Source: Candidatus Planktophila sp.
GTDB taxonomy: Bacteria > Actinomycetota > Actinomycetes > Nanopelagicales > Nanopelagicaceae
Assembly: GCA_030649935.1 (NCBI GenBank)
Contig: JAUSFN010000036.1
Location: 62,001 to 126,000 of the forward strand
Length of the DNA stretch: 64,000 nt
Reading direction: 5' to 3'
Below, in pieces: positions 1 to 64,000 of the stretch. The notes beneath the pieces are model-generated. The model saw only the letters and a list, made by a program, of their open reading frames with translations, had not been told where the DNA came from and made no database searches. The position numbers and the translations under genes are program-made. Every line of letters begins with the position of its first letter. Position 1 is the stretch's first letter.

Positions 1-188
1 TGAGCATTGAAGATGGTAGATCTCGCCTCAATCATCGCTGAATCTAGATTCACTTGCTTTATTCCCTTTGATAACTGCGAATTGAGCGCTGAGCCCGCGA
101 CATAAATAACACTAAGAGAGAGCACTACAGTTGAGATTATAACTTTAAGTGCAAGTGAGTTGCGAAAAGTAGAGATGAAACGATTCAT
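1..188 (-). CDS. mtrB: MtrB sensor histidine kinase, N-terminal fragment
   Basis: This is the first 62 codons of a minus-strand gene cut by the window edge. Its ATG lies 2 bases after the mtrA stop. The visible residues begin MNRFISTFRNSLALKVII and continue through a hydrophobic segment (about residues 12-35), then a polar stretch. That matches the first membrane helix and the start of the extracytoplasmic sensor region of MtrB. No HAMP, dimerisation or ATPase domain is in view, so the call rests on this N-terminus and the position directly downstream of mtrA. In other actinobacteria MtrB phosphorylates MtrA and links envelope growth and cell division to transcription. Confidence 0.75.
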   Translation of the reverse strand, partial: MNRFISTFRNSLALKVIISTVVLSLSVIYVAGSALNSQLSKGIKQVNLDSAMIEARSTIFNA

Positions 189-190
189 TA

Positions 191-877
191 TTAGGAACCG
201 CCCAAAACTCCAGCTTTGTAGCCCACGCCACGTATGGTTATTACTAATTCTGGTCGCTCTGCATCATGTTCAATTTTTGCTCGCAACCTTTGCACATGCA
301 CATTTACCAAACGAGTATCGGTTGAGTGACGATATCCCCATACTTCACTGAGTAATGCATCGCGCGAAAATACTCGACCTGGTTCTTTTGCGAGCGCCAC
401 AAGCAAATCAAACTCAAGTCGAGTAAGTGCTATTTGTTTGCCGGCACGTAAAACTTGGTGGGCTGGAACATCTATTGCTAAATCGCCGATAGTCAAAAGA
501 CCTGAAATATCGGTATTTGTTCGTCGCAGGCGAGTGCGAATTCGTGCAACTAGTTCTGATGGATGCTTGAAAGGTTTAATCATGTAATCGTCGGCACCGG
601 CTTCAAGGCCCCTCACAACATCATGAGAATCACCCTTGGCACTAAGCATGATTATCGGCACCATTGATTCAGCCCGAATTAATTTACATACTTCGATACC
701 ATCAAGACCTGGCAACATAACGTCAAGCAGCACCAAATCTGGTGGATTGTTTCTGAAAACATCGAGAACTTCATCGCCGCGACTTACTAAGTCAACGTCA
801 ATTCCTGCTCCGGTTAAAACTATTCCGAGCATTTCTGATAGGTCTTGATCGTCATCGACGACCATAACCAATGTCAT
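191..877 (-). CDS. mtrA: MtrA response regulator (OmpR/PhoB type)
   Basis: DNA-binding response regulator of the MtrAB system, 228 residues. The receiver domain (1-115) has the acidic pair at D8/D9, phospho-acceptor D52 in LLDVMLPG and K101 in the IKPF motif. The C-terminal winged helix ends LVITIRGVGYKAG, with LVNVHVQRLRAKIE in the recognition region, a signature typical of MtrA. The start overlaps the ahcY stop by one base (TAATG), and mtrB follows 2 bases after the stop, so the three genes look translationally coupled. In relatives MtrA controls cell-wall hydrolases, dnaA and osmotic responses. Thymidylate kinase, often found between ahcY and mtrA in actinobacteria, is absent here. Confidence 0.95.
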   Translation of the reverse strand: MTLVMVVDDDQDLSEMLGIVLTGAGIDVDLVSRGDEVLDVFRNNPPDLVLLDVMLPGLDGIEVCKLIRAESMVPIIMLSAKGDSHDVVRGLEAGADDYMIKPFKHPSELVARIRTRLRRTNTDISGLLTIGDLAIDVPAHQVLRAGKQIALTRLEFDLLVALAKEPGRVFSRDALLSEVWGYRHSTDTRLVNVHVQRLRAKIEHDAERPELVITIRGVGYKAGVLGGS

Positions 878-2163
878 TAGCTACCGTGTTCCCAGGAGTT
901 CAAGTACATATCCTGGGCGGGCGTAAGTACATCGATATGTCCGCCCATACTTATGAGCTTCAAACTGGCAACTTCTTTATCGATATATGTTGGAACTTCA
1001 TGCACGCCAGGCTTTAGATTTTTAGCCTCTCTTACTAAGTACTCGGCTGTGAGCGCTTGATCTGAGAAGGACATATCCATAACTGAGGCTGGGTGTCCCT
1101 CTGCCGCACCTAGGTTTACTAAACGACCCTCTGCTAGAAGTAACAAGCGGCGACCATCAGCCAAAACGTACTCATCGGTCTGGTGACGCATTTTTGAGTT
1201 CTTTGTCTTTGAATTTTGCTCGAGCCATGCAACGTCAATTTCAATATCAAAGTGACCAGAGTTAGCCATAATTGCGCCATCTTTCATAACTTGAAAATGC
1301 TCTTCGCGTAAGACATCGCGATTTCCAGTTACAGTGATAAAGACGTCTCCAACCTTTGCAGCGTCGATCATCGGCATAACACGGAAACCCTGCATCATGG
1401 CATCAAGGGCCTTAGTTGGATCGATTTCAGTGACAATGACATCGGCACCCATTCCCTTTGCACGCTCTGCAACGCCTTTACCGCAATATCCAAAGCCTGC
1501 GACAACTAAGATTCGTCCAGCAAGTAAGAAGTTAGTCGAACGGAAAACAGCATCAAGTGTCGATTGACCTGTTCCGTAGCGGTTATCGAACATGTGTTTA
1601 GTGTCGGTATCATTTACAGCGATCATTGGGAATTCAAGCGCCCCATCTTTTGCCATCTGGTTTAGGCGGATAACACCAGTTGTAGTCTCTTCACAGCCAC
1701 CTGCGATATTAGGAATTAACTCTTTTCGAGTTGTATGGAGAGTATTTACAAGATCGCAGCCATCGTCAAAAACTTGGTGAGGAGCTATATCGAGGGCAGC
1801 GTTGATGTGCACGTAGTAACCATCTCGATCAATGGCATTTCGAGCAAAGACGCTGATCCCATATTCATGGACTAGTGCTGCTGCAGTGTCATCTTGAGTT
1901 GATAATGGATTTGAAGCACAGAGGGCAATATCAGCGCCTCCTGCCTTTAAAACGCGCATGAGGTTTGCAGTTTCAGTTGTGACATGCATGCAGGCAGCGA
2001 TTCGCACTCCAGCAAAAGGTTGTGACTTTTCAAAACGCTCACGGATCTGAGCTAGAACCGGCATATTGCGTTCTGCCCACTCGATGCGCTTTCGACCTTG
2101 AGATGCAAGAGATGCATCGGCGATGTCATGGCGTGGAAGAGTTGCTGTAATTGGTGAGTTCAC
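877..2163 (-). CDS. ahcY: S-adenosylhomocysteine hydrolase, short form
   Basis: Hydrolyses S-adenosylhomocysteine to adenosine and homocysteine in the methyl cycle. The NAD-binding loop GFGYCGKG is present, with MHVTTETANL near the N-terminus. The protein is 428 residues and ends at LNSWEHGS, so it lacks the usual C-terminal tail with lysine and tyrosine that reaches into the neighbouring subunit's NAD site. It therefore resembles the shorter archaeal/Thermotoga-type enzymes rather than the roughly 490-residue mycobacterial form. The start is GTG, preceded by AAGGAG six bases upstream. A large deletion seems unlikely because the core motifs are in register. The gene heads the ahcY-mtrA-mtrB unit. 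Confidence 0.94.
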   Translation of the reverse strand: MNSPITATLPRHDIADASLASQGRKRIEWAERNMPVLAQIRERFEKSQPFAGVRIAACMHVTTETANLMRVLKAGGADIALCASNPLSTQDDTAAALVHEYGISVFARNAIDRDGYYVHINAALDIAPHQVFDDGCDLVNTLHTTRKELIPNIAGGCEETTTGVIRLNQMAKDGALEFPMIAVNDTDTKHMFDNRYGTGQSTLDAVFRSTNFLLAGRILVVAGFGYCGKGVAERAKGMGADVIVTEIDPTKALDAMMQGFRVMPMIDAAKVGDVFITVTGNRDVLREEHFQVMKDGAIMANSGHFDIEIDVAWLEQNSKTKNSKMRHQTDEYVLADGRRLLLLAEGRLVNLGAAEGHPASVMDMSFSDQALTAEYLVREAKNLKPGVHEVPTYIDKEVASLKLISMGGHIDVLTPAQDMYLNSWEHGS

Positions 2164-2184
2164 GAAATGCTCCTTATGGACGAA

Positions 2185-2190
2185 ACTGTA
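2185..2190 (-). promoter_or_regulatory. Possible -10 element of ahcY
   Basis: The minus-strand hexamer TACAGT lies 21 bases upstream of the ahcY GTG, with AAGGAG in between, which would give a short leader. No good -35 element is visible. The only support is the TANNNT match and the position. Confidence 0.3.
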
Positions 2191-2239
2191 GGTGCTTAGG
2201 TTACTGCCTTGCTCCCCAAAGTGAGTAATGAGCCTTGGG

Positions 2240-3598
2240 TTAGCTGCGAATCAACGAGAGAACTTCATCACGAACTCTGCCCATATCTCCAGCCAACTTA
2301 GCCTCAACATTTAAGCGCAACAAAGGCTCAGTATTGGATGATCGGAGGTTGAACCACCACGTATCACCCACAACACTTAAGCCATCCATGTGGTCGATTT
2401 CAACTTCAGATCTCTCTGAGTAAGTTTGTTCAACGAGCCACAAAGCACCTTCTGCATCAGTTACTGTGGAGTTAATCTCCCCACTTGAAACATACCTTTG
2501 ATATGGCGCCAGAATCTGTGAGATTGATTTTTTAGTCTCCCCTAAGGCTGCAATTGCATGGAGCGCGGCGAGTGCTCCTGAATCGGCACGCCAAAACTCT
2601 TTAAAGTAAAAGTGGCCTGAATGCTCTCCTCCAAATACTGCTCCACTTTCGGCCATCATCGCCTTGATATACGAGTGACCTACCCGACTGCGAAGGCCAA
2701 TGCCACCGTTTTCTTTGATCACTTCTAGCACTGCACGTGATGAAATCAGGTTGTAGATGATGGTTGAGCCGGGATATTTTACGAGTTCGCGATGGGCTAT
2801 CAATGAAGTTAAATCTGATGGGTTTATTGCAAGACCATTTTCGTCAACTAAAAAACACCTGTCGGCATCTCCATCAAATGCTAAGCCCAAGTCCGCTTTA
2901 TGTTTTTTCACGGCTTTTTGCAAGTCACGTAGATTTCTCGGATCAATTGGATTAGCTTCGTGATTTGGAAAACTCCCGTCAAGCTCGAAAAATAATGGAA
3001 TAACAGTGCAATTCAATCGTGCAAAAATCGCTGGGGCCGTATGCCCGGCCATTCCATTTCCTGCGTCAATCACAATAGTGAGTGGCCGGATAGAGTCCAA
3101 GTTAACCAACGTAAGTAAGTGCTCTACATATTCGTTAAGCATTTCTCGTTTTAATTCAGCGCCGACTGAACGGATTTCGATGGGAGAGCCTTTACGAACA
3201 AAATTTTCAATTGTTTGCAGACCTGATTCTTTTCCTATTGGGCGGGCGCTACTAAAACACAATTTAATTCCGTTGTATTCCGCTGGATTGTGGCTTGCAG
3301 TAAACATAGCGCCAGGCAGTCCAAGTTTCCCTGAAGCGAAATACAACATGTCTGTTGAAGCAAGACCAATTCTCATTACATCCATCCCCGTTGAATTAAC
3401 ACCAGCCGAGAAGGCTTGAGCCAATTCTGGAGATGACGGGCGCATGTCTTCGGCAACAATTACTGTTGCTGGTTCGCGCTCTTGTTGTAGAAAACGTGCA
3501 AAAGCTAAACCTATTGCAAAAGAAAAATCAGGAGTCATCTCTGTATCTACTAGCCCGCGAATATCGTAGGCCTTAAAAATATTTGGAATTTGACTCAT
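2240..3598 (-). CDS. manB: Phosphomannomutase/phosphoglucomutase
   Basis: Alpha-D-phosphohexomutase of about 452 residues, interconverting mannose-6-phosphate (or glucose-6-phosphate) and the 1-phosphate. It has the phosphoserine loop TASHNPAEYNG, the metal loop DGDADRC, the sugar loop GEHSGHFYF and the phosphate loop RSSNTEP. The chosen ATG gives MSQIPNIFKAYDIRG, the normal family start. An upstream in-frame start at 3646 would overlap the DUF3499 gene and add 16 unrelated residues. In this conserved actinobacterial block it supplies mannose-1-phosphate to ManC (8829-9836) for GDP-mannose and mannosylated envelope lipids. The mannose-6-phosphate isomerase usually nearby is not in the window. 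Confidence 0.92.
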   Translation of the reverse strand: MSQIPNIFKAYDIRGLVDTEMTPDFSFAIGLAFARFLQQEREPATVIVAEDMRPSSPELAQAFSAGVNSTGMDVMRIGLASTDMLYFASGKLGLPGAMFTASHNPAEYNGIKLCFSSARPIGKESGLQTIENFVRKGSPIEIRSVGAELKREMLNEYVEHLLTLVNLDSIRPLTIVIDAGNGMAGHTAPAIFARLNCTVIPLFFELDGSFPNHEANPIDPRNLRDLQKAVKKHKADLGLAFDGDADRCFLVDENGLAINPSDLTSLIAHRELVKYPGSTIIYNLISSRAVLEVIKENGGIGLRSRVGHSYIKAMMAESGAVFGGEHSGHFYFKEFWRADSGALAALHAIAALGETKKSISQILAPYQRYVSSGEINSTVTDAEGALWLVEQTYSERSEVEIDHMDGLSVVGDTWWFNLRSSNTEPLLRLNVEAKLAGDMGRVRDEVLSLIRS

Positions 3599-3608
3599 TT
3601 CAAATTTT

Positions 3609-4025
3609 TTATGATGGAACTGCGCGCAGATGACCCCTACGGCCAATCTGAGTTTGTTTGCCTACGCCCTTTGAATTCTCCTGTGAATTAATGGGAACCA
3701 TTGCAACTTCGCGAACCGCATCAGCAATAGCCATAAGGTCATCCTCAGAAGGCCCGCGCTCTTCTCCGATTAGCTCTTGTTTTAAAACACTCCAACCATG
3801 TGGAACTTTAAGTCTCTCCCCATGTAGAAGGCATAAGTCATATGCATGTGGCTCGCTAAAAGTCGCAAGTGGTCCAACTACGGCCATAGATTCAGCATAT
3901 ATATAGGTCAAGGTCATAGTAGCCACCGCGCGACATCCAACGCGCGAACAACCTCTACCTAACTTTGCTTGAGAGCTCATAAACCCAAGATTAGTGGGAA
4001 TGTATGGTTTTGTTGGGATTGTCAT
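3609..4025 (-). CDS. DUF3499 family protein
   Basis: Small actinobacterial protein of unknown function. It shows the family pattern GCSRVGC, TLTYIYAESMAVVGPLA, EPHAYDLC and the cysteine/histidine region after it, which suggests a metal site (C-x4-C and C-x2-H). The ATG at 4025 overlaps the DUF5719 stop (ATGA), favouring translational coupling. An internal ATG at 3980 (MSSQAKLGRGCSR) gives the length more typical of the family and could be the real start. The gene sits between DUF5719 and manB, as in other actinobacteria. Confidence 0.85.
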   Translation of the reverse strand: MTIPTKPYIPTNLGFMSSQAKLGRGCSRVGCRAVATMTLTYIYAESMAVVGPLATFSEPHAYDLCLLHGERLKVPHGWSVLKQELIGEERGPSEDDLMAIADAVREVAMVPINSQENSKGVGKQTQIGRRGHLRAVPS

Positions 4026-5326
4026 GGATTTAAAACGCGAATGTTTGAATGAGGAATTTCGACCTTGGCTAATATACTTCCCGGAGTGATTGGTAAATAC
4101 CCGTAACCATGTATAGATGCGACTAGCGCACCGGCATAGGTTTCCCGGCTCGCTTCAATTATTGTGATTGAACGCGCAGATTTAGGTACTCGCCACGTTG
4201 CTACATCTCTACCTTTGATTGTAACAATGCTTCTCTTTCCGTTAACCAGGGCCACTTCGATCGTGACGGCTATCGAATCGGCTGCAAAAACGATTATCGG
4301 TGAGAGACCCGTAACCGCCATTTTCATAGGCGTAAGAGCGCTCGTAGGAGTACTCCAAACAAAATCTCTTCGCCCATTGGTGATGAACTTCGAGGAGATT
4401 GCCGCAACTATTGGTTCATCTGAAGTGATTCGCACTGCAAAGGAACTTGCTACTATTTTAGGTGACAAGACAAACTCGGTCACAACTCCAGCTGTAATGT
4501 TACGCGAATTGAAGCCTACTGGAACAAAGGTTCCGTTTTCAGACAAGAGCTCAAGTGTGAAATTTGCATCAACATCGGCAGGTGCAAGAATTCGCAAAAT
4601 GTGAGCAGCAGAGGGTGTCTCTCCTCTTTTCAAAATTTGATTTGGGATGGCAGGAATCACGAGAGTTTTAGCCGTCGAATTAACTGGATTAACAAGGTCG
4701 CCGCCAAGGGCTTTAAGACCAGCGCCAAGCTCATCAATCATAAATGCGTTAATTCGCCCCGAACGGGGAACTACTTGGACTGTCAAAGATTTATCACCCG
4801 TTGCAAGAGAGTCCAATGAGATTACCTTTAAACTTTTAGCCGCTACATTAATTGAAACTAGCGGCTGCTTACCATTTTCAGAGTAAATATGTAAGTCAAT
4901 AATCGCTGCGCTCAACCCGCTATTGATTACAACTATGTTTCCACGAGTTCTCACATCGGAGCTTCCTCCTACAAACCATTGTGAGGATATTGGGCCTGTG
5001 CATAGGGTGCCTCCCGCCCAACTACCGCTGCGACTTTGCCAAATGACCGGAGTAGTCCCTAATGCAGAAACTATTAATGAATCTTTAATTTCTGGGTAGC
5101 GAAGCACATTAAATGGAATCGTTTTTGTGCTTTTAGTTGCAAGACGTTGGAACGCAGTTTTACGTGAAGCAATCGAGATTTGTGAGGATAATCCATTTAA
5201 TGTTGGTGGACACACAACTTCTGGATATGTCTCTGAGAAAACGGAAGATTTAGTAGTTACGGTTAATAATGTCGCTAGAGTGAATGAGAGCGCTAAAGCC
5301 AAGAGCGAGAGCAACGATCGCTTCAT
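4022..5326 (-). CDS. DUF5719 family secreted or anchored protein
   Basis: Protein of 434 residues of unknown function. An N-terminal hydrophobic stretch (about residues 4-24, MKRSLLSLLALALSFTLATL) acts as signal or anchor, and the rest is a predicted beta-rich extracytoplasmic region with no cysteine motif. The family call comes from its fixed place between the giant glycosyltransferase and DUF3499 in actinobacterial genomes and from the overall build. An AAGGAG lies five bases before the ATG, which overlaps the glycosyltransferase stop (ATGA). It probably acts with that glycosyltransferase at the cell surface, but the sequence does not show how. Confidence 0.7.
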   Translation of the reverse strand: MKRSLLSLLALALSFTLATLLTVTTKSSVFSETYPEVVCPPTLNGLSSQISIASRKTAFQRLATKSTKTIPFNVLRYPEIKDSLIVSALGTTPVIWQSRSGSWAGGTLCTGPISSQWFVGGSSDVRTRGNIVVINSGLSAAIIDLHIYSENGKQPLVSINVAAKSLKVISLDSLATGDKSLTVQVVPRSGRINAFMIDELGAGLKALGGDLVNPVNSTAKTLVIPAIPNQILKRGETPSAAHILRILAPADVDANFTLELLSENGTFVPVGFNSRNITAGVVTEFVLSPKIVASSFAVRITSDEPIVAAISSKFITNGRRDFVWSTPTSALTPMKMAVTGLSPIIVFAADSIAVTIEVALVNGKRSIVTIKGRDVATWRVPKSARSITIIEASRETYAGALVASIHGYGYLPITPGSILAKVEIPHSNIRVLNP

Positions 5327-8300
5327 GCTAACTCCTTATCTGAAATTTCGCGCTTTCTTCGTCCGGCTGGTGCGGCGGCAATAATTACAACAATCCAAGA
5401 AATTAATTGAAAAGAGAGCCACGCGCGCCTTATAGTGCCATCATGTAAAAGTGAGATTTCCCCTGACTGCGTTGCTATAAACAACGGTGAGCCTTGTTCG
5501 CTTACTGTGCGCTCCAAGCGATATCCATTTTGCAGAACAAGCCATGAACGGTCATAACTCTCCGTGAGCAATATTCTTCCCGGGTGGGTAACTATTACTC
5601 GTGCCCCGATCTCACCAGCCTCAAGCAGCTCTCTATCTCCGTCCTTTCCTATCAATACAAGCCGACCAGTCACGCCTGCTACACGCCAGACCACTCCTAC
5701 AGAAGTAGCAGAGGCGCGGGTAAATCCACCGAGTCCGTCAATTGTACGAATAATATTTTTATCAAAAGGGGCTTTCGCAAATACATATTTGATTCCGAAA
5801 TCTGCAAAAACCTTACTGCTTGAAATACCTGAGCCATCTATTAGCGCCTGGGTTGCGGCAGCTATCTCACTTACTTGTGGTGGCGCTACATCCGGCTCTC
5901 CCAGCGAAATATCTTTTCCACGTGAAATATAATATTGAACAGTTTTTGAACCTGCATTCCCCATCTCTCGCAGCACGAGTGTCTTTGTGTCTTTCTCAAC
6001 ACTTAAGAAAGCAGGCATTACTGTTGAATCGCTATTTTGAACCGGTGAGTCCGCTCCTGCAGAGACTGACCAACCTAACGTTAAGACTGAATAAGAGAGT
6101 GAGAAAAGAAGAAGTAGAGCTGCCAAAATATGACGAAAATGGAAATTGCTTGTAATCAGTACCATTCTCAGACGATCTAGAATTACTACGCCCGCCATGC
6201 AAGCTGCTCCAGTTGCTCCAACTAAGAATGTGCCGACCCAAATCCTTGATGGCGCTGAGTTTCCATGTGTGGCTATGGAGAGAGAAGAGAAGAGAACTGC
6301 GGCAGAGAGGAAACCAGTGCCGAATAAGGCAATAGTTCTGGCTTTGCTCGAAGAAAAAAGTGCGACACAAAGAATTAGTGGCAAGGGGCTGATTAGCCAC
6401 CAGGGAAGTGAGCCGATTCCACCTGGGTTTCCGAGAATCACAAGCGAAGCTTCGCCGCCGGCAACGGAAAGTCCGGGTTCACTCAGGAATTTTGATGGTG
6501 CAAGTAATGCTTCAAATGAAAATGGGGCGGTAAGTAGAAATGGAACCAATAGAAGCGTCAAACGTTTTTTAATACGCTCCAAGAAGAGTGGCCTACCTTG
6601 ATCGGCAACAAAGCTCAAATAATCGCTAAAAATTGCAAACAAAGTTAAACCTAGGAGAATCACAAAAACGGAGAGTGTAAACGCAGTTAGCACACCGACT
6701 ACTAATGAGATTAAGAAAATTCGACGCCAAGAATGTAACTCAATTTCTTTCCAGTGAATTAAAAGAATTGGAATTTGCGGCGCAATTATGAGGGCAACCA
6801 CTGTGGCCAGGCGACCTGAATTGACTGCGGCAATTGCGACGGGAGAGATAGCATAAATAAAACTGGCCGAGACACTTATCCAACTGTTTTGTGTAATCTT
6901 TTTAAATAATCTAAGAGATGACCACATCATAAATATCGGTGCTACGAGAAAGAAAAGCGTTAGGAAAATCGCTGCTTTCCCAAAGAATATGCTCGCACAC
7001 AATGCAAGAATGGCAATCCATGGCGGTGCCGCTTGAGACGTGCCCATACCGACTTGATGCCAGGATTCAAAGTAACTTTTCCATAGATCGCGCGCGCCAT
7101 CCGGGGACATAGGGAGCGCTCCACCTATGAGAGATCCGAGGCGCATTCTAGATGCAATAAGAGTTATCAAGGATAACAAAATAAAACCTGCTACCTCTGG
7201 TTTTTTAAAGAGATTTAGCCATTGCAAGCTTTTAGTCGGTACAAGTAAATCCTCATCTTCAAGTGAATTTAATATCGATGTCGATGGTGTATCGCTAGCT
7301 GGAAGTAATCGAGAACGGACAGCCTCAAACATGCGTGAAGTCGAAAGACGTAACTGCGACCACCTAGGTGGAATGTATGCCGAAACTATTCGTGAAGATA
7401 CAAATCGCTTAGCTTTACGATCTTTGCGAGCTTTAAATATTATCGTTGGTTTAACAATAAGTGATGCAACTGCAAGTAATTCATCACTAGCGTATCCCGG
7501 AAGCTTTACTAATAAATAACCGGCCGAGCGCACCATGGCCGAACTGAGAAGTTGAAAAGCAAGCCATGGAATCATCCACCAAGTGGAGTTAGCGAGAAGT
7601 ACATATGCAGCATTTCGACGGTCAAGCAAGAGAGGACGATGCAAAAATGCACCTTCTACATCAACCATTCTTCGCTCGCTCGAGGCTGCCTGAGCATGGA
7701 AAACAACTGCCGAAGTAACTGCAATGACCGTGTGTCCAGCTACCCGCGCGCGCCAACCTATATCAACATCGTCACGAAAGAGCGCTAAATTTTTATCAAA
7801 GCCACCAATCTCTTCAAAAATGTCTCGCCTGATTAATGCACCGGCTGTGCTAACTGAAAGAACGTCGTGGATCCCATCATGTTGTCCTTGGTCGTATTCA
7901 AGTGGTTCTAATCCTGTCCACCGAGCGCCATTACCCGCAATGCTCACTCCCGCTTCGAGCAAGTGAGTGCGGTCGTGCCAACCAAGAAGTTTTGGTCCAA
8001 CCATTGCGACTTGAGGGCGGCCCTCTATTGCTTGAAGTAAGAATTCAAGTGCTGTTGGAGCAGGCGCACAGTCATCATGAATTAACCAAATCCATTCAAT
8101 CGTTTCAGTTTGAACTGGTTTCAAAGATTCAACACCAAGTGATACAGCTTCACCAAAACCAGTTTTGCGATCGGCATCAATTATTGGAATTCGTGCTGAC
8201 TTAAGAAGTTGTTGCGAAGAATCTTTGGATGCAGTGTCAACGGCAACAATGTAATCGAGTGGTCGAGTCTGCGAAGTGAGAGCTGCAACTGTTTCTGGCA

Positions 8301-8373
8301 ACCACGTTTGTCCATCGTGTGACACGATAATCGCGCTGACGCGATGTCGGCCTAGTGCGGCCTTTTCAGCCAT
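5323..8373 (-). CDS. Giant membrane glycosyltransferase, family 2
   Basis: Protein of 1016 residues. The N-terminal GT2 domain (about 10-250) begins RVSAIIVSHDGQTWLPET, has the metal-binding acidic pair in WLIHDDCAP, and GGFDKNLALFRDDVDIGWR for the acceptor side. After about residue 370 come many hydrophobic helices (roughly a dozen), then a soluble C-terminal part and a last helix at LISWIVVIIAAAP followed by a basic tail. This architecture is standard for the actinobacterial GT2 next to whiB and manC. It probably adds sugars, perhaps from polyprenyl or nucleotide donors, to an extracytoplasmic polymer. Donor and acceptor cannot be read from the sequence. Confidence 0.88.
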   Translation of the reverse strand: MAEKAALGRHRVSAIIVSHDGQTWLPETVAALTSQTRPLDYIVAVDTASKDSSQQLLKSARIPIIDADRKTGFGEAVSLGVESLKPVQTETIEWIWLIHDDCAPAPTALEFLLQAIEGRPQVAMVGPKLLGWHDRTHLLEAGVSIAGNGARWTGLEPLEYDQGQHDGIHDVLSVSTAGALIRRDIFEEIGGFDKNLALFRDDVDIGWRARVAGHTVIAVTSAVVFHAQAASSERRMVDVEGAFLHRPLLLDRRNAAYVLLANSTWWMIPWLAFQLLSSAMVRSAGYLLVKLPGYASDELLAVASLIVKPTIIFKARKDRKAKRFVSSRIVSAYIPPRWSQLRLSTSRMFEAVRSRLLPASDTPSTSILNSLEDEDLLVPTKSLQWLNLFKKPEVAGFILLSLITLIASRMRLGSLIGGALPMSPDGARDLWKSYFESWHQVGMGTSQAAPPWIAILALCASIFFGKAAIFLTLFFLVAPIFMMWSSLRLFKKITQNSWISVSASFIYAISPVAIAAVNSGRLATVVALIIAPQIPILLIHWKEIELHSWRRIFLISLVVGVLTAFTLSVFVILLGLTLFAIFSDYLSFVADQGRPLFLERIKKRLTLLLVPFLLTAPFSFEALLAPSKFLSEPGLSVAGGEASLVILGNPGGIGSLPWWLISPLPLILCVALFSSSKARTIALFGTGFLSAAVLFSSLSIATHGNSAPSRIWVGTFLVGATGAACMAGVVILDRLRMVLITSNFHFRHILAALLLLFSLSYSVLTLGWSVSAGADSPVQNSDSTVMPAFLSVEKDTKTLVLREMGNAGSKTVQYYISRGKDISLGEPDVAPPQVSEIAAATQALIDGSGISSSKVFADFGIKYVFAKAPFDKNIIRTIDGLGGFTRASATSVGVVWRVAGVTGRLVLIGKDGDRELLEAGEIGARVIVTHPGRILLTESYDRSWLVLQNGYRLERTVSEQGSPLFIATQSGEISLLHDGTIRRAWLSFQLISWIVVIIAAAPAGRRKREISDKELA

Positions 8374-8400
8374 GACATTGACCTTCGGAGAGCTGCGAGA

Positions 8401-8700
8401 TTACGCAGAACGACGCTTTAAGCGTCGACGCTCGCGCTCTGATAATCCGCCCCATATCCCAAACCGTTCATCATGAGCAAGTGCATACTCAAGGCACTCT
8501 GATCGAACATCGCAGGAGAGACAGACGCGCTTGGCTTCGCGAGTTGAGCCACCTTTTTCAGGGAAGAAGGCTTCGGGATCAGTTTGGGCGCATAGCGAGC
8601 GCTCTTGCCAGGATAGCTCAATATTCTCACCACTCACTAAGGTTATTTTTGGTCCAGTTGTGGGGACAGGGGAGTTTGTGGCTTCAGGTCGGATCGGCAT
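8401..8700 (-). CDS. WhiB-family iron-sulfur regulator
   Basis: Wbl protein of 99 residues with the four cluster cysteines C37, C60, C63 and C69 (C-x22-C-x2-C-x5-C), the turn GIWGG at 81-85 and a basic C-terminal tail RERRRLKRRSA for DNA binding. It holds the whiB2/whmD/whiB position next to manC and the giant glycosyltransferase, so it is probably the septation/division Wbl. Wbl proteins carry a [4Fe-4S] cluster and bind the sigma factor to alter promoter choice. The start has AAAGGAG eight bases upstream, and the gene has its own promoter (8762-8790). Confidence 0.92.
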   Translation of the reverse strand: MPIRPEATNSPVPTTGPKITLVSGENIELSWQERSLCAQTDPEAFFPEKGGSTREAKRVCLSCDVRSECLEYALAHDERFGIWGGLSERERRRLKRRSA

Positions 8701-8761
8701 ACCGATTCTCCTTTATAGCTTTGTGTCTCCTCCCTCGTGGAAAAGACTTACTTAAGAGTGA

Positions 8762-8790
8762 ATTACACGCGTGTAAGTCGCATATGTCAA
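8762..8790 (-). promoter_or_regulatory. whiB promoter
   Basis: On the minus strand, TTGACA (8785-8790) is followed after 17 bases by TGTAAT (8762-8767). This is the best sigma-70-type promoter in the window, about 60 bases upstream of the whiB ATG. It gives a leader with a clear ribosome-binding site, unlike most other promoters here. Confidence 0.75.
8763..8776. promoter_or_regulatory. Perfect palindrome over the whiB -10 region
   Basis: TTACACGCGTGTAA is a perfect 14-base inverted repeat. It covers most of the -10 hexamer and the adjoining spacer of the whiB promoter, a position where a bound dimer would block or remodel RNA polymerase. The binding protein is unknown. Confidence 0.55.
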
Positions 8791-8828
8791 GCGAAAGTAG
8801 AGGAAAGATGCAGCAAAATCAATAAAAA

Positions 8829-9836
8829 TTACTCCGGGATAGGCAGAATCTCATCCTTTGTCACAAAAGAGGCCTCAATGTGCGAGTTCTGACTCACTAC
8901 TGCACCGCTTGCGATGAATGAATTAATCACTCGAGCGCCGCGGTTTATGATCACTCCACGGTCAATTATCGAACCAGTTATGTGTGTCTGTGCACCAATC
9001 TGCGAATCTGCGCCAATACATGAAGCTCCATCAATGATTGCACTGGAATCAACTTCTGCAGTTGCCATAATTAGTGAGTGTTTATTATGAAAGCCAATTT
9101 CAGCCAAGGAAAATGCAGATGAGTAGCTTAACCCTCGTACTAAATCACGTGAACCCTGCAATAAGGCTTTTGGGGTACCAATATCTAACCAGTATGAATT
9201 ATCTATATAGCCAAATACCTTTCTACCTCTAGCTATGAGTTTTGGGAAAATTTCTCGTTCGACACTTGTCACTGTCTCCTTAGGAATGGCATTCACAATG
9301 CTGGGATTAAAGACATAGCAACCGGCATTTATAGAATGTGAAATTGGATTCTCCATTTTTTCAAGAAAAGCGGTGACTCGACCAGACTCATCAGTGGGTA
9401 CGCACCCATACGCCCGTGCATCTTCAACGGTCGTCAAATGAAGTGTTACATCTGCACCATGCTCCTCGTGCTGGCGAATTTGCTCTTTCAAATTGTGTGA
9501 ACTCAAAACATCTCCATTAAAAACAACAATTGATTCTTGGGTGTTTAACAACTGTGCGGCATTTGCTATTGCACCCCCTGTACCTAGCGGTACTTTTTCA
9601 ACGGCATATTGCAACTTCATGCCCCATCGCGATCCATCTCCAAAATATGGAGTAAAAAGTTCAGCTAAATATGAAGTTGCCAGGACTACCGTAGTGATAC
9701 CAGCATTCCTTGCCATAGCTAGTTGATGTTCAGTCACTGGTAAACCTGCAACTGTAAGCATGGGTTTAGGCGTGTGCTTAGTCAATGGCATTAAACGTGT
9801 ACCAAAACCACCTACTAAGAGAATTCCTACTGCCAT
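8829..9836 (-). CDS. manC: Mannose-1-phosphate guanylyltransferase-type nucleotidyltransferase
   Basis: Sugar-1-phosphate nucleotidyltransferase of 335 residues. The N-terminal Rossmann domain has the activator loop GGFGTRLMPLTKHTPKPML, GTGGAIANA, VVFNGDVLSS for the metal aspartate, and SYWLDIGTP. A C-terminal part of about 80 residues has hexapeptide-like repeats (left-handed helix). Its place next to whiB and in the same block as manB supports GDP-mannose formation from mannose-1-phosphate and GTP. A role on glucose-1-phosphate or another sugar cannot be excluded. The start lies 4 bases after the dapC stop, so it may be read from the fdxA-dapC unit. Confidence 0.82.
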   Translation of the reverse strand: MAVGILLVGGFGTRLMPLTKHTPKPMLTVAGLPVTEHQLAMARNAGITTVVLATSYLAELFTPYFGDGSRWGMKLQYAVEKVPLGTGGAIANAAQLLNTQESIVVFNGDVLSSHNLKEQIRQHEEHGADVTLHLTTVEDARAYGCVPTDESGRVTAFLEKMENPISHSINAGCYVFNPSIVNAIPKETVTSVEREIFPKLIARGRKVFGYIDNSYWLDIGTPKALLQGSRDLVRGLSYSSAFSLAEIGFHNKHSLIMATAEVDSSAIIDGASCIGADSQIGAQTHITGSIIDRGVIINRGARVINSFIASGAVVSQNSHIEASFVTKDEILPIPE

Positions 9837-9840
9837 AGAA

Positions 9841-10905
9841 CTAAGCTTTCAATCGGAGAGCAGCGGATTTAATGTGTTCATCCGTTGCCGTCATAGCTAA
9901 TCGAATGTGACGAGCTCCGGCGTGACCATAGAAACTACCCGGCGTGGCTAATATGCCTCGGCTTGCAAGCCACTTCACGCTCTCCCACGCATCCTCGCCG
10001 CGAGTACACCACAGATATAAACCTGAGTTACTGAATTCAATGTGAAAACCAGCTACCTCAAGTGCTGGACGCAATACGTCCCGTCGCAGGTTGTAACGAG
10101 AACGCTGCTCGGCAACATGGCGATTATCACTGAGTGCAACAGTCATTGCTTTCTGCACCGGAAGGGGAACCATCATTCCGCTGTGTTTACGAAGTTCACG
10201 GATTCGGCTGATAAGAACAGAGTCGCCAATCATGAAAGCGGCGCGATACCCTGCCATGGAGGAGCGTTTAGAAAGCGAATGAACAGCGAGAATGTTCCTA
10301 TTGTCACCTCCGCTTTGAGATAAGACAGAGTAAGAAATTGCAGTGTGATCAAATTCAATATAACACTCATCTGAAACTAAAATTGAATTGTTGGCGCGCG
10401 CCCATTGAATGCACGATTTTATTTCTTCAACACTATGGGTTCGCCCTGTGGGATTAGACGGTGAGTTCAGCCATGCCAAATCCGCAGGTGGCCATGTGGT
10501 TGCATCTATATCAACTTCGATGGATTTCGCTTGGGCAATCAAGGCACCAACGCGATATGTCGGATAAGCAATTTCTGGAATAAGAACTTTTCGTGATTCA
10601 AGAATTGTTGGTAGCCATGCCACTAACTCTTTCGATCCAATGAGCGGAAGTACATCAAACTCACCGGTTGCACCCAGTCGATGAACGGCCCACTTCCTAA
10701 TCGCTGCGCGCAGTTCGGGTGTTCCGGCAGTGACTGGATAACTAGGAGAGTTCGAAGCATCGCGAAATGATTTTTGAATAAATTCCGGAGTTGGATCTAC
10801 CGGAGTTCCTTGAGATAAATCTATGATTCCATCTGGGTGCGAACGTGCAATCTCCCCATATGGAGCTAATGCGTCCCAAGGAAAATCTGGGAGTTGTTCA
10901 CGCAA
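9841..10905 (-). CDS. dapC: Succinyldiaminopimelate transaminase
   Basis: Fold-type I aminotransferase of 354 residues. The PLP lysine lies in HSLSKRSSMAGYRAAF, with SNPTGRTHS and VSDECYIEFD around the cofactor. The N-terminal DLSQGTPVDPTP is characteristic of the actinobacterial DapC family. It makes N-succinyl-LL-diaminopimelate for lysine and peptidoglycan, and its partner dapD is at 26291-27208. The start is TTG, chosen because LPDFPWDALAPY is the usual family N-terminus. It lies 6 bases after the fdxA stop. The fdxA-dapC pairing is common in actinobacteria and supports the call. Confidence 0.9.
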   Translation of the reverse strand: MREQLPDFPWDALAPYGEIARSHPDGIIDLSQGTPVDPTPEFIQKSFRDASNSPSYPVTAGTPELRAAIRKWAVHRLGATGEFDVLPLIGSKELVAWLPTILESRKVLIPEIAYPTYRVGALIAQAKSIEVDIDATTWPPADLAWLNSPSNPTGRTHSVEEIKSCIQWARANNSILVSDECYIEFDHTAISYSVLSQSGGDNRNILAVHSLSKRSSMAGYRAAFMIGDSVLISRIRELRKHSGMMVPLPVQKAMTVALSDNRHVAEQRSRYNLRRDVLRPALEVAGFHIEFSNSGLYLWCTRGEDAWESVKWLASRGILATPGSFYGHAGARHIRLAMTATDEHIKSAALRLKA

Positions 10906-10911
10906 GAACTA

Positions 10912-11232
10912 TTACTCGCTCTTTGCAGGCAGAGCCGTTACTTGTGCGTGATCACTATTGGTTGGACCCATCTTGGCTGCGCCTCCAGGGGATCCAATTT
11001 CAACAAAAAACTCGGTATTGACTTTGCCAAACTCACTCCACTGGGCTGGAACATCGTCCTCATAATAAATCGCTTCTACCGGGCATACTGGCTCGCATGC
11101 ACCGCAGTCGACACACTCATCTGGCTGGATGTACAACATACGTGAACCTTCATAGATGCAGTCCACAGGGCATTCAGCTATACAGGACTTATCTTTAACA
11201 TCGACACACGGCTCGGCAATAATATATGTCAC
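10912..11232 (-). CDS. fdxA: Seven-iron ferredoxin
   Basis: Ferredoxin of 106 residues with [3Fe-4S] and [4Fe-4S] sites. The N-terminal half has C-x7-C-x3-CP (CVDVKDKSCIAECPVDC) and the second has CVDCGACEPVCPVEAI. The start is GTG, with GGAGG about seven bases upstream. It is a cytoplasmic electron carrier, for P450s and other oxidoreductases in relatives. The P450 at 47164-48348 has no ferredoxin beside it, so this protein is a possible donor, but only by inference. Confidence 0.93.
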   Translation of the reverse strand: MTYIIAEPCVDVKDKSCIAECPVDCIYEGSRMLYIQPDECVDCGACEPVCPVEAIYYEDDVPAQWSEFGKVNTEFFVEIGSPGGAAKMGPTNSDHAQVTALPAKSE

Positions 11233-11317
11233 TCTCTAGCCTCCAGAATAAAATGATAATGAACGAGGCTGATTCTAATCGCTTAGCCCTATCTCGCGCG
11301 ATATCGCAACGAAGGTT

Positions 11318-11323
11318 TATCGT
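11318..11323 (+). promoter_or_regulatory. Leaderless-type -10 of the 72-residue gene
   Basis: TATCGT ends six bases before the ATG at 11330, and no Shine-Dalgarno precedes that start. The arrangement fits transcription beginning at or next to the start codon. Confidence 0.5.
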
Positions 11324-11329
11324 TGACCC

Positions 11330-11548
11330 ATGGCGAGCCTGCTCGAACTCCGTTTCAAAGCCCTCATTGGTAGGCGTCTTACAATCAGACTCCACGACCC
11401 TGAAGGCGGTTTTCGCGACATCGTGGGGATTTTAGAGAGCACGCACTCATTGCGAAATAAAGAGAATCATTTAATTGAATTCTCTCATGATGAGATTTTT
11501 ATTTGGCGTGAAATAATCGCCAGACCCACAACCAGCATTAAACCCTAA
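11330..11548 (+). CDS. Small protein resembling the N-terminal domain of a GNAT family
   Basis: Protein of 72 residues, LLELRFKALIGRRLTIRLHD followed by FRDIVGILEST and HDEIFIWREI. The pattern resembles the SH3-like N-terminal domain of the actinobacterial Rv0428c/cg3035 acetyltransferases (GRRVVVR, DVLGEL). Such acetyltransferase genes lie divergently beside fdxA in several actinobacteria. Here the protein stops after the first domain, and a convergent gene begins 9 bases later, so the acetyltransferase domain is missing. It may be a reduced relic or a functional free domain. The homology is judged by eye. Confidence 0.5.
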   Translation: MASLLELRFKALIGRRLTIRLHDPEGGFRDIVGILESTHSLRNKENHLIEFSHDEIFIWREIIARPTTSIKP

Positions 11549-11557
11549 TCTTATGAG

Positions 11558-11869
11558 TTAATTTGGCAATAAAATCGCAATAAGTAAGAAAAGGAATCCT
11601 ATATTTATCAACGATATTCCAACGGCACTGGCCTCAATTAAATACTCATTGCTTGCACCGGGTAGGCCTGCACGCACAACAACCAAAGTCCAGATGATAC
11701 TTGCAAGCACTTTTAGAGATCGTCTGCCCCACATACGTCCAATACTCCAAATCCCAGTGCCCGTAGCGGCAAGACTCAGTATTAAACCGAATGGTGGTAC
11801 AGAGGCATGAATAAAAATAGAGGCAGCGCCTAAAGCCGCCCCGAGAAATATTGAGTAAAAAAACTTCAC
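11558..11869 (-). CDS. DUF6113-like membrane protein
   Basis: Membrane protein of 103 residues with about four hydrophobic helices and a conserved-looking IWTLVVVRAGLPGASNE loop. The GTG start overlaps the mshB stop by one base (TAGTG). DUF6113 proteins normally follow mshB in actinobacteria, which is the main reason for the call. No function is known. Confidence 0.65.
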   Translation of the reverse strand: MKFFYSIFLGAALGAASIFIHASVPPFGLILSLAATGTGIWSIGRMWGRRSLKVLASIIWTLVVVRAGLPGASNEYLIEASAVGISLINIGFLFLLIAILLPN

Positions 11870-12723
11870 TACAAAGTTATTCCCGAAGTCAAATCACTTT
11901 CCCGCCCATCGCTGTCAAATGGTGCAGATTTCTCACCGCGCACAAGCGTGTAGTACTCATGCCCCCAAATCTGCAAACCTAAGTTATTTGAAAGTGCAAA
12001 GAATGGACCGTCTAATGCAATTTGTGTTGCATGTGCTTTCATTGCCTCCATTTTGGCTTCAACAAATTCATTTCCATCAATCAATGTAGTAACAAACGAG
12101 TCGTCTTTGGCAAAAGGAATGTCATCAACATTGTCAGTTCCAAAGAAATCAGAACCAACCTCTTTCATTGCCGCAATGCCAGCTGCGATAACTGACTTGG
12201 GAATCGTGTTCCAATAAATCTTTTGAATCTGCCATTTTGAAAGTTCGCTCGCGCGCATAGCGACAAGATGGGTCTTAATGTGATCCGGATGACCGTATCC
12301 ACCTATTTCATCATAAGTAATTAAGATATGTGGCTGAACTTCATCAATTATTGTTGCAAGAAGCCGTGCAGCCACATCTACCTCAACTTGCCAGAAAACA
12401 TCTGCCCCATTATTTGTTGTGCTCCCCATCATTCCGCTATCTCGAAAATTACCTAAAAAGCGGTAATCACGCACACCAAGAGCGCTCATGGCGTTTGCCA
12501 GTTCTATCTCACGATGGGAGCCGAGGGTGTCATCGTGCGCGCTTGCCAAATGCGATAAACCGGGGACAAGAACTTCTCCCTCTTCTCCACGAGTACAAGT
12601 CACTAGCGTGACTTTTGCGCCTCGAGCTGCATACAGTGCCATTGTCGCCCCATTATTTATAGTCTCATCATCAGGATGGGCGTGCACTAAAAGAATTCGA
12701 AAACCTTCGTATGTATCTTTCAT
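11869..12723 (-). CDS. mshB: GlcNAc-inositol deacetylase of mycothiol synthesis
   Basis: LmbE-type zinc deacetylase of about 284 residues. It removes acetate from N-acetylglucosaminyl-inositol, the second enzymatic step of mycothiol synthesis. The zinc motif HAHPDDE is near the N-terminus, and the third ligand is in GYGHPDHIKTH. The start at 12723 overlaps the moeZ stop by one base (TAATG). An upstream in-frame ATG at 12738 would add five residues and overlap moeZ further. The related mycothiol-S-conjugate amidase (Mca) shares the fold, but the DUF6113 neighbour favours MshB. Confidence 0.87.
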   Translation of the reverse strand: MKDTYEGFRILLVHAHPDDETINNGATMALYAARGAKVTLVTCTRGEEGEVLVPGLSHLASAHDDTLGSHREIELANAMSALGVRDYRFLGNFRDSGMMGSTTNNGADVFWQVEVDVAARLLATIIDEVQPHILITYDEIGGYGHPDHIKTHLVAMRASELSKWQIQKIYWNTIPKSVIAAGIAAMKEVGSDFFGTDNVDDIPFAKDDSFVTTLIDGNEFVEAKMEAMKAHATQIALDGPFFALSNNLGLQIWGHEYYTLVRGEKSAPFDSDGRESDLTSGITL

Positions 12724-13874
12724 TAGTACACCGTACATGTCGTATCGATGTGTTTGGCCCAGGCAAGTACCCCACCCTCTACATGGGTGACATCCAGAAA
12801 ACCAGCTTTCTTGAGTATTGAAAGTGCAGTCGCTGAACGACCTCCCGAATGGCAGTGCACAACAATCTCTTTCTCCTTTGGCAGGCTTTTTAAAGCGCTT
12901 CCATCAATGAAATGCCTAAGAGGTATCAAAACTGAACCGGGAATTCGGACAATTTCGAATTCACTAGCTTCACGTACATCAATAAGTAGAAAATCATCAC
13001 CGCTATCAATCTTCGTTTTCAACTCCACAACACTTATCTGTGTAGCTCCGGCGGGTGAACAAAACTCTTCGTAATTATTTAATAACCCCTTCTGAGTCGG
13101 ATTTACCCCGCACACAACACAGGCTGGATCTTTTTTGACCACAATTTTTCGAAAACTCATATCAAGTGCGTCGAAAATAATTAGTGCACCAATGAGCGGT
13201 TCACCGATTCCAATAATGAGCTTTAACGCCTCTGTCGCTTGAATTGAAGCGATCGAGGCACACAAAACGCCTAGGACTCCGGCTTCGGCACAGTTGGGAA
13301 CATCGTGCGCCGGTGTTGGGTGAAGGCAGCGATAGCAGGGGCCGTGCTCCGACCAAAATACACTAGCCTGCCCATCAAAGCGAAGGACAGATCCCCAAAT
13401 ATATGGCTTACTCAAAAGTACACAAGCATCGTTAATTAAATAGCGTGTCGCAAAATTATCAGTGCCATCAATGATTACATCATAACCCTTAAGAATCTCT
13501 AATACATTTGACCTGTCTAAGCGAACATCATGCGTAATCACCTGTACATATGGGTTAATTTCGGCAATCTTTCTCTTGGCACTCTCCGCTTTACTTGTTC
13601 CAATATCGCTCTGTCCGTGAATAATCTGTCGTTGTAGGTTTGACTCTTCGACTACATCAAAATCAACTACTCCGATGGTTCCAACACCTGCTGCCGCTAA
13701 ATACATTAAAACTGGGGAGCCTAATCCTCCCGCTCCGACACAAAGTACTTTCGCCGCCTTGACTCTCTGTTGACCAACTATTGATATTTCCGGAACGAGA
13801 ACATGCCGACTGTATCTTCGAACCTCATCAACGTTGAGTGCTGCGCCTGCATCAACAAGGGGTGAAAGTTTCAT
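12723..13874 (-). CDS. moeZ: Adenylyltransferase/sulfurtransferase MoeZ
   Basis: Two-domain protein of 383 residues. The N-terminal ThiF/MoeB domain has the nucleotide loop GAGGLGSPVLMYLA, NLQRQI, DGTDNF and two CxxC zinc pairs (CYRC, CVVC). The C-terminal rhodanese domain carries the active-site loop VHCHSGGRSA. In actinobacteria MoeZ adenylates and sulfurates C-terminal GG carriers for molybdopterin, thiamine or cysteine synthesis. The molybdenum nitrate reductase at 59924-64000 gives this cell a clear need for molybdopterin. A GGAG precedes the ATG, and the gene heads moeZ-mshB-DUF6113. Confidence 0.92.
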   Translation of the reverse strand: MKLSPLVDAGAALNVDEVRRYSRHVLVPEISIVGQQRVKAAKVLCVGAGGLGSPVLMYLAAAGVGTIGVVDFDVVEESNLQRQIIHGQSDIGTSKAESAKRKIAEINPYVQVITHDVRLDRSNVLEILKGYDVIIDGTDNFATRYLINDACVLLSKPYIWGSVLRFDGQASVFWSEHGPCYRCLHPTPAHDVPNCAEAGVLGVLCASIASIQATEALKLIIGIGEPLIGALIIFDALDMSFRKIVVKKDPACVVCGVNPTQKGLLNNYEEFCSPAGATQISVVELKTKIDSGDDFLLIDVREASEFEIVRIPGSVLIPLRHFIDGSALKSLPKEKEIVVHCHSGGRSATALSILKKAGFLDVTHVEGGVLAWAKHIDTTCTVY

Positions 13875-13956
13875 TGCACTCCAATCCTGCCTAAGCCGCT
13901 CTATAGTCGCTACTAACTCCGGCGCTAAGTATTAGCATAAATCATCAAACTCCCTC

Positions 13957-13962
13957 TACGAT
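13957..13962 (+). promoter_or_regulatory. Leaderless-type -10 of the TetR gene
   Basis: TACGAT ends seven bases before the ATG at 13970 with no ribosome-binding site between them. It drives TetR and probably the following DUF3107 and helicase genes. Confidence 0.5.
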
Positions 13963-13969
13963 TACGCCA

Positions 13970-14581
13970 ATGACCACGGCAGATATATCCAATAAAGCCC
14001 GTTTACCTAGAGACGAGCGGCGTGCAATTCTGCTTAAAGCAGCCCTCGAAGTATTTACAGTCGCTGGATACCATTCAGCGGCAATGGATGAGATTGCCGA
14101 TCGAGCGAAAGTAAGTAAGCCGGTCTTGTATCAGCATTTTCCATCAAAACTTGAGCTATATCTTGCTGTTTTAGATTTGCACATTGATTCGCTCGTCTTT
14201 GAAATTCAAAAGGCGATTGCATCTACGCCTGACAATGCCAACAGAGTGCATGCAACAGTTGATGCTTATTTTGCATTTATTGAGAGGGAGGGAGAAGCCT
14301 TTAGATTGCTCTTTGAAAGTGATATGAGTGTCGAACCTTCTGTACGTGAGCGCCTTAATCGAATGACTTACGACTGTGCAGCTGCAGCAAGTGCAGTAAT
14401 CTCAATCGACACAGGCCTTCCAAAGGAGGCCTCCATGTTGCTTGGTGTGGGAATGATTGGCTATGCCCAAGTTACTGCTCGCCATTGGCTGGATCGAGAT
14501 AGCACTTTGACTAGAGAACAAGCAGTTGAACTGGTAAACAACCTCATGTGGAGAGGTATTTCTGGTTTTCCGCGCAATTAA
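13970..14581 (+). CDS. TetR/AcrR family regulator
   Basis: Regulator of 203 residues. The N-terminal HTH (about 17-65) reads RRAILLKAALEVFTVAGYHS, MDEIADRAKVSKPVLYQHF, the classical TetR pattern. The C-terminal helical domain is a ligand pocket of unknown specificity. It sits upstream of DUF3107 and a DEAD-box helicase, as in streptomycetes and mycobacteria, and divergent from moeZ. Its targets cannot be read from the sequence. No obvious palindromic operator was found in the 95-base divergent gap. Confidence 0.9.
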   Translation: MTTADISNKARLPRDERRAILLKAALEVFTVAGYHSAAMDEIADRAKVSKPVLYQHFPSKLELYLAVLDLHIDSLVFEIQKAIASTPDNANRVHATVDAYFAFIEREGEAFRLLFESDMSVEPSVRERLNRMTYDCAAAASAVISIDTGLPKEASMLLGVGMIGYAQVTARHWLDRDSTLTREQAVELVNNLMWRGISGFPRN

Positions 14582-14601
14582 AGGCCGATATCATTGGCCC
14601 C

Positions 14602-14859
14602 ATGAACCTTAAGAAAAGTGAAGTTACAGTCAAATCAGAGGTCCGCATCGCTGTTACTCGCGTCGCAAGTGACTTAGTTTTCGAAAGTGCAATGACTACA
14701 TCTGAAATAAAGAGCGCAGTAACTCAATCTCTCACCTCTGGAGCCCCACTGACACTTAGTGACACAAAAGGTCACGAAATTATTGTTCCGGCCGACAAGA
14801 TTGGGTTCGTCGAAGTTGGCGACCCATCACCGCGTCGCGTTGGCTTCGGCGCTGCCTAA
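14602..14859 (+). CDS. DUF3107 family protein
   Basis: Protein of 85 residues ending DKIGFVEVGDPSPRRVGFGAA, the hallmark of DUF3107 (VPADKI, GFG near the C-terminus). The ATG at 14602 gives MNLKKSEVTVKSEVRIAV. Extending to 14548 would overlap the TetR gene and add residues foreign to the family. The function is unknown. It lies in the conserved TetR-DUF3107-helicase run. Confidence 0.85.
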   Translation: MNLKKSEVTVKSEVRIAVTRVASDLVFESAMTTSEIKSAVTQSLTSGAPLTLSDTKGHEIIVPADKIGFVEVGDPSPRRVGFGAA

Positions 14860-14860
14860 C

Positions 14861-16213
14861 GTGTTATTGGATTTTGCGCAGCTTCCACTTCGACCACAAA
14901 CTATCGAGGCGTTGCACGCCCATGGTTTTTTCGCACCATTTGCAATTCAAGAGATGGTGTTGCCCATTGCCCTAGAAGACGGCGACGTAATTGGTCAAGC
15001 CAAAACCGGTACAGGGAAGACTCTGGCATTTGGAATTCCAGTTATCGAAAGAGTCATTGCGCCTGACGATATTGAATGGGCAGAGTTTGCACATAAGGGA
15101 ATGCCACAGGTTTTAATCGTTGTTCCAACGCGTGAACTGTGTACACAGGTAACTCGAGATATTGACGAGTTAGCTAGCAACCGGGGCATTCGAACTCTCG
15201 CAGTGTATGGTGGTCGTGCCTTTGAACCTCAAATTGAAGCGCTTAACACTGGAGTTGAGATTGTGGTAGGAACTCCTGGCCGTTTGTTAGATTTATCGCG
15301 CCAAGGTCAGTTGAAATTAAAGGAAGTCTCACGACTAGTCCTCGATGAGGCCGATGAAATGCTCGATCTAGGCTTCCTCCCAGATGTAGAGAAGATTTTA
15401 GCAAATACTCCTAACCGCACACAGACAATGCTCTTTTCGGCCACAATGCCCGGAGACATCATCGCTCTTGCACGACGTTTCATGAACCAACCTATTCATA
15501 TTCGTACGCAAGACAGTGAGGATGAAGGCGCAGTCGTTAGCCGAATTGAGCAACACGTTCTACGTGCACATGCGATGGATAAAATTGAAATGCTTTCCCG
15601 TATCTTGCAGGCCGATGGGCGAGGTCCGACTATTGTCTTTTGCCGAACAAAACGTACGTGCCAAAAAACCGCTGACGATCTCATCGAACGGGGATTTAGG
15701 GCTGCGACAATTCATGGTGATTTAGGTCAAAGCGCGCGCGAAAAAGCACTCGGTGATTTCAAAGCTGGAAAGTCAGATGTTCTCGTTGCAACAGACGTTG
15801 CAGCTCGTGGCATTGATATTGAGGGAATCACACATGTGATTAATTACCAATGCCCAGAGGATGAAAAAACTTATATCCACCGTATCGGCCGAACTGCACG
15901 TGCAGGTGCCGATGGGATCGCAGTAACTTTTGTAGATTGGGACGAGCTAGCTCGCTGGAAAATGATTAACCAGGTTCTTGAACTTGGTTTAGCCGAGCCT
16001 GAAGAGACTTACTCATCATCACCACATTTATTTGAAGTTCTTAATATTCCAACGGGATCGACGGGCCGAATGATTAAGGCTAAACCGGTAATGAGGGTTG
16101 AAAGTAAAACGGCATCAGCGCCACGTAAGGAATCTGGGCGAGGCAAAGTTGCTACTTCACAAAAAAAAGTTGAACGTACTCGTACTAGGACTAAGAAGTT
16201 TAAAGAGAGTTAA
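14861..16213 (+). CDS. DEAD-box RNA helicase
   Basis: ATP-dependent RNA helicase of 450 residues. The motifs in order are the Q-motif region FAIQEMVLPIAL, AKTGTGKT, PTRELC, TPGR, DEAD, SAT, ATDVAARGIDI and HRIGRTARA. A basic, low-complexity C-terminal tail follows. The chosen GTG (14861) is one base after the DUF3107 stop and gives the normal VLLDFAQLPL start. An ATG at 14759 would overlap DUF3107 by about 100 bases. Likely roles are rRNA maturation and mRNA turnover. The stop overlaps the convergent marC gene by four bases. Confidence 0.93.
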   Translation: MLLDFAQLPLRPQTIEALHAHGFFAPFAIQEMVLPIALEDGDVIGQAKTGTGKTLAFGIPVIERVIAPDDIEWAEFAHKGMPQVLIVVPTRELCTQVTRDIDELASNRGIRTLAVYGGRAFEPQIEALNTGVEIVVGTPGRLLDLSRQGQLKLKEVSRLVLDEADEMLDLGFLPDVEKILANTPNRTQTMLFSATMPGDIIALARRFMNQPIHIRTQDSEDEGAVVSRIEQHVLRAHAMDKIEMLSRILQADGRGPTIVFCRTKRTCQKTADDLIERGFRAATIHGDLGQSAREKALGDFKAGKSDVLVATDVAARGIDIEGITHVINYQCPEDEKTYIHRIGRTARAGADGIAVTFVDWDELARWKMINQVLELGLAEPEETYSSSPHLFEVLNIPTGSTGRMIKAKPVMRVESKTASAPRKESGRGKVATSQKKVERTRTRTKKFKES

Positions 16214-16830
16214 GCTTCGACAAATACTCGAATTGCGTCAACGAGCATTTGAACTGCGATTGCGGCTAGAAGTAGACCTGCGATTCGTGCCACCAAAGTG
16301 ACTCCGGCCTCTTTTATCAACTTTAAAATCGAAGTTGAAGCCATTAATACCGCTGCGATAGCGAAGTGAACTCCGACTACCGCGGCAATTAATCCAAATA
16401 CCTTTGGTGTTGTATCAGCGTTTTGCACAAAGATCATCGTGGCAACAATTGCTCCTGGACCGGCAAGAAGAGGCGTTCCAAGTGGCACAAGCGCAATATT
16501 TGCATTTGAACTCTCGTTCTTACCTCCACCTGTTCCTCCTGTTAACAAATCAAGAGAGATGAGCAATAACAAGAGCGCCCCGGCTGCTTGCAGGGAGGCC
16601 ATTGAAATATTCAAATAGCCCAGAATAAATTTTCCGAATAACGCAAAGAGGGATATCACAGCGAATGAAACAGCTGCCGCCTTCATTGCAAGCATTCGGC
16701 GCTCTTTAGGATTTTTCTGAGAAACCAGAGCTAAGAAAATTGGTGTTGCACCTGGTGGATCCATAATTACAAAGAGAGTGACAAAAGATTGGATTGCAAA
16801 TGTTGTTGCACTCACTTGCACTACGTTCAC
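16210..16830 (-). CDS. MarC-family membrane protein
   Basis: Integral membrane protein of about 206 residues with six hydrophobic helices. It shows the MarC pattern, FVIMDPPGATPIFLAL near the N-terminus and VPLGTPLLAGPGAI mid-protein. Substrates are unknown, although family members have been linked to amino-acid transport. The GTG at 16830 overlaps the upstream PHP stop (GTGA). A longer ATG start at 16878 would run 50 bases into that gene. Confidence 0.87.
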   Translation of the reverse strand: MNVVQVSATTFAIQSFVTLFVIMDPPGATPIFLALVSQKNPKERRMLAMKAAAVSFAVISLFALFGKFILGYLNISMASLQAAGALLLLLISLDLLTGGTGGGKNESSNANIALVPLGTPLLAGPGAIVATMIFVQNADTTPKVFGLIAAVVGVHFAIAAVLMASTSILKLIKEAGVTLVARIAGLLLAAIAVQMLVDAIRVFVEA

Positions 16831-17672
16831 GCTCTCACCACCCTTCGCCGATCTGCCATTGACTCTAACTTTTCCCATTGCTCAGGTGATGTTTGAAATT
16901 CCCCTAATGAATTTAGTTTACCGTTGCCGTGATAATCGCTGGCACCAGTTACGACTAGCCCTAGTTCCTTGGCTATAACTCGTAACATCGCACGTTCATC
17001 GCAATTTTGATCGCGGTGGTCGACTTCAATCCCCTGTAATCCAGCGGTAGCTAACTCCTGAAAATTTGTCGCATCTAAAATTTGACCTCTTAGGGAGGCA
17101 AAAGGATGGGCTATGACTGCAACTCCCCCTGCGCTACGAATCATACGAACCGCCTCAACCGGGGTGGGCGCGGCATGGGAGACATAGAAAATTGAATCAT
17201 TATTTAACATCCCTTGAAATGCTTCGTCTCGAGATTTGATAACACCATTGTTTACAAGTGCATCGGCTAAGTGCGGTCGCCCAAGGGTTGCACCAGTAGG
17301 GCGAGCAGCTTCAACGTCGTCCATTGAAATATTAACTCCCGCGGCCTGCATCTTTTCAATCATTTTACGCATGCGCGGTAAGCGGCCGTCTCGAGTTTCC
17401 TCAAGCATTATCTGCATCTCATTGTGGTCACCATCAAAGAGAAGACCCAGCATATGAACACTAATTCCATCCTCGGTAAGACATGAGATCTCACTTCCAA
17501 GGGCAAGTGAAATCTCTCCTCGTACCGTCTCGATAGCCTCAATCCAACCGGCCGTCGTATCGTGATCGGTTATTCCCAAAACCTTTATTCCAAGGGAAAT
17601 CGCTTTATTAACCAGTTCTCGCGGAGAATCAGTCCCATCGCTCTTGTTTGTATGAGTATGTAAATCAATCAT
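16827..17672 (-). CDS. PHP-domain phosphoesterase (TrpH/YciV-like)
   Basis: Protein of 281 residues starting MIDLHTHTNKSDGTDSP, with the metal motifs LHTHTNKSDG, TDHDTT, IAHPFA and GASDYHG of the PHP superfamily. Close families are 3',5'-nucleoside bisphosphate phosphatases and RNase AM, which trims 5' ends of rRNA. The internal ATG at 17672 overlaps the DMT transporter stop (ATGA) and is clearly better than the upstream in-frame codon at 17786. Confidence 0.87.
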   Translation of the reverse strand: MIDLHTHTNKSDGTDSPRELVNKAISLGIKVLGITDHDTTAGWIEAIETVRGEISLALGSEISCLTEDGISVHMLGLLFDGDHNEMQIMLEETRDGRLPRMRKMIEKMQAAGVNISMDDVEAARPTGATLGRPHLADALVNNGVIKSRDEAFQGMLNNDSIFYVSHAAPTPVEAVRMIRSAGGVAVIAHPFASLRGQILDATNFQELATAGLQGIEVDHRDQNCDERAMLRVIAKELGLVVTGASDYHGNGKLNSLGEFQTSPEQWEKLESMADRRRVVRA

Positions 17673-18592
17673 GGTGTTACTTCCACTTGCAGAGTTCGCG
17701 TACGGGAAACAACTAAAACACAGCCGATAAGGATCAAAGCGATTCCGGGCAAAATCCCTAAGGGTGGACTCTGTCCTATCCACCACAATGCAAGAATTGA
17801 GCTAACTGGAACTTCAAAAAAAATTATTAGCGAAACTATTGCAGGTGATACACGTTTAAGTGCGGAATTAAACATTGTGTGCCCAAGAATTTGGGCACCA
17901 AGGATCAATCCGATAACAATCCACCATTCACGTGCAGTAAAATCAAAGAGCTCGACACCAGAAAAAATTGCCATAGGAAGTGCGCTCATTGCACAAACAA
18001 AGTAGCAAATTGTCGTGTAAGTCGTAGTCTCTAGAGTTCTTTGTGCTCTTGAGCCAGCGATCATGTATAAGGCGGCGAGGGCGGCTGATATCAATGCTGA
18101 CAAATCGCCAAGAAATGATTTAAAAGATATATTCAAATCCACTCCCGAAATCAGCAATACACCGGTAAAACTTACGAGCATTCCCAGCCAAGCCTTTGAT
18201 GGAATGTGGCCACCGCCCAGTTTCACAAAGAGTGCCGCAAATATTGGCTGCAATGCAACCAGTGCGGTTCCGGCTGCAACGGTTGTCCAGCGCATTGCTA
18301 GAAAAAATGCAACGAAGTGAAAGGCAAGAATAATTCCGGCAAAGATTGACCACTTAACACCATCACGATGAACTCTGTGACGCAGAGCGAATGGCAGTGT
18401 TAATAAGGCTCCCCCCAAATTTCTCCAAAAAATTAAGCTCACTATTGGCATAGCGCTCATGGCAATGAGAGGTCCAGACGTTCCAATTCCAATGATCCCA
18501 ACACCTAAACGAATCAAATCAGGTCTAGCCGGCACCGCTGTATGGCTATCGCGGATGTGTTCCATCTTTTGCAATTGTTCGCCCTCAGCCAT
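17669..18592 (-). CDS. EamA/DMT-superfamily transporter
   Basis: Membrane protein of 307 residues with about ten helices formed by two EamA repeats (first AMSAMPIVSLIFWRNLGGA, second from LGDLSALISAALAAL). Substrate unknown, typically metabolites or amino acids. It is transcribed divergently from the MgtE-like gene across a 22-base gap with overlapping -10 elements. Confidence 0.87.
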   Translation of the reverse strand: MAEGEQLQKMEHIRDSHTAVPARPDLIRLGVGIIGIGTSGPLIAMSAMPIVSLIFWRNLGGALLTLPFALRHRVHRDGVKWSIFAGIILAFHFVAFFLAMRWTTVAAGTALVALQPIFAALFVKLGGGHIPSKAWLGMLVSFTGVLLISGVDLNISFKSFLGDLSALISAALAALYMIAGSRAQRTLETTTYTTICYFVCAMSALPMAIFSGVELFDFTAREWWIVIGLILGAQILGHTMFNSALKRVSPAIVSLIIFFEVPVSSILALWWIGQSPPLGILPGIALILIGCVLVVSRTRTLQVEVTP

Positions 18593-18598
18593 GAGAGA

Positions 18599-18608
18599 AA
18601 GGTACCCT
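18599..18608. promoter_or_regulatory. Overlapping divergent -10 elements (DMT / MgtE-like)
   Basis: On the plus strand TACCCT (18603-18608) ends six bases before the ATG at 18615. On the minus strand TACCTT (18599-18604) ends six bases before the ATG at 18592. The two hexamers share a GGTACC core, so one polymerase would exclude the other. Confidence 0.55.
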
Positions 18609-18614
18609 TAAGCC

Positions 18615-19886
18615 ATGAGCAGCAATCTCTTAAAACGAGTATTTCTTGCCCGTCTTGCAGGCACCGCGGTTTTTGATCCAAACGGTGATCCAGTCGGAAA
18701 GGTCAGGGACGCAGTAGCGACGCTTCGAACCAATAATCTTCCTCCTCGAATCTTGGGTCTTGTAGTTGAAGTTCCATTGCGACGCCGTGTCTTTGTTCCG
18801 ATTACTCGAATCACTTCAATTGAAAGTGGAGCTGTAGTTATTACAGGGTTACTCAATATGCGCCGGTATGAAACCCGTCCTGGTGAAGTATTGGTGCTTG
18901 GAGACATGCTTGACCGTTCAATCACGCTTACAGAAACGAGTGAAGCGGTTCTTGTGGAAGATTTGGGAATGGAGCTAAACCAAACCGGTGACTGGCTAAT
19001 CACGCGAGTCCACATCATGCGTCCGGGACGTGGAATCCGCCGTAAAGGTGCTACCTCGACGGTGGCTTGGGATGAAGTCATCGGTTTTGCTTATCCGGAA
19101 CAAAACCAAGGAGTGGTTAATTTACTTTTAACTTTGGCAAATCTACGAGCCGCTGATTTGGCTACTGTTTTGCAAGACTTACCTGCCAAACGTCGTGTAG
19201 AAGTTGCAGGAGCCCTGGCAGATGATCGCTTAGCCGATGTATTAGAAGAGATGGATGAAGATGACCGTGTTTCACTCTTAGCCGAACTTGAAGGTGAGCG
19301 TGCGGCAGATGTTCTTGGCGAGATGGATCCAGATGATGCCGCAGATTTGCTTCGCGAAATTGGTCAAGAACGTGCAGAAGCCCTGCTAAAACTCATGGAA
19401 CCAGATGATGCAGAAGATGTTCTACGGCTAATGAACTATGAAGATTATTCAGCCGGTGGAATGATGACGACTGAACCAATTGTCATGAGCGCTGATTACT
19501 CAGTAGCCGATGCCCTCGCCTCAATTCGGCAACAAGAGATTTCACCTGCTTTAGCCTCACAAATTTTCATCGCCCGCCAACCTCTGGAAACGCCAACTGG
19601 CCGTTTCATCGGTTCGGTCCATTACCAACGTTTACTAAGAGAGCCACCTTCGACTTTGCTTGGATCTATTGTTGATACTCACTCTCGCGGTGTAAGGCCA
19701 GAGGCATCTCTGCATGAAGTTTCCTCACACCTGGCTAGCTATAACATGCTCTCATTGCCAGTTGTAGATGCCAACGATCGACTACTTGGCGCTATTACAG
19801 TCGATGACGTGCTCGATCATTTACTTCCTGAAAACTGGCGAAATGACCATCGAGAAAAGTCGCCAGTTGCCTATAAGGAGGTGTGA
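18615..19886 (+). CDS. PRC-barrel / MgtE-N / CBS protein
   Basis: Soluble protein of 423 residues. PRC-barrel-like segments lie in the first 170 residues (VFDPNGDPVGKVRDAV). Next is an MgtE N-terminal-like domain with repeated acidic helices (ALADDRLADVLEEM, GEMDPDDAADLL), then two CBS motifs. It lacks the membrane domain of MgtE, so it is a free regulatory module. In actinobacteria it lies beside DUF1003, Mrp and TatB, as here. It may sense magnesium or nucleotides. No membrane partner is adjacent except DUF1003. Confidence 0.88.
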   Translation: MSSNLLKRVFLARLAGTAVFDPNGDPVGKVRDAVATLRTNNLPPRILGLVVEVPLRRRVFVPITRITSIESGAVVITGLLNMRRYETRPGEVLVLGDMLDRSITLTETSEAVLVEDLGMELNQTGDWLITRVHIMRPGRGIRRKGATSTVAWDEVIGFAYPEQNQGVVNLLLTLANLRAADLATVLQDLPAKRRVEVAGALADDRLADVLEEMDEDDRVSLLAELEGERAADVLGEMDPDDAADLLREIGQERAEALLKLMEPDDAEDVLRLMNYEDYSAGGMMTTEPIVMSADYSVADALASIRQQEISPALASQIFIARQPLETPTGRFIGSVHYQRLLREPPSTLLGSIVDTHSRGVRPEASLHEVSSHLASYNMLSLPVVDANDRLLGAITVDDVLDHLLPENWRNDHREKSPVAYKEV

Positions 19887-19888
19887 AG

Positions 19889-20386
19889 ATGGCTCGAAAC
19901 TTCGGACTAGATACTCCGCGTGAAGCTCGACGTTCACTACGACCAAATTTTGATCCAGAGACCTTTGGACGCCTTTCTGAGCGCTTTGCCCGCTTTTTAG
20001 GCACGGCCCGTTTTTTGGTCTACATGACCATCTTTGTTTTTAGCTGGGTTGCTTGGAACTTCACTGCGCCTGAAGATTTACGCTTTGATGGGTATCCATT
20101 TATTTTTTTAACTTTGATTCTCTCTTTGCAAGCCTCATATGCCGCTCCTTTAATCCTGCTAGCGCAAAATAGGCAGGCTGATCGCGACAGAATCCAGCTC
20201 AATGAAGATCGAGCTCGTAATGATCGAAGTATTGCCGATGCCGAATATCTCACCCGTGAAATTGCTGCGCTAAGAATTTCATTAGGTGAGGTTGCAACAC
20301 GCGATTTTGTGCGAGGCGAACTCTCTGATTTAGGTAAAGAGTTGATTACAGAACTACGTAGCGATTCCCAATCGAACTCCGAGTAA
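19889..20386 (+). CDS. DUF1003 membrane protein
   Basis: Protein of 165 residues with two hydrophobic helices (LVYMTIFVFSWVAWNF, PFIFLTLILSLQASYAAPLI) and the conserved NRQADRDR stretch, followed by a helical cytoplasmic tail. The ATG at 19889 has AAGGAGG seven bases upstream. A GTG at 19883 is too close to that site. The 3' end overlaps the convergent mrp gene by 33 bases. Function unknown. Confidence 0.87.
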   Translation: MARNFGLDTPREARRSLRPNFDPETFGRLSERFARFLGTARFLVYMTIFVFSWVAWNFTAPEDLRFDGYPFIFLTLILSLQASYAAPLILLAQNRQADRDRIQLNEDRARNDRSIADAEYLTREIAALRISLGEVATRDFVRGELSDLGKELITELRSDSQSNSE

Positions 20387-21475
20387 AGATTTCCTTCGCT
20401 TGATTAATTTTTCAGCGATCTCACACAGTACTAATGCGCTGGCAGAGTTCGGATCAGAAATGACTACAGGCACACCTGCATCACCGCCTAAACGAAGATC
20501 GACACTAAATGGAATCTTTCCGAGAAGTGCGACCTCACTGCCAATTAATTGAGATAAACGCTGTGCGGTTTCTTCTCCGCCGCCAGTTCCAAAGAGCGAA
20601 ATTAATGCACCAGTTGCTGGATCAACATAGTCAGACATGTTCTCCACTACTCCAACCACGTGTTGATGAATCTGATGGGCGATTCTTCCGGCACGTTCTG
20701 CAACTTCAGCTGCTGCAACTTGAGGAGTGGTAACTACTAATATCTCTGAGGTTGGAATTAACTGACCTAGCGAGATAGGCAAATCACCTGTTCCAGGTGG
20801 GAGATCAATAAGCAAAAGATCTAAATCGCCCCAATATGCATCCGAGAGAAGTTGCTCTAAAACTCTGTGCAAAAGCGGTCCTCTATATGCGACGGCATCA
20901 CTGCGTTCAGGCTTAAACATCTCCATGGAAACGCACTTCACCCCGAAAGATTCAAGTGGAATGAACATCTGGTCAATCGCAGTTGGGCGTTGACCCATCA
21001 ACCCCATTAATCTGGGAATCGAGTGGCCATACACGTCGGCATCTAAGATTCCAACACGCAATCCTTTCATGGCCGAGGCGACGGCTAGATTAACGGTCAC
21101 CGAGGATTTTCCAACGCCTCCTTTTCCCGAAGCGATACCGATTACTCGTGTTAACGAATCTGGTTGCGCAAATGGAATAAATTTTTCGCGTCCATTGCGC
21201 ATGATTTTCTTTACGTTATCACGTTGGGCTTGTGACATGACTCCAAACGTCAAATGTACGCTCTTAACTCCATCAATATTAGCAACTGCACTTGTTATAT
21301 CTGTACGCAATCTGTCCTGCATAGGGCAGCCCGAAATTGTCAATAAAATCGAAACCGAAACATTCCCATCTAACTCATTAACGTCCTCGACCATTCCAAG
21401 ATCGGTTATAGACCTATGAAGTTCTGGATCTTGTACAACCATTAACGCTTCTGCAATCTGATCTAATAGGTTCAT
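20354..21475 (-). CDS. Mrp/ApbC iron-sulfur carrier ATPase
   Basis: Protein of 373 residues. The N-terminal MIP18-like domain (1-100) has LLTISGCPMQDRL. The P-loop ATPase is SGKGGVGKSSVTVNLA, with ILDADVYGHSIPRL and LLIDLPPGTGD. The CxxC pair seen in many Mrp proteins is not present in the C-terminal region (VENMSDYVDPATG), so cluster binding may differ. It probably transfers Fe-S clusters to targets such as NarH, WhiB or ferredoxin. The ATG at 21475 follows the tatB coding region with a four-base overlap. Confidence 0.9.
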   Translation of the reverse strand: MNLLDQIAEALMVVQDPELHRSITDLGMVEDVNELDGNVSVSILLTISGCPMQDRLRTDITSAVANIDGVKSVHLTFGVMSQAQRDNVKKIMRNGREKFIPFAQPDSLTRVIGIASGKGGVGKSSVTVNLAVASAMKGLRVGILDADVYGHSIPRLMGLMGQRPTAIDQMFIPLESFGVKCVSMEMFKPERSDAVAYRGPLLHRVLEQLLSDAYWGDLDLLLIDLPPGTGDLPISLGQLIPTSEILVVTTPQVAAAEVAERAGRIAHQIHQHVVGVVENMSDYVDPATGALISLFGTGGGEETAQRLSQLIGSEVALLGKIPFSVDLRLGGDAGVPVVISDPNSASALVLCEIAEKLIKRRKSLLGVRLGIAT

Positions 21476-21777
21476 ATAAGATCTGGATCTATTCGCGCCT
21501 CAGGACGTTTAGTCTTAGCCACTGGCTTTTCATCCATGAGATCAGCCAGCTGTTTTTTAACAAAAGTTTTTGGGTGTAAGTCTTTCGGTTGCAAATTTTC
21601 AAACCCAGGTCCTAAATTCTCTTTAAGTTCTGCTGTTGCTACCTGCGAAAGATTACGAAGTTTCTTGAGCATATTAGCCGCTTCGACTGCAACTTTTGGC
21701 AGCCGTTCCGGGCCAACTAATATCATCGCCAAAATTGCAAGACCCATGAGTTCTCCAGCACCAATATCAAAGAACAT
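21472..21777 (-). CDS. tatB: Twin-arginine translocase subunit TatB
   Basis: Protein of 101 residues. The N-terminal membrane helix MFFDIGAGELMGLAILAMIL is followed by the VGPERLPKVA hinge and an amphipathic helix. Most family members are longer, but the N-terminus is typical. It recognises folded Tat substrates with TatC. The htrA-tatB-mrp order is conserved in actinobacteria. Confidence 0.9.
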   Translation of the reverse strand: MFFDIGAGELMGLAILAMILVGPERLPKVAVEAANMLKKLRNLSQVATAELKENLGPGFENLQPKDLHPKTFVKKQLADLMDEKPVAKTKRPEARIDPDLI

Positions 21778-21783
21778 GCCTGT

Positions 21784-21789
21784 AGCCTA
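21784..21789 (-). promoter_or_regulatory. Leaderless-type -10 of tatB
   Basis: TAGGCT on the minus strand ends six bases before the tatB ATG. It lies in the 27-base gap after htrA, so tatB-mrp can be transcribed separately from htrA. Confidence 0.55.
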
Positions 21790-21804
21790 TCTAAGAATTA
21801 GCCT

Positions 21805-22926
21805 CTAGCTTGCGGCAGCTATTAAGGTCAGAGTGGCAGAAAACTCTTTTCCACCACGAATATAGGTGAGCGTAATCTTGTCTCCAACCTTTTTTGCACG
21901 CACGGCAACGATTAACTCTTCGGCAGTAGTTATCTCTCGGTTTTCAAATGCAATAACGATATCTCCAGGCTTCAAACCAGCCAATTCTGCAGGTCCACCA
22001 GCCAATAAACCTGATTTTGAATTAGCAATGAGAGCACCTAAACCAGAGAAATTCATATCAAGTGAAACACCAAGCACGGGGTACGTAGCTTTGCCAGTTT
22101 TTATCAGTTGGTCGGCAGTTGTTCGTGCTTGATTTATTGGTATCGCAAAACCCAATCCAATTGAGCCAGTTTGAGAGGTTGAACCTAAAGATGCAATCGC
22201 CGAGTTAACTCCAATAACCGCACCAGTTGAATCAACAAGTGGACCACCTGAGTTACCAGGGTTAATTGCTGCATCAGTTTGAAGTGCATTTATAAATGAG
22301 TTTTCTTCGGCCGAGCCACCGGCAGTGACTGGTCGATCTTTAGCGCTAATAATTCCAAGAGTTACTGTTCCTGATAAGCCAAGTGGTGAACCAATGGCGA
22401 TGACCGCGTCTCCTACTGCAACTTTGTCACTATCACCGAATTGTAGAGCAGGAAAGTTGGAACCTGTAATTTTTAAGACCGCCAAATCATAAGATGCATC
22501 TCGGCCCACCACTTTTGCATTGTAAACATCACCATTATTTAGCGTTACTCGCAGAGACCCACCTGATTCAGCCACGGAGGCAATGACGTGATTATTGGTT
22601 AAAATATAACCGGAGCTATCAATGACAAACCCTGAACCAGTTCCACCTCCACTACTCGATCGAGTTGTAATTGAAACAACTGACGGAAGCACTCGTGCTG
22701 CAATTCCAGCAACTGAATCAGGTGCGCGCTCGATAGTGCTAGTAGATGAAACAATATTCGCATTACGAAAAAAAACTCCTCCCGAAGAATTGACTCCTAA
22801 AAACCCCCCAACGCTTCCCGCAAGTAAAGCAATGAGGAGGGTATTACCACGTGAACTCTTTTTAGAGGTCCGAACCTCCCACCAGGGGGAATCGAATTCG
22901 CTCGTTTTTTTACGGGGAAAGATCAT
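21805..22926 (-). CDS. HtrA-type membrane serine protease
   Basis: Protein of 373 residues: a short basic cytoplasmic head, one membrane helix (about 29-45), a trypsin-like domain and one PDZ domain from about 275. The catalytic triad is H113 (TNNHV), D147 (YDLAV) and S226 (GNSGGPL). Members of this family degrade or refold misfolded exported proteins. Its neighbours tatB and mrp match the mycobacterial htrA locus, but the sigE and rseA genes that precede htrA there are missing. Confidence 0.92.
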   Translation of the reverse strand: MIFPRKKTSEFDSPWWEVRTSKKSSRGNTLLIALLAGSVGGFLGVNSSGGVFFRNANIVSSTSTIERAPDSVAGIAARVLPSVVSITTRSSSGGGTGSGFVIDSSGYILTNNHVIASVAESGGSLRVTLNNGDVYNAKVVGRDASYDLAVLKITGSNFPALQFGDSDKVAVGDAVIAIGSPLGLSGTVTLGIISAKDRPVTAGGSAEENSFINALQTDAAINPGNSGGPLVDSTGAVIGVNSAIASLGSTSQTGSIGLGFAIPINQARTTADQLIKTGKATYPVLGVSLDMNFSGLGALIANSKSGLLAGGPAELAGLKPGDIVIAFENREITTAEELIVAVRAKKVGDKITLTYIRGGKEFSATLTLIAAAS

Positions 22927-22938
22927 GTGTTTATTCTG

Positions 22939-23583
22939 CTACAACTTAGTGGCAACTAACAAACCATCTCCAATGGGAATTAAGGTGCTCACCCAATGCT
23001 CTGTGTCATTTTTAATGATTTTCCCAGCATCGCGAAGAGAAACCGTCTTTGGATCACGTTGAGCTGGATCGCAGACCTTTGAACCACCAAAGAAATTATC
23101 AATTACGAGCGCACCACCGCTTCGCAAAATACGGTGAGATTCAGAGATAACGAAGGCTAAATCCTCTGGATTGTGTCGCAGAACAACGAGATCATATGCA
23201 CGATCAGTGAGCTTTGAAATGACATCAAGTACTGGATTAGTTATAAGTCGAACTCTTGTCTGTGCGATTTCAGCATCGCTAAAAGCTATCCTAGCGATTC
23301 GAGTGTGTTCCATCTCATCATCAATTGATGTCAATGTTCCGCTGATTCTCATCCCGTCAAGTAACCATAAACTTCCAACGCCTGATCCAGTTCCCACTTC
23401 AACAATTGATTGCGCAGATAATGTACATGCAAGATGGCGAAGGTATGCGCCGGCACCTGGCGTTACATCAACTGCTCCGAGCTCAAGACCTCTCGCACGG
23501 GCTTGAGATTTAAAGTGATCTTCGGAAATAAAGTTTTCAGCGTAAGAGTGAGGATCTACTTTCACTAAAGGCTCATAATCCAC
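22939..23583 (-). CDS. Class I O-methyltransferase
   Basis: Protein of 214 residues with the SAM loop VEVGTGSGVGSLWLL, an acidic residue at the end of the next strand (TSIDDE), and ALVIDNFFGG. It resembles the caffeoyl-CoA-type O-methyltransferase encoded beside sigE in mycobacteria (Rv1220c). Substrate unknown. The start overlaps the pepA 3' end by 19 bases, so the two are likely coupled. Confidence 0.88.
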   Translation of the reverse strand: MDYEPLVKVDPHSYAENFISEDHFKSQARARGLELGAVDVTPGAGAYLRHLACTLSAQSIVEVGTGSGVGSLWLLDGMRISGTLTSIDDEMEHTRIARIAFSDAEIAQTRVRLITNPVLDVISKLTDRAYDLVVLRHNPEDLAFVISESHRILRSGGALVIDNFFGGSKVCDPAQRDPKTVSLRDAGKIIKNDTEHWVSTLIPIGDGLLVATKL

Positions 23584-25052
23584 GTTGTCAGTAAGCGAAC
23601 ACCGAAACCTGTACCGCCCTTTGGATTTTCACCTGCATCAACTTCACTGCGCCCGGGACCTGCAATATCTAGATGCAACCAGCGACGAGTTCCTACAAAG
23701 TGCTCTAGAAACAGTGCTGCAGTCACTGAGCCAGCTGAGTAGTCCGCCTTATTTGCCGCATGATTAAAATCTGCGATATCACTTCTCAATGAGTCTTGAT
23801 AGTCATCGATGAGCGGCATTCTCCAAACACGATCACCTGAATCTGAACCAGCTTTAACAAAGGATGACGCAAGTAGATCATCGCGTGTATACATTGCAGC
23901 AAAAGTTCTACCAAGTCCAAGAGTTGCAGCTCCTGTAAGAGTTGCAATATCAACTAAATAATCTGGATTTAAATTGATATCTGCATAAGCCAGTCCATCA
24001 GCAAGAACAAGTCGACCTTCGGCATCCGTATTAATTACCTCAACAGTTGTTCCGCCGTAATGCTCAATAACGTCACTGGGTCTTTGGGCCGTAGCAGAGA
24101 TGGCGTTTTCGGCACACATCATTAGCGCGGTGACGTGAACATCAGGCTGTAAATCTTCAAGAGCTGTAAGCGTCGCAAGAATTGCCGCGGCTCCTGCCAT
24201 ATCTGACTTCATTGGAATCATTAATTCGTAAGTGCGTTTTAGCGAAACACCGCCGGTATCAAAAGTAATCCCCTTACCAACGAGAACAACATGAGGAAGT
24301 GGTTTTTTTGCTTTCTTTTTACTCTTTGGCATATAAGTGGTTTCTATGAAGCGCGGCCCTGGCACTGGTGATGAATTACCAACTGCACGTAATCCACCGA
24401 ACTCCTTTAGCTCTTTACCGGCTAAGACTTTGGTTTTTAATCCGTTGGATTGTGCAAATTCTTGCGCCTTTGTAGCCATCCACTCAGGAGTTTTAATATT
24501 AGAAGGCGTATGAACCAGATCGCGAGCACGCGTAATCGCCTTCGCAAAAGCATTAGCAGCATTTATTGTCTCCTCATCATCTGTGGCTACGAGAAATGTT
24601 GGAACATCAGCGGGCTTTTCGCTCTTTAAACTCCACAAGTAGGCGGCCATGGTAAGCGAAATAGCATGTGCTTGGATATCGACTTCATTTAAAGCACATG
24701 CCGAATAAACGGTGATTTTCTTCCCACGAACTTTTCGAGCGATTGCAGTTGCGCACGTTCTCAATGAATCTGTTGAGCCGTCACCTGCAGAAGTCAAGAA
24801 GATGCGCTCAGTATGTGAGTTGGCTGCACTAACAGGGATCTCAAATATCTCGCCTGCTTTACCCGTTGGTGAAAAAAATGAAAGCTCGTCTTCTAAATTT
24901 ATTGCGAAATGCTTTTCAATATCTTGAATCAAATTCGCTGGAGCTTTAAACGAAATTACCCCTTCGCTTTCATTTACATATGCCAGAGCTATCGCCTGTG
25001 CAGACATAGCCGCAGATAACTCTGTTGGTGCGCTGGTGAGTATCGAAGACAT
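23565..25052 (-). CDS. pepA: Leucyl aminopeptidase (M17)
   Basis: Di-metal aminopeptidase of 495 residues. The C-terminal catalytic domain has VGKGITFDTGGVSLK, KSDMAGAA and NTDAEGRLVLADGLAYA, which hold the metal ligands and catalytic lysine and arginine. The protein removes N-terminal residues in peptide turnover. It starts a transcript with a leaderless-type promoter and is followed by the overlapping methyltransferase gene. Confidence 0.94.
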   Translation of the reverse strand: MSSILTSAPTELSAAMSAQAIALAYVNESEGVISFKAPANLIQDIEKHFAINLEDELSFFSPTGKAGEIFEIPVSAANSHTERIFLTSAGDGSTDSLRTCATAIARKVRGKKITVYSACALNEVDIQAHAISLTMAAYLWSLKSEKPADVPTFLVATDDEETINAANAFAKAITRARDLVHTPSNIKTPEWMATKAQEFAQSNGLKTKVLAGKELKEFGGLRAVGNSSPVPGPRFIETTYMPKSKKKAKKPLPHVVLVGKGITFDTGGVSLKRTYELMIPMKSDMAGAAAILATLTALEDLQPDVHVTALMMCAENAISATAQRPSDVIEHYGGTTVEVINTDAEGRLVLADGLAYADINLNPDYLVDIATLTGAATLGLGRTFAAMYTRDDLLASSFVKAGSDSGDRVWRMPLIDDYQDSLRSDIADFNHAANKADYSAGSVTAALFLEHFVGTRRWLHLDIAGPGRSEVDAGENPKGGTGFGVRLLTTWIMSL

Positions 25053-25059
25053 GCGCTAA

Positions 25060-25065
25060 AGGCTA
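25060..25065 (-). promoter_or_regulatory. Leaderless-type -10 of pepA
   Basis: TAGCCT on the minus strand ends seven bases before the pepA ATG, and no ribosome-binding site is present in the 28-base gap to the DUF3117 gene. Confidence 0.55.
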
Positions 25066-25080
25066 TCGCCTGCGACGCCT

Positions 25081-25260
25081 TTACTTCTTGACTAAAGAGA
25101 CCGCGGCATGAAGTGCGGCGCTCAAATTATTAGCCTCTTCAGAGTTAAGCTCAACGACCAATCGGCCGCCACCTTCGAGGGGTATACGCATGACAAGAGA
25201 GCGGGCCTCTTTGGTAACCTCCATTGGACCATCACCTGTACGGGGTTTCATGGCTGCCAT
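25081..25260 (-). CDS. DUF3117 family protein
   Basis: Protein of 59 residues, MAAMKPRTGDGPMEVTKEAR followed by a short beta-rich part and a helix, near identical in build to the actinobacterial DUF3117 family. The ATG at 25260 has AAGAGGAG seven bases upstream, which decides this start over an upstream codon at 25317. Function unknown. It is one of the few short monocistronic-looking genes here with a strong ribosome-binding site. Confidence 0.85.
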   Translation of the reverse strand: MAAMKPRTGDGPMEVTKEARSLVMRIPLEGGGRLVVELNSEEANNLSAALHAAVSLVKK

Positions 25261-25364
25261 GTGGAGACTCCTCTTAAAGATTGGTGGTGGAAGTTCAAGA
25301 GGAGAAGTATCTCGCACATGGTGGGTTAGTGGGAAATCGCCCGAACTACTCGTTGCATCTGCCG

Positions 25365-25556
25365 CTAGAAGCCCATAAATTCGCTTAAATGTGCCTTCCC
25401 AGCGGCAATTACCGCATCTACAGCCCGTACGGGTACAACTAAGAGCTCAGCGATTTCAATCGCTGACATGGAGCGCAGATAATGCATAGTCAGAATACAA
25501 CGCTCCTCTTCCGATAGGGATGCGAGCAACTCTGCCAAAGTGGTGGGCTCGCTCAT
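25365..25556 (-). CDS. Free sigma-70 region 4-like protein
   Basis: Protein of 63 residues: a helix-turn-helix with LSEEERCILTMHYLRSMS then AIEIAELLVVPVRAVDAVIA, as in region 4 of ECF sigma factors. No region 2 is encoded upstream. The gene has its own leaderless-type promoter, so it looks maintained. In mycobacteria an ECF sigma gene (sigE) lies beside the methyltransferase/htrA cluster, so this could be a reduced descendant, though that is a guess. It could act as a small DNA-binding or polymerase-binding regulator. Confidence 0.6.
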   Translation of the reverse strand: MSEPTTLAELLASLSEEERCILTMHYLRSMSAIEIAELLVVPVRAVDAVIAAGKAHLSEFMGF

Positions 25557-25563
25557 GGGGATA

Positions 25564-25569
25564 AGGCTA
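25564..25569 (-). promoter_or_regulatory. Leaderless-type -10 of the sigma-4-like gene
   Basis: TAGCCT on the minus strand ends seven bases before the ATG at 25556, and the gap has no Shine-Dalgarno. Confidence 0.55.
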
Positions 25570-25628
25570 CTGGTCGGTTGTTACGAGTTGGCCGCTTAGG
25601 AATAGGAGGAAATGGAGGAATTAGCAGA

Positions 25629-25715
25629 ATGTTCTCGCAAAACGCTCAAGTGAAGTCCGCACATGGCGGAACCCACGAAGTTACTTCCATTGTGTCTAAT
25701 GAGAGAAATTGCTAG
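25629..25715 (+). CDS. Possible 28-residue peptide
   Basis: A plus-strand ORF (MFSQNAQVKSAHGGTHEVTS..., 28 residues) lies in the 170-base gap between two minus-strand genes. GGAGG is ten bases before its ATG, and AGGAGG lies a little further upstream. No family is recognised and no clear promoter is seen. The gap is large for this compact window, which is the main reason to list it. It may be non-coding. Confidence 0.2.
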   Translation: MFSQNAQVKSAHGGTHEVTSIVSNERNC

Positions 25716-25726
25716 GTAGTTACTTC

Positions 25727-26260
25727 TCATTGTTTGCACCCTTCCAAGGCCTCGTCGACAGTATTGGCCCACGTTATTAATTCACGCATACCTGGCTTGA
25801 TAAAACTCTCTTCCTCAAGATGCAGAATTAACTCATGTAAAGGTCCATAAATTCCAAATGGATCAAGAATGACAATTGGTTTATTATGAAATTTTAAATA
25901 GCGGCCGACCCATATTTCAAAGAACTCCTCAAGTGTGCCTGCTCCCCCCGGAAGCGTAATAAAGGCATCAGAAATATCTGTAATCATCGCCTTACGCTCA
26001 CCCATCGTAGTGACAATGTGTAATTCATCATTCTCGTGATCGGCAAACTCAATATCAACTAATGCCTGCGGAATTACGCCGATGGTACGACCATGCACTG
26101 CGCGCGCACCCCGAGAAACTGCACCCATCATTGAAATATGGCCGCCTCCAGTAACTAGCTCCCACGATAAAGAGCCGATGCCTTCTCCTAGTTGGTAGGC
26201 CAAATCTATATATTTTGGATCGATGCTCTGAGATGAGGAACAAAAGACTGCGATACGCAT
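25727..26260 (-). CDS. LOG-family Rossmann protein (TIGR00730)
   Basis: Protein of 177 residues starting MRIAVFCSSSQSIDPKY. It has VTGGGHISMMGAVSRGA and the PGGAGTLEEFFEIW motif that defines LOG/lysine-decarboxylase-like enzymes, which cleave nucleoside monophosphates such as AMP or cytokinin nucleotides to base and ribose-5-phosphate. The ATG at 26260 is chosen over an upstream codon at 26335, which would run into the divergent dapD gene. Pairing with dapD is common in actinobacteria. Confidence 0.9.
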   Translation of the reverse strand: MRIAVFCSSSQSIDPKYIDLAYQLGEGIGSLSWELVTGGGHISMMGAVSRGARAVHGRTIGVIPQALVDIEFADHENDELHIVTTMGERKAMITDISDAFITLPGGAGTLEEFFEIWVGRYLKFHNKPIVILDPFGIYGPLHELILHLEEESFIKPGMRELITWANTVDEALEGCKQ

Positions 26261-26267
26261 ATGAGAA

Positions 26268-26284
26268 AGGATAGGGGTTAGGCT
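26268..26284. promoter_or_regulatory. Divergent leaderless-type promoters (LOG / dapD)
   Basis: On the minus strand TATCCT (26268-26273) ends seven bases before the LOG ATG. On the plus strand TAGGCT (26279-26284) ends six bases before the dapD ATG. Both lie in a 30-base gap. Confidence 0.55.
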
Positions 26285-26290
26285 TAGTCC

Positions 26291-27208
26291 ATGAACACCA
26301 TTGCATCTGGCCACGCAATTACAACTATGTCGCATGGAAAGCTTTTGGACGCATGGTTTCCAACTCCAACACTAGCCCCACTCAATCCTGAAGTGCCGAG
26401 TGAATTACTTGCCTTAGTCGGCAACGATGATGCACGTGAAGTCAGCCGTGAAATCGCTAGCCTTGAAATTGATCTCTCGGTTCCACCTACTTCGGCACTT
26501 GATGTCTATCTTCGCTTACATCTTCTCTCGCATCGTTTAGTTAAACCACACGGCGTAACCCTTGATGGCATCTTTGGTCTTCTCAATAACGTTGTTTGGA
26601 CTTCGGCTGGTCCGTGCGCCGTTGAGGGCTTTGAATTAACACGCGCCCGTCTTAGCGCTAAGAATGGGCCTGTAACTGTCTTTTCAATCGATAAGTTCCC
26701 TAGGATGGTTGACTATGTAGTTCCTAGTGGAGTGCGCATCGCCGATGCCGATCGGGTTCGATTAGGTGCCCACCTGGCAGTCGGAACAACCGTAATGCAT
26801 GAGGGCTTTGTTAACTTTAACGCTGGAACTTTAGGTACATCAATGATCGAAGGCAGAATCTCAGCTGGCGTAGTCGTTGGCGATGGCAGCGATGTTGGCG
26901 GCGGAGCCTCAATAATGGGAACTTTGAGTGGAGGCGGAAAAGAAATTGTCTCGATCGGAGAAAAAACTCTCCTAGGCGCAAACTCGGGTTGTGGGATTTC
27001 TCTTGGTGACAACTGCATTATTGAAGCTGGCACATACATCACTGCATCTTCCAAACTGCGTTTGCCCGATGGGCAGGTTGTAAAAGCTGCCGCTCTATCC
27101 GGTTCGAATAATTTACTATTCAGGCGCAACTCATTAGATGGCGCATTAGAAGTGGTAAGTCGAACTGGGACGTGGGGCGGCCTTAACTCAATTCTGCACA
27201 CTAACTAA
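26291..27208 (+). CDS. dapD: Tetrahydrodipicolinate N-succinyltransferase
   Basis: Protein of 305 residues of the actinobacterial DapD type. The N-terminal helical region is followed by a left-handed beta-helix with hexapeptide repeats (HLAVGTTVMHEGFVNF, SDVGGGASIMGTLSGGG, TLLGANSGCGISLGDNC). It succinylates tetrahydrodipicolinate in the diaminopimelate pathway and works upstream of DapC (9841-10905). The 3' end overlaps the convergent SpoIID-like gene by 21 bases. Confidence 0.92.
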   Translation: MNTIASGHAITTMSHGKLLDAWFPTPTLAPLNPEVPSELLALVGNDDAREVSREIASLEIDLSVPPTSALDVYLRLHLLSHRLVKPHGVTLDGIFGLLNNVVWTSAGPCAVEGFELTRARLSAKNGPVTVFSIDKFPRMVDYVVPSGVRIADADRVRLGAHLAVGTTVMHEGFVNFNAGTLGTSMIEGRISAGVVVGDGSDVGGGASIMGTLSGGGKEIVSIGEKTLLGANSGCGISLGDNCIIEAGTYITASSKLRLPDGQVVKAAALSGSNNLLFRRNSLDGALEVVSRTGTWGGLNSILHTN

Positions 27209-28435
27209 GTCGCAATAAGCCGATGGGATTTTAGTTCGACTCCGAAAAACCTCACCACGAAGCGTCAATTGAAGACCAGAGCTCGATGTCGCTCGAATCT
27301 GACCAATAGTCCCACTTTCATTTCTAGTCAAAATTTCAAGTTGAGCTACATCAGGAAGCATGAATGCTTTGGCAACGACAGCCTGTGAGAGTTTGCGATC
27401 CCACGTAACAAATCGCGGATTAAGCGTGATGTCTAAGCTACCTGGATCATCCACTATCTGCGTGTATGCCCTACTACTTCCCCATGCATTTACAGACAAT
27501 TCGGTTTTGCCGCCTGAGGATGAGAAATAATAAGCAGTGATTGGCAGACTTGCTTGAGTAATAACTAATCCTGCAGTTTCTGTGACAACGCTTTTCCAGA
27601 TTGCTCCATATTTAAATTCAATCTCCTTTGCATACCCCAAAAACTTTTGATCTGAAATCTCTCCATATAAGTCACAATCACAATTCCTCCGATAAATTCC
27701 AGCTTTACTCAACGCGTATGACCGCGATGCCACCGCTTGAGCCTGCAGGGCAGCGATTGGCCAAAAAGAAGGCATTTCACTAACACCCCATAAATACTCA
27801 TCCGACAGACGCACACTATTAGTTAGTTCTAACCTAAATCCAAGAGTTTTGTCTTTGACTGCCTTTACTACCATTTGGCCATATCGATACTTCCTAGTCG
27901 CACCAAGTTGAGTGACAGATATAAGTGACTCGATCCCCTCCAAATATCGTGTCCCACTCCATCGAATAGTAAAGCTCCGATTCTTTGCAAAAGTATTTGG
28001 TTTTTTATCAATAACCACATTAGGAATAACGCTAGAGCCTAGAATTGAAAGATTCAGTGAAGCTCCAGATGAAAACACCGCAATTGGAAGTGCATCTACC
28101 TGACTACCAATATCACCTCTAAATAATTGAACCATTGCACCTGGTGTTTTAGTGGATATTTTTGTACTACTCAAGAGATGACCAATATTGACTCTTAAAA
28201 TCTTTGAATCATCAAGAGGTTCGACTAATACATCTTTATAAAAGTATTGCAGAATTTCCATTGAAGTTTTGCCAGCCAAGGCCATAGATCGAGCTCCCAT
28301 TTGTGACATACCAACGCCGTGCCCATAACCTGATCCGCGAAATAGAAATTCTGCAGGTATTTCCAATGCTGATGCCGGGGTTGTTAAAGCGGAAACAAAT
28401 AAAATCAATACGAGAAGTAACTTAGACATCCTCAT
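27188..28435 (-). CDS. SpoIID/LytB-domain secreted protein
   Basis: Protein of about 415 residues with a signal peptide (MRMSKLLLVLILFVSALTTPASA). The SpoIID domain follows, with FRGSGYGHGVGMSQMGARSMA near the N-terminus, ALQAQAVASRSYAL in the middle and YYFSSSGGKTE. Family members are lytic transglycosylases or amidase enhancers acting on peptidoglycan. The ATG at 28435 overlaps the ABC ATPase gene by 14 bases, and a second ATG at 28429 is equally possible. Its place at the end of the exporter operon suggests wall remodelling coupled to polysaccharide export. Confidence 0.82.
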   Translation of the reverse strand: MRMSKLLLVLILFVSALTTPASALEIPAEFLFRGSGYGHGVGMSQMGARSMALAGKTSMEILQYFYKDVLVEPLDDSKILRVNIGHLLSSTKISTKTPGAMVQLFRGDIGSQVDALPIAVFSSGASLNLSILGSSVIPNVVIDKKPNTFAKNRSFTIRWSGTRYLEGIESLISVTQLGATRKYRYGQMVVKAVKDKTLGFRLELTNSVRLSDEYLWGVSEMPSFWPIAALQAQAVASRSYALSKAGIYRRNCDCDLYGEISDQKFLGYAKEIEFKYGAIWKSVVTETAGLVITQASLPITAYYFSSSGGKTELSVNAWGSSRAYTQIVDDPGSLDITLNPRFVTWDRKLSQAVVAKAFMLPDVAQLEILTRNESGTIGQIRATSSSGLQLTLRGEVFRSRTKIPSAYCDLVSVQN

Positions 28436-29219
28436 CGAGGGCTGCGCTCTTTCTGACATGTAAAAACTCTTGATAGGCAGCGATAGTCTCATTTGGCTCG
28501 CCGCGCTGGACTACCTTTCCTTTGTGCAACCAGACCACGTCATTGCAGACCTCGCGCAACGTTGCCATTGCATGGCTTACCAAAATAAGCGCACTATCCT
28601 CACTTCTCAACTCCTTCATACGATTAAGTGACTTCTCTTTGAATTTTGCATCTCCTGTACTGAGAGCCTCGTCAACTATTAAAATATCTGGTCGGACAGT
28701 TACTGCAACTGAAAATGCTAATCGAGAAAACATTCCAGATGAATACGTGCGCATAGGGGCATCAATTGCCTCTCCCAGTTCAGAAAAATCAGCTATCTCT
28801 TGAAAGTTATCTTCAATCTCTTCACGTGACATTCCCGAAGCTAACCCACCAAGAAATACATTGTCGCGTCCTGACATCGACGGGTTAAAACCAACACCTA
28901 AGGCCAGCAATGTGCTCACACTTCCAAAGACCTCTATTCGCCCCTTTGTGGGAGGAATGATTCCTGCAATGACGCGCATCATTGATGATTTTCCTGCGCC
29001 GTTAGTTCCAATTACTCCTAAAACTTGTCCATACTCAACATTCAGATTCACATCGTCGAGTGCCTGAATAATGCGCACATGTTTACCACGGCGACCTAAA
29101 GATTTGGCGCGAGCCTTAAGAGTTGGGTGTCTATCTATTGAAGTTTTATAAGTAAGTCCTAAACCGCGAACTGAAATAGCGATCTCATGTGTAGCGTGCG
29201 AGTTAGAGGCGGACAGCAA
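28422..29219 (-). CDS. ABC ATPase of polysaccharide export (Wzt/TagH type)
   Basis: ATPase of 265 residues. Walker A is GTNGAGKSSM, the signature region is TYSSGMFSRLAFSV and Walker B is DILIVDEAL, followed by the H-loop VSHAM. The long N-terminal stretch before Walker A and the spacing match O-antigen/teichoic acid exporters. The proposed start is TTG at 29219, with AAGGGAG seven bases upstream. A TTG at 29255 would add 12 residues inside the permease gene. It pairs with the permease at 29203-30030. Confidence 0.86.
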   Translation of the reverse strand: MLSASNSHATHEIAISVRGLGLTYKTSIDRHPTLKARAKSLGRRGKHVRIIQALDDVNLNVEYGQVLGVIGTNGAGKSSMMRVIAGIIPPTKGRIEVFGSVSTLLALGVGFNPSMSGRDNVFLGGLASGMSREEIEDNFQEIADFSELGEAIDAPMRTYSSGMFSRLAFSVAVTVRPDILIVDEALSTGDAKFKEKSLNRMKELRSEDSALILVSHAMATLREVCNDVVWLHKGKVVQRGEPNETIAAYQEFLHVRKSAALDEDV

Positions 29220-30030
29220 ATTCGCGCTCCCTTGATAAGAAAAAATAAGTTCCAATTAAAAATACTCCTGCGGCCCACGCTAATCCTGTAAGTAAACTTG
29301 AACCCTGTGGGGCTTGCCCGTGAACTAAAGTGCGAGACCAACTATCAAGAATTGGAAAGAGTGGATTAAATTCCTGTATAGCCATGAGCTTTGGCTTTAA
29401 GGCGGATGCCTCATAGAGAATCGGTGAGAGATAAAGAAGTGTTCGCGTCATATATGGCAAGAAGCTAGATATATCGCGAAAATATACATTTATACATGAA
29501 ATCGTGATTGCTAATCCAAGAGCCAGAAAAATTGTAATTAATAAAACCGGAAAAGCCCAAAGCATCTCCCATGTATATGGCGCACCTAGAATCGTGCGAA
29601 TAATGAAAAATATCAAGAGAGTCGGAATGAACTTAGCAACTGCAATCACAACAGCTGAAATTGGTAGCATAATTCGTGGAAAGGCGGTGTTTAGTATGAG
29701 ACGTTGGCCAGCCGTAATTGATTTAACTCCCCCAGTAAGAGAGTTGGCAACTAAGTAGAAAAGAAAGAGGGTGGCCGTCAAGTGGACATATCGCGTTACA
29801 TCTGATGAGCCCCGAATAATAACAATAAGGAGGAAATACACTGCGGAAAGTAGCAGTGGATTTAAGACTAACCACAACTGACCAAAGAGTGAATCAAAGT
29901 GTTGCTCTCGAAGTTCCGAGCGCGAATACTCAGCAATAAACGTTCGGCGGGACCACAGCGATTTCCAGTATCGAATGAGTGGGGGCAGGCCGGCACGAAA
30001 AGGCTCGTATACCTGCATTGGTTCGCTCAT
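29203..30030 (-). CDS. ABC-2 permease of polysaccharide export (Wzm/TagG type)
   Basis: Membrane protein of 275 residues with about six helices. The N-terminal amphipathic part FIAEYSRSELREQHFDSLFG and FGQLWLVLNPLLLSAVYFLL are typical of the family. It exports lipid-linked polysaccharide with the adjacent ATPase. The gene starts at a leaderless-type promoter (30038-30043) and overlaps the ATPase gene by 17 bases. Confidence 0.9.
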   Translation of the reverse strand: MSEPMQVYEPFRAGLPPLIRYWKSLWSRRTFIAEYSRSELREQHFDSLFGQLWLVLNPLLLSAVYFLLIVIIRGSSDVTRYVHLTATLFLFYLVANSLTGGVKSITAGQRLILNTAFPRIMLPISAVVIAVAKFIPTLLIFFIIRTILGAPYTWEMLWAFPVLLITIFLALGLAITISCINVYFRDISSFLPYMTRTLLYLSPILYEASALKPKLMAIQEFNPLFPILDSWSRTLVHGQAPQGSSLLTGLAWAAGVFLIGTYFFLSREREFAVRL

Positions 30031-30033
30031 GGA

Positions 30034-30050
30034 CGTAAGGCTACCTTACG
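30034..30050. repeat. Inverted repeat between glycosyltransferase stop and permease start
   Basis: CGTAAGG CTA CCTTACG is a perfect 7-base stem with a 3-base loop. It contains the glycosyltransferase stop codon and the TAGCCT -10 element of the permease (30038-30043, minus strand). No T-tract follows, so it is a weak terminator at best and more likely a promoter-overlapping structure. Confidence 0.45.
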
Positions 30051-31038
30051 GTGCAAGTGACTTAGGCGAGGTTAAAAATCCAGTTCCCCAGCTCATGTGC
30101 ATAGTGAGAAGTATCAGCGGTAGCGAAAGAATTTCACCTAAAGATTTTCCTATCACCAGCGATGCCAAAAGAATAAAGAGAGCATAAATGAGGACAGGAA
30201 GTAGGAAAATCGTCGAAACTAAAATACCTAGAGTTGTTGAAAGGATGGTGACAACTACGGTAAAAGGTGGCGCTAAATATCTGTAATTAATCGTTCCCTC
30301 GTGACGACGAGAAACAACGCGGCGCCAACGACCATATTCAAAGTACTGCTGAGCAAGAGCACTAATACTTGATCTAGGTCTATATGTAACTACTAACCGT
30401 GGATCAAAGTGAATTAACCCACCTTTAGCACGTAATCGAAAATTCAACTCCCAATCTTGTGCTCGAGTGAAGCGTTCATCAAAACCACCGATGGCGATGA
30501 GAGCCTCTTTTCTAAATGCCCCCAAATACACCGTATCAACTGGACCAGCAGCGCCTCCTGTATGAAATCGCGATGCACCAACACCTAATGGACTTCGCAT
30601 AGCGCGTGCAACTGAGCGCTCAAATAAGTTATTGCCGACCGCTGCCATAACACCGCCAACATTTACCGCGCCGCTTTGTTCAAGAATCTCGAGAGCCAAA
30701 GTTAAATAATTATGTGGAATCTCTGAGTGGCCATCAATGCGCACAATATTTGAGTACTGAGAGCGTGAGATTGCAAGGTTCAATCCAGCTGCTGTGCGAC
30801 CAGAGGGGTTTTCAACGATAACCACACGTTTATCCAGGTGTGCAATTTCACGTGCTATTTCCATAGTTGAATCATGTGATGGCCCAATGGCTAGAATTAC
30901 TTCCAGCGGTCCGAGAAAATCCTGAGCCAAAATTGAGCTCACAGAATGCTCTAAGTAAGAGGCTTCGTTGCGTACCGGAAGAATTACCGATATTTCTCGC
31001 TTCGGTGAGCCATATATCTCATTTGCTGATGTCGTCAT
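30046..31038 (-). CDS. Membrane-associated glycosyltransferase, family 2
   Basis: Protein of 330 residues. The N-terminal GT2 domain has ISVILPVRNEASYLEHSV, the metal site in IVRIDGHSEIP, and GGFDERFTRAQDWELNFRLR. Two or three hydrophobic helices close the C-terminus. It belongs to the surface-polysaccharide block and shares a divergent promoter region with the LCP gene. Sugar specificity unknown. Confidence 0.87.
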   Translation of the reverse strand: MTTSANEIYGSPKREISVILPVRNEASYLEHSVSSILAQDFLGPLEVILAIGPSHDSTMEIAREIAHLDKRVVIVENPSGRTAAGLNLAISRSQYSNIVRIDGHSEIPHNYLTLALEILEQSGAVNVGGVMAAVGNNLFERSVARAMRSPLGVGASRFHTGGAAGPVDTVYLGAFRKEALIAIGGFDERFTRAQDWELNFRLRAKGGLIHFDPRLVVTYRPRSSISALAQQYFEYGRWRRVVSRRHEGTINYRYLAPPFTVVVTILSTTLGILVSTIFLLPVLIYALFILLASLVIGKSLGEILSLPLILLTMHMSWGTGFLTSPKSLAP

Positions 31039-31062
31039 AACCCCACCACCGTATCGCTGAAG

Positions 31063-31068
31063 TAGTCT
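31063..31068 (+). promoter_or_regulatory. Leaderless-type -10 of the LCP gene
   Basis: TAGTCT ends six bases before the GTG at 31075. The divergent glycosyltransferase has a weaker match (TACGGT, 31048-31053) nine bases from its ATG. Confidence 0.5.
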
Positions 31069-31074
31069 TCGCCT

Positions 31075-32190
31075 GTGAAAGCGACGCGACCAATACGGAT
31101 TATTACATCACTCTCGCTAGCCGTTGTCGTAATTTCCGCCATTTCCTGGTTGGGGTTGGGACAGATAAGTGGGGCTATTAACCGGGTCGATGTCTTTGGA
31201 ACCCTGGATAAGCGCCCAGAAAAACCATCAACTGCTCTTAACTACCTTTTGGTTGGTTCAGATACTCGCGAAGGACTCACTAAGGAACAGTCACGACTTC
31301 TACGTGTTGGAACAACTAAGTCTGCCGCTGGCGCACGTTCGGACACGATGCTTCTTGTTCACATTAGCAAGGCCCGCGATAAGGCAACTATTATTTCCAT
31401 TCCGCGCGATTCGCTTGTAACTATTCCAGAGCACCAATCATCACTCTATAAAGATCGAATAATTCCTGCCGCTAAAAGTAAGATTAACTCAGCTTTTGCA
31501 TGGGGTGGTGCTCCACTTTTAATCCAGACAATTGAAAATGAAACTGGAGTGAGAATCGACCATTACCTTGAGATCGGCTTCGCAGGTTTTGCGGGAATGG
31601 TCGATTCACTCGGAGGTATAGAGGTCTGCTCAAAGAGAGATATCGATGATCCAAAAAGTCACTTAGTCATGAGTGCGGGAGTTCATACGCTTAATGGAGT
31701 TGAAGCTTTGAAATATGTTCGTACCCGTGACTTTGATGGAATGGGCGATCTCGGACGAATGCAGCGTCAACAGCAATTCATGAGTGCGGTTCTAAGAAAG
31801 CTTACTAGCACTGGCGTATTACTAAATCCCGTGAAATTAATTAATTTCTTTAATGCCGCAATTGCAACGGTTAAAACTGATTCCCAACTCAATAGTAGTG
31901 ATTTACTAACTTTGGCTAAGCAACTCAAAAACCTTTCGGCAAGTAAAGTGCGCACACTTACAATTCCCTTAGGCAATTCAAATGCATACGTAGATGGCGT
32001 AGGTTCTGTAGTGCTTTGGGACAAAGAACTTGCGCCGGATCTCTTCAACCGCATGCGGTTAGATCTACCGCTTATCGATGAAGTCACGCCTTCACCATCG
32101 GCTTCATCGAGTGAAACACCTGCACCCATTTTGGTCGATAAATTTAAGACTCGTACCGCCGCTGAAAAGCCATGCGGGGCGTTAAAGTAA
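31075..32190 (+). CDS. LytR-CpsA-Psr (LCP) ligase
   Basis: Protein of 371 residues with a GTG start, one N-terminal helix (about 11-27) and an extracytoplasmic LCP domain: NYLLVGSDTREG, ARSDTMLLVHI, TIISIPRDSLV, LEIGFAGFAGMVDSLGGI and KYVRTRDF. LCP enzymes transfer lipid-linked polymers such as teichoic acids or arabinogalactan to peptidoglycan, which fits the exporter genes next door. A serine/proline-rich tail follows. Confidence 0.92.
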   Translation: MKATRPIRIITSLSLAVVVISAISWLGLGQISGAINRVDVFGTLDKRPEKPSTALNYLLVGSDTREGLTKEQSRLLRVGTTKSAAGARSDTMLLVHISKARDKATIISIPRDSLVTIPEHQSSLYKDRIIPAAKSKINSAFAWGGAPLLIQTIENETGVRIDHYLEIGFAGFAGMVDSLGGIEVCSKRDIDDPKSHLVMSAGVHTLNGVEALKYVRTRDFDGMGDLGRMQRQQQFMSAVLRKLTSTGVLLNPVKLINFFNAAIATVKTDSQLNSSDLLTLAKQLKNLSASKVRTLTIPLGNSNAYVDGVGSVVLWDKELAPDLFNRMRLDLPLIDEVTPSPSASSSETPAPILVDKFKTRTAAEKPCGALK

Positions 32191-32194
32191 GGCT

Positions 32195-33511
32195 ATGAGC
32201 GCTAATTTAACTCTCTCCGTTATCGGTTGCGGATACTTGGGAGCCACTCATGCTGCTTGCATGTCATCGCTTGGCTTCAACGTCATCGGCGTCGATACGG
32301 ATCCAGTAAAAGTCGAAATGCTCTCACGTGGCGAGCTCCCATTCTATGAACCAGGACTCGATACGTTATTAGCCCAAGAGATTAAGACTGGCCGTTTAAA
32401 TTTTACAACTGATTTTTCAGCCGTTGCTGAGGCTGATGTTCACTTTGTTTGCGTTGGAACTCCTCAAAGTAAAGATGGATTAGCTGCGGATCTAACGTAT
32501 GTTAAATCGGCAGTTGTCGGAATCGCACCATTTTTAAAAGAAGGCGCACTTGTTGTAGGTAAATCCACGGTTCCTGTAGGCACCGCGCAGGCTCTACGCG
32601 AGCAACTCATTAAAACTGCACCCCAAGCTGATCTGGCTTGGAACCCGGAGTTTTTACGTGAGGGTTTTGCCGTTGAGGATACGTTGACACCAAATCGACT
32701 TGTTGTAGGAGTTACTAACGATCGTGCAGAGCAGATACTTAAAGATGTATATCAACCAATAATTGCTCTTGGCACACCATGGATTCGAGCCGATCTTCCT
32801 ACGGCAGAGTTAGTTAAAGTCGCAGCAAACTCATTCCTTGCAACAAAAATCTCTTTTATTAATGCGATGGCAGAAGTCTGCGAAGCTTCAGGTGGTGATG
32901 TAACAATCCTTGCAAGAGCAATTGGCTACGATCCACGTATCGGAAGCCGCTTTTTGCAAGCTGGAATTGGTTTTGGTGGAGGATGCTTACCTAAAGATAT
33001 TCGCGCGTTTATGGCGCGCGCCGAAGAGCTCGGTGCTAAACAGGCTCTTGAATTCTTACGTGAGATCGATGCAATCAACTTGCGCGCACGACAGCGTGTA
33101 ATCGATGTTGTCCGAAGTGATCTGTCAGAGGATTTAACTCAGTATAAAATCGCGGTTTTAGGTGCGACTTTTAAGCCAGATAGTGACGATGTGCGCGACT
33201 CTCCAGCGCTAGATATAGCAGTACAGCTACATTCTGCAGGTGCACATGTTGTTATTCACGATCCTAAAGGCATTGAACCGGCCCGAAAGCGCTTCCCAAA
33301 TCTTACCTTTGCCCATGAAGTGCACGAATGTATAAGAGATTCCGACTTAATCCTTCACTTAACGGAATGGAAAGAGTACCGGGAGTTAGATCCGAGAATT
33401 ATCGGAGATTTAGTAAAGGGTAAAATCATAATTGATGGCCGAAATGCCCTTGATCGCGAACTCTGGCGCAACGCTGGATGGAAGTTCCATGCTTTGGGAC
33501 GTACAGATTAA
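32195..33511 (+). CDS. UDP-glucose 6-dehydrogenase
   Basis: Protein of 438 residues. The NAD loop is VIGCGYLGATHAACMS, with STVPVGTA, NPEFLREG and the catalytic cysteine in FGGGCLPKDIRAF. It oxidises UDP-glucose to UDP-glucuronate for surface polymers. The ATG lies 4 bases after the LCP stop. TAAAGT ends six bases before it, so an internal promoter is possible. UDP-N-acetylmannosamine dehydrogenases are related, but the motifs fit the UDP-glucose enzyme. Confidence 0.87.
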   Translation: MSANLTLSVIGCGYLGATHAACMSSLGFNVIGVDTDPVKVEMLSRGELPFYEPGLDTLLAQEIKTGRLNFTTDFSAVAEADVHFVCVGTPQSKDGLAADLTYVKSAVVGIAPFLKEGALVVGKSTVPVGTAQALREQLIKTAPQADLAWNPEFLREGFAVEDTLTPNRLVVGVTNDRAEQILKDVYQPIIALGTPWIRADLPTAELVKVAANSFLATKISFINAMAEVCEASGGDVTILARAIGYDPRIGSRFLQAGIGFGGGCLPKDIRAFMARAEELGAKQALEFLREIDAINLRARQRVIDVVRSDLSEDLTQYKIAVLGATFKPDSDDVRDSPALDIAVQLHSAGAHVVIHDPKGIEPARKRFPNLTFAHEVHECIRDSDLILHLTEWKEYRELDPRIIGDLVKGKIIIDGRNALDRELWRNAGWKFHALGRTD

Positions 33512-33902
33512 CGAGAATGAAACCATCGATGCCCTCCTAGCAATGAAAGTGTGGGCGGTAGTTGGATTGGGCAATAATCCTGCACGAGCAGCGTTTGGAG
33601 TTTCTAAATTGTTACTGGACAAGGGCCATCAAGTGATACCGGTGTATCCACGGGCAGAAGTTGTACATGGCCAAACCGGTTTTAAAAGATTAAGTGAAAT
33701 ACCTTTTCAAGTCGACGTTGTTGATTGCTTTGTTAATTCCGCATTGGTCGGAAAAGTAGTCGATGAAGCAATTGCAATCGGTGCTAAAGCGGTATGGCTT
33801 CAACTGGATGTGATCGACGAAGCGGCAATTGCGCGTGCCAAGTCGGCAGGTTTGCTGACGGTCATGAATCGTTGTCCAGCAATTGAATATGCAGCGCGTT
33901 AA
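33489..33902 (+). CDS. CoA-binding domain protein (YccU/YneT type)
   Basis: Protein of 137 residues with a Rossmann-like CoA-binding fold: VWAVVGLGNNPARAAFGV, VIPVYPRAE and VMNRCPAIE at the end. The ATG at 33489 gives MLWDVQINENETID. It overlaps the upstream dehydrogenase by 23 bases and stops one base before purE. Function unknown. Confidence 0.83.
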   Translation: MLWDVQINENETIDALLAMKVWAVVGLGNNPARAAFGVSKLLLDKGHQVIPVYPRAEVVHGQTGFKRLSEIPFQVDVVDCFVNSALVGKVVDEAIAIGAKAVWLQLDVIDEAAIARAKSAGLLTVMNRCPAIEYAAR

Positions 33903-34409
33903 CTAAAACCCAGTCTTTTGATTTCGACGAGATACTAAATGTGCACCCTTTGCTTTGGCCTCGGCATTCAAATCTATTAAACCTTGCCCCACCTTCGCCG
34001 AGATTATGGGATCTGAAATTCCTAAAATGCGAGCGGCAAGCAGTCCTGCGTTCTTTGAATTGCCCACACCCACAGTTGCAACTGGGACTCCGGCGGGCAT
34101 CTGAACAATCGAGAGTAGCGAATCCATGCCATCTAAATTCTTGAGTGCAATCGGAACGCCGATGACTGGCAGCGAAGTAAGAGAGGCAACCATGCCTGGT
34201 AGATGTGCGGCACCACCTGCACCGGCGATAATTACTTTGTAGCCTTTGGCGGCAGCGCTCTGAGCAAACTCCACCATTTCAAGGGGCATGCGATGAGCAG
34301 AGATAACATTGGTCTCAAAAGAAATCTCCAACGTATCTAATACTTTGGCGGCATCTTCCATGATGGGCCAATCAGAGTCCGAACCCATGATTATCGCAAC
34401 ATCACTCAT
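33903..34409 (-). CDS. purE: N5-carboxyaminoimidazole ribonucleotide mutase
   Basis: Protein of 168 residues starting [17 protein letters not shown], with SAHRMPLEM and [12 protein letters not shown], the class I PurE motifs. It converts N5-CAIR to CAIR in purine synthesis. GGAG lies six bases before the chosen ATG, and the start overlaps the purK stop by eight bases. Confidence 0.95.
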
Positions 34410-35514
34410 TAATTTCTCCACTCATATAATCAAGGGCATGCTGAACTTCGTGTGTTAATTCTATGACGTCATTACCCAAAAGAACCACATGGCCAATTTT
34501 ACGACCTGGGCGCACATCTTTTTTGTAATGATGAAACTTCAGGCCGGGACAACGAGCCATAAGGTGAAGATATGGCCTATACATATCACTCTTATTCGAT
34601 CCCAGAATGTTTCCCATCACCGCAAAAGGTGCCGACATCGAAGGATCACCTAGTGGTAGATCTAAAACTGCACGCAAATGTTGTTCGAATTGGGACGTGA
34701 CCGACCCCTCAATCGTCCAATGAGCAGAGTTATGAGGACGCATTGCAAGTTCATTTATAAATAATTTATCACCCTTAACAAACATCTCTACAGCCATAAC
34801 TCCTACAACACCTACTTCTTGAGCAATCTCTAAAGCTAATTTCTGTGCTTTCGTACTCAGCTCTGCACTCATCTGTGGCGCAGGTGTGATTGTTAGCGTA
34901 CAGATTCCATTGGCTTGTACAGTTTGCGTAGGCGCCCATGTTGTTGCCTGCCCATGTGGCGAACGTGCAACCATAACGGCAATTTCATAATCAAACTCTA
35001 TTAATTCTTCAATCAAAACTTTGCCGAGCTGTGCAATTACTGAATTTAATTCACTCTCCGAATTTATTTTCCAGACTCCCCGTCCGTCATAGCCTCCAGA
35101 AATCGCTTTCGCAATGAGCGGAAACTCACTAATCCCGGAGGCGCTTGTGACAACTCTAGATTTTGGTGCTGGAAATTGGATCAATTTATTACGCATCTCC
35201 GCTTTATCCTGTGAATAAATAAATGCGCTTGAACTTGGTCTGACTACAACACCATTGGCTTCAAGGGTTTTTATTACGCTCGATGGGACTAGCTCGTGCT
35301 CAAAAGTTACAACATCACATTTCTTGGCAAACTCAAGAACGCTGGCCACATCTGCATAATCTCCAATAACGTGTTGTGCCACTTGAGCTCCACTGTCCTT
35401 TGTTTCGGCAGCGAACAAGAGAAGATGGACTCCAAGGGCTGTGGCTGGCCCAACGCTCATTCGGGCAAGTTGTCCCGCGCCAATTATTCCGACCGTAGGA
35501 AAAGGATCACTCAC
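34402..35514 (-). CDS. purK: N5-carboxyaminoimidazole ribonucleotide synthase
   Basis: ATP-grasp enzyme of 370 residues: [13 protein letters not shown] at the N-terminus, [11 protein letters not shown] in the grasp loop, [21 protein letters not shown]. It carboxylates AIR with ATP and bicarbonate for PurE. The start is GTG, four bases after the birA stop, so birA-purK-purE looks like one operon. Confidence 0.95.
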
Positions 35515-35518
35515 TGGA

Positions 35519-36265
35519 TTATCGTAGATGAACTATGTCACCGGCTTGGACATGCTGACCAGAGGCTAAAATTAACTCTCCCCTGTGCGAAATTGAAACC
35601 GCCAAACCATTCTCACTCACTCCATTCGGATACTCCACTCGAACTTCGCGTCCAATAGTTGCGCTCAATTTCAAGTAGTCGGCAGAGATCTCATCACTAC
35701 CTTCGTCCCATGCGAGGAATTTTTCCTCAAAGTTATTGAGAAATTCAACGAGTAATTGATTGCGAGTCACATTACGTGCTCCTTCAATTAGTAAGGAAGT
35801 CGCGGTTGGCACCGGAAGCTGGCGAACTTGCATCCCGACATTTATTCCAACTCCAATTACGATTCCATCATCAGTGGTCTCAGCAATTATGCCTGCAACT
35901 TTTTTCTCACTTATGAGAACATCATTAGGCCACTTTAACTTCGCACCAAAATCGGAAAGTACCTGCGCAAGGCTCGTCCCAACTATCAAGGGGATATAAC
36001 CCCAATCATCTTGAGTGCGTTTTGGTTGTATAAAGTAAGAAAATAAAAGCGCGGTTCCCTGTGGCGCATCAAAACTACGCAATAAGCGACCGCGTCCATC
36101 GCTTTGATAATCAGCGACAATTACATCTCCTGCAGCGGCAGTTCCTGTTCGGGCCAATGTAACAAGATCTCTTTGAGTTGATCCAGTGAGTTCAACCACG
36201 ATTACTCGCCAGTATTGCCCAAGCGCAGCATTGATAATTGAGGTATCTAAGGGCGCGCTTAGCAT
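35519..36265 (-). CDS. birA: Biotin-protein ligase
   Basis: Protein of 248 residues without the N-terminal DNA-binding domain of E. coli BirA (group I ligase). The biotin loop is DGRGRLLRSF, with LKWPNDVLI and KKVAGIIAE for ATP/biotin binding. It biotinylates the BCCP domain of the divergent operon (38650-40368). The ATG at 36265 is preceded by GGAG. A start at 36313 would overlap the divergent gene. Confidence 0.92.
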   Translation of the reverse strand: MLSAPLDTSIINAALGQYWRVIVVELTGSTQRDLVTLARTGTAAAGDVIVADYQSDGRGRLLRSFDAPQGTALLFSYFIQPKRTQDDWGYIPLIVGTSLAQVLSDFGAKLKWPNDVLISEKKVAGIIAETTDDGIVIGVGINVGMQVRQLPVPTATSLLIEGARNVTRNQLLVEFLNNFEEKFLAWDEGSDEISADYLKLSATIGREVRVEYPNGVSENGLAVSISHRGELILASGQHVQAGDIVHLR

Positions 36266-36283
36266 TTCAGTCTCCACGCCTAG

Positions 36284-36290
36284 TACCGTA
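36284..36290. promoter_or_regulatory. Symmetric TACCGTA: shared -10 of birA and the carboxylase operon
   Basis: TACCGT (36284-36289) ends six bases before the plus-strand ATG at 36296. Its mirror TACGGT (36285-36290) reads toward birA and would give that gene a leader of up to about 19 bases carrying GGAG. Both promoters use the same base pairs. Confidence 0.5.
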
Positions 36291-36295
36291 GGGGT

Positions 36296-37867
36296 ATGAG
36301 CCGTGATCTGCATACAACTGTTGGAAAAATCGAAGAATTACGTGCGCGAGTCGAAGAAGCAGTTCATGCAGGTTCGGCGCGTGCCGTTGAGAAGCAACAT
36401 GCCAAGGGTAAAAACACTGCCCGCGAGCGTATTGAGATGCTCGTCGATCACGAGTCATTTACTGAGATCGATGAGTTTGCACGCCACCGCTCAACGCAGT
36501 TTGGAATGGAGAAAAATCGACCATATGGCGACGGCGTAGTAATTGGAACGGCAACTGTAGATGGCCGCCCCATTGCGTTGTACTCACAAGATTTCACAAT
36601 TATGGGCGGCTCACTCGGTGAAGTCCATGCAGAAAAAATCGTAAAAATTGCAGCCTTTGCATTAAAGAGTGGAATCCCCCTCATTGGAATTAACGACTCG
36701 GGTGGTGCACGAATTCAAGAAGGTGTTGCCTCTCTCTCTGGCTATGGAAAAATCTTTCGACTCAATACACGCTCATCTGGTGTAATCCCGCAGATATCAC
36801 TCATACTTGGCCCTTGCGCTGGCGGCTCCGCATATTCACCTGCCCTCACTGACTTCACAGTCATGGTTAATGAAACCTCACACATGTTTATTACCGGACC
36901 AGACGTCATAAAGACGGTCACTGGCGAAGAAGTCAATATGGAAGAACTCGGTGGAGCACGTACACATAACACCAAAACTGGTAATTCCCACTACTTGGCC
37001 GAGAACGAAGCCGATGCAATCGATTATGTAAAAGCACTTCTTTCTTATCTGCCATCAAATAATATGGATAGTGCACCACATCTTCCACCAACTGAATCGT
37101 TAGATAAAAAACCCTCTGATTTTGCACTCGATTCGTTAATTCCCGATAATACTAATCAACCGTATGACATGAAGCTTTTAATTCAGGCTCTCGTTGATGA
37201 GGCAGAATTCCTCGAAGTTCACGCATTATATGCACCAAATATAATTGTGGGGTTTGCTCGCATCGAAGGTGAATCGATTGGAATTATTGCTAACCAACCT
37301 TCGCAATTAGCTGGCACGCTGGATATTAACTCAAGTGAAAAAGCCGCGCGCTTCTTGCGTTTTTGCGATGCTTTCAATATTCCCATACTCACCCTTGTAG
37401 ATGTCCCGGGATTTTTACCAGGTACTGAGCAAGAGTGGGATGGAATCATTCGCCGTGGTGCCAAACTTCTCTATGCCTACGCTGAGGCATCCGTTCCGCT
37501 TGTCACGCTCATAACTCGCAAAGCTTACGGCGGAGCTTTTATCGTCATGGGTTCAAAATATCTTGGCAGTGACATTAACTTTGCCTGGCCTAGTGCAGAA
37601 ATTGCCGTTATGGGCGCACAAGGTGCGGTAAATATTCTCTACCGAAAAGAACTGGCCGACTCTAAAGATCCTGTTGGTAAACGAGCGGAATTGGTAAACG
37701 ACTACAACGAATCGCTAGCTAATCCATACCTAGCAGCAGAGCGTGGCACCATCGATACCGTCATTGAACCAAATCAATCTCGTGCCTACATCACAAAAGC
37801 ATTTAGAACATTGAGGACGAAACGAGATACTTTGCCGGCGCGCAAACATGGAAATATTCCACTGTAA
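36296..37867 (+). CDS. Acyl-CoA carboxylase beta (carboxyltransferase) subunit
   Basis: Carboxyltransferase of 523 residues of the PccB/AccD type. It has the two-domain crotonase-like build with [45 protein letters not shown], and in the second half [28 protein letters not shown] and [12 protein letters not shown]. It transfers carboxyl from biotin to acetyl- or propionyl-CoA. Chain preference cannot be read with confidence. It is the first gene of the operon with epsilon (37867-38043) and alpha (38650-40368) subunits. Confidence 0.93.
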
Positions 37868-38043
37868 TGAAGTACTCAATAGTTAAGGGAGAGCCCACTA
37901 ACGATGAAGCAATCGCAATTGAATTTGCGATGTCTCACCATAAACGTGAAGAGTTAGAGCCGGTCATTCAAAAAAGCGCATTTGGTACTCCACAGTTACG
38001 AACGCCATTGAACAAAAATTTCCGATACGGGAGAGTCAATTAA
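37867..38043 (+). CDS. Acyl-CoA carboxylase epsilon subunit
   Basis: Tiny gene of 58 residues whose ATG shares a base with the beta-subunit stop (TAATG). The sequence [20 protein letters not shown], followed by a short charged helix and the end TPLNKNFRYGRVN, matches the actinobacterial epsilon subunits (IVKGxPTxEExAA, then a LRxPL segment). These stabilise the beta hexamer and the holoenzyme. The position between beta and Maf is the usual one. It is below the length limit of common gene filters. Confidence 0.82.
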   Translation: MKYSIVKGEPTNDEAIAIEFAMSHHKREELEPVIQKSAFGTPQLRTPLNKNFRYGRVN

Positions 38044-38050
38044 AACTTCT

Positions 38051-38653
38051 ATGCCAAAGATTATCCTTGCTTCAGCATCTACTTCCCGTCGGCGTCTGTT
38101 GGAATCAGCAGGTTTGAAACCCCTCATTATGGTCAGCAATGTCGATGAAGAGAGTGAATTTATTAATGCACTCTCTCCGAGCGACATGGTAATTACCCTA
38201 GCCATTACTAAGGCACACACAATTCGTGAACAAATCGATTTCCCGGCGATTATCATCGGCTGCGATTCAACTTTTGATTTCGGTGGAAAATCCCTTGGCA
38301 AACCCGGCTCTCCTGAAATCGCTATAGAGCGTGCACAACGCGTTCAAGGTAACTCAGGGCTTTTACATACCGGTCACTGCATTATCGATACAACAAAGGA
38401 TCGTGAGATTTCAAGCATTGTCACGACCAAAGTCACTTTTGACCAGATGAGCGATAATGAAATCTACGACTATGTCGCAAGTGGTGAGCCACTGCATGTT
38501 GCTGGCGGTTTTACTCTCGATGGCTTCAGTTCGCCGTTTATCCCTTCTATCGAAGGTGATTACACAAATGTAGTTGGGATTTCAATGCCCTTTCTTCGGC
38601 GAGCCTTCCTCCAACTCGGATATTCATGGCCAGAGGTTAAGGTGATGCAATGA
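38051..38653 (+). CDS. Maf-family nucleotide pyrophosphatase
   Basis: Protein of 200 residues starting [20 protein letters not shown], the Maf signature, with [16 protein letters not shown] and [10 protein letters not shown]. It hydrolyses non-canonical or canonical NTPs to NMPs and protects DNA or limits division. Its place in the acyl-CoA carboxylase operon is conserved in actinobacteria. The stop overlaps the next ATG by four bases. Confidence 0.92.
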
Positions 38654-40368
38654 AGCGCGTATTAATAGCAAACCGAGGTGAAATCGCTGTTCGCGTGATT
38701 CGTGCCTGTAAAGACCATGGCTTAGAGAGCGTTGCCGTTTATTCAGATGAAGATCGCACTGCGATTCATGTGGGAATGGCAGATGCTGCTTACTCCCTTG
38801 CCGGAACAACGGCAACTCAAACTTATTTAAATATTAAGAAATTAATTGCCATTGCAATTACATCTGGTTCTCATGCCGTGCATCCTGGTTATGGATTCCT
38901 ATCTGAGAATGCAGAGTTTGCCCAAGCCGTCATTGATGCTGGCTTAATTTGGATTGGGCCTCCACCTGTTGCAATTCGCGCATTGGGTGACAAGGTCTCT
39001 GCGCGCAAAATCGCGGCAAAAGTTGGAGCTCCTTTAGTTGCAGGTACTCAAGATCCCGTTGCTGGACATGAAGAAGTCACTGCTTTTGCTAAAGAACATG
39101 GCCTACCAGTTGCGATTAAAGCCGCCCATGGCGGCGGCGGGCGAGGTTTGAAAGTTGCTCGAACCATGGAGGAAATCCCAGAGTTATTTGCCTCCGCTGT
39201 GCGCGAGGCCATTAGTGGATTTGGTCGGGGCGAGTGTTTTGTTGAGCGCTATCTGGATAAACCTCGACATGTTGAAACGCAGGTACTCGTTGATAATCAT
39301 GGACATGCCGTGGTGGTCAGTACCCGCGATTGCTCGCTACAGCGCCGTCATCAAAAATTAGTAGAAGAGGCACCAGCGCCATTTTTAACCGATGCGCAAA
39401 ATAAAGAGCTATACCGCTCTAGCAAAGCAATCATGAAGGAGGCTGGCTATATTGGTGCCGGTACATGCGAATTTTTAGTTGGCCTTGACGGCACAATTTC
39501 ATTTCTTGAAGTGAATACACGGCTACAGGTTGAGCATCCCGTCAGTGAAGAGATCACTGGAATAGATTTAGTACGAGAACAGTTTAGAATTGCATTGGGT
39601 GAATCACTGGGCTTTGATGATCCAATCATTCGCGGCCACTCAATTGAATTTCGTATCAATGGTGAAGATCCGGGCCGTTCGTTCTTGCCAGCCCCTGGGC
39701 GAATTATGAAATGGACCACGCCGAATGGACCGGGTGTGCGTGTAGATGCGGGTTTTAAGAGCGGTGACACAATCGGCGGGAATTTTGACTCACTTCTTGC
39801 CAAACTAATTGTTACTGGTGCAACTCGCATGCAAGCTCTTGAACGGGCACGTCGTGCTTTGGCAGAGTTCACTATTGATGGTTTAGCAACGGCGCTCCCT
39901 TTCCACCGTGCAATAGTTCAAGATCCTGCATTTACTGAAGAGTTCAAGGTCTACACCAGTTATATTGAAAATGAGTTTGTAAATGATATTCCCGCATTCA
40001 CTGCAACTGTTGAGCCGTTGCAAACGCACATGGCACCTGAACATTTGGTGACTGAGGTAAATGGAAAACGCTTTGAGATTCTCGTTCACGCCCCCAAACC
40101 TGTTGTTAAGCGACATCGAGCCAAGGCTTCCATGTCAGGCGGCTCAAGTGGTTCAGGACTTTCCAGCCCAATGCAGGGCACGGTTGTAAAGATTGCCGTT
40201 GAAGTTGGTGCTACCGTTGCAGTAGGTGATTTGATCTTTGTTCTTGAAGCGATGAAGATGGAGCAGCCTCTCATGGCCCATAAATCGGGAGTTATCGCTA
40301 ACCTCACGGCCGTAATCGGAGCAACGGTTTCAAGTGGCACCACACTGTGTGACATTATTGATCTATGA
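38650..40368 (+). CDS. Acyl-CoA carboxylase alpha: biotin carboxylase plus BCCP
   Basis: Protein of 572 residues. The biotin carboxylase domain (1-450) begins [20 protein letters not shown], with the glycine loop [25 protein letters not shown] and the ATP site. A C-terminal BCCP domain has the biotinyl lysine in EAMKMEQP. Between them is a linker with [10 protein letters not shown]. It makes carboxybiotin for the beta subunit, and BirA (35519-36265) modifies it. Confidence 0.94.
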
Positions 40369-40481
40369 CTTCGAGCGAACTCCTTTATAGCGATGCAATA
40401 GCTACAGCAACTGCCGCTGGCAAAGCGGCAGCTGATCGGATAGGCGCTCTTCTCAAAGGCGTAATTCCGAAGTTATTCTAA
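40365..40481 (+). CDS. Unidentified 38-residue alanine-rich ORF
   Basis: [20 protein letters not shown], then an alanine-rich helix and KGVIPKLF. The ATG overlaps the alpha-subunit stop (ATGA), and the stop is 4 bases before the next gene, so it occupies the whole gap. In other actinobacteria a purine nucleoside phosphorylase gene lies in this place, and its N-terminus also has an alanine-rich helix, so this could be a relic of it. There is no direct proof of translation, and no family is recognised. Confidence 0.4.
40474..40479 (+). promoter_or_regulatory. Possible internal -10 of the phosphohexomutase gene
   Basis: TATTCT ends six bases before the ATG at 40486, inside the 38-residue ORF. 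It may allow separate transcription of the deoxynucleoside genes that follow. Confidence 0.4.
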
Positions 40482-40485
40482 GAAC

Positions 40486-42096
40486 ATGGAGCTACGAAGA
40501 GAAGTACAAGAATGGATTGCCGATGATCCTGATCCAACGACCGCTGCCATAGTGCAAGATTGGCTTGATACTAACAATGAAGTAGAGCTTCGAGCATCGT
40601 TTTCAGGTTTTCTACAGTTTGGTACCGCTGGTCTGCGTGGCCCAGTCCGACCTGGTCCATCGGGCATGAACCGTGCAGTAGTCGGTCGTACGGCCGCTGC
40701 GATTGCTGCATATATGAAAGAGCGTCAACTAACCTCGGTAGTTATTGGACGCGATGCGCGTCATGGTTCAGAGGATTTCACGCAAGAGACTGCGCAGATA
40801 ATGAGTGGCGCGGGAATGAAGGTCTATGTCCTTCCACGTCCACTTCCAACTCCGGTTTTAGCGTTTGCAACTAATGAATTGACGTGCGACGTCGGAATCA
40901 TGGTCACTGCAAGCCACAACCCACCACAAGATAATGGTTACAAAGTTTATTTAGGCGGTACCGTTGATGGAATTCATTATCGAGGATCGCAAATTGTCTC
41001 TCCTACCGATGAGTCAATTGCCGCTCACATAAATGCAATAACTTCTTTGGCTAGCCAGCCACGTGGCGATGTATGGAGCATTGTCGATGAAGAGATCATA
41101 AGTAAGTACATCCGAATTACTGCAGCGATTGCTGATCGACCTGGAGATTTAAAGATTGTCTACACCGCAATGCATGGTGTTGGAACTGAAACTTTGTTAA
41201 ATGTGTTTCAAAAGGCCGGCTTTCCTTCTCCAATTTTAGTTGATGCCCAAGCACAACCTGATCCAGATTTTCCAACTGTGGTATTTCCTAACCCTGAGGA
41301 GCCCGGTGCTATAGATTTAGCCCTGGAAACTGCACGGGCAACTGATGCAGATTTAGTTATAGCAAATGACCCAGATGCCGATAGATGTGCTGCCGCAGTC
41401 AATGATCCAGTTTCTGGTTGGCGGATGCTACGTGGAGATGAGTTAGGTGCTATTTTTGGCGAATCAATTGCACGCACAACGAAAAAGGGAATTCTTGCTA
41501 ATTCAATTGTTTCTTCAACGATTTTAAGCAAAATCGCAGCCCATTACAACTTAGATTTCAAGCAGACACTCACAGGGTTTAAATGGCTAGCAAAGATTGA
41601 TGGACTTACATTTGGATACGAAGAAGCGCTTGGTTATGCAGTTGATGCTATTACCGTCAATGATAAAGATGGAATTTCAGCGGCGATAAAATTAGCCCAG
41701 ATTGCTACTGATTTGGCGCACGAGAATCGAACTCTACTGAACTTATTGGATGAGATTTGGGCCAGACATGGTTTCCATGCAACTGAACAGATTTCAATTC
41801 GCTTGACGGATCTTTCACAAGTAGGCCGCATAATGGGTCAACTGCGCTTAAATCCCCCATCGGTGATCGCTGGTTACCCTGTCACCTCTATAGATGACTT
41901 AGCCACACCTAGCGATGATTTACCACCGACTGATGGATTACGCATTTGGTTAGATAGCGCTGTTCGAATAATCATTCGCCCTAGCGGAACTGAAGCAAAG
42001 ATGAAGTGTTACATTGAGGTTATTGCGCAGGATTTGGTAAGTGCAATGATTGTTCTAGATCGTTTACGAGCACCATTGAAGGAATTGCTATCGTGA
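40486..42096 (+). CDS. Phospho-sugar mutase (PmmB/phosphopentomutase-like)
   Basis: Alpha-D-phosphohexomutase of 536 residues: FGTAGLRGPVRPGPSGMNR, phosphoserine loop TASHNPPQDNGYKVY, metal loop NDPDADRCAA, sugar loop GYEEALGYAVD and phosphate loop IRPSGTEAK. In this family, members beside deoC act on phosphopentoses or glucose phosphates. The next gene is deoC, which suggests conversion of (deoxy)ribose-1-phosphate to the 5-phosphate, feeding DeoC. The name is tentative. The 3' end overlaps deoC (GTGA). Confidence 0.85.
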   Translation: MELRREVQEWIADDPDPTTAAIVQDWLDTNNEVELRASFSGFLQFGTAGLRGPVRPGPSGMNRAVVGRTAAAIAAYMKERQLTSVVIGRDARHGSEDFTQETAQIMSGAGMKVYVLPRPLPTPVLAFATNELTCDVGIMVTASHNPPQDNGYKVYLGGTVDGIHYRGSQIVSPTDESIAAHINAITSLASQPRGDVWSIVDEEIISKYIRITAAIADRPGDLKIVYTAMHGVGTETLLNVFQKAGFPSPILVDAQAQPDPDFPTVVFPNPEEPGAIDLALETARATDADLVIANDPDADRCAAAVNDPVSGWRMLRGDELGAIFGESIARTTKKGILANSIVSSTILSKIAAHYNLDFKQTLTGFKWLAKIDGLTFGYEEALGYAVDAITVNDKDGISAAIKLAQIATDLAHENRTLLNLLDEIWARHGFHATEQISIRLTDLSQVGRIMGQLRLNPPSVIAGYPVTSIDDLATPSDDLPPTDGLRIWLDSAVRIIIRPSGTEAKMKCYIEVIAQDLVSAMIVLDRLRAPLKELLS

Positions 42097-43040
42097 GTTT
42101 TTACGGATTAGTTGATGGTAGTGATGCATCACTCAGGACGTATCTAAACGCACTCTCTGGCGTGGACCAAATCGGTGCCGATGCACGAGCTTCAATGTTG
42201 GCAACCCGCAGTATTAAAACAGCCTCTAAACGCTGGGCGATTGATATGGCAATTTCTATGGTGGATTTAACAACGCTCGAAGGCGCCGATACTCCAGGCA
42301 AAGTTCAAGCATTGTGCACTAAGGCGGTACGACCAGATCCTACTGATTCAACTGTGCCCAGCGTTGGCGCTGTGTGCGTATACAACGACATGGTCGGGGT
42401 AGCACGCAAACACCTTGATTTGATTGGTGGCTCACATGTTGGTGTAGCTGCGGTGTCTACCGCATTTCCATCGGGTCGGGCATCTATGCCCGTAAAAATT
42501 CAAGATACTGCGGATGCCCTCAATGCCGGAGCATCTGAGATAGATATGGTGATCGATCGTGGGGCATTTCTAAGTGGAGATTACATCACTGTCTTTAATG
42601 AGATTGTACAAATTCGCGAACTCTGTGGTGATCGAGCACATTTGAAGGTTATCTTTGAAACTGGCGAGCTCGTCACTTATGACAATGTAAGAAAAGCATC
42701 TTTCCTTGCGATGGCCGCCGGCGCTGATTTCATTAAAACATCTACGGGTAAAGTTGCCCCTGCAGCTACCGCGCCAGTTGTTTTAGTTATGCTTGAAGCT
42801 GTACGCGATTTTTACTCCATGACACAAACACGTATCGGAGTAAAACCTGCAGGAGGAATCAGAAATACTAAAGATGCGATCAAGCAGTTAGTTCTAGTTA
42901 ACGAGACGGCTGGACCAGCGTGGCTTACTCCATCGCTATTTCGCATCGGTGCAAGCGCCCTACTCAATGATTTACTCATGCAACGTATGAAAATGGATAA
43001 TGGCTACTACGCTAGCCCTGCCTACGTAACGATCGATTAA
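42093..43040 (+). CDS. deoC: Deoxyribose-phosphate aldolase
   Basis: TIM-barrel aldolase of 315 residues. It has VGVAAVSTAFPSG, VIFETGELVTYDN and the Schiff-base lysine in FIKTSTGKVAPAAT. It splits deoxyribose-5-phosphate to acetaldehyde and glyceraldehyde-3-phosphate. Longer than the E. coli enzyme (about 260), with an N-terminal extension. The start is GTG, overlapping the upstream stop. It ends in TAATG with the aldehyde dehydrogenase that would consume its acetaldehyde. Confidence 0.93.
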   Translation: MSFYGLVDGSDASLRTYLNALSGVDQIGADARASMLATRSIKTASKRWAIDMAISMVDLTTLEGADTPGKVQALCTKAVRPDPTDSTVPSVGAVCVYNDMVGVARKHLDLIGGSHVGVAAVSTAFPSGRASMPVKIQDTADALNAGASEIDMVIDRGAFLSGDYITVFNEIVQIRELCGDRAHLKVIFETGELVTYDNVRKASFLAMAAGADFIKTSTGKVAPAATAPVVLVMLEAVRDFYSMTQTRIGVKPAGGIRNTKDAIKQLVLVNETAGPAWLTPSLFRIGASALLNDLLMQRMKMDNGYYASPAYVTID

Positions 43041-44491
43041 TGGAGACCTCAATGAAATTTGACTATGCGCCCGCACCCGAATCGCGCTCCATTGTCTCGA
43101 TTAAGCCCAAATATGGCCATTTTATCGATGGAAAGTTCGTTGCAGGTCGCAAACACTTCCCGGCAATTAATCCAGCAACTGAAGAGATTCTGAGCCAGAT
43201 TGCCCTAGCCGGTGTGGCCGAGGTCGATGCTGCGGTAAAAGCGGCGCGCAAGGCGTACACGATTACATGGTCAAAAATGAGCGGGCGAGAGCGAGGTAAG
43301 TACTTATTTCGCATTGCTCGGATTATGCAGGAGCGCTCTCGAGAGTTTGCAGTTCTGGAAACTTTAGATAATGGAAAACCAATTCGTGAATCGCGTGACG
43401 TTGATATTCCATTAGCCGCGGCACATTTTTTCTATCACGCTGGGTGGGCGGACAAATTAGAGTATGCAGGTCTTGGAACTTCAACTAAGCCACATGGTGT
43501 TGCAGGACAAATCATTCCCTGGAACTTTCCATTATTAATGCTCGCGTGGAAAGTTGCGCCAGCACTAGCCACCGGTAACACAGTCGTTCTGAAGCCTGCC
43601 GAAAATACTTCGCTAACCGCTCTTTTATTTGCAGAAGTTTGCCAGCAGGCAGAGCTTCCTGCAGGTGTGGTAAATATCGTTACTGGTAATGGATCAACTG
43701 GCGCATTAATTGTTAACCATCCGGGTATCGATAAAATAGCATTTACAGGATCAACTGAAGTTGGCAAGATTATTGCCCGTGCAGTTGCCCCAACTCAAAA
43801 GAGTGTAACGCTCGAACTGGGCGGCAAAGCCGCAAACATAATTTTTGAAGATGCCGCAATTGACGAAGCCATCGAAGGCATCGTCAATGGAGTGTTCTTC
43901 AATCAAGGCCATGTCTGTTGCGCTGGCTCTCGACTAATTCTGCAAGAGAGCGTCGCCGACGAAGTAATAGAAAAACTTAAGAGGCGCATGGGCTTGATTC
44001 GAGTTGGTGATCCAATGGATAAAAATACTGACTTAGGTGCAATCAATAGCAAAGAACAGCTCCTTAAAATACGTGAGCTCTCGGCAACAGGTGACACTGA
44101 GGGTGCGCAGCGTTGGAGTGCTCCATGTGATTTACCGAAGAAGGGTTTTTGGTTTGCGCCAACGATTTTTACTGGCGTTACACAAGCGCACCGCATCGCG
44201 CGGGAAGAGATATTTGGACCAGTGCTCTCGGTTCTTACCTTTAGAACTCCTCAAGAGGCCATAGATAAGGCTAATAACACGCCTTTTGGCCTCTCTGCTG
44301 GAATTTGGAGCGAGAAAGGCTCTCGTATTTTGTGGGCTAGTCAGCAACTTCGTGCAGGTGTTATCTGGTCAAATACGTTTAATAAATTTGATCCAACATC
44401 TCCCTTTGGTGGATACAAGGAGTCTGGCTGGGGTCGAGAAGGTGGACGACATGGGTTAAGTGCATATTTGAAGGGGGTTGGCCATGAGTAA
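43040..44491 (+). CDS. NAD-dependent aldehyde dehydrogenase
   Basis: ALDH of 483 residues with the catalytic asparagine in IIPWNFPLL, the NAD lysine in VVLKPAENT, GSTEVGK, the general base in TLELGGKAANI and the nucleophile in QGHVCCAGSR. The second half is complete (EEIFGPVLS, NTPFGLSAGIW). The ATG shares a base with the deoC stop. By context it oxidises acetaldehyde from DeoC to acetate. It is followed by a half-ALDH gene that may be its subunit. Confidence 0.88.
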   Translation: METSMKFDYAPAPESRSIVSIKPKYGHFIDGKFVAGRKHFPAINPATEEILSQIALAGVAEVDAAVKAARKAYTITWSKMSGRERGKYLFRIARIMQERSREFAVLETLDNGKPIRESRDVDIPLAAAHFFYHAGWADKLEYAGLGTSTKPHGVAGQIIPWNFPLLMLAWKVAPALATGNTVVLKPAENTSLTALLFAEVCQQAELPAGVVNIVTGNGSTGALIVNHPGIDKIAFTGSTEVGKIIARAVAPTQKSVTLELGGKAANIIFEDAAIDEAIEGIVNGVFFNQGHVCCAGSRLILQESVADEVIEKLKRRMGLIRVGDPMDKNTDLGAINSKEQLLKIRELSATGDTEGAQRWSAPCDLPKKGFWFAPTIFTGVTQAHRIAREEIFGPVLSVLTFRTPQEAIDKANNTPFGLSAGIWSEKGSRILWASQQLRAGVIWSNTFNKFDPTSPFGGYKESGWGREGGRHGLSAYLKGVGHE

Positions 44492-45326
44492 TCGAATCGA
44501 TGTCAAAAAAACATATAAGTTATACATCAACGGTGCATTTCCCCGCTCTGAATCTGGCCGCACATATGAAATTAAAGATGCGAAGGGCGTATTTATCGCT
44601 AATCCATGTCTGGCTTCTCGGAAGGATTTAAAGGATGCAGTAGTGGCAGCGCGTGCCGCTCAGCCTGGTTGGAATAAAGCTTCTGCTTACAACAAGGGAC
44701 AGATTCTCTATCGCATCGCGGAGATGCTAGAGGGTAGGCGCACTCAGTTTGTGCAAGAGATTGTTTCAGTTACTGGCATCACTAAAGTCAAGGCCGAAAA
44801 GGAGGTCACAGAATCTGTAGATCGTATAGTCTGGTATGCAGGTTGGAGCGATAAACTTTCATCTCTTTCAGGTGCCCTTAATCCAGTTGCGGGTCCTTAC
44901 TATAACTTTACGGTGCCGGAGAGCATGGGAGTTATCGCCGCTATCGCACCAGAATCCCCCTCCTTACTTGGGCTCATAGATGCGATTGCACCTGTAATCG
45001 TTGGTGGAAATACTGTGATTGTTTTGGCTAGCACTAAAGCGCCACTGTCTGCAATGAGTTTTGCAGAGGTAGTCGCCACAAGCGATGTCCCGGCTGGTGT
45101 AATCAATATATTGACGGGTAAGAAGGATGAGATTGCACCGTGGATGGCATCTCATATGGATATCGATGGTCTTGATATTTCAGGTCTCGGAGCTAAATCA
45201 CATGGAGCGGTTCGAAGCGCTGGGGCTGAAAATTTGAAGCGAATCTACAGTTTCAACTCCGCCGATCCTAGTCGAATCCTTGCTTTCTTAGAACACAAGA
45301 CTGTCTGGCACCCGATAGGGCTCTAA
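44484..45326 (+). CDS. Catalytically dead half aldehyde dehydrogenase
   Basis: Protein of 280 residues aligned with the N-terminal NAD domain of ALDH (KLYINGAFPRSESGRTYEI, GAFP, ASRKDLKDAVVAARAAQPGW). Key residues are gone: the PWNFP motif reads APESPSL, the NAD lysine (LKPAE) reads VLAST, and the catalytic cysteine domain is missing. No frameshift or stop is visible, so it is not a fresh pseudogene. The start overlaps the preceding ALDH by eight bases, so the two are coupled. It may be a structural partner of the active enzyme or of DeoC. Confidence 0.75.
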   Translation: MSNRIDVKKTYKLYINGAFPRSESGRTYEIKDAKGVFIANPCLASRKDLKDAVVAARAAQPGWNKASAYNKGQILYRIAEMLEGRRTQFVQEIVSVTGITKVKAEKEVTESVDRIVWYAGWSDKLSSLSGALNPVAGPYYNFTVPESMGVIAAIAPESPSLLGLIDAIAPVIVGGNTVIVLASTKAPLSAMSFAEVVATSDVPAGVINILTGKKDEIAPWMASHMDIDGLDISGLGAKSHGAVRSAGAENLKRIYSFNSADPSRILAFLEHKTVWHPIGL

Positions 45327-46276
45327 GACCAGCCTTTATCAATGGTTTTTAGCCACAATTGCCGCACGCTCTCAACATCTAGGTCCATCACAACTCGAAC
45401 TTTTGCTGAATCTTCCAAAGCAAGCGGTTCGAGATCTTTTAAAAATGCAGCGCGACGATCACAAATTGTCTGACCCCTCGCAGGACCAGATGACGTATCT
45501 ACGACGACATCAAACATCTCGGTAGTAAATAGTTCAGGGTGAATAACCGTAGCGACAGCACCGAAATCTCCCAAAGTAATTGGAGAGATATGCAATCGCT
45601 CAATGAAAGCTTCGATGAGAGAACCGGCGAACTTCGCAGCTGGAATTGTTGAGTTTTTTAAGCGAATGGCCTCTGCACTGGTAATTCCAGGACGCATAAA
45701 CACATCAAGGCCATACATTGTGATTGGGACTCCGCTTTGAAAGACTATTGCTGCAGCTTCAGGGTCATGCCAAATGTTAAATTCAGATGCCGCCGTTGCG
45801 TTGCCTGCCGATGCCGATCCACCCATCAAAACAATTCGATGAATTTTTTTTGCACTCTCTGGAAATGCGCGTAAGAAAAGTGCGATATTTGTCAGTGGTG
45901 CAACTGGCACCAAAGTTACTGGATCTTTAGACGCTTCAACTAAATCGCGAAGTAACTCAATGGCTGATCGAGGATCAACGCGGCGACTCGATGGAGCAAT
46001 TCCAAGATCACCCATACCGTCTGCACCATGTATATACTCGGCATACTGAGAAATCCCAAGCAATGGCCGAACCGCTCCTCGCGCAACTGGAATATCACCA
46101 GCGCCTGCGGCATCTAAAACCTTCAAAGTATTAGCAACAACTTGATCAACGTTTGTATTGCCATCAACGCAAGTGATTCCTAAGAGATTTATCTGCGGAT
46201 GAAGAGCTGCAAAGAGAACTGCAAAGGCGTCGTCGACACCAGTATCGACATCAAGAATAATTGAAGTTTTATTCAT
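45323..46276 (-). CDS. Ribonucleoside hydrolase (IUNH family)
   Basis: Protein of 317 residues beginning MNKTSIILDVDTGVDDAFAV, the DxDxGxDD calcium motif. LVPVAPLTNIALFL and MGGSASAGNATAASEFN are also typical. The late motif reads LGDFGAVATV, keeping the metal aspartate but without the histidine many members place before it. It cleaves nucleosides to base and ribose, which the divergent ribokinase can phosphorylate. The gene starts at a leaderless-type promoter and ends overlapping the half-ALDH gene by four bases. Confidence 0.88.
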   Translation of the reverse strand: MNKTSIILDVDTGVDDAFAVLFAALHPQINLLGITCVDGNTNVDQVVANTLKVLDAAGAGDIPVARGAVRPLLGISQYAEYIHGADGMGDLGIAPSSRRVDPRSAIELLRDLVEASKDPVTLVPVAPLTNIALFLRAFPESAKKIHRIVLMGGSASAGNATAASEFNIWHDPEAAAIVFQSGVPITMYGLDVFMRPGITSAEAIRLKNSTIPAAKFAGSLIEAFIERLHISPITLGDFGAVATVIHPELFTTEMFDVVVDTSSGPARGQTICDRRAAFLKDLEPLALEDSAKVRVVMDLDVESVRQLWLKTIDKGWS

Positions 46277-46282
46277 AAGGGG

Positions 46283-46289
46283 TAGCCTA
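46283..46289. promoter_or_regulatory. Symmetric TAGCCTA: shared -10 of nucleoside hydrolase and ribokinase
   Basis: In an 18-base divergent gap, TAGCCT (46283-46288) ends six bases before the ribokinase ATG and its mirror TAGGCT (46284-46289) ends seven bases before the hydrolase ATG. Both genes use the same seven base pairs and no Shine-Dalgarno. Confidence 0.6.
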
Positions 46290-46294
46290 GCGCT

Positions 46295-47191
46295 ATGAGT
46301 AAAGCAGTAGTCGCAGTCGTTGGAAGCGCCATGATGGATTTAACGGCATATGCGCCAGTTTTACCACAACCCGGAGAGACACTCGTCGGTGATCTCTTCT
46401 CTACTGGATTTGGGGGAAAAGGGGCTAACCAAGCCGTAATTGCAGCACATTGCGGTGCCGAAGTTCACTTCATTGGAAAATTAGGCCGCGATCTTTTTGG
46501 CGACTCTATTGCAACAAACTTTTCAACGCTTGGTATTAACTCTTATTATTTAGAGCGGACAGATACTCCTACTGGTGTTGCGCATATTTGGGTGGATGGC
46601 GCTGGTGAAAATAGAATTGTCATTATCCCAGGAGCTAATCATGAAATTGAGAGTTCCAAGGCAGTAGCTGCAATCGAATCTATAGAGGATTTGGCGGTTG
46701 TAATTGCTCAATGTGAAATAAGGCAAGGGGTTTCACTCGCAACTTTTAGAGCAGCGAAAGCTCGCGGAAGTATAACTATTTTAAATCCTGCACCATATCA
46801 AGAACTTACACAGGAGTTTCTTGAACTGTGCGACTGGATAATCCCAAATGAGACAGAGTTTCGGGAGCTACATGGGCAACTTCCAACTAGTGATGAGATT
46901 CTAAGAGAATTTAGACCGGGTAAGAATTCAGTAGTCACTCTTGGCTCTCTAGGTGCTGCATTAATCAATGCAGATGGTTCAATTATTCGAACCTCGGCCC
47001 CAATCGTTAATGCAGTAGATACAACAGGTGCTGGAGATGCCTTTGTCGGAACATTTGCATATGCCTTGGCAAGTGGATTGAGTTCTGATAAGGCACTTGC
47101 ACTTGGTATCAAAGTCGCATCCTTGAGTGTTACTAAAAAAGGCGCTCAATCTTCATATCCAACTCAAGCAGAAATCTCTACACTCTCGTAA
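46295..47191 (+). CDS. rbsK: Ribokinase (PfkB family)
   Basis: Sugar kinase of 298 residues. It has the N-terminal GGKGANQAVIAA and the C-terminal anion hole with catalytic aspartate DTTGAGDAFVGTF, plus KKGAQSSYP near the end, which favours ribokinase over other PfkB kinases. It converts ribose to ribose-5-phosphate. Divergent from the nucleoside hydrolase with a shared promoter. It overlaps the convergent P450 gene by 28 bases. Confidence 0.85.
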   Translation: MSKAVVAVVGSAMMDLTAYAPVLPQPGETLVGDLFSTGFGGKGANQAVIAAHCGAEVHFIGKLGRDLFGDSIATNFSTLGINSYYLERTDTPTGVAHIWVDGAGENRIVIIPGANHEIESSKAVAAIESIEDLAVVIAQCEIRQGVSLATFRAAKARGSITILNPAPYQELTQEFLELCDWIIPNETEFRELHGQLPTSDEILREFRPGKNSVVTLGSLGAALINADGSIIRTSAPIVNAVDTTGAGDAFVGTFAYALASGLSSDKALALGIKVASLSVTKKGAQSSYPTQAEISTLS

Positions 47192-48348
47192 CCTCGCAAG
47201 ACAAATGTTGGCCTGCGCACTGGCTCACTTGCAAGTGACATATTTGGATATTTCTCCCACAGCGCGGGTAATGAAACTCCCATTTCCAAGCGCGCAAGTG
47301 GAGCACCTAAACAAAAATGAATTCCAGCGCCAAAGCCAATGTGTGGATTTGGATCTCGAGTTACATCCATCTCATCAGCGTTTTCAAAAACGGTGCTATC
47401 TCTATTAGCAGAACCAATAAGAGCGGCAATCTTTTGACCCGCTTTAATTGTAACTCCACTAAGTTCAGTATCTTTCGTCGCCGTTCGTTCAAAAAGCTGT
47501 AGTGGTGCATCAAAGCGCATGAACTCCTCTAGAGCCATCTCTGTAAGGCCTCTAGGGTTATTTCGAAGAAGTTCGCTTTGGTCTGATCGACGCAGAACTT
47601 CAACCATTCCGTTACCAAAAGCATTAACACTCGCCTCATGACCGGCGTTGAGTAACAAAACAGCGGTCGCGACAAGTTCGTGCATGTTTAACTTCTCCCC
47701 GTTTTCTTCAACAATGGCTAAATCTGTAATTAAATCAGTTCCCGGTTTCCTTTTTCGCTCCTCAGCCAGGGTTCGCACATATTCGGCAAACTCACCTGCG
47801 GCCACCTTGGCATTACTTTGATACTGCAATGAAGGATTAACTTCATACATTTTAACGATAGCTTGCGACCATGGGCGCAGTAGGTGCTCTTCAGATTTTG
47901 GAAAGCCCAATAAGTCGGCGATAATTTTAACGGGAAGAGGTTCAGCAAAATCAGCGATCAGGTCGAAGTTCTCACCGCTTTTAACTTTCACATCAATTGC
48001 ATCTAGAAGTTCATTGGTGATTCGCTCAATTGCCGGACGCATCCCTTCAATCTTGTTTCGATTAAAAGCCTTTGCCACTAAAGCACGAAGACGTGTGTGC
48101 TTTGGTGGCTCACTATCTAGAATCGAATCTGAGTGGAGCCAGTTAAACGTCTCCCATTCGAACTCAGGCTGCTTATCTACAAAAATACGTCCTAAAGATT
48201 TATTGCGAAAGACCTCATTTGCATCACGGTGGCAAGCTGCTAAAAATATTCCCAAACCTTCATGCCATACTGGTTTACCTTCGTTTCGTAACTCCTTTAA
48301 CCCAGCATATGGATCTGCTATAAATGCCGGATCATGAAAATCGACCAT
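47164..48348 (-). CDS. Cytochrome P450 in the nucleoside operon
   Basis: Protein of 394 residues. The heme loop GFGAGIHFCLGAPLARLEM carries the thiolate cysteine. The I-helix is LLNAGHEASVNAFGNG, where most P450s have (A/G)Gx(E/D)T, so the threonine is replaced by serine one position later. The K-helix ExxR is EEFMR. The ATG overlaps the adenosine deaminase stop by one base (TAATG). No ferredoxin or reductase is adjacent, so redox partners are elsewhere (fdxA at 10912-11232 is one candidate). Substrate unknown. The location suggests a nucleoside- or base-derived substrate, but this is inference. Confidence 0.9.
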   Translation of the reverse strand: MVDFHDPAFIADPYAGLKELRNEGKPVWHEGLGIFLAACHRDANEVFRNKSLGRIFVDKQPEFEWETFNWLHSDSILDSEPPKHTRLRALVAKAFNRNKIEGMRPAIERITNELLDAIDVKVKSGENFDLIADFAEPLPVKIIADLLGFPKSEEHLLRPWSQAIVKMYEVNPSLQYQSNAKVAAGEFAEYVRTLAEERKRKPGTDLITDLAIVEENGEKLNMHELVATAVLLLNAGHEASVNAFGNGMVEVLRRSDQSELLRNNPRGLTEMALEEFMRFDAPLQLFERTATKDTELSGVTIKAGQKIAALIGSANRDSTVFENADEMDVTRDPNPHIGFGAGIHFCLGAPLARLEMGVSLPALWEKYPNMSLASEPVRRPTFVLRGYESVEISA

Positions 48349-49442
48349 TACTCCGATGCTATTTTCTGATAGCCAGGCTTAATCGTTCCCTCAATAATCT
48401 TCAAGCGCTCTGGGTACGGGATGAAAGCGCTCTTCATTGCATTAATCGTTACGCGCTGAAGCTCTGTGAAATCCCAACCAAAGGCTTTTACTGCCTCGCT
48501 CATCTCAATGGACATTGAGGTCTGGCTCATTAAGCGATTATCGGTATTTAAAGTTACGCGAAAACGAAGCTTAGCCAAGGCTCCAATAGGGTGCTCGGCG
48601 TAGCTTTTAGCCGCCCCAGTTTGTAAATTTGATGTTGGACATAGTTCGAGCGGAATCCGCCGATCTCTAACATAAGATGCAAGCTGACCCAAAATCGGTT
48701 CTGGCCCTGAGAAATCAATATCATCGATAATTCGTACGCCATGTCCTAAACGCTCAGCACCGCAGAGCTGAATCGCCTCCCAAATTGAAGGCAGACCATA
48801 AGCCTCGCCTGCGTGAATAGTAAAGTGCGCATCCTCTTTACGTAGATAGTCAAAAGTTTCCTTCTGATCACTAGGTGGAAATCCATCTTCGGGACCGGCA
48901 ATATCAAAACCGACGACACCCAGATGGCGATACTTAACAACTAACTCTGCAACCTCTTGTGAATGTTTGTTCTGTCGCATCCCACACAGCAATGAATAGA
49001 CGGCTATCTCAAGACCTTCGTCCTTTGCCTCTGCCATACCCTGCTTATATCCCTCGAGGGTTGCCTCCACTACTTCAGCCATTGTTAAGCCTTTTTCAGT
49101 AAATAACTCTGGTGCGCCACGTATTTCGGCATAGACAACGCCATCGCGTGCAAGATCGAGCGCGCACTCACGCGCAACACGGATAATATCCTCGCGGCGC
49201 TGCATAACGGCTATGGTGTGAGAAAAAGTTTCTAGATATCTGACAAGTGAGCCTGAGTCACAGGATTCGCGAAACCAAATAGCCAATTCCGCTGAATCCT
49301 GAGTGGGTAATAATGTGTAGCCAATTTCGGCGGCAATATCAATGATTGTCTGCGGGCGTAGCCCGCCATCTAAGTGATCATGCAAAATGACTTTTGGAAT
49401 GCGTTTAATTTGATCTGCACTAGGCATGCTATTCATTGCCAT
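48348..49442 (-). CDS. add: Adenosine deaminase
   Basis: TIM-barrel amidohydrolase of 364 residues. It has the metal pair HDHLDGGL, the substrate-binding HAGE, GHGVRIIDD, LCPTSNLQTG and the aspartate in NTDNRLMS. It deaminates adenosine and deoxyadenosine to inosine. AAGGAG lies eleven bases before the ATG. It follows deoA by 15 bases and is coupled to the P450 gene. Confidence 0.93.
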   Translation of the reverse strand: MAMNSMPSADQIKRIPKVILHDHLDGGLRPQTIIDIAAEIGYTLLPTQDSAELAIWFRESCDSGSLVRYLETFSHTIAVMQRREDIIRVARECALDLARDGVVYAEIRGAPELFTEKGLTMAEVVEATLEGYKQGMAEAKDEGLEIAVYSLLCGMRQNKHSQEVAELVVKYRHLGVVGFDIAGPEDGFPPSDQKETFDYLRKEDAHFTIHAGEAYGLPSIWEAIQLCGAERLGHGVRIIDDIDFSGPEPILGQLASYVRDRRIPLELCPTSNLQTGAAKSYAEHPIGALAKLRFRVTLNTDNRLMSQTSMSIEMSEAVKAFGWDFTELQRVTINAMKSAFIPYPERLKIIEGTIKPGYQKIASE

Positions 49443-49457
49443 TTTTAACTAAACTCC

Positions 49458-50762
49458 TTAATCAGTAATTCGCTCAATTATAAGTGGCAATCTATCTATC
49501 TTTCCGCTTGAAGGTAAATCACCGATTTTCACTGAGTGAGTGAGTGATTCCCGTGCCCGTGCAAAGGCTGCAGGAGTGTCGGTATGTAGTGTAAATAGCG
49601 GTGCCCCTTCCTTAATAAAATCTCCAGGTTTGGCGTGAATCTCAATTCCGGCACCAGCCTGTACCGCCTCGCCTTGGCGCGATCGTCCGGCACCTAATCT
49701 CCAAACAGCTTGGCCAACTTTCATAGCATCCATACTTAAAATCGTTCCAGAGTTTTCTGCAGTGATTGTGAGATTCTCTTTAGCTACTGGAAGTTTTGCA
49801 TCGGGATCGCCACCCTGCGCACTTATCATCTGACGCCACACATCCATAGCCTTACCATTTTTAAGGGCTGCGGCAGGATCAGCGCCTTTCATTCCTGCAA
49901 GCTCTAACATCTCTTGCGCAAGGATGACCGTCAATTCAACGACATCTGCTGGACCGCCACCGCTAAGAACTTCAATAGACTCTCGTACTTCTAAGGCATT
50001 TCCAGCTGTGAGCCCAAGTGGAACATCCATGGCCGTAACAATGGCCAAAGTCTTAACCCCTGCGCGTTTGCCTAGTCCAACCATGACATGGGCTAACTCT
50101 GCCGCTTTTTTTGGATCGCTCATAAAAGCGCCGCCACCAGTTTTTACATCAAGTACAAGTGCGCCAGTTCCTTCTGCAATCTTCTTACTCATAATCGATG
50201 ATGCTATGAGTGGAATCGCTTCAACCGTTGCTGTGACATCGCGCAATGCATATAACTTCTTATCGGCCGGAGCTAAACCGGCACCCGCTGCGCAAATAAC
50301 CGCGCCACAATCCTGCAAAACTTTTAACATTTCCGCATTAGTTAGCGATGCCCGCCATCCAGGAATTGATTCCAACTTATCTAACGTGCCGCCAGTGTGT
50401 CCGAGTCCACGGCCAGATAACTGTGGAACTGCTGCCCCACAGGCTGCAACTAAAGGAGCTAGTGGCAAAGTGATTTTATCGCCGACTCCACCAGTTGAAT
50501 GTTTATCTACTGTTGGGCGAGATAAAGCCGACCAGTTCATTCGCTCGCCGCTATTAATCATCGCATCGGTCCAGCGTGAAATTTCACGCAAATCCATTCC
50601 ATTGAGCAAAATCGCCATTAAGAGCGCAGACATTTGTTCATCGGCAACAGCACCTCGCGTATACGCGTCGATAATCCAATCAATCTGCGGATCACTGAGT
50701 GCATGGTGATCTCGTTTTGCCGCAATAACTTCAGGGGCCGAAAATGCTTCTACTTGAGACAC
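49458..50762 (-). CDS. deoA: Thymidine/pyrimidine-nucleoside phosphorylase
   Basis: Protein of 434 residues with the glycine-rich KHSTGGVGDKITLPLAPLVAACG loop region, GLGHTGGTLDKLES and KTGGGAFM. It phosphorolyses thymidine or uridine to base and (deoxy)ribose-1-phosphate, which the mutase at 40486-42096 and DeoC can process. The gene directly abuts cdd. Confidence 0.94.
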   Translation of the reverse strand: MSQVEAFSAPEVIAAKRDHHALSDPQIDWIIDAYTRGAVADEQMSALLMAILLNGMDLREISRWTDAMINSGERMNWSALSRPTVDKHSTGGVGDKITLPLAPLVAACGAAVPQLSGRGLGHTGGTLDKLESIPGWRASLTNAEMLKVLQDCGAVICAAGAGLAPADKKLYALRDVTATVEAIPLIASSIMSKKIAEGTGALVLDVKTGGGAFMSDPKKAAELAHVMVGLGKRAGVKTLAIVTAMDVPLGLTAGNALEVRESIEVLSGGGPADVVELTVILAQEMLELAGMKGADPAAALKNGKAMDVWRQMISAQGGDPDAKLPVAKENLTITAENSGTILSMDAMKVGQAVWRLGAGRSRQGEAVQAGAGIEIHAKPGDFIKEGAPLFTLHTDTPAAFARARESLTHSVKIGDLPSSGKIDRLPLIIERITD

Positions 50763-51164
50763 TTATCGCTCGTTGCGATCTAGATCATCTGGACCAAAAG
50801 CCCACGGCAACATTTCCGCCATTGTCTGTGGCCCGTCATCGGTCATCAACAGCGCATTAGATCCACCGTGCTCAAATAGTAATTGGCGACATCGCCCACA
50901 TGGAGCTAAAGAGTTACCTTGGCCATCGACGCATGAGATTGCAATGAGGCGACCGCCGCCGCTGGCAATCAGACTTGATACAAGTCCACATTCAGCACAT
51001 AGCCCCAAACCATAACTAGCATTCTCAACGTTACAACCGCTGACTATTCGTCCGTCGCTAACGAGAGCTGCAACGCCAACTGGAAATTTTGAATATGGCG
51101 CGTATGCAGTTTTCATCGCAGCAACGGCGGCGATATGGAGCTGATCCCAATTAATCTCACTCAT
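50763..51164 (-). CDS. cdd: Cytidine deaminase
   Basis: Protein of 133 residues. Zinc ligands and catalytic glutamate are in GLGLCAECGL and APCGRCRQLL, with VSGCNVENASYG for substrate binding. It converts cytidine and deoxycytidine to uridine forms for DeoA. The start overlaps the upstream permease stop (ATGA). Confidence 0.94.
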   Translation of the reverse strand: MSEINWDQLHIAAVAAMKTAYAPYSKFPVGVAALVSDGRIVSGCNVENASYGLGLCAECGLVSSLIASGGGRLIAISCVDGQGNSLAPCGRCRQLLFEHGGSNALLMTDDGPQTMAEMLPWAFGPDDLDRNER

Positions 51165-52396
51165 CGCATACCACCGCGGCGATATGGAATACCGTCGGCG
51201 GCAGGTGTCCGAAGCCGTTGAGATGCCACCGCCATCACCATAAGCGTCGTTATATATGGAGTCATTGTTACAAGCTGACCTGGAAGCTCATCAACTGCTA
51301 AGAAGTACCACAGAGAAAGCGCGGCGAATGAGAGCGTAATCGCGGCCTTTAACAATTTACCTTTTCGCACGTCACGAAAAACGAGTGCCAATAAAATAAG
51401 AACAACTAGCACAATAAGTGCATGGATCGATGCAGAGTCTCGAAGTTGCAGGGCGTCGGCAAAACCAAATAAACCCGCCCCCATTAAAATTCCACCTGGG
51501 CGGTAATTACCAAATATGAGTGCGGCAAGACCGATATACCCGCGACCAGCAACTTGATTTTCTTGATAATGATTTGCTGCAACAATTGCTAAGAAGCCTC
51601 CCCCTAAACCTGCAAGTCCACCAGAGATTAAAACACCGGCATATTTCATTGCGTAAACATTGACACCTAGTGATTCAGCGGCAGTTGGGGCTTCGCCCGC
51701 ACTTCGAAGACGTAGACCAAATGCAGTTCTCCATAGCACGAATGCCGATAGTGGAACTAATGCCATTGCGATCATCGTTACATATGAGAGATCCCCAGTC
51801 AGCCCACGAATTATGGCGGCCAAATCTGAGATAAAAAACCACTGTTTTTCTGCGAGATCATTAAGAAGATCAGGGCTTTGCCATCCAAAGTAATTTCCGC
51901 CAGAGAGTATTGGAAGACCGTTTGTACCAATGGATGCAACATCAGGAGATTGTGAAGGCCCTAGCCACGCTCCACTCTTATAAAAAATCGTTGATATATA
52001 TCGAACTAAACCAGCTGCGATAATTGTGATGGCTACACCTGAAACGACGTGATCAACGCCGAATGAAATAGTTGCAATTGCATGTAATAACGCACCCACT
52101 GTACCGAAGCAGACTGCGGCAAAGAGGCCAATCCATGGGCCATGCTTTGATCCGATCATTCCACCCGCCCATGCACCCATAATCATCATGCCTTCAAGAC
52201 CGATATTGACAACGCCTGAACGCTCTGAAAATAAGCCACCAAGCCCAGCCAGCGCGATAGGAACGGAGAGCAAAAGCGCCGCTGATGCCGTGCCTATGCT
52301 CGTTAATTCTGAGGCACCGGTAAGTATGCGAATTATTGTGAGAGTTAAGATCAAAAGCATGGCGTATCGCAACGTCTTTGTAGTGGTGCCTTTCAT
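51161..52396 (-). CDS. Nucleoside ABC transporter permease 2
   Basis: Permease of 411 residues of the BPD_transp_2 (ribose/branched-chain) type with about ten helices and the signature LRSAGEAPTAAESLGVNV and GGLAGLGGGFLA. It forms the channel with the permease at 52393-53496. It has an extra C-terminal segment (from about 345) with further hydrophobic helices, longer than the usual 300 residues. Confidence 0.88.
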   Translation of the reverse strand: MKGTTTKTLRYAMLLILTLTIIRILTGASELTSIGTASAALLLSVPIALAGLGGLFSERSGVVNIGLEGMMIMGAWAGGMIGSKHGPWIGLFAAVCFGTVGALLHAIATISFGVDHVVSGVAITIIAAGLVRYISTIFYKSGAWLGPSQSPDVASIGTNGLPILSGGNYFGWQSPDLLNDLAEKQWFFISDLAAIIRGLTGDLSYVTMIAMALVPLSAFVLWRTAFGLRLRSAGEAPTAAESLGVNVYAMKYAGVLISGGLAGLGGGFLAIVAANHYQENQVAGRGYIGLAALIFGNYRPGGILMGAGLFGFADALQLRDSASIHALIVLVVLILLALVFRDVRKGKLLKAAITLSFAALSLWYFLAVDELPGQLVTMTPYITTLMVMAVASQRLRTPAADGIPYRRGGMR

Positions 52397-53496
52397 GACT
52401 CGACCGCCTTTGCAAGTTCATTACTTTGCAGAGTTATCTTGTATCGACGAACAACCTCATAAGCGATAACTGATGACAAGAGAATTGAACCCTGCATAAT
52501 TACATAGGTTTCAGGCGCAATATCGATAAGTTCGAGAGCCCTGGAGCTGACTTCGAGAAAACCGAAGAGGAGTGCGCTAAAAGCCATTCCAACAGCGCCA
52601 TTTCGACCAAGGAGAGCGACTGCAATTGCAGAAAAACCGATTCCAGTTCGAAAGCCCATATTAAAGGCGTGAGTATCACCTAAAACTGCGGGCAAACCCG
52701 CGAGCCCTGCAACTGCGCCAGATAGGGCTAGGGCAACAAATGTCATTCGCTTTGAGTTTACGCCGCTTACTCGTGCGGCAATTGGATTAGCACCCGATGC
52801 ACGAAGTTCGAAACCAAAACGCGTCCGGTTAATCACAAACCAGAAAATAATACCAAGGGCCACAGCGAAAACAAGCATTCCGTAAACTCCGCCACCGGGT
52901 TGATCCTCAACACCTAATTTATTTAAAAGGGGCATTAAATTCGGAAACTGGCCAGAGGCTGGGATCGCTTTGGTCGACAAGTTATTTGAAGCCGTTGTCA
53001 GATCTGCAAAGTGATTTGCAAGTAAATATGAGGATAATCCACCAGCTAATAAGTTCAACATGATTGTTGAAACAACTTCACTGACTCCACGTTTAACTTT
53101 TAAATATCCTGCAATCGCGGCCCAGAGTCCGCCTACAGTCATGGCAATTACCATAATTGCAACTACGTGGATCACCGGTGGTAGCGCAAACATAGCCCCG
53201 AAGTAAGCGCCGAACATTGCTCCTAAGCGAAGTTGGCCCTCAACTCCGATGTTAAATAGACCGGCGCGAAATGTTATTGCAATCGCTATCGCTGCGATGT
53301 AATACGGCGTGGCAACATTGAGCATCTGCATGAGTGATCCTGAAGTTGTTCCAAACTCCCACATAGTTCTATAGGCATCCATGGGGGATTTCTTAGTGGC
53401 AAGAACGGCTAATGAGGAGATAATAATTGAGACGACCGCGGCCGCTAGAGGGGCAGCTAATGCAAGCAAAAATGTAGATAGTTTGAATTTTTTCAT
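52393..53496 (-). CDS. Nucleoside ABC transporter permease 1
   Basis: Permease of 367 residues of the same type: IGVEGQLRLGAMFGAYFGAMF, ELRASGANPIAARVSGV and ALSGAVAGLAGLPAVLG. Overlaps the ATPase and the second permease genes by four bases each (ATGA). The binding protein and deaminases around it indicate nucleosides as substrate. Confidence 0.9.
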   Translation of the reverse strand: MKKFKLSTFLLALAAPLAAAVVSIIISSLAVLATKKSPMDAYRTMWEFGTTSGSLMQMLNVATPYYIAAIAIAITFRAGLFNIGVEGQLRLGAMFGAYFGAMFALPPVIHVVAIMVIAMTVGGLWAAIAGYLKVKRGVSEVVSTIMLNLLAGGLSSYLLANHFADLTTASNNLSTKAIPASGQFPNLMPLLNKLGVEDQPGGGVYGMLVFAVALGIIFWFVINRTRFGFELRASGANPIAARVSGVNSKRMTFVALALSGAVAGLAGLPAVLGDTHAFNMGFRTGIGFSAIAVALLGRNGAVGMAFSALLFGFLEVSSRALELIDIAPETYVIMQGSILLSSVIAYEVVRRYKITLQSNELAKAVES

Positions 53497-54998
53497 GCCG
53501 CACCCGTCATCGCTGAACCGAGTTGCTCCGGAGTCGTTTTCGCTGGATCGAGTTCGGCAGTTACAACCCCCCGCAACATAACTAGTAAGCGATCAGACAT
53601 ACCAATGAGCTCCTCTAGGTCGGCAGAAATTAAAACAATCGCCATCCCTTTTTCACGAGCTTGACGAAGCTCCTCCCAGATAGCACCTTGGGCTCCAACA
53701 TCAACACCACGTGTTGGGTGAGATGCAACGAGTAAGGCTGGTGCTTTGCTCATCTCACGGCCCACAATAAATTTCTGTTGATTTCCACCGGAAAGCGCGG
53801 TAGCAAGAGTATGGGGACCAGGTGCGCGGACATCGAACTCTTCCATGATTCTGGCAGTGTCGGCGATAGTGGCATTTTTATCTAAAATAAAACCACGCAT
53901 GACCGGTTTTGAGCGTTGATGGCCAAGAATTCGATTTTCCCACAGTGGTGAGTTCATCATTAATCCTTGACGTTGGCGATCTTCAGGGATAAATCCGATA
54001 CCTAAATCATGGCGGTCTGCAACGCTCAAATGATCAATTGAGGCGTTATTAAAGGAGATTGACCCTGTGTACTCGCGAAGACCAAGGATTGCTTCAACGA
54101 GTTCGGCCTGACCATTGCCTTCAACGCCGGCAATTCCAACCACTTCTCCTGCATGCAGTTCAAATGATATGTGAGAGATTAAATCGCGACTTCCGGTCGA
54201 AGTTGCAATTGTTACATTGTTGAGAGCAAGCGTGACTTGTTCTCGACGGGTGACACCATGGGTAGTTGGTTGCGGAAGCTCGCTTCCAACCATAAGTTCT
54301 GCAAGCTGGCGAGCAGTAACATCCTTCGATTTTACTTCGGCAACGGTCGAACCTGCTCGGATAACCGTCACATAATCAGCAACACGAAGAACCTCATCTA
54401 ACTTGTGGGAGATAAAGATGATCGCCATGCCTTCGGAGCGAAGGCCTTCAAGGGCCTTAAACAAATCATCGACCTCTTGAGGAACAAGTACTGCAGTTGG
54501 CTCGTCGAATATTAAAATTCGTGCACCACGGTAAAGAACCTTCAAAATCTCAACGCGCTGGCGTGGACCAACTCCCAACTCCTCAACGAGAATATCGGGA
54601 TCGATTTCAAGTCCGTACTGCGCAGCCATAGCCATAACTTTCGCGCGTGCCGCTACAAAATCAATCGTTATGCCTTTTTTTGGTTCTGAGCCAAGGATTA
54701 TATTTTCAAGAACTGTGAAGTTATCGGCCAACATAAAGTGTTGATGCACCATGCCGATACTTGCCTCTATTGCATCATTTGGATTTTTAAAATGAACAGC
54801 GCTTCCATTCACTAAAATTTCGCCGCTATCTGGGCGTTGCATTCCATATAAAATCTTCATAACCGTGGATTTGCCGGCCCCATTTTCGCCGACTAAAGCA
54901 TGAACAGTGCCAGTTTCTACGCTCATCGAGACATCTTTATTAGCTATAACACCAGGAAAGCGTTTTGAGATGTGCCGTAGTTCAACTGCAACTGACAC
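53493..54998 (-). CDS. Nucleoside ABC transporter ATPase (two domains)
   Basis: ATPase of 501 residues with two nucleotide-binding domains. The first has Walker A GENGAGKSTV and Walker B ILIFDEPTAVL. The second has the degenerate Walker A GVEGNGQAEL and signature LSGGNQQK, as in ribose/nucleoside importers. The start is GTG, with AAAGGAG upstream. It is separated from the binding-protein gene by a strong hairpin (55039-55083). Confidence 0.93.
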   Translation of the reverse strand: MSVAVELRHISKRFPGVIANKDVSMSVETGTVHALVGENGAGKSTVMKILYGMQRPDSGEILVNGSAVHFKNPNDAIEASIGMVHQHFMLADNFTVLENIILGSEPKKGITIDFVAARAKVMAMAAQYGLEIDPDILVEELGVGPRQRVEILKVLYRGARILIFDEPTAVLVPQEVDDLFKALEGLRSEGMAIIFISHKLDEVLRVADYVTVIRAGSTVAEVKSKDVTARQLAELMVGSELPQPTTHGVTRREQVTLALNNVTIATSTGSRDLISHISFELHAGEVVGIAGVEGNGQAELVEAILGLREYTGSISFNNASIDHLSVADRHDLGIGFIPEDRQRQGLMMNSPLWENRILGHQRSKPVMRGFILDKNATIADTARIMEEFDVRAPGPHTLATALSGGNQQKFIVGREMSKAPALLVASHPTRGVDVGAQGAIWEELRQAREKGMAIVLISADLEELIGMSDRLLVMLRGVVTAELDPAKTTPEQLGSAMTGAA

Positions 54999-55038
54999 GC
55001 TTTACTCTCCTTTGAAAAGTATTAAATGTGAAGATAAA

Positions 55039-55083
55039 CGTTTGGCCCAACAAGGAGATTTAACTCCATTGTTGGGCCAAACG
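55039..55083 (-). terminator. Intra-operon hairpin after the binding-protein gene
   Basis: A 15-base perfect stem with arms at 55039-55053 and 55069-55083, and GGAG/CTCC also complementary within the 15-base interior. It lies 33 bases downstream of the bmp stop and 41 bases before the ATPase GTG. The run after it on the minus strand is only weakly T-rich, so it probably attenuates transcription or protects the 3' end of bmp mRNA rather than stopping all reading. Confidence 0.7.
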
Positions 55084-55115
55084 CCACTACCTGTAACCCT
55101 TAGCTCGTAAGAGAA

Positions 55116-56171
55116 TTAAGGCTTTGTTGGAACCTTAACCTTGCCGGACTTAATTGCTGCCGCAGCCTTGTTAATTGCTGCCCTGTACTTGTTGATGTAT
55201 CCACCTGAGTACGAGACGCCAACGCCATTAAGTTTGAGATTGTATTGACGGCCATAGATACCAGCTTTGGCATCTAGAACATCATTAACTGATGAACCTG
55301 CAACAGATGTTGCAATTACATCGTAGACAGCACGATCAACGCGCTTGAGCATTGATGTAAGCATGTTCTTCTTCTGTGCAGCAGATGCTGAAAGGTACTG
55401 ATCAGAGTCAACTCCGATAGTCCAAACCTTCTTGCCTGCTTTACCGGCTTCTTCTGCCGCAGCAAAGTTACCTGCACCAGAACCTCCAGCGGCAGAGTAG
55501 ATAACATCCGTACCCTTATCGATCATACCTTTAGCAATAACCTTTGCCTTAGCTGGATCGTTGAAACCAGAAAAATCAGGGAACTCAGTTACGTACTTAA
55601 CATCGACCTTTGCTTTCTTCTTAGTCGCCTTAACTCCTGCAACGAATCCTGCCTCAAACTTCTGTAGTAATGGAATACGAACTCCACCGATGTAACCGAT
55701 CTTTCCTGACTTTGAGGCAAGTGCAGCTGCAACTCCAGCAAGGTATGAGCCCTGCTCTTCGGCGAATACAAGACTTGCAACGTTGAGAAGATCTACAGAT
55801 GCATCATCAATGATTCCGAACTGTATATCTGGATAATCAGATGCGACGGCTTTGATTGGCCCTGCATAAAGAAATCCAACTGCGATAATTGGGTTGTATC
55901 CAGCTGCTGCAAGCAAGCGGAGCTTGTCTTCGCGCTCTGAATCTGAACCAGTAGTGACTGTTACCTCTTTAGCAGTAACGCCAAACTTCTTCTTAGCTAG
56001 ATCAAGGCCAGCTGCTGCTGAATCGTTGAATGACTTATCGCCACGTCCGCCGATGTCATATGCCAGCCCAACTTTTACCTTTGATGCTGCTGTTGCCGAT
56101 GGTGCAACAAATGCAGTAACTGCAAGAGTTGTTGCAGCTACGACTGCTACAAGACGAAATATCTTCTTCAA
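55116..56171 (-). CDS. BMP-family nucleoside-binding protein
   Basis: Substrate-binding protein of 351 residues. Signal peptide MKKIFRLVAVVAATTLAVTA ends at an AxA-type site (SATA/AS). The mature part has KVGLAYDIGGRGDKSFNDSA, the family start, and YNPIIAVGFLYAGPI. No cysteine follows the signal, so it is not a lipoprotein, unlike most BMP proteins of monoderms. The protein is rich in K, A and V. GGAGG lies ten bases before the ATG. It starts the nucleoside uptake and catabolism operon and has its own leader (56172-56230). Confidence 0.9.
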   Translation of the reverse strand: MKKIFRLVAVVAATTLAVTAFVAPSATAASKVKVGLAYDIGGRGDKSFNDSAAAGLDLAKKKFGVTAKEVTVTTGSDSEREDKLRLLAAAGYNPIIAVGFLYAGPIKAVASDYPDIQFGIIDDASVDLLNVASLVFAEEQGSYLAGVAAALASKSGKIGYIGGVRIPLLQKFEAGFVAGVKATKKKAKVDVKYVTEFPDFSGFNDPAKAKVIAKGMIDKGTDVIYSAAGGSGAGNFAAAEEAGKAGKKVWTIGVDSDQYLSASAAQKKNMLTSMLKRVDRAVYDVIATSVAGSSVNDVLDAKAGIYGRQYNLKLNGVGVSYSGGYINKYRAAINKAAAAIKSGKVKVPTKP

Positions 56172-56187
56172 TTTTCCTCCAAGGGGT

Positions 56188-56219
56188 CTTCTACGAGGCC
56201 TCGAAAGGTGTCATAGAAG
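56188..56219 (-). promoter_or_regulatory. Leader hairpin upstream of bmp
   Basis: Arms at 56188-56196 and 56211-56219 form a 9-base stem (one G-U pair) with a 14-base loop. The palindrome CGAGGCCTCG (56194-56203) overlaps the 3' arm on the transcript. The hairpin ends a few bases before the ribosome-binding site, so it could control translation or stability. Confidence 0.45.
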
Positions 56220-56236
56220 GTTGATGTGTAATGATG

Positions 56237-56266
56237 AGCCTAGTAGTTACGCATGAATAAACTCAA
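56237..56266 (-). promoter_or_regulatory. bmp operon promoter
   Basis: On the minus strand TTGAGT (56261-56266), 18 bases of spacer and TAGGCT (56237-56242). Transcription would start near 56230, giving a leader of about 60 bases with the hairpin and GGAGG. Confidence 0.5.
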
Positions 56267-56333
56267 GGCGCATCACATGGAATTTGTATCACAAAGATAA
56301 CGATTTAGAACCCTCAACCTGGCCTTGACAGTA

Positions 56334-57326
56334 TTAAGCGACGGTACCGAGGTTTTTATAGGCCTTTTCGAGGGTTTCTGCCGCCACGATGCGTGCCTTT
56401 TCCGCCCCCATATGCAAGAGATCAACCAAGTGTTTTTCATCCTCTAGAAGTTCAAGGGCTCGCGTGCGAATGGGACGAAGACATTCAACTACAACATCGG
56501 CAACGGCTATTTTAAAATCACTGTAACCCTTCCCCTCAAACTCACTTTCAAGTGCGGTGATGCTTTGACCCGACAAAGCGCTATGTATCGTTAAAAGATT
56601 ACTGATTCCTGGCTTTTCCTTCTCATCAAATTTTATTTCACGTCCAGCATCTGTGGTTGCGCTCTTAATTTTCTTCATATGTGATTCAGGTGCATCCATA
56701 ATCTCAAGAACTCCCGCTTGTGAGTCCGATGACTTACTCATCTTTGCAGAGGGATCTTGTAAATCTAGAATCTTGGCGGCGCTCTTCAAAATAAAGTTCT
56801 CTGGAATTGTAAATGTCTGGCCAAAGCGAGTATTGAAACGCCCAGCTAAGTCCCGTGTTAACTCAATGTGTTGGCGCTGATCTTCTCCAACAGGTACCAG
56901 ATTTGCTTGGTAGAGTAAAATATCGGCAGCCTGCAACATTGGATACGTAAATAAACCTACGCGCGCCGAATCTGCTCCGCCTTTAGCTGACTTATCTTTG
57001 AACTGCGTCATACGACTTGCTTCACCAAAACCTGCCAAGCACTCCATCAACCAACCCAGTTGATTATGGTGCGGAACTTGTGACTGCACAAATAACGTTG
57101 ATTTTTCCGGAGATATTCCTAGTGCAATTAACTGCGCAGCAGATGACAAAGTACGCTTTCTCAGAAGCGTCGGCTCAATTTCACCAGATAAGGCATGTAA
57201 ATCCACAATGCAGTAAAACCCATCACGGCCTTCTTGAAGTTCAACCCATTGTTTAAGTGCGCCTAAATAATTGCCAAGATGAAAGGAATCACTTGTAGGT
57301 TGAATTCCTGAGAAAATTCGCTTCAT
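56334..57326 (-). CDS. trpS: Tryptophanyl-tRNA synthetase
   Basis: Class I synthetase of 330 residues starting [20 protein letters not shown], with the HIGH-like motif FHLGN and [10 protein letters not shown] for [18 protein letters not shown] is also typical. The ATG two codons upstream (57332) is an equal alternative. It charges tRNA-Trp. It lies 25 bases after the CNNM stop and may share its transcript. Confidence 0.95.
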
Positions 57327-57351
57327 GATCATAGAGTGATTCTTTCACACA

Positions 57352-58647
57352 TCACGTTGTGCGGGAGATTAATAGCTGGCCAGCGCGCTTGCCCTCCATA
57401 GAAAGCACTGTAATACGCAGGCCTTTGAGGTTCACGACATCATGCTCTTTGGGGATTCTCCCCAAATAATGCATTACAAAACCACTAGCGGTTTCATATG
57501 GGCCATCCGGGATTTCAAGTTGAACCTGCTCAATTAAATCCTCAATCGAAATCAATCCATCGACCTCAAAGTCACCTGTCCGCGTCTCTACAAAGAAATC
57601 GGCATCTACTTCATCATATTCATCGCGAATATCCCCGATTAAACACTCAACTAAATCTTCCAATGTGACTATGCCATCAGTGCCACCATATTCATCCAAC
57701 ACAATTGCAAGGTGTTGGCCCTGTAGACGCATCTCGGTCAAAGCAGGTAGAACTCCTTTGGTGCCAGGCATGAACAAAATTGAGCGAACGAGTTCTACAA
57801 TTTTGGTGGATTTACTGGCACGTGATGTATCCAATAAATCGCGAACGTGGATGAATCCAACGACCTCGTCGGATGAGCCGCGAACAACTGGATATCGTGA
57901 GTGAGCTTTATCGACGGCCAGTTCAATCGCCATAGCGACAGAGAGCGATGCATCCATAAAATCAACTTCTGTTCGCGGAACCATGACCTCATGAATCTGT
58001 CGCTCAGATGCGTTAAAAACCTCTTCAACAATGTCGCGCTCTTCAGCGGTTAATGCAGCATGTCCTGCAACTAAATCAAGGAGCTCTTCTTCACTCATAG
58101 CACTGCGTTGCTCTTTTGGATCAACACCAAATATTCGTACGACAAAGTCGGTTGATCGAGAGAGTAGCCAGATTATTGGGCGAAATATCTTTGCGACTAC
58201 GTCTAAAAATCCAGCCGATGCCAGCGAAATCTCTTCGGAGCGAAAGAGTGCAAGACGTTTCGGTACGAGTTCTCCAAAGACCAGTGAGAAATATGCAATG
58301 ACTAACGTCACGCCAATAACTGAGAGGGTTGTACTAACCCCCGAGGATAGACCTTGCTCTTCCAGCCAGGGGATCACGTATCCACCGAGCTTTTCAGCAC
58401 CTAGGGCGGCCGATAGGAAACCACAGACTGTCACTCCCACCTGGGCGGCGGCTAAGAAGCGGTTGGGATTTCCAGTTAGTTTCGCAACGCGAGCGCCACG
58501 TTTTCCACGCAAGGCAATTTGGCGGATCTGGCTATCTCGGAGCGAGATGAGGGCGATCTCGGCGGCTACAAAGAGAGAGGCGGTGAGAATCAATGCCGCG
58601 ACTAATGCAATATCGCCTAACAAAGAGCCCAACGAGTGAGATTCCAT
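57352..58647 (-). CDS. CNNM/CorC-type membrane protein with CBS pair
   Basis: Protein of about 431 residues. The N-terminal DUF21 domain has four hydrophobic helices (LTASLFVAAEIALISLRDSQ, VGVTVCGFLSAALGAEKL). Two CBS domains follow (MVPRTEVDFMDASLSV, VLDEYGGTDGIVTLEDLVE), then a C-terminal CorC/HlyC domain (DVVNLKGLRITVLSMEG). It is likely involved in magnesium or cobalt efflux. The ATG at 58647 gives MESHSLGSLLGDI. A start at 58686 would add 13 residues without support. Confidence 0.9.
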   Translation of the reverse strand: MESHSLGSLLGDIALVAALILTASLFVAAEIALISLRDSQIRQIALRGKRGARVAKLTGNPNRFLAAAQVGVTVCGFLSAALGAEKLGGYVIPWLEEQGLSSGVSTTLSVIGVTLVIAYFSLVFGELVPKRLALFRSEEISLASAGFLDVVAKIFRPIIWLLSRSTDFVVRIFGVDPKEQRSAMSEEELLDLVAGHAALTAEERDIVEEVFNASERQIHEVMVPRTEVDFMDASLSVAMAIELAVDKAHSRYPVVRGSSDEVVGFIHVRDLLDTSRASKSTKIVELVRSILFMPGTKGVLPALTEMRLQGQHLAIVLDEYGGTDGIVTLEDLVECLIGDIRDEYDEVDADFFVETRTGDFEVDGLISIEDLIEQVQLEIPDGPYETASGFVMHYLGRIPKEHDVVNLKGLRITVLSMEGKRAGQLLISRTT

Positions 58648-58657
58648 TATGTGGGAA

Positions 58658-58663
58658 AGTATA
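58658..58663 (-). promoter_or_regulatory. -10 element of the CNNM gene
   Basis: TATACT on the minus strand ends ten bases before the ATG at 58647, so transcription would begin within a few bases of the start codon. Confidence 0.45.
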
Positions 58664-58703
58664 GGCCACGTCGTATGACCTTTCATTTGATCCTATTTTC
58701 ACG

Positions 58704-58789
58704 TACTCTTTCCAGCGTTGGCCAACCGGCCATCACCTTCATCCTCGGACCGTCGGGCACGTACCTGCCCGGAGAAGGAGAGAAATCTC
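58704..58789 (+). ncRNA. Structured leader of the MsiK-type gene
   Basis: TACTCT (58704-58709) is a possible -10, with transcription starting near 58716. The leader holds a hairpin TGGCC/GGCCA (58719-58732) and a second CGGGCA/TGCCCG (58754-58771), then GGAGAAGGAG before the ATG. CCTTC at 58736-58740 could pair with GAAGG at 58774-58778 and hide the ribosome-binding site. A conserved structured element, the msiK RNA motif, is known in leaders of this gene in actinobacteria. Whether this is an example was not tested against its model. Confidence 0.45.
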
Positions 58790-59869
58790 ATGGCATCAGT
58801 AGTTTTCGACGCAGCATCACGTATCTATCCGGGCACCACTGCACCTGCAGTTGATAAATTAACTCTCACTGTCAATGACGGTGAGTTTTTGGTTTTAGTC
58901 GGCCCATCAGGCTGCGGAAAATCAACTTCACTTCGTATGTTGGCAGGGTTAGAAGAAGTCGATGCTGGAAGAATTTTAATCGGAGATCGTGACGTAACAA
59001 ATGTTGCACCAAAAGATCGTGATATCGCGATGGTCTTTCAGTCATATGCACTGTACCCACATATGACAGTTTCAGAGAATATGGGCTTCGCATTAAAAAT
59101 TGCGGGCACACCAAAAGAAGAGCGCGAACGTCGTGTATTAGAAGCGGCAAAACTGCTCGATCTTGAGCCATACCTAGAGCGCAAGCCAAAGGCGTTATCT
59201 GGAGGACAGCGTCAGCGTGTTGCAATGGGTCGCGCCATCGTTCGCGAACCGCAGGTATTTCTTATGGATGAGCCTCTATCAAACCTTGATGCGAAATTGC
59301 GCGTAGCAACTCGTACGCAAATCGCTGCACTTCAACGTCGTCTTGGAATCACAACTGTTTATGTAACACACGATCAAGTTGAAGCTATGACAATGGGTGA
59401 TCGCGTTGCAGTTCTTAAAGATGGTTTGCTACAGCAAGTAGATACACCGCGAAATCTTTATGACAATCCAGCAAATGCCTTCGTTGCTGGATTTATTGGC
59501 TCTCCTGCCATGAACTTACTTAACGCACCTATAGTCAATGGCAAGGCAATGCTAGGAAATCTCGGTATCGCAGTTCCAGTATCTGCAGGTAGCCAAGTAA
59601 CTGTTGGAGTTCGCCCAGAGGGCTTTACTCCAGCTAGCGATGGCTTCCATGTACTCGTTGAGGTTGTTGAAGAGCTTGGATCAGATGCCTTTGTGTATGG
59701 AAAGCCTGCCGATACAAATGTGAAGTTTGCAAATGCAGGCGATGAAGGCGCACAGATTATCGTGCGTTGGGATCCAAAGAATCCTCCAAAGGCAGGCCAA
59801 ACAATCGCTGTTACTGCAATTCCATCTGCAGTGCACTTGTTTAGTTCAATTACTGGAGAGCGTATTTAA
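58790..59869 (+). CDS. MsiK/UgpC-type sugar ABC ATPase
   Basis: ATPase of 359 residues: Walker A GPSGCGKSTS, QSYALYPHMTV, signature LSGGQRQRVAMGRAIV, Walker B VFLMDEPLSNLDAKLR and a C-terminal TOBE/OB region (VGVRPEGFTPA). Such a protein is the shared ATPase for several sugar importers in actinobacteria. No permeases or binding proteins are adjacent, which fits a shared ATPase. The ATG at 58790 has a GGAGAAGGAG site. An ATG at 58718 would place the leader structures inside the coding region. Confidence 0.9.
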   Translation: MASVVFDAASRIYPGTTAPAVDKLTLTVNDGEFLVLVGPSGCGKSTSLRMLAGLEEVDAGRILIGDRDVTNVAPKDRDIAMVFQSYALYPHMTVSENMGFALKIAGTPKEERERRVLEAAKLLDLEPYLERKPKALSGGQRQRVAMGRAIVREPQVFLMDEPLSNLDAKLRVATRTQIAALQRRLGITTVYVTHDQVEAMTMGDRVAVLKDGLLQQVDTPRNLYDNPANAFVAGFIGSPAMNLLNAPIVNGKAMLGNLGIAVPVSAGSQVTVGVRPEGFTPASDGFHVLVEVVEELGSDAFVYGKPADTNVKFANAGDEGAQIIVRWDPKNPPKAGQTIAVTAIPSAVHLFSSITGERI

Positions 59870-59879
59870 TCTCTACTTT

Positions 59880-59916
59880 AAAAACCCGCGGACCACATTG
59901 GTCCGCGGGTTTTTTA
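59880..59916. terminator. Bidirectional intrinsic terminator
   Basis: CCCGCGGACCA CAT TGGTCCGCGGG is a GC-rich perfect stem with a 3-base loop, flanked by an A-tract on the left and TTTTTT on the right. It ends the convergent msiK and narI transcripts and is the clearest terminator in the window. Confidence 0.9.
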
Positions 59917-59923
59917 ATCTCAA

Positions 59924-60664
59924 TTAATACTTAGTGCGCTCCCACCCTGGACGGGCTTTACGGTTGCCGGCAACGCCACGACCATCACGAGTGCGATAGA
60001 CAATTGAGGGACGGAACAAATAACCAACGGGTGCACTCAAAGCGTGCACTAATCTAGTAAAAGGCCAGATGATAAAGAGGCTCATTCCAACGATTGCATG
60101 AATCCTAAAAGCGGCGGGGCTGGCCATCATGAGTTCACCATTGGGATTGAGAGTGAGAATCGATCGAACCCACGGTCCAACAGTTTCCCGATAATTGTGT
60201 TCCTCACCTATCACACCGGCACTTGAAAGCGTTGCAGCGCTTCCCGTTAAAAGTGTTGCAACTAAGAATATGTACATTGTCTTGTCGTTCTTAGTTGTCT
60301 GCGCAAAGACCATTGCCTTTGTTCGGCGGCGATAAATCAACAGTGAAATACCGACAAGAGTTGCAATCCCGGCAGCGCCTCCCATTACTACTGCGCCTAA
60401 GTGATACGTCTCCTGACTCAACCCCAGTGAATCAGTGAGGTTTTGTGGAATCAAAAGCCCCACAACATGTCCCCCGATAACGGCAAAGAGGCCTAAGTGA
60501 AATAATGGTCCCGCAATGCTTAAGAGCTTGCCTTCATAAATCTGGGAAGAACGTGTCGTCCAATTAAACTTGTCGTATTTAAAGCGCCACATCAAACCAA
60601 TAACAAATGAAAAGATCGCGATGTATGGAAGTACTGACCATAAGAGAATATTCGTTGAATTCAT
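59924..60664 (-). CDS. narI: Respiratory nitrate reductase gamma subunit
   Basis: Membrane cytochrome b of 246 residues with about five helices. Heme b ligands are H56 (LFHLG) and H66 (GGHVVG), plus the later histidines in FRIHAIVG and RLVHALSAP. It takes electrons from menaquinol to NarH. The ATG overlaps the narJ stop (ATGA). Confidence 0.94.
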   Translation of the reverse strand: MNSTNILLWSVLPYIAIFSFVIGLMWRFKYDKFNWTTRSSQIYEGKLLSIAGPLFHLGLFAVIGGHVVGLLIPQNLTDSLGLSQETYHLGAVVMGGAAGIATLVGISLLIYRRRTKAMVFAQTTKNDKTMYIFLVATLLTGSAATLSSAGVIGEEHNYRETVGPWVRSILTLNPNGELMMASPAAFRIHAIVGMSLFIIWPFTRLVHALSAPVGYLFRPSIVYRTRDGRGVAGNRKARPGWERTKY

Positions 60665-61308
60665 CGTGAAACTCCTTCTAATGAGAAATCTTTATGGGGC
60701 GAAAACGGCTCTAATGCAACGGTGACTGCTCCACTTAAACCAACAAACTCTTTTGGCGGTCCAGCGATCGCTAACGCTTTCGCTCGTGCCTCTATCTCCG
60801 GCGTCATTTCTGGCAAGGATTCAACAACGGCATCCAATACACCGGCATAGATGGATCCGCTTTTATGTAAAGCATCTTTAATAAGAAGAATCGGTGCTTG
60901 ATGTTCACCAAGTAGTAAATCTCCTTCATGTGGATTTTCCAAGGCAGCAAACTCAAGTACGACAGCTAAGTGATCCGGCAACTCTTCGGGGCTTAGTACG
61001 AGACCGCAGCGTTTATAGATTTCAATAAAGTAGACTAAAGCCATTCCACGGTTACGTGTATCTCCGTGCGTCCACGACGTTAGAAAAAGTGAACACTTTC
61101 GACGCATATCGAAGATTTCAACGTAATGCTCCTGGAGTTTATTAAGAGGCATTTCAGTGGCGATTGTTAGAAAGGCAAGCAATGGATTGCGAAGTTTTGG
61201 ATCTAATCTCGTCGCTAGTTTTACTAGTTCGTCGTATCGATCGATGAAAGCTTGCTCTGGATAAACAAGGCACTGTGCAGCGATAGCACGGGCGATCTCT
61301 TTACTCAC
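60661..61308 (-). CDS. narJ: Nitrate reductase assembly chaperone
   Basis: Protein of 215 residues of the NarJ/TorD type, all-helical, with AAQCLVYPEQAFIDRYDEL, QEHYVEIFDMRRKCSLFLT and DHLAVVLEFAAL. It helps molybdenum cofactor insertion into NarG. Four-base overlaps on both sides show tight coupling with narH and narI. Confidence 0.92.
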   Translation of the reverse strand: MSKEIARAIAAQCLVYPEQAFIDRYDELVKLATRLDPKLRNPLLAFLTIATEMPLNKLQEHYVEIFDMRRKCSLFLTSWTHGDTRNRGMALVYFIEIYKRCGLVLSPEELPDHLAVVLEFAALENPHEGDLLLGEHQAPILLIKDALHKSGSIYAGVLDAVVESLPEMTPEIEARAKALAIAGPPKEFVGLSGAVTVALEPFSPHKDFSLEGVSR

Positions 61309-62870
61309 TTTGTCTGCCTATCTTTCATGATGTGAAAGTTTTCAATCGTGACCGGAACTGGATTTCCTGATGCTTGACCAAATGGTCCCGAGTTTGGTCC
61401 AAGGTCAACACCATCGAGTGAACAACCAGAACTCTGCCCCATGTTTTCAAGATCCTTAGCCTGTTCGGCGTGTGCTGCAGGGATGACATAACGATCTTCA
61501 TATTTTGCAATTGCCAGTAATCGATACATTTCATAAATACTCTCTTGATTCATTCCAACGGCCTCAGGAATCTCAGGTCGCGGTTCACGACCCAGATTAA
61601 TATCGCGCATATACGAGCGCATTGCCGAGAGTTTACGCAGCGTTGATTCAACAACTTCGACATCGCCGGCAGAGAAGAGCTCAGCCAAATAGGCGAGTGG
61701 AATTCGAAGTGCATTAATTGCACCAAATAGATTGCCCGCATCTTCGCCGTCATGACCTGTTTCACTTAATACATCAACGATTGGAGACAATGGAGGTACA
61801 TACCAAACCATCGGCATTGTTCGATACTCTGGGTGCAGTGGCAGCGCGATCTTGTATACCTTTGCTAACTTATAAACAGGTGAGTTTTGGGCGGCAACTA
61901 ACCAATCCTCTGGAATGCCTTCGGCACGGGCGGCGGCAAGGACGGCAGGATCATTTGGATCCAAGATTAAATCGAGTTGCGCCTGATATAAGTCCTTTTC
62001 ATTTTCGGTAGACGCTGCCTCTGTGACGCGATCAGCGTCATAGAGGAATAGGCCGAGATAGCGCAAGCGACCAACGCATGTCTCTGAACAGACCGTTGGT
62101 AAACCAAGTTCAAGTCGTGGATAACACAGCGTGCACTTTTCTGCCTTTCCGGTCTTATGATTGAAGTAGATCTTCTTATATGGGCAGGCAGAAACACACA
62201 TCCGCCAACCACGACACTGTTGTTGATCTACTAAAACTATTCCATCTTCGGCACGCTTATACATCGCACCCGATGGACAAGCTGCAACACATGCAGGATT
62301 TAAACAGTGCTCACAGATGCGAGGCAGGTAGAACATAAATGTCTGCTCGAATGCCAGTTTTATTTTCGTTGTAACATCGTCTGCTAATTTTTTAAGGATT
62401 GGATCCTTTTCAATATTTTCAGGTCCGCCACCTAAATCATCATCCCAGTTAGCCGACCATTCAATCTTCATCGGCTTTCCAGTTATAAGAGATTTAGGCC
62501 GAGCAACTGGAGTCTGTTGTCCCAGAGGAGCGGTAATTAAATTGTCGTACTCGTACGTCCAAGGCTCATAATAATCCTTGATATTGAGCATACGAGGATT
62601 AGAAAAGATTGACAGTAAGCGACGCGCGCGGCTGCCTGCCCTTAAGCGAAGTCGACCGTGCGAACTCCGGACCCAGCCACCCTTGGCCTTAGCTTGATCC
62701 TCATATCCACGTGGATAGCCTTGACCGGGGCGGGTTTCGACGTTGTTGAACCAGGCATATTCCATTCCAGTGCGATTTGTCCACGCCTGTTTGCACGTTA
62801 CCGAACATGTGTGACACCCGATGCACTTATCGAGGTTCATCACCATGCCCATTTGGGCCATGACCTTCAT
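61305..62870 (-). CDS. narH: Respiratory nitrate reductase beta subunit
   Basis: Iron-sulfur protein of 521 residues with four cluster motifs. The N-terminal CIGCHTCSVTC is C16/C19/C22/C26. Next come CEHCLNPACVAACPSG and CRGWRMCVSACP, where tryptophan replaces one cysteine and marks the [3Fe-4S] site, then CTLCYPRLELGLPTVCSETC. It passes electrons from NarI to NarG. The ATG overlaps the narG stop (TAATG). Later ATGs (codons 4 and 7) are possible but not better supported. Confidence 0.96.
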   Translation of the reverse strand: MKVMAQMGMVMNLDKCIGCHTCSVTCKQAWTNRTGMEYAWFNNVETRPGQGYPRGYEDQAKAKGGWVRSSHGRLRLRAGSRARRLLSIFSNPRMLNIKDYYEPWTYEYDNLITAPLGQQTPVARPKSLITGKPMKIEWSANWDDDLGGGPENIEKDPILKKLADDVTTKIKLAFEQTFMFYLPRICEHCLNPACVAACPSGAMYKRAEDGIVLVDQQQCRGWRMCVSACPYKKIYFNHKTGKAEKCTLCYPRLELGLPTVCSETCVGRLRYLGLFLYDADRVTEAASTENEKDLYQAQLDLILDPNDPAVLAAARAEGIPEDWLVAAQNSPVYKLAKVYKIALPLHPEYRTMPMVWYVPPLSPIVDVLSETGHDGEDAGNLFGAINALRIPLAYLAELFSAGDVEVVESTLRKLSAMRSYMRDINLGREPRPEIPEAVGMNQESIYEMYRLLAIAKYEDRYVIPAAHAEQAKDLENMGQSSGCSLDGVDLGPNSGPFGQASGNPVPVTIENFHIMKDRQTK

Positions 62871-64000
62871 TAGTACTCCACCTCTTGTGAACGTCGTCGG
62901 ATAACAGTTATTTCATCGCGTTGATTACCAGTTGGTCCAAGGTAGTTAAACGCAAATGTGAGTTGGGCATAGCCGCCGATGAGATGTGAAGGTTTAATCA
63001 TTAATCGCGTTAACGAATTATGAATCCCTCCGCGCTTGCCTGAAGTTTCTGCTAAAGGAACATCTACAACACGATCTTTTGCGTGATACATAAATACCGT
63101 ACCGGTCGGCATGCGGTGCGAAACACATGCACGAGCAACTACTACACCATTACGGTTATATGCCTCAATCCATTCGTTATCTTTAACACCAATTGTTTCG
63201 GCATCCTCAACACTCATCCAAATCTCTTGCCCACCACGTGAGAGTGAGAGCATGAAAAGGTTGTCTTGGTATTCAGAGTGAATCGACCATTTGGAGTGCG
63301 GAGTTAAGTATCGAACCGTGACCTCTTTTTCGATACCATCGCCTTGATTTCCAAAAATTCGATGCATATTTAACGGCGGCCTAAAGATTGGCATCTGCTC
63401 GCCGAGTTCGCTCATCCAATCGTGATCGATAAAGAAATGCTGTCGACCGGTCAAGGTATGCCATGGTTTCAATCGGTCAATATTTATTGCAAATGCGGTA
63501 TATCGCCGGCCACCATGCTCAGAGCCCGACCATTCGGGACTTGTAATAACCGGCACTGGTCTGGCCTGAGTGTCTGCAAATGTAATCCGCTTACCCTCAT
63601 TATCTAGAGCTAAATCAGTGAGTTGTTGACCAGTGCGTTTTTCTAACGCCCTAAAGCCTGCAACTGCGATTCGTCCATTAGTCGTACCCGAAAGCGCGAG
63701 GATCGTTTCGCAGGCATCAACATCGCGAGCAAGCGATGGTCGACCCTCGGCGACTCCATGAGAGATAACTCCGTTTTTATGGCGCAGTAGTTCGATTTCA
63801 GGCAGAACGCTGACTGGTACACCCTTTGTATTAGTACCCAGTTGGTCAAGGAGAGGGCCAAGAGCGCCCATCTTTTCACCTAACTGCGTGTAGTTGCGTT
63901 TTACGACTACTAATTTTGGCATTGTTAGACCCGGAATCGGTTCTACATTTCCATCTTTCCAGTCCGCAACAACTCCACTTGGATTTGCCATTGCATCTGG
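62870..64000 (-). CDS. narG: Respiratory nitrate reductase alpha subunit, C-terminal part
   Basis: Last 376 codons of a larger gene that runs off the right edge. It ends LGPTGNQRDEITVIRRRSQE, the usual NarG C-terminus, and contains WHTLTGRQHFFIDHDWMSELG and VRYLTPHSKWSIHSEYQDN from the last molybdopterin-binding domain. The ATG at 63991 within it is only an internal methionine, because the frame stays open to the edge with PDA before it. NarG holds the molybdenum-bisMGD site where nitrate is reduced. Confidence 0.95.
   Translation of the reverse strand, partial: PDAMANPSGVVADWKDGNVEPIPGLTMPKLVVVKRNYTQLGEKMGALGPLLDQLGTNTKGVPVSVLPEIELLRHKNGVISHGVAEGRPSLARDVDACETILALSGTTNGRIAVAGFRALEKRTGQQLTDLALDNEGKRITFADTQARPVPVITSPEWSGSEHGGRRYTAFAINIDRLKPWHTLTGRQHFFIDHDWMSELGEQMPIFRPPLNMHRIFGNQGDGIEKEVTVRYLTPHSKWSIHSEYQDNLFMLSLSRGGQEIWMSVEDAETIGVKDNEWIEAYNRNGVVVARACVSHRMPTGTVFMYHAKDRVVDVPLAETSGKRGGIHNSLTRLMIKPSHLIGGYAQLTFAFNYLGPTGNQRDEITVIRRRSQEVEY

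Follow-up and report, generated by a model that had tools for sequence, protein, structure and literature searches.

The genes for a nucleoside hydrolase (nh) and a ribokinase (rk) are divergent, and the 18-base region between them is very likely a housekeeping-sigma promoter that is both bidirectional and doubly leaderless. It belongs to the kind of bidirectional promoter known from the work of Warman, Grainger and colleagues. The region was analysed in a window of 64,000 bases, the whole stretch of DNA under study, which corresponds to C14:62001-126000 within a 1.82-Mb assembly (G000). Sequence and comparison between relatives support the promoter core and the register in which it lies, the extension of the -10 on each strand, and the conservation of these features. 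The features are listed below.

45323-46276, minus strand: nucleoside hydrolase (nh), 317 aa, ATG start; PF01156, E 1.3e-83
46295-47191, plus strand: ribokinase (rk), 298 aa, ATG start; PF00294 (PfkB), E 9.5e-65
46277-46294, no strand: divergent spacer; identical geometry in 41 representatives, the window counted among them
46283-46288, plus strand: TAGCCT, -10 of rk, 6 nt before the ATG; T, A and T invariant in 41/41
46284-46289, minus strand: TAGGCT, -10 of nh, 7 nt before the ATG; T/A positions invariant in 41/41
46280-46282, plus strand: GGG, SRN extension of the rk -10; SRN in 41/41, CGN in 31/41
46290-46292, minus strand: CGC, CGN extension of the nh -10; SRN in 40/41, CGN in 37/41
46276, minus strand: predicted nh transcription start (A of ATG); T before the ATG in 40/41
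46295, plus strand: predicted rk transcription start (A of ATG); pyrimidine before the start in 38/41
46261-46270, plus strand: TTGAAGTTTT, probable rk -35 region (TTGAAG), inside nh codons 3-6

Genes and genomic context

The whole intergenic region of nh and rk is AAGGGGTAGCCTAGCGCT (46277-46294, 18 bases). Both ATGs are the earliest ATG, GTG or TTG in their respective ORFs. In the rk frame, the TAG of the -10 forms a stop codon, and three codons separate it from the rk ATG. The best NCBIfam match of nh was RihC, with 246 bits (under the cut-off of 382), and that of rk was D-ribokinase (D_ribokin_bact TIGR02152, E 2.9e-85), with 286 bits, just under the cut-off of 299.65. Convergent neighbours overlap the 3' end of each gene, 44484-45326 (plus strand) with nh and 47164-48348 (minus strand) with rk, so nh and rk are probably each transcribed alone.

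Genes for adenosine deaminase, thymidine phosphorylase, cytidine deaminase, deoxyribose-phosphate aldolase and a PnrA-like ABC transporter were found near the pair, whose surroundings are a nucleoside salvage region. The 22 listed representatives that span 15 kb or more, the window among them, all have deoC, a short aldehyde dehydrogenase (ALDH) homologue, P450, add and deoA around the pair. The ALDH homologue, encoded at 44484-45326 on the plus strand, has 280 aa and covers just positions 8-232 of the 461-position Pfam model. It aligned over its full length in 22/22 long representatives, and is therefore a conserved short form and not a recent truncation. Relatives of the window's group include Candidatus Planktophila (L003) and IMCC19121 (L006), which we take to be freshwater acI types; the latter, a cultured strain, carries CATAAGCGATAGCCTAGCGGTATG.

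Loci and genomes compared

A total of 108 loci were searched, including the window and its own copy L078, and 67 of them possess a divergent nh/rk pair, duplicates included. Among the 41 loci without a pair, contig ends truncate L025, L077 and L088, which still show the identical 18-base geometry; L046 and L064 are cut as well. A relative of rk (45-59%) without an nh match of at least 45% was present in L033, L037-L042, L044, L045 and L047, and the other loci without a pair are more distant. From the 67 pairs, L048 (662-base gap) and L036 (28-base gap) were left out, and the rest were reduced to 42 representatives with rk DNA less than 97% identical, which were compared ungapped. Removal of L031 (75-base gap) left 41 representatives. 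All conservation of the nh/rk promoter was measured within one genus-level group.

Genus-wide statistics come from four sampled genomes (G000, G014, G082 and G015), whose genes were called by a simple script of our own. Locus L133 duplicates part of L115; it was excluded from the counts of hexamers, TTGA spacings, divergent pairs and pyrimidine starts, and counted in the TANNNT offset profile and the SRN/CGN background. L022 was left out of the nh tree for its length.

A -10 element read on both strands

As the initial annotation had proposed, TAGCCTA in the spacer can be read as a -10 from either strand, each time as TANNNT, and the two ATGs are 6 and 7 nt away. The two hexamers have 5 bp in common. 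TANNNTA is kept in all 41 representatives with the 18-base geometry, and exact TAGCCTA in 38 of them; the T, A, C, C, T and A of TA[G/C]CCTA are invariant. The mean agreement between representatives at fourfold sites is 0.384 in nh and 0.381 in rk, and TANNNTA occurs 74 times in the 64,000 bases (0.0012 per position). Judged from sequence, the symmetric element is not due to chance, since its core is kept in 41/41 against about 0.38 at fourfold sites.

A46284 and T46288 are common to both hexamers, reciprocally paired and invariant (41/41), as in a symmetric -10. T46283 is part of the rk hexamer only, and A46289 of the nh hexamer only. Both are likewise invariant in 41/41; therefore both directions appear to be under selection, and these two bases are the best sequence evidence for the use of both. 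Alternatively, the site might be used in one direction only, the other gene then having its promoter within the partner gene and the symmetry being incidental. Starts inside coding DNA are common, reaching 53% in one Salmonella map (PMC10268837), and L168 has a short divergent spacer of 17 bases with TANNNT on one strand only, the other strand being without the first T, so that short spacing alone is no proof of two-way use. Nevertheless, the invariance of T46283 and A46289, each of which serves one gene only, and the SRN extensions preserved on both strands in 40/41 speak against use in one direction, which we consider quite unlikely.

Searches with the bare pattern CAT-N6-TANNNTA-N5-ATG detected six sites in the window's own genome versus one for the reversed control. 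Four of the six have a plus-strand ORF of merely 1-8 residues and are probably due to chance or one-sided, which would suit one-way use; long divergent ORFs on both sides were seen only for the sites in C14 (nh/rk) and C3 (L128). Over 91 genomes of the genus, 154 matches were obtained versus 94 for the reversed control, a modest excess in which one-sided sites are included. A wider-gap pattern gave little excess in the own genome (22 sites, palindromic ones counted on both strands, versus 17 in the control). These counts are weaker evidence for the bidirectional promoter than the conservation in 41 representatives.

Leaderless starts and extended -10

TANNNT peaks 6 and 7 nt upstream of start codons in the genes sampled from four genomes. 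The rates per divergent gene at 6 and 7 nt were 0.27 and 0.15 in G000, 0.28 and 0.10 in G014, 0.27 and 0.14 in G082, and 0.16 and 0.08 in G015. For G000 the rate was 0.07 at 8 nt, 0.04 at 9 nt and at most 0.03 elsewhere within offsets 0-29, and across the four genomes the remaining offsets mostly gave 0-0.03. A pyrimidine just before the start was present in 175 out of 226 starts with TANNNT at 6-7 nt, versus 430 out of 921 other starts, as transcription from the start codon itself would predict. The commonest -10-like hexamers among the 226 were TAGGCT (24) and TAGACT (22), and TAGCCT was found 8 times. Published actinobacterial leaderless promoters agree with this pattern of the genus (PMC3160421, PMC3898074). 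A scan of 45900-46700 with the E. coli-type sigma-70 consensus detected two sites, neither of them in the spacer; the genus uses TANNNT.

Like leaderless promoters, nh/rk carries TANNNT some 6-7 nt ahead of each start codon, and no Shine-Dalgarno sequence was seen by eye between the -10 and either ATG; G46280 of the GGGG run is G in only 7/41. The predicted starts of nh and rk are 19 bp apart. The earlier suggestion that both genes have leaderless starts is supported by sequence and comparison, the exact starts being predictions.

In M. tuberculosis, SRN (often CGN) precedes TANNNT in about half of the TANNNT promoters (PMC3898074). The GGG and CGC of the window both correspond to SRN, as in actinobacterial leaderless promoters, and in 40/41 representatives the flanks of the core form a two-fold symmetric actinobacterial extended -10, SRN-TANNNTA-NYS. 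The background for any TANNNT in the sampled DNA is 0.228 for SRN and 0.046 for CGN. SRN precedes the -10 in 86 of the 226 leaderless-like starts and CGN in 26; the extension is favoured, yet not general among them.

The palindrome could also be read as an operator for a nucleoside or ribose regulator, overlapping the promoter, given that its arms reach 5-7 pairs in 13/41 representatives. However, longer arms are expected where two SRN/CGN extensions face each other, so no operator is needed to account for them. A conserved dyad with extended arms, as in an operator, was not found: the arms have 3 pairs in 25/41 (window included) and 0 in the 3 representatives with TACCCTA. The only other TAGCCTA/TAGGCTA within the window, at 21783-21789, fits a plain -10: on the minus strand it gives TAGGCT, and the ATG of the minus-strand ORF 21472-21777 follows after 6 nt. 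With arms of 3 pairs or none in 28/41, and the longer ones attributable to doubled SRN/CGN, the operator was discarded as a candidate and is highly improbable.

At another locus, L129 4273-4296 (G000:C24:45273), the palindrome AGCATATATGCT lies directly 5' of a 77-residue ORF. By eye, this ORF resembles a helix-turn-helix regulator. The palindrome recurs in several relatives and may be a self-regulating operator.

A probable -35 of rk inside nh

The initial annotation described a single element. This holds for the one symmetric -10 but is incomplete, as rk has a probable -35 in the nh codons and an extended -10 of mycobacterial type is present on each side, so that the two directions would not be equivalent. 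The TTGAAG of TTGAAGTTTT sits 16 bp upstream of the rk -10 TAGCCT. In nh codons 4 and 5, agreement at the fourfold third position is 1.0 and 0.95, respectively (mean 0.38), the latter dropping to 0.91 once L031 is counted; only 2/150 fourfold sites of nh, and 0/113 of rk, reach 0.95. TGAAGTTTT was found in 40/41 representatives. From its position and conservation, the TTGAAGTTTT tract is likely the -35 of rk. On the rk side, the column profile of the 41 representatives showed no comparable invariant tract; rk codon 4 has an agreement of 0.80 (n = 28), and there may be a weaker signal on this side.

Leaderless translation may depend on early codons, and TTGAAGTTTT could instead be a signal on the coding side that serves translation of nh from its leaderless mRNA. 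Early codons are also somewhat more conserved in general: codons 2-8 of the region's other genes (rk included), used as control, have a mean agreement of 0.46 versus 0.38, with 1/34 fourfold sites at 0.95 or more. However, the matching rk codons are without such invariance, and the tract is missing in L185-L190, where the rk -10 has moved though nh keeps TANNNT at 6 nt. Moreover, where exact TTGA precedes a leaderless-like -10, the distance is most often 16 bp (6/226), in a genus where TTGA is rare. A translation signal is therefore a rather unlikely explanation, although one of some weight. The tract was absent in the 8 examined divergent pairs with 23-, 28- or 75-base gaps.

Other registers and other divergent pairs

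In L185-L190, nh and rk are still divergent, with a 23-base gap. The TANNNT of nh is found at 6 nt (TAGGCT in five loci, TAGAGT in L188), rk has TATTAT 7 nt away, and the two hexamers overlap by TA alone, which is the second of the known overlap registers. L031 and L036, with gaps of 75 and 28 bases, both lack the TTGAAGTTTT tract. L185-L190 form one clade in the nh tree (100/94), which joins L031 and L036 (99/100), the branch of L036 being very long. The 18-base rows require two changes in this tree, and one in 56% of bootstraps. The register change may represent one event, its direction not being fixed, and the tract absences may represent one or two events.

Among 118 divergent pairs of the four sampled genomes, no spacer shorter than 17 bases was found; three further pairs were called as overlapping, probably due to start errors. 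Twenty-seven pairs carry TANNNT at 5-9 nt on both sides. Overlapping hexamers were found in only two registers, -1 (TANNNTA) and +4 (ANNNTANNNT), with six pairs each, and in the remaining 15 pairs the hexamers do not overlap. Registers -1 and +4 are the overlays that need the fewest fixed bases, four bases defining both elements. The register counts are not all independent, as some pairs are orthologous and nh/rk is present in both G000 and G082, and not all leaderless, as an SD-like stretch lies ahead of one of the starts in L115, a +4 pair.

As a tentative and still doubtful extension, divergent spacing in this lineage could be quantised by the small number of registers that let two leaderless TANNNT elements be superposed (17-19 and 22-24 bases). 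The nh/rk spacer would then lie at the floor, with start codons, -10s, extensions and -35 merged, two-way use would fix the output ratio of the pathway, and the register would have changed between related clades.

Other pairs with this spacing were also observed. At L128 (4000-4023), an 18-base TANNNTA spacer separates divergent genes for a MobA-like NTP transferase and a metallophosphoesterase. Its TATCCTAG core was counted by eye at sites in at least 23 out of 91 genomes, among the matches listed. Two other genomes (L205, L207) possess an 18-base TANNNTA spacer between biotin ligase-like and carboxyltransferase-like genes, which were named by eye from translations alone and are probably functionally linked. 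These pairs have the 18-base TANNNTA spacer in common with nh/rk, but their genes and flanks differ. L206 was rejected as a further family, being one-sided with a plus-strand ORF of 3 residues. Within the window, the divergent starts 18592/18615, 26260/26291 and 31038/31075 have spacers of 22, 30 and 36 bases and -10-like hexamers at 6-9 nt on both sides; those of the 22-base spacer share TA only.

In three out of five genomes compared from other families (L200, L201 and L203 of L200-L204), each of the three from a different actinobacterial family, a PfkB-type kinase (36% identity) comes after nh, on the same strand. There, an operon may give co-expression of the two steps, and the divergent shared promoter may be the equivalent of this nh-kinase operon in the genus of the window.

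Comparison with known promoters

Bidirectional promoters are already known as a kind. Divergent initiation at symmetric -10s, mentioned in the initial annotation for other bacteria, has indeed been described by Warman, Grainger and colleagues in E. coli, Salmonella and other prokaryotes. The starts are mostly 18 bp apart, and also 10 and 23 bp, with slight variation (PMC12825309, PMC10268837); the distances of 18 and 23 bp match registers -1 and +4 found here. In E. coli, 24% of the bidirectional promoters are located between divergent genes, where they give rise to two mRNAs (PMC12825309). Similar to these promoters, nh/rk has one -10 read on both strands, in a register giving starts about 18 bp apart, and its spacer lies between divergent, functionally linked genes, as theirs often do. 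Unlike them, both nh/rk mRNAs are predicted to be leaderless, the promoter core is the entire intergenic region, a CGN/SRN extended -10 is present on both sides, the probable -35 lies in the partner's codons and the predicted start distance is 19. A T at -18 on both strands is usual and stimulatory, not defining (PMC10268837); at nh/rk, counted from starts at the two A's, the T is found at -19 on both sides instead of at -18.

Similar to the leaderless promoters of Actinobacteria (M. tuberculosis, PMC3898074; survey, PMC3160421), nh/rk has TANNNT with an SRN/CGN extension and a pyrimidine before the start, transcription is predicted to begin at the start codon, and a -35 is not general. In contrast to single promoters of that type, two are superposed at nh/rk. 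Closely juxtaposed divergent promoters are reported for M. tuberculosis, and the leaderless divergent pair prpD/Rv1129c is mentioned (PMC3898074); the excerpts of that paper describe no single shared -10 for divergent pairs. Among the titles and abstract openings listed from open-licence literature, no description was found of an nh/rk-type arrangement: a whole intergenic region made of one shared -10 and two extensions, two mRNAs predicted to be leaderless, and a probable -35 that constrains the codons of the neighbour.

Probable polymerase exclusion and proposed mechanism

We propose that both directions of the nh/rk promoter would be used in the cell. Each orientation of the polymerase would start at the A of one ATG, which would give a leaderless nh mRNA and a leaderless rk mRNA. 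The rk direction would be helped by the TTGAAG -35 buried in nh codons, and the nh direction would rely on TAGGCT, the favourite -10 of the genus, without a clearly conserved -35; the two could thus be tuned separately.

At bidirectional promoters, polymerases are unable to occupy both orientations together (PMC12825309). Mutual exclusion at nh/rk would follow from the geometry. The claim of the initial annotation that nh and rk compete over the site is unsupported as regards any effect on expression, and for basal activity the E. coli data speak against it: the activity of 5/5 tested bidirectional promoters was then too low for substantial competition, which appeared when one direction was strongly activated (PMC12825309). 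As E. coli promoters show little competition at basal activity, competition of nh and rk for one site is a possibility and not a result; it would matter at high occupancy only. The arrangement is likely of benefit in that it takes minimal DNA and lets two successive steps in the recovery of ribose be expressed together.

Under leaderless expression, the nh/rk spacer would be about the smallest divergent promoter possible. It may illustrate how intergenic regions shrink in compact genomes, the start codon supplying the initiating A and one -10 serving two genes, and how a promoter element would constrain the synonymous codons of a neighbouring gene. The 41 natural variants, together with the clade in another register, are ready test material. 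The pair would also be a clean case in which to ask whether polymerases that exclude each other at a common -10 link two enzymes acting in the same pathway.
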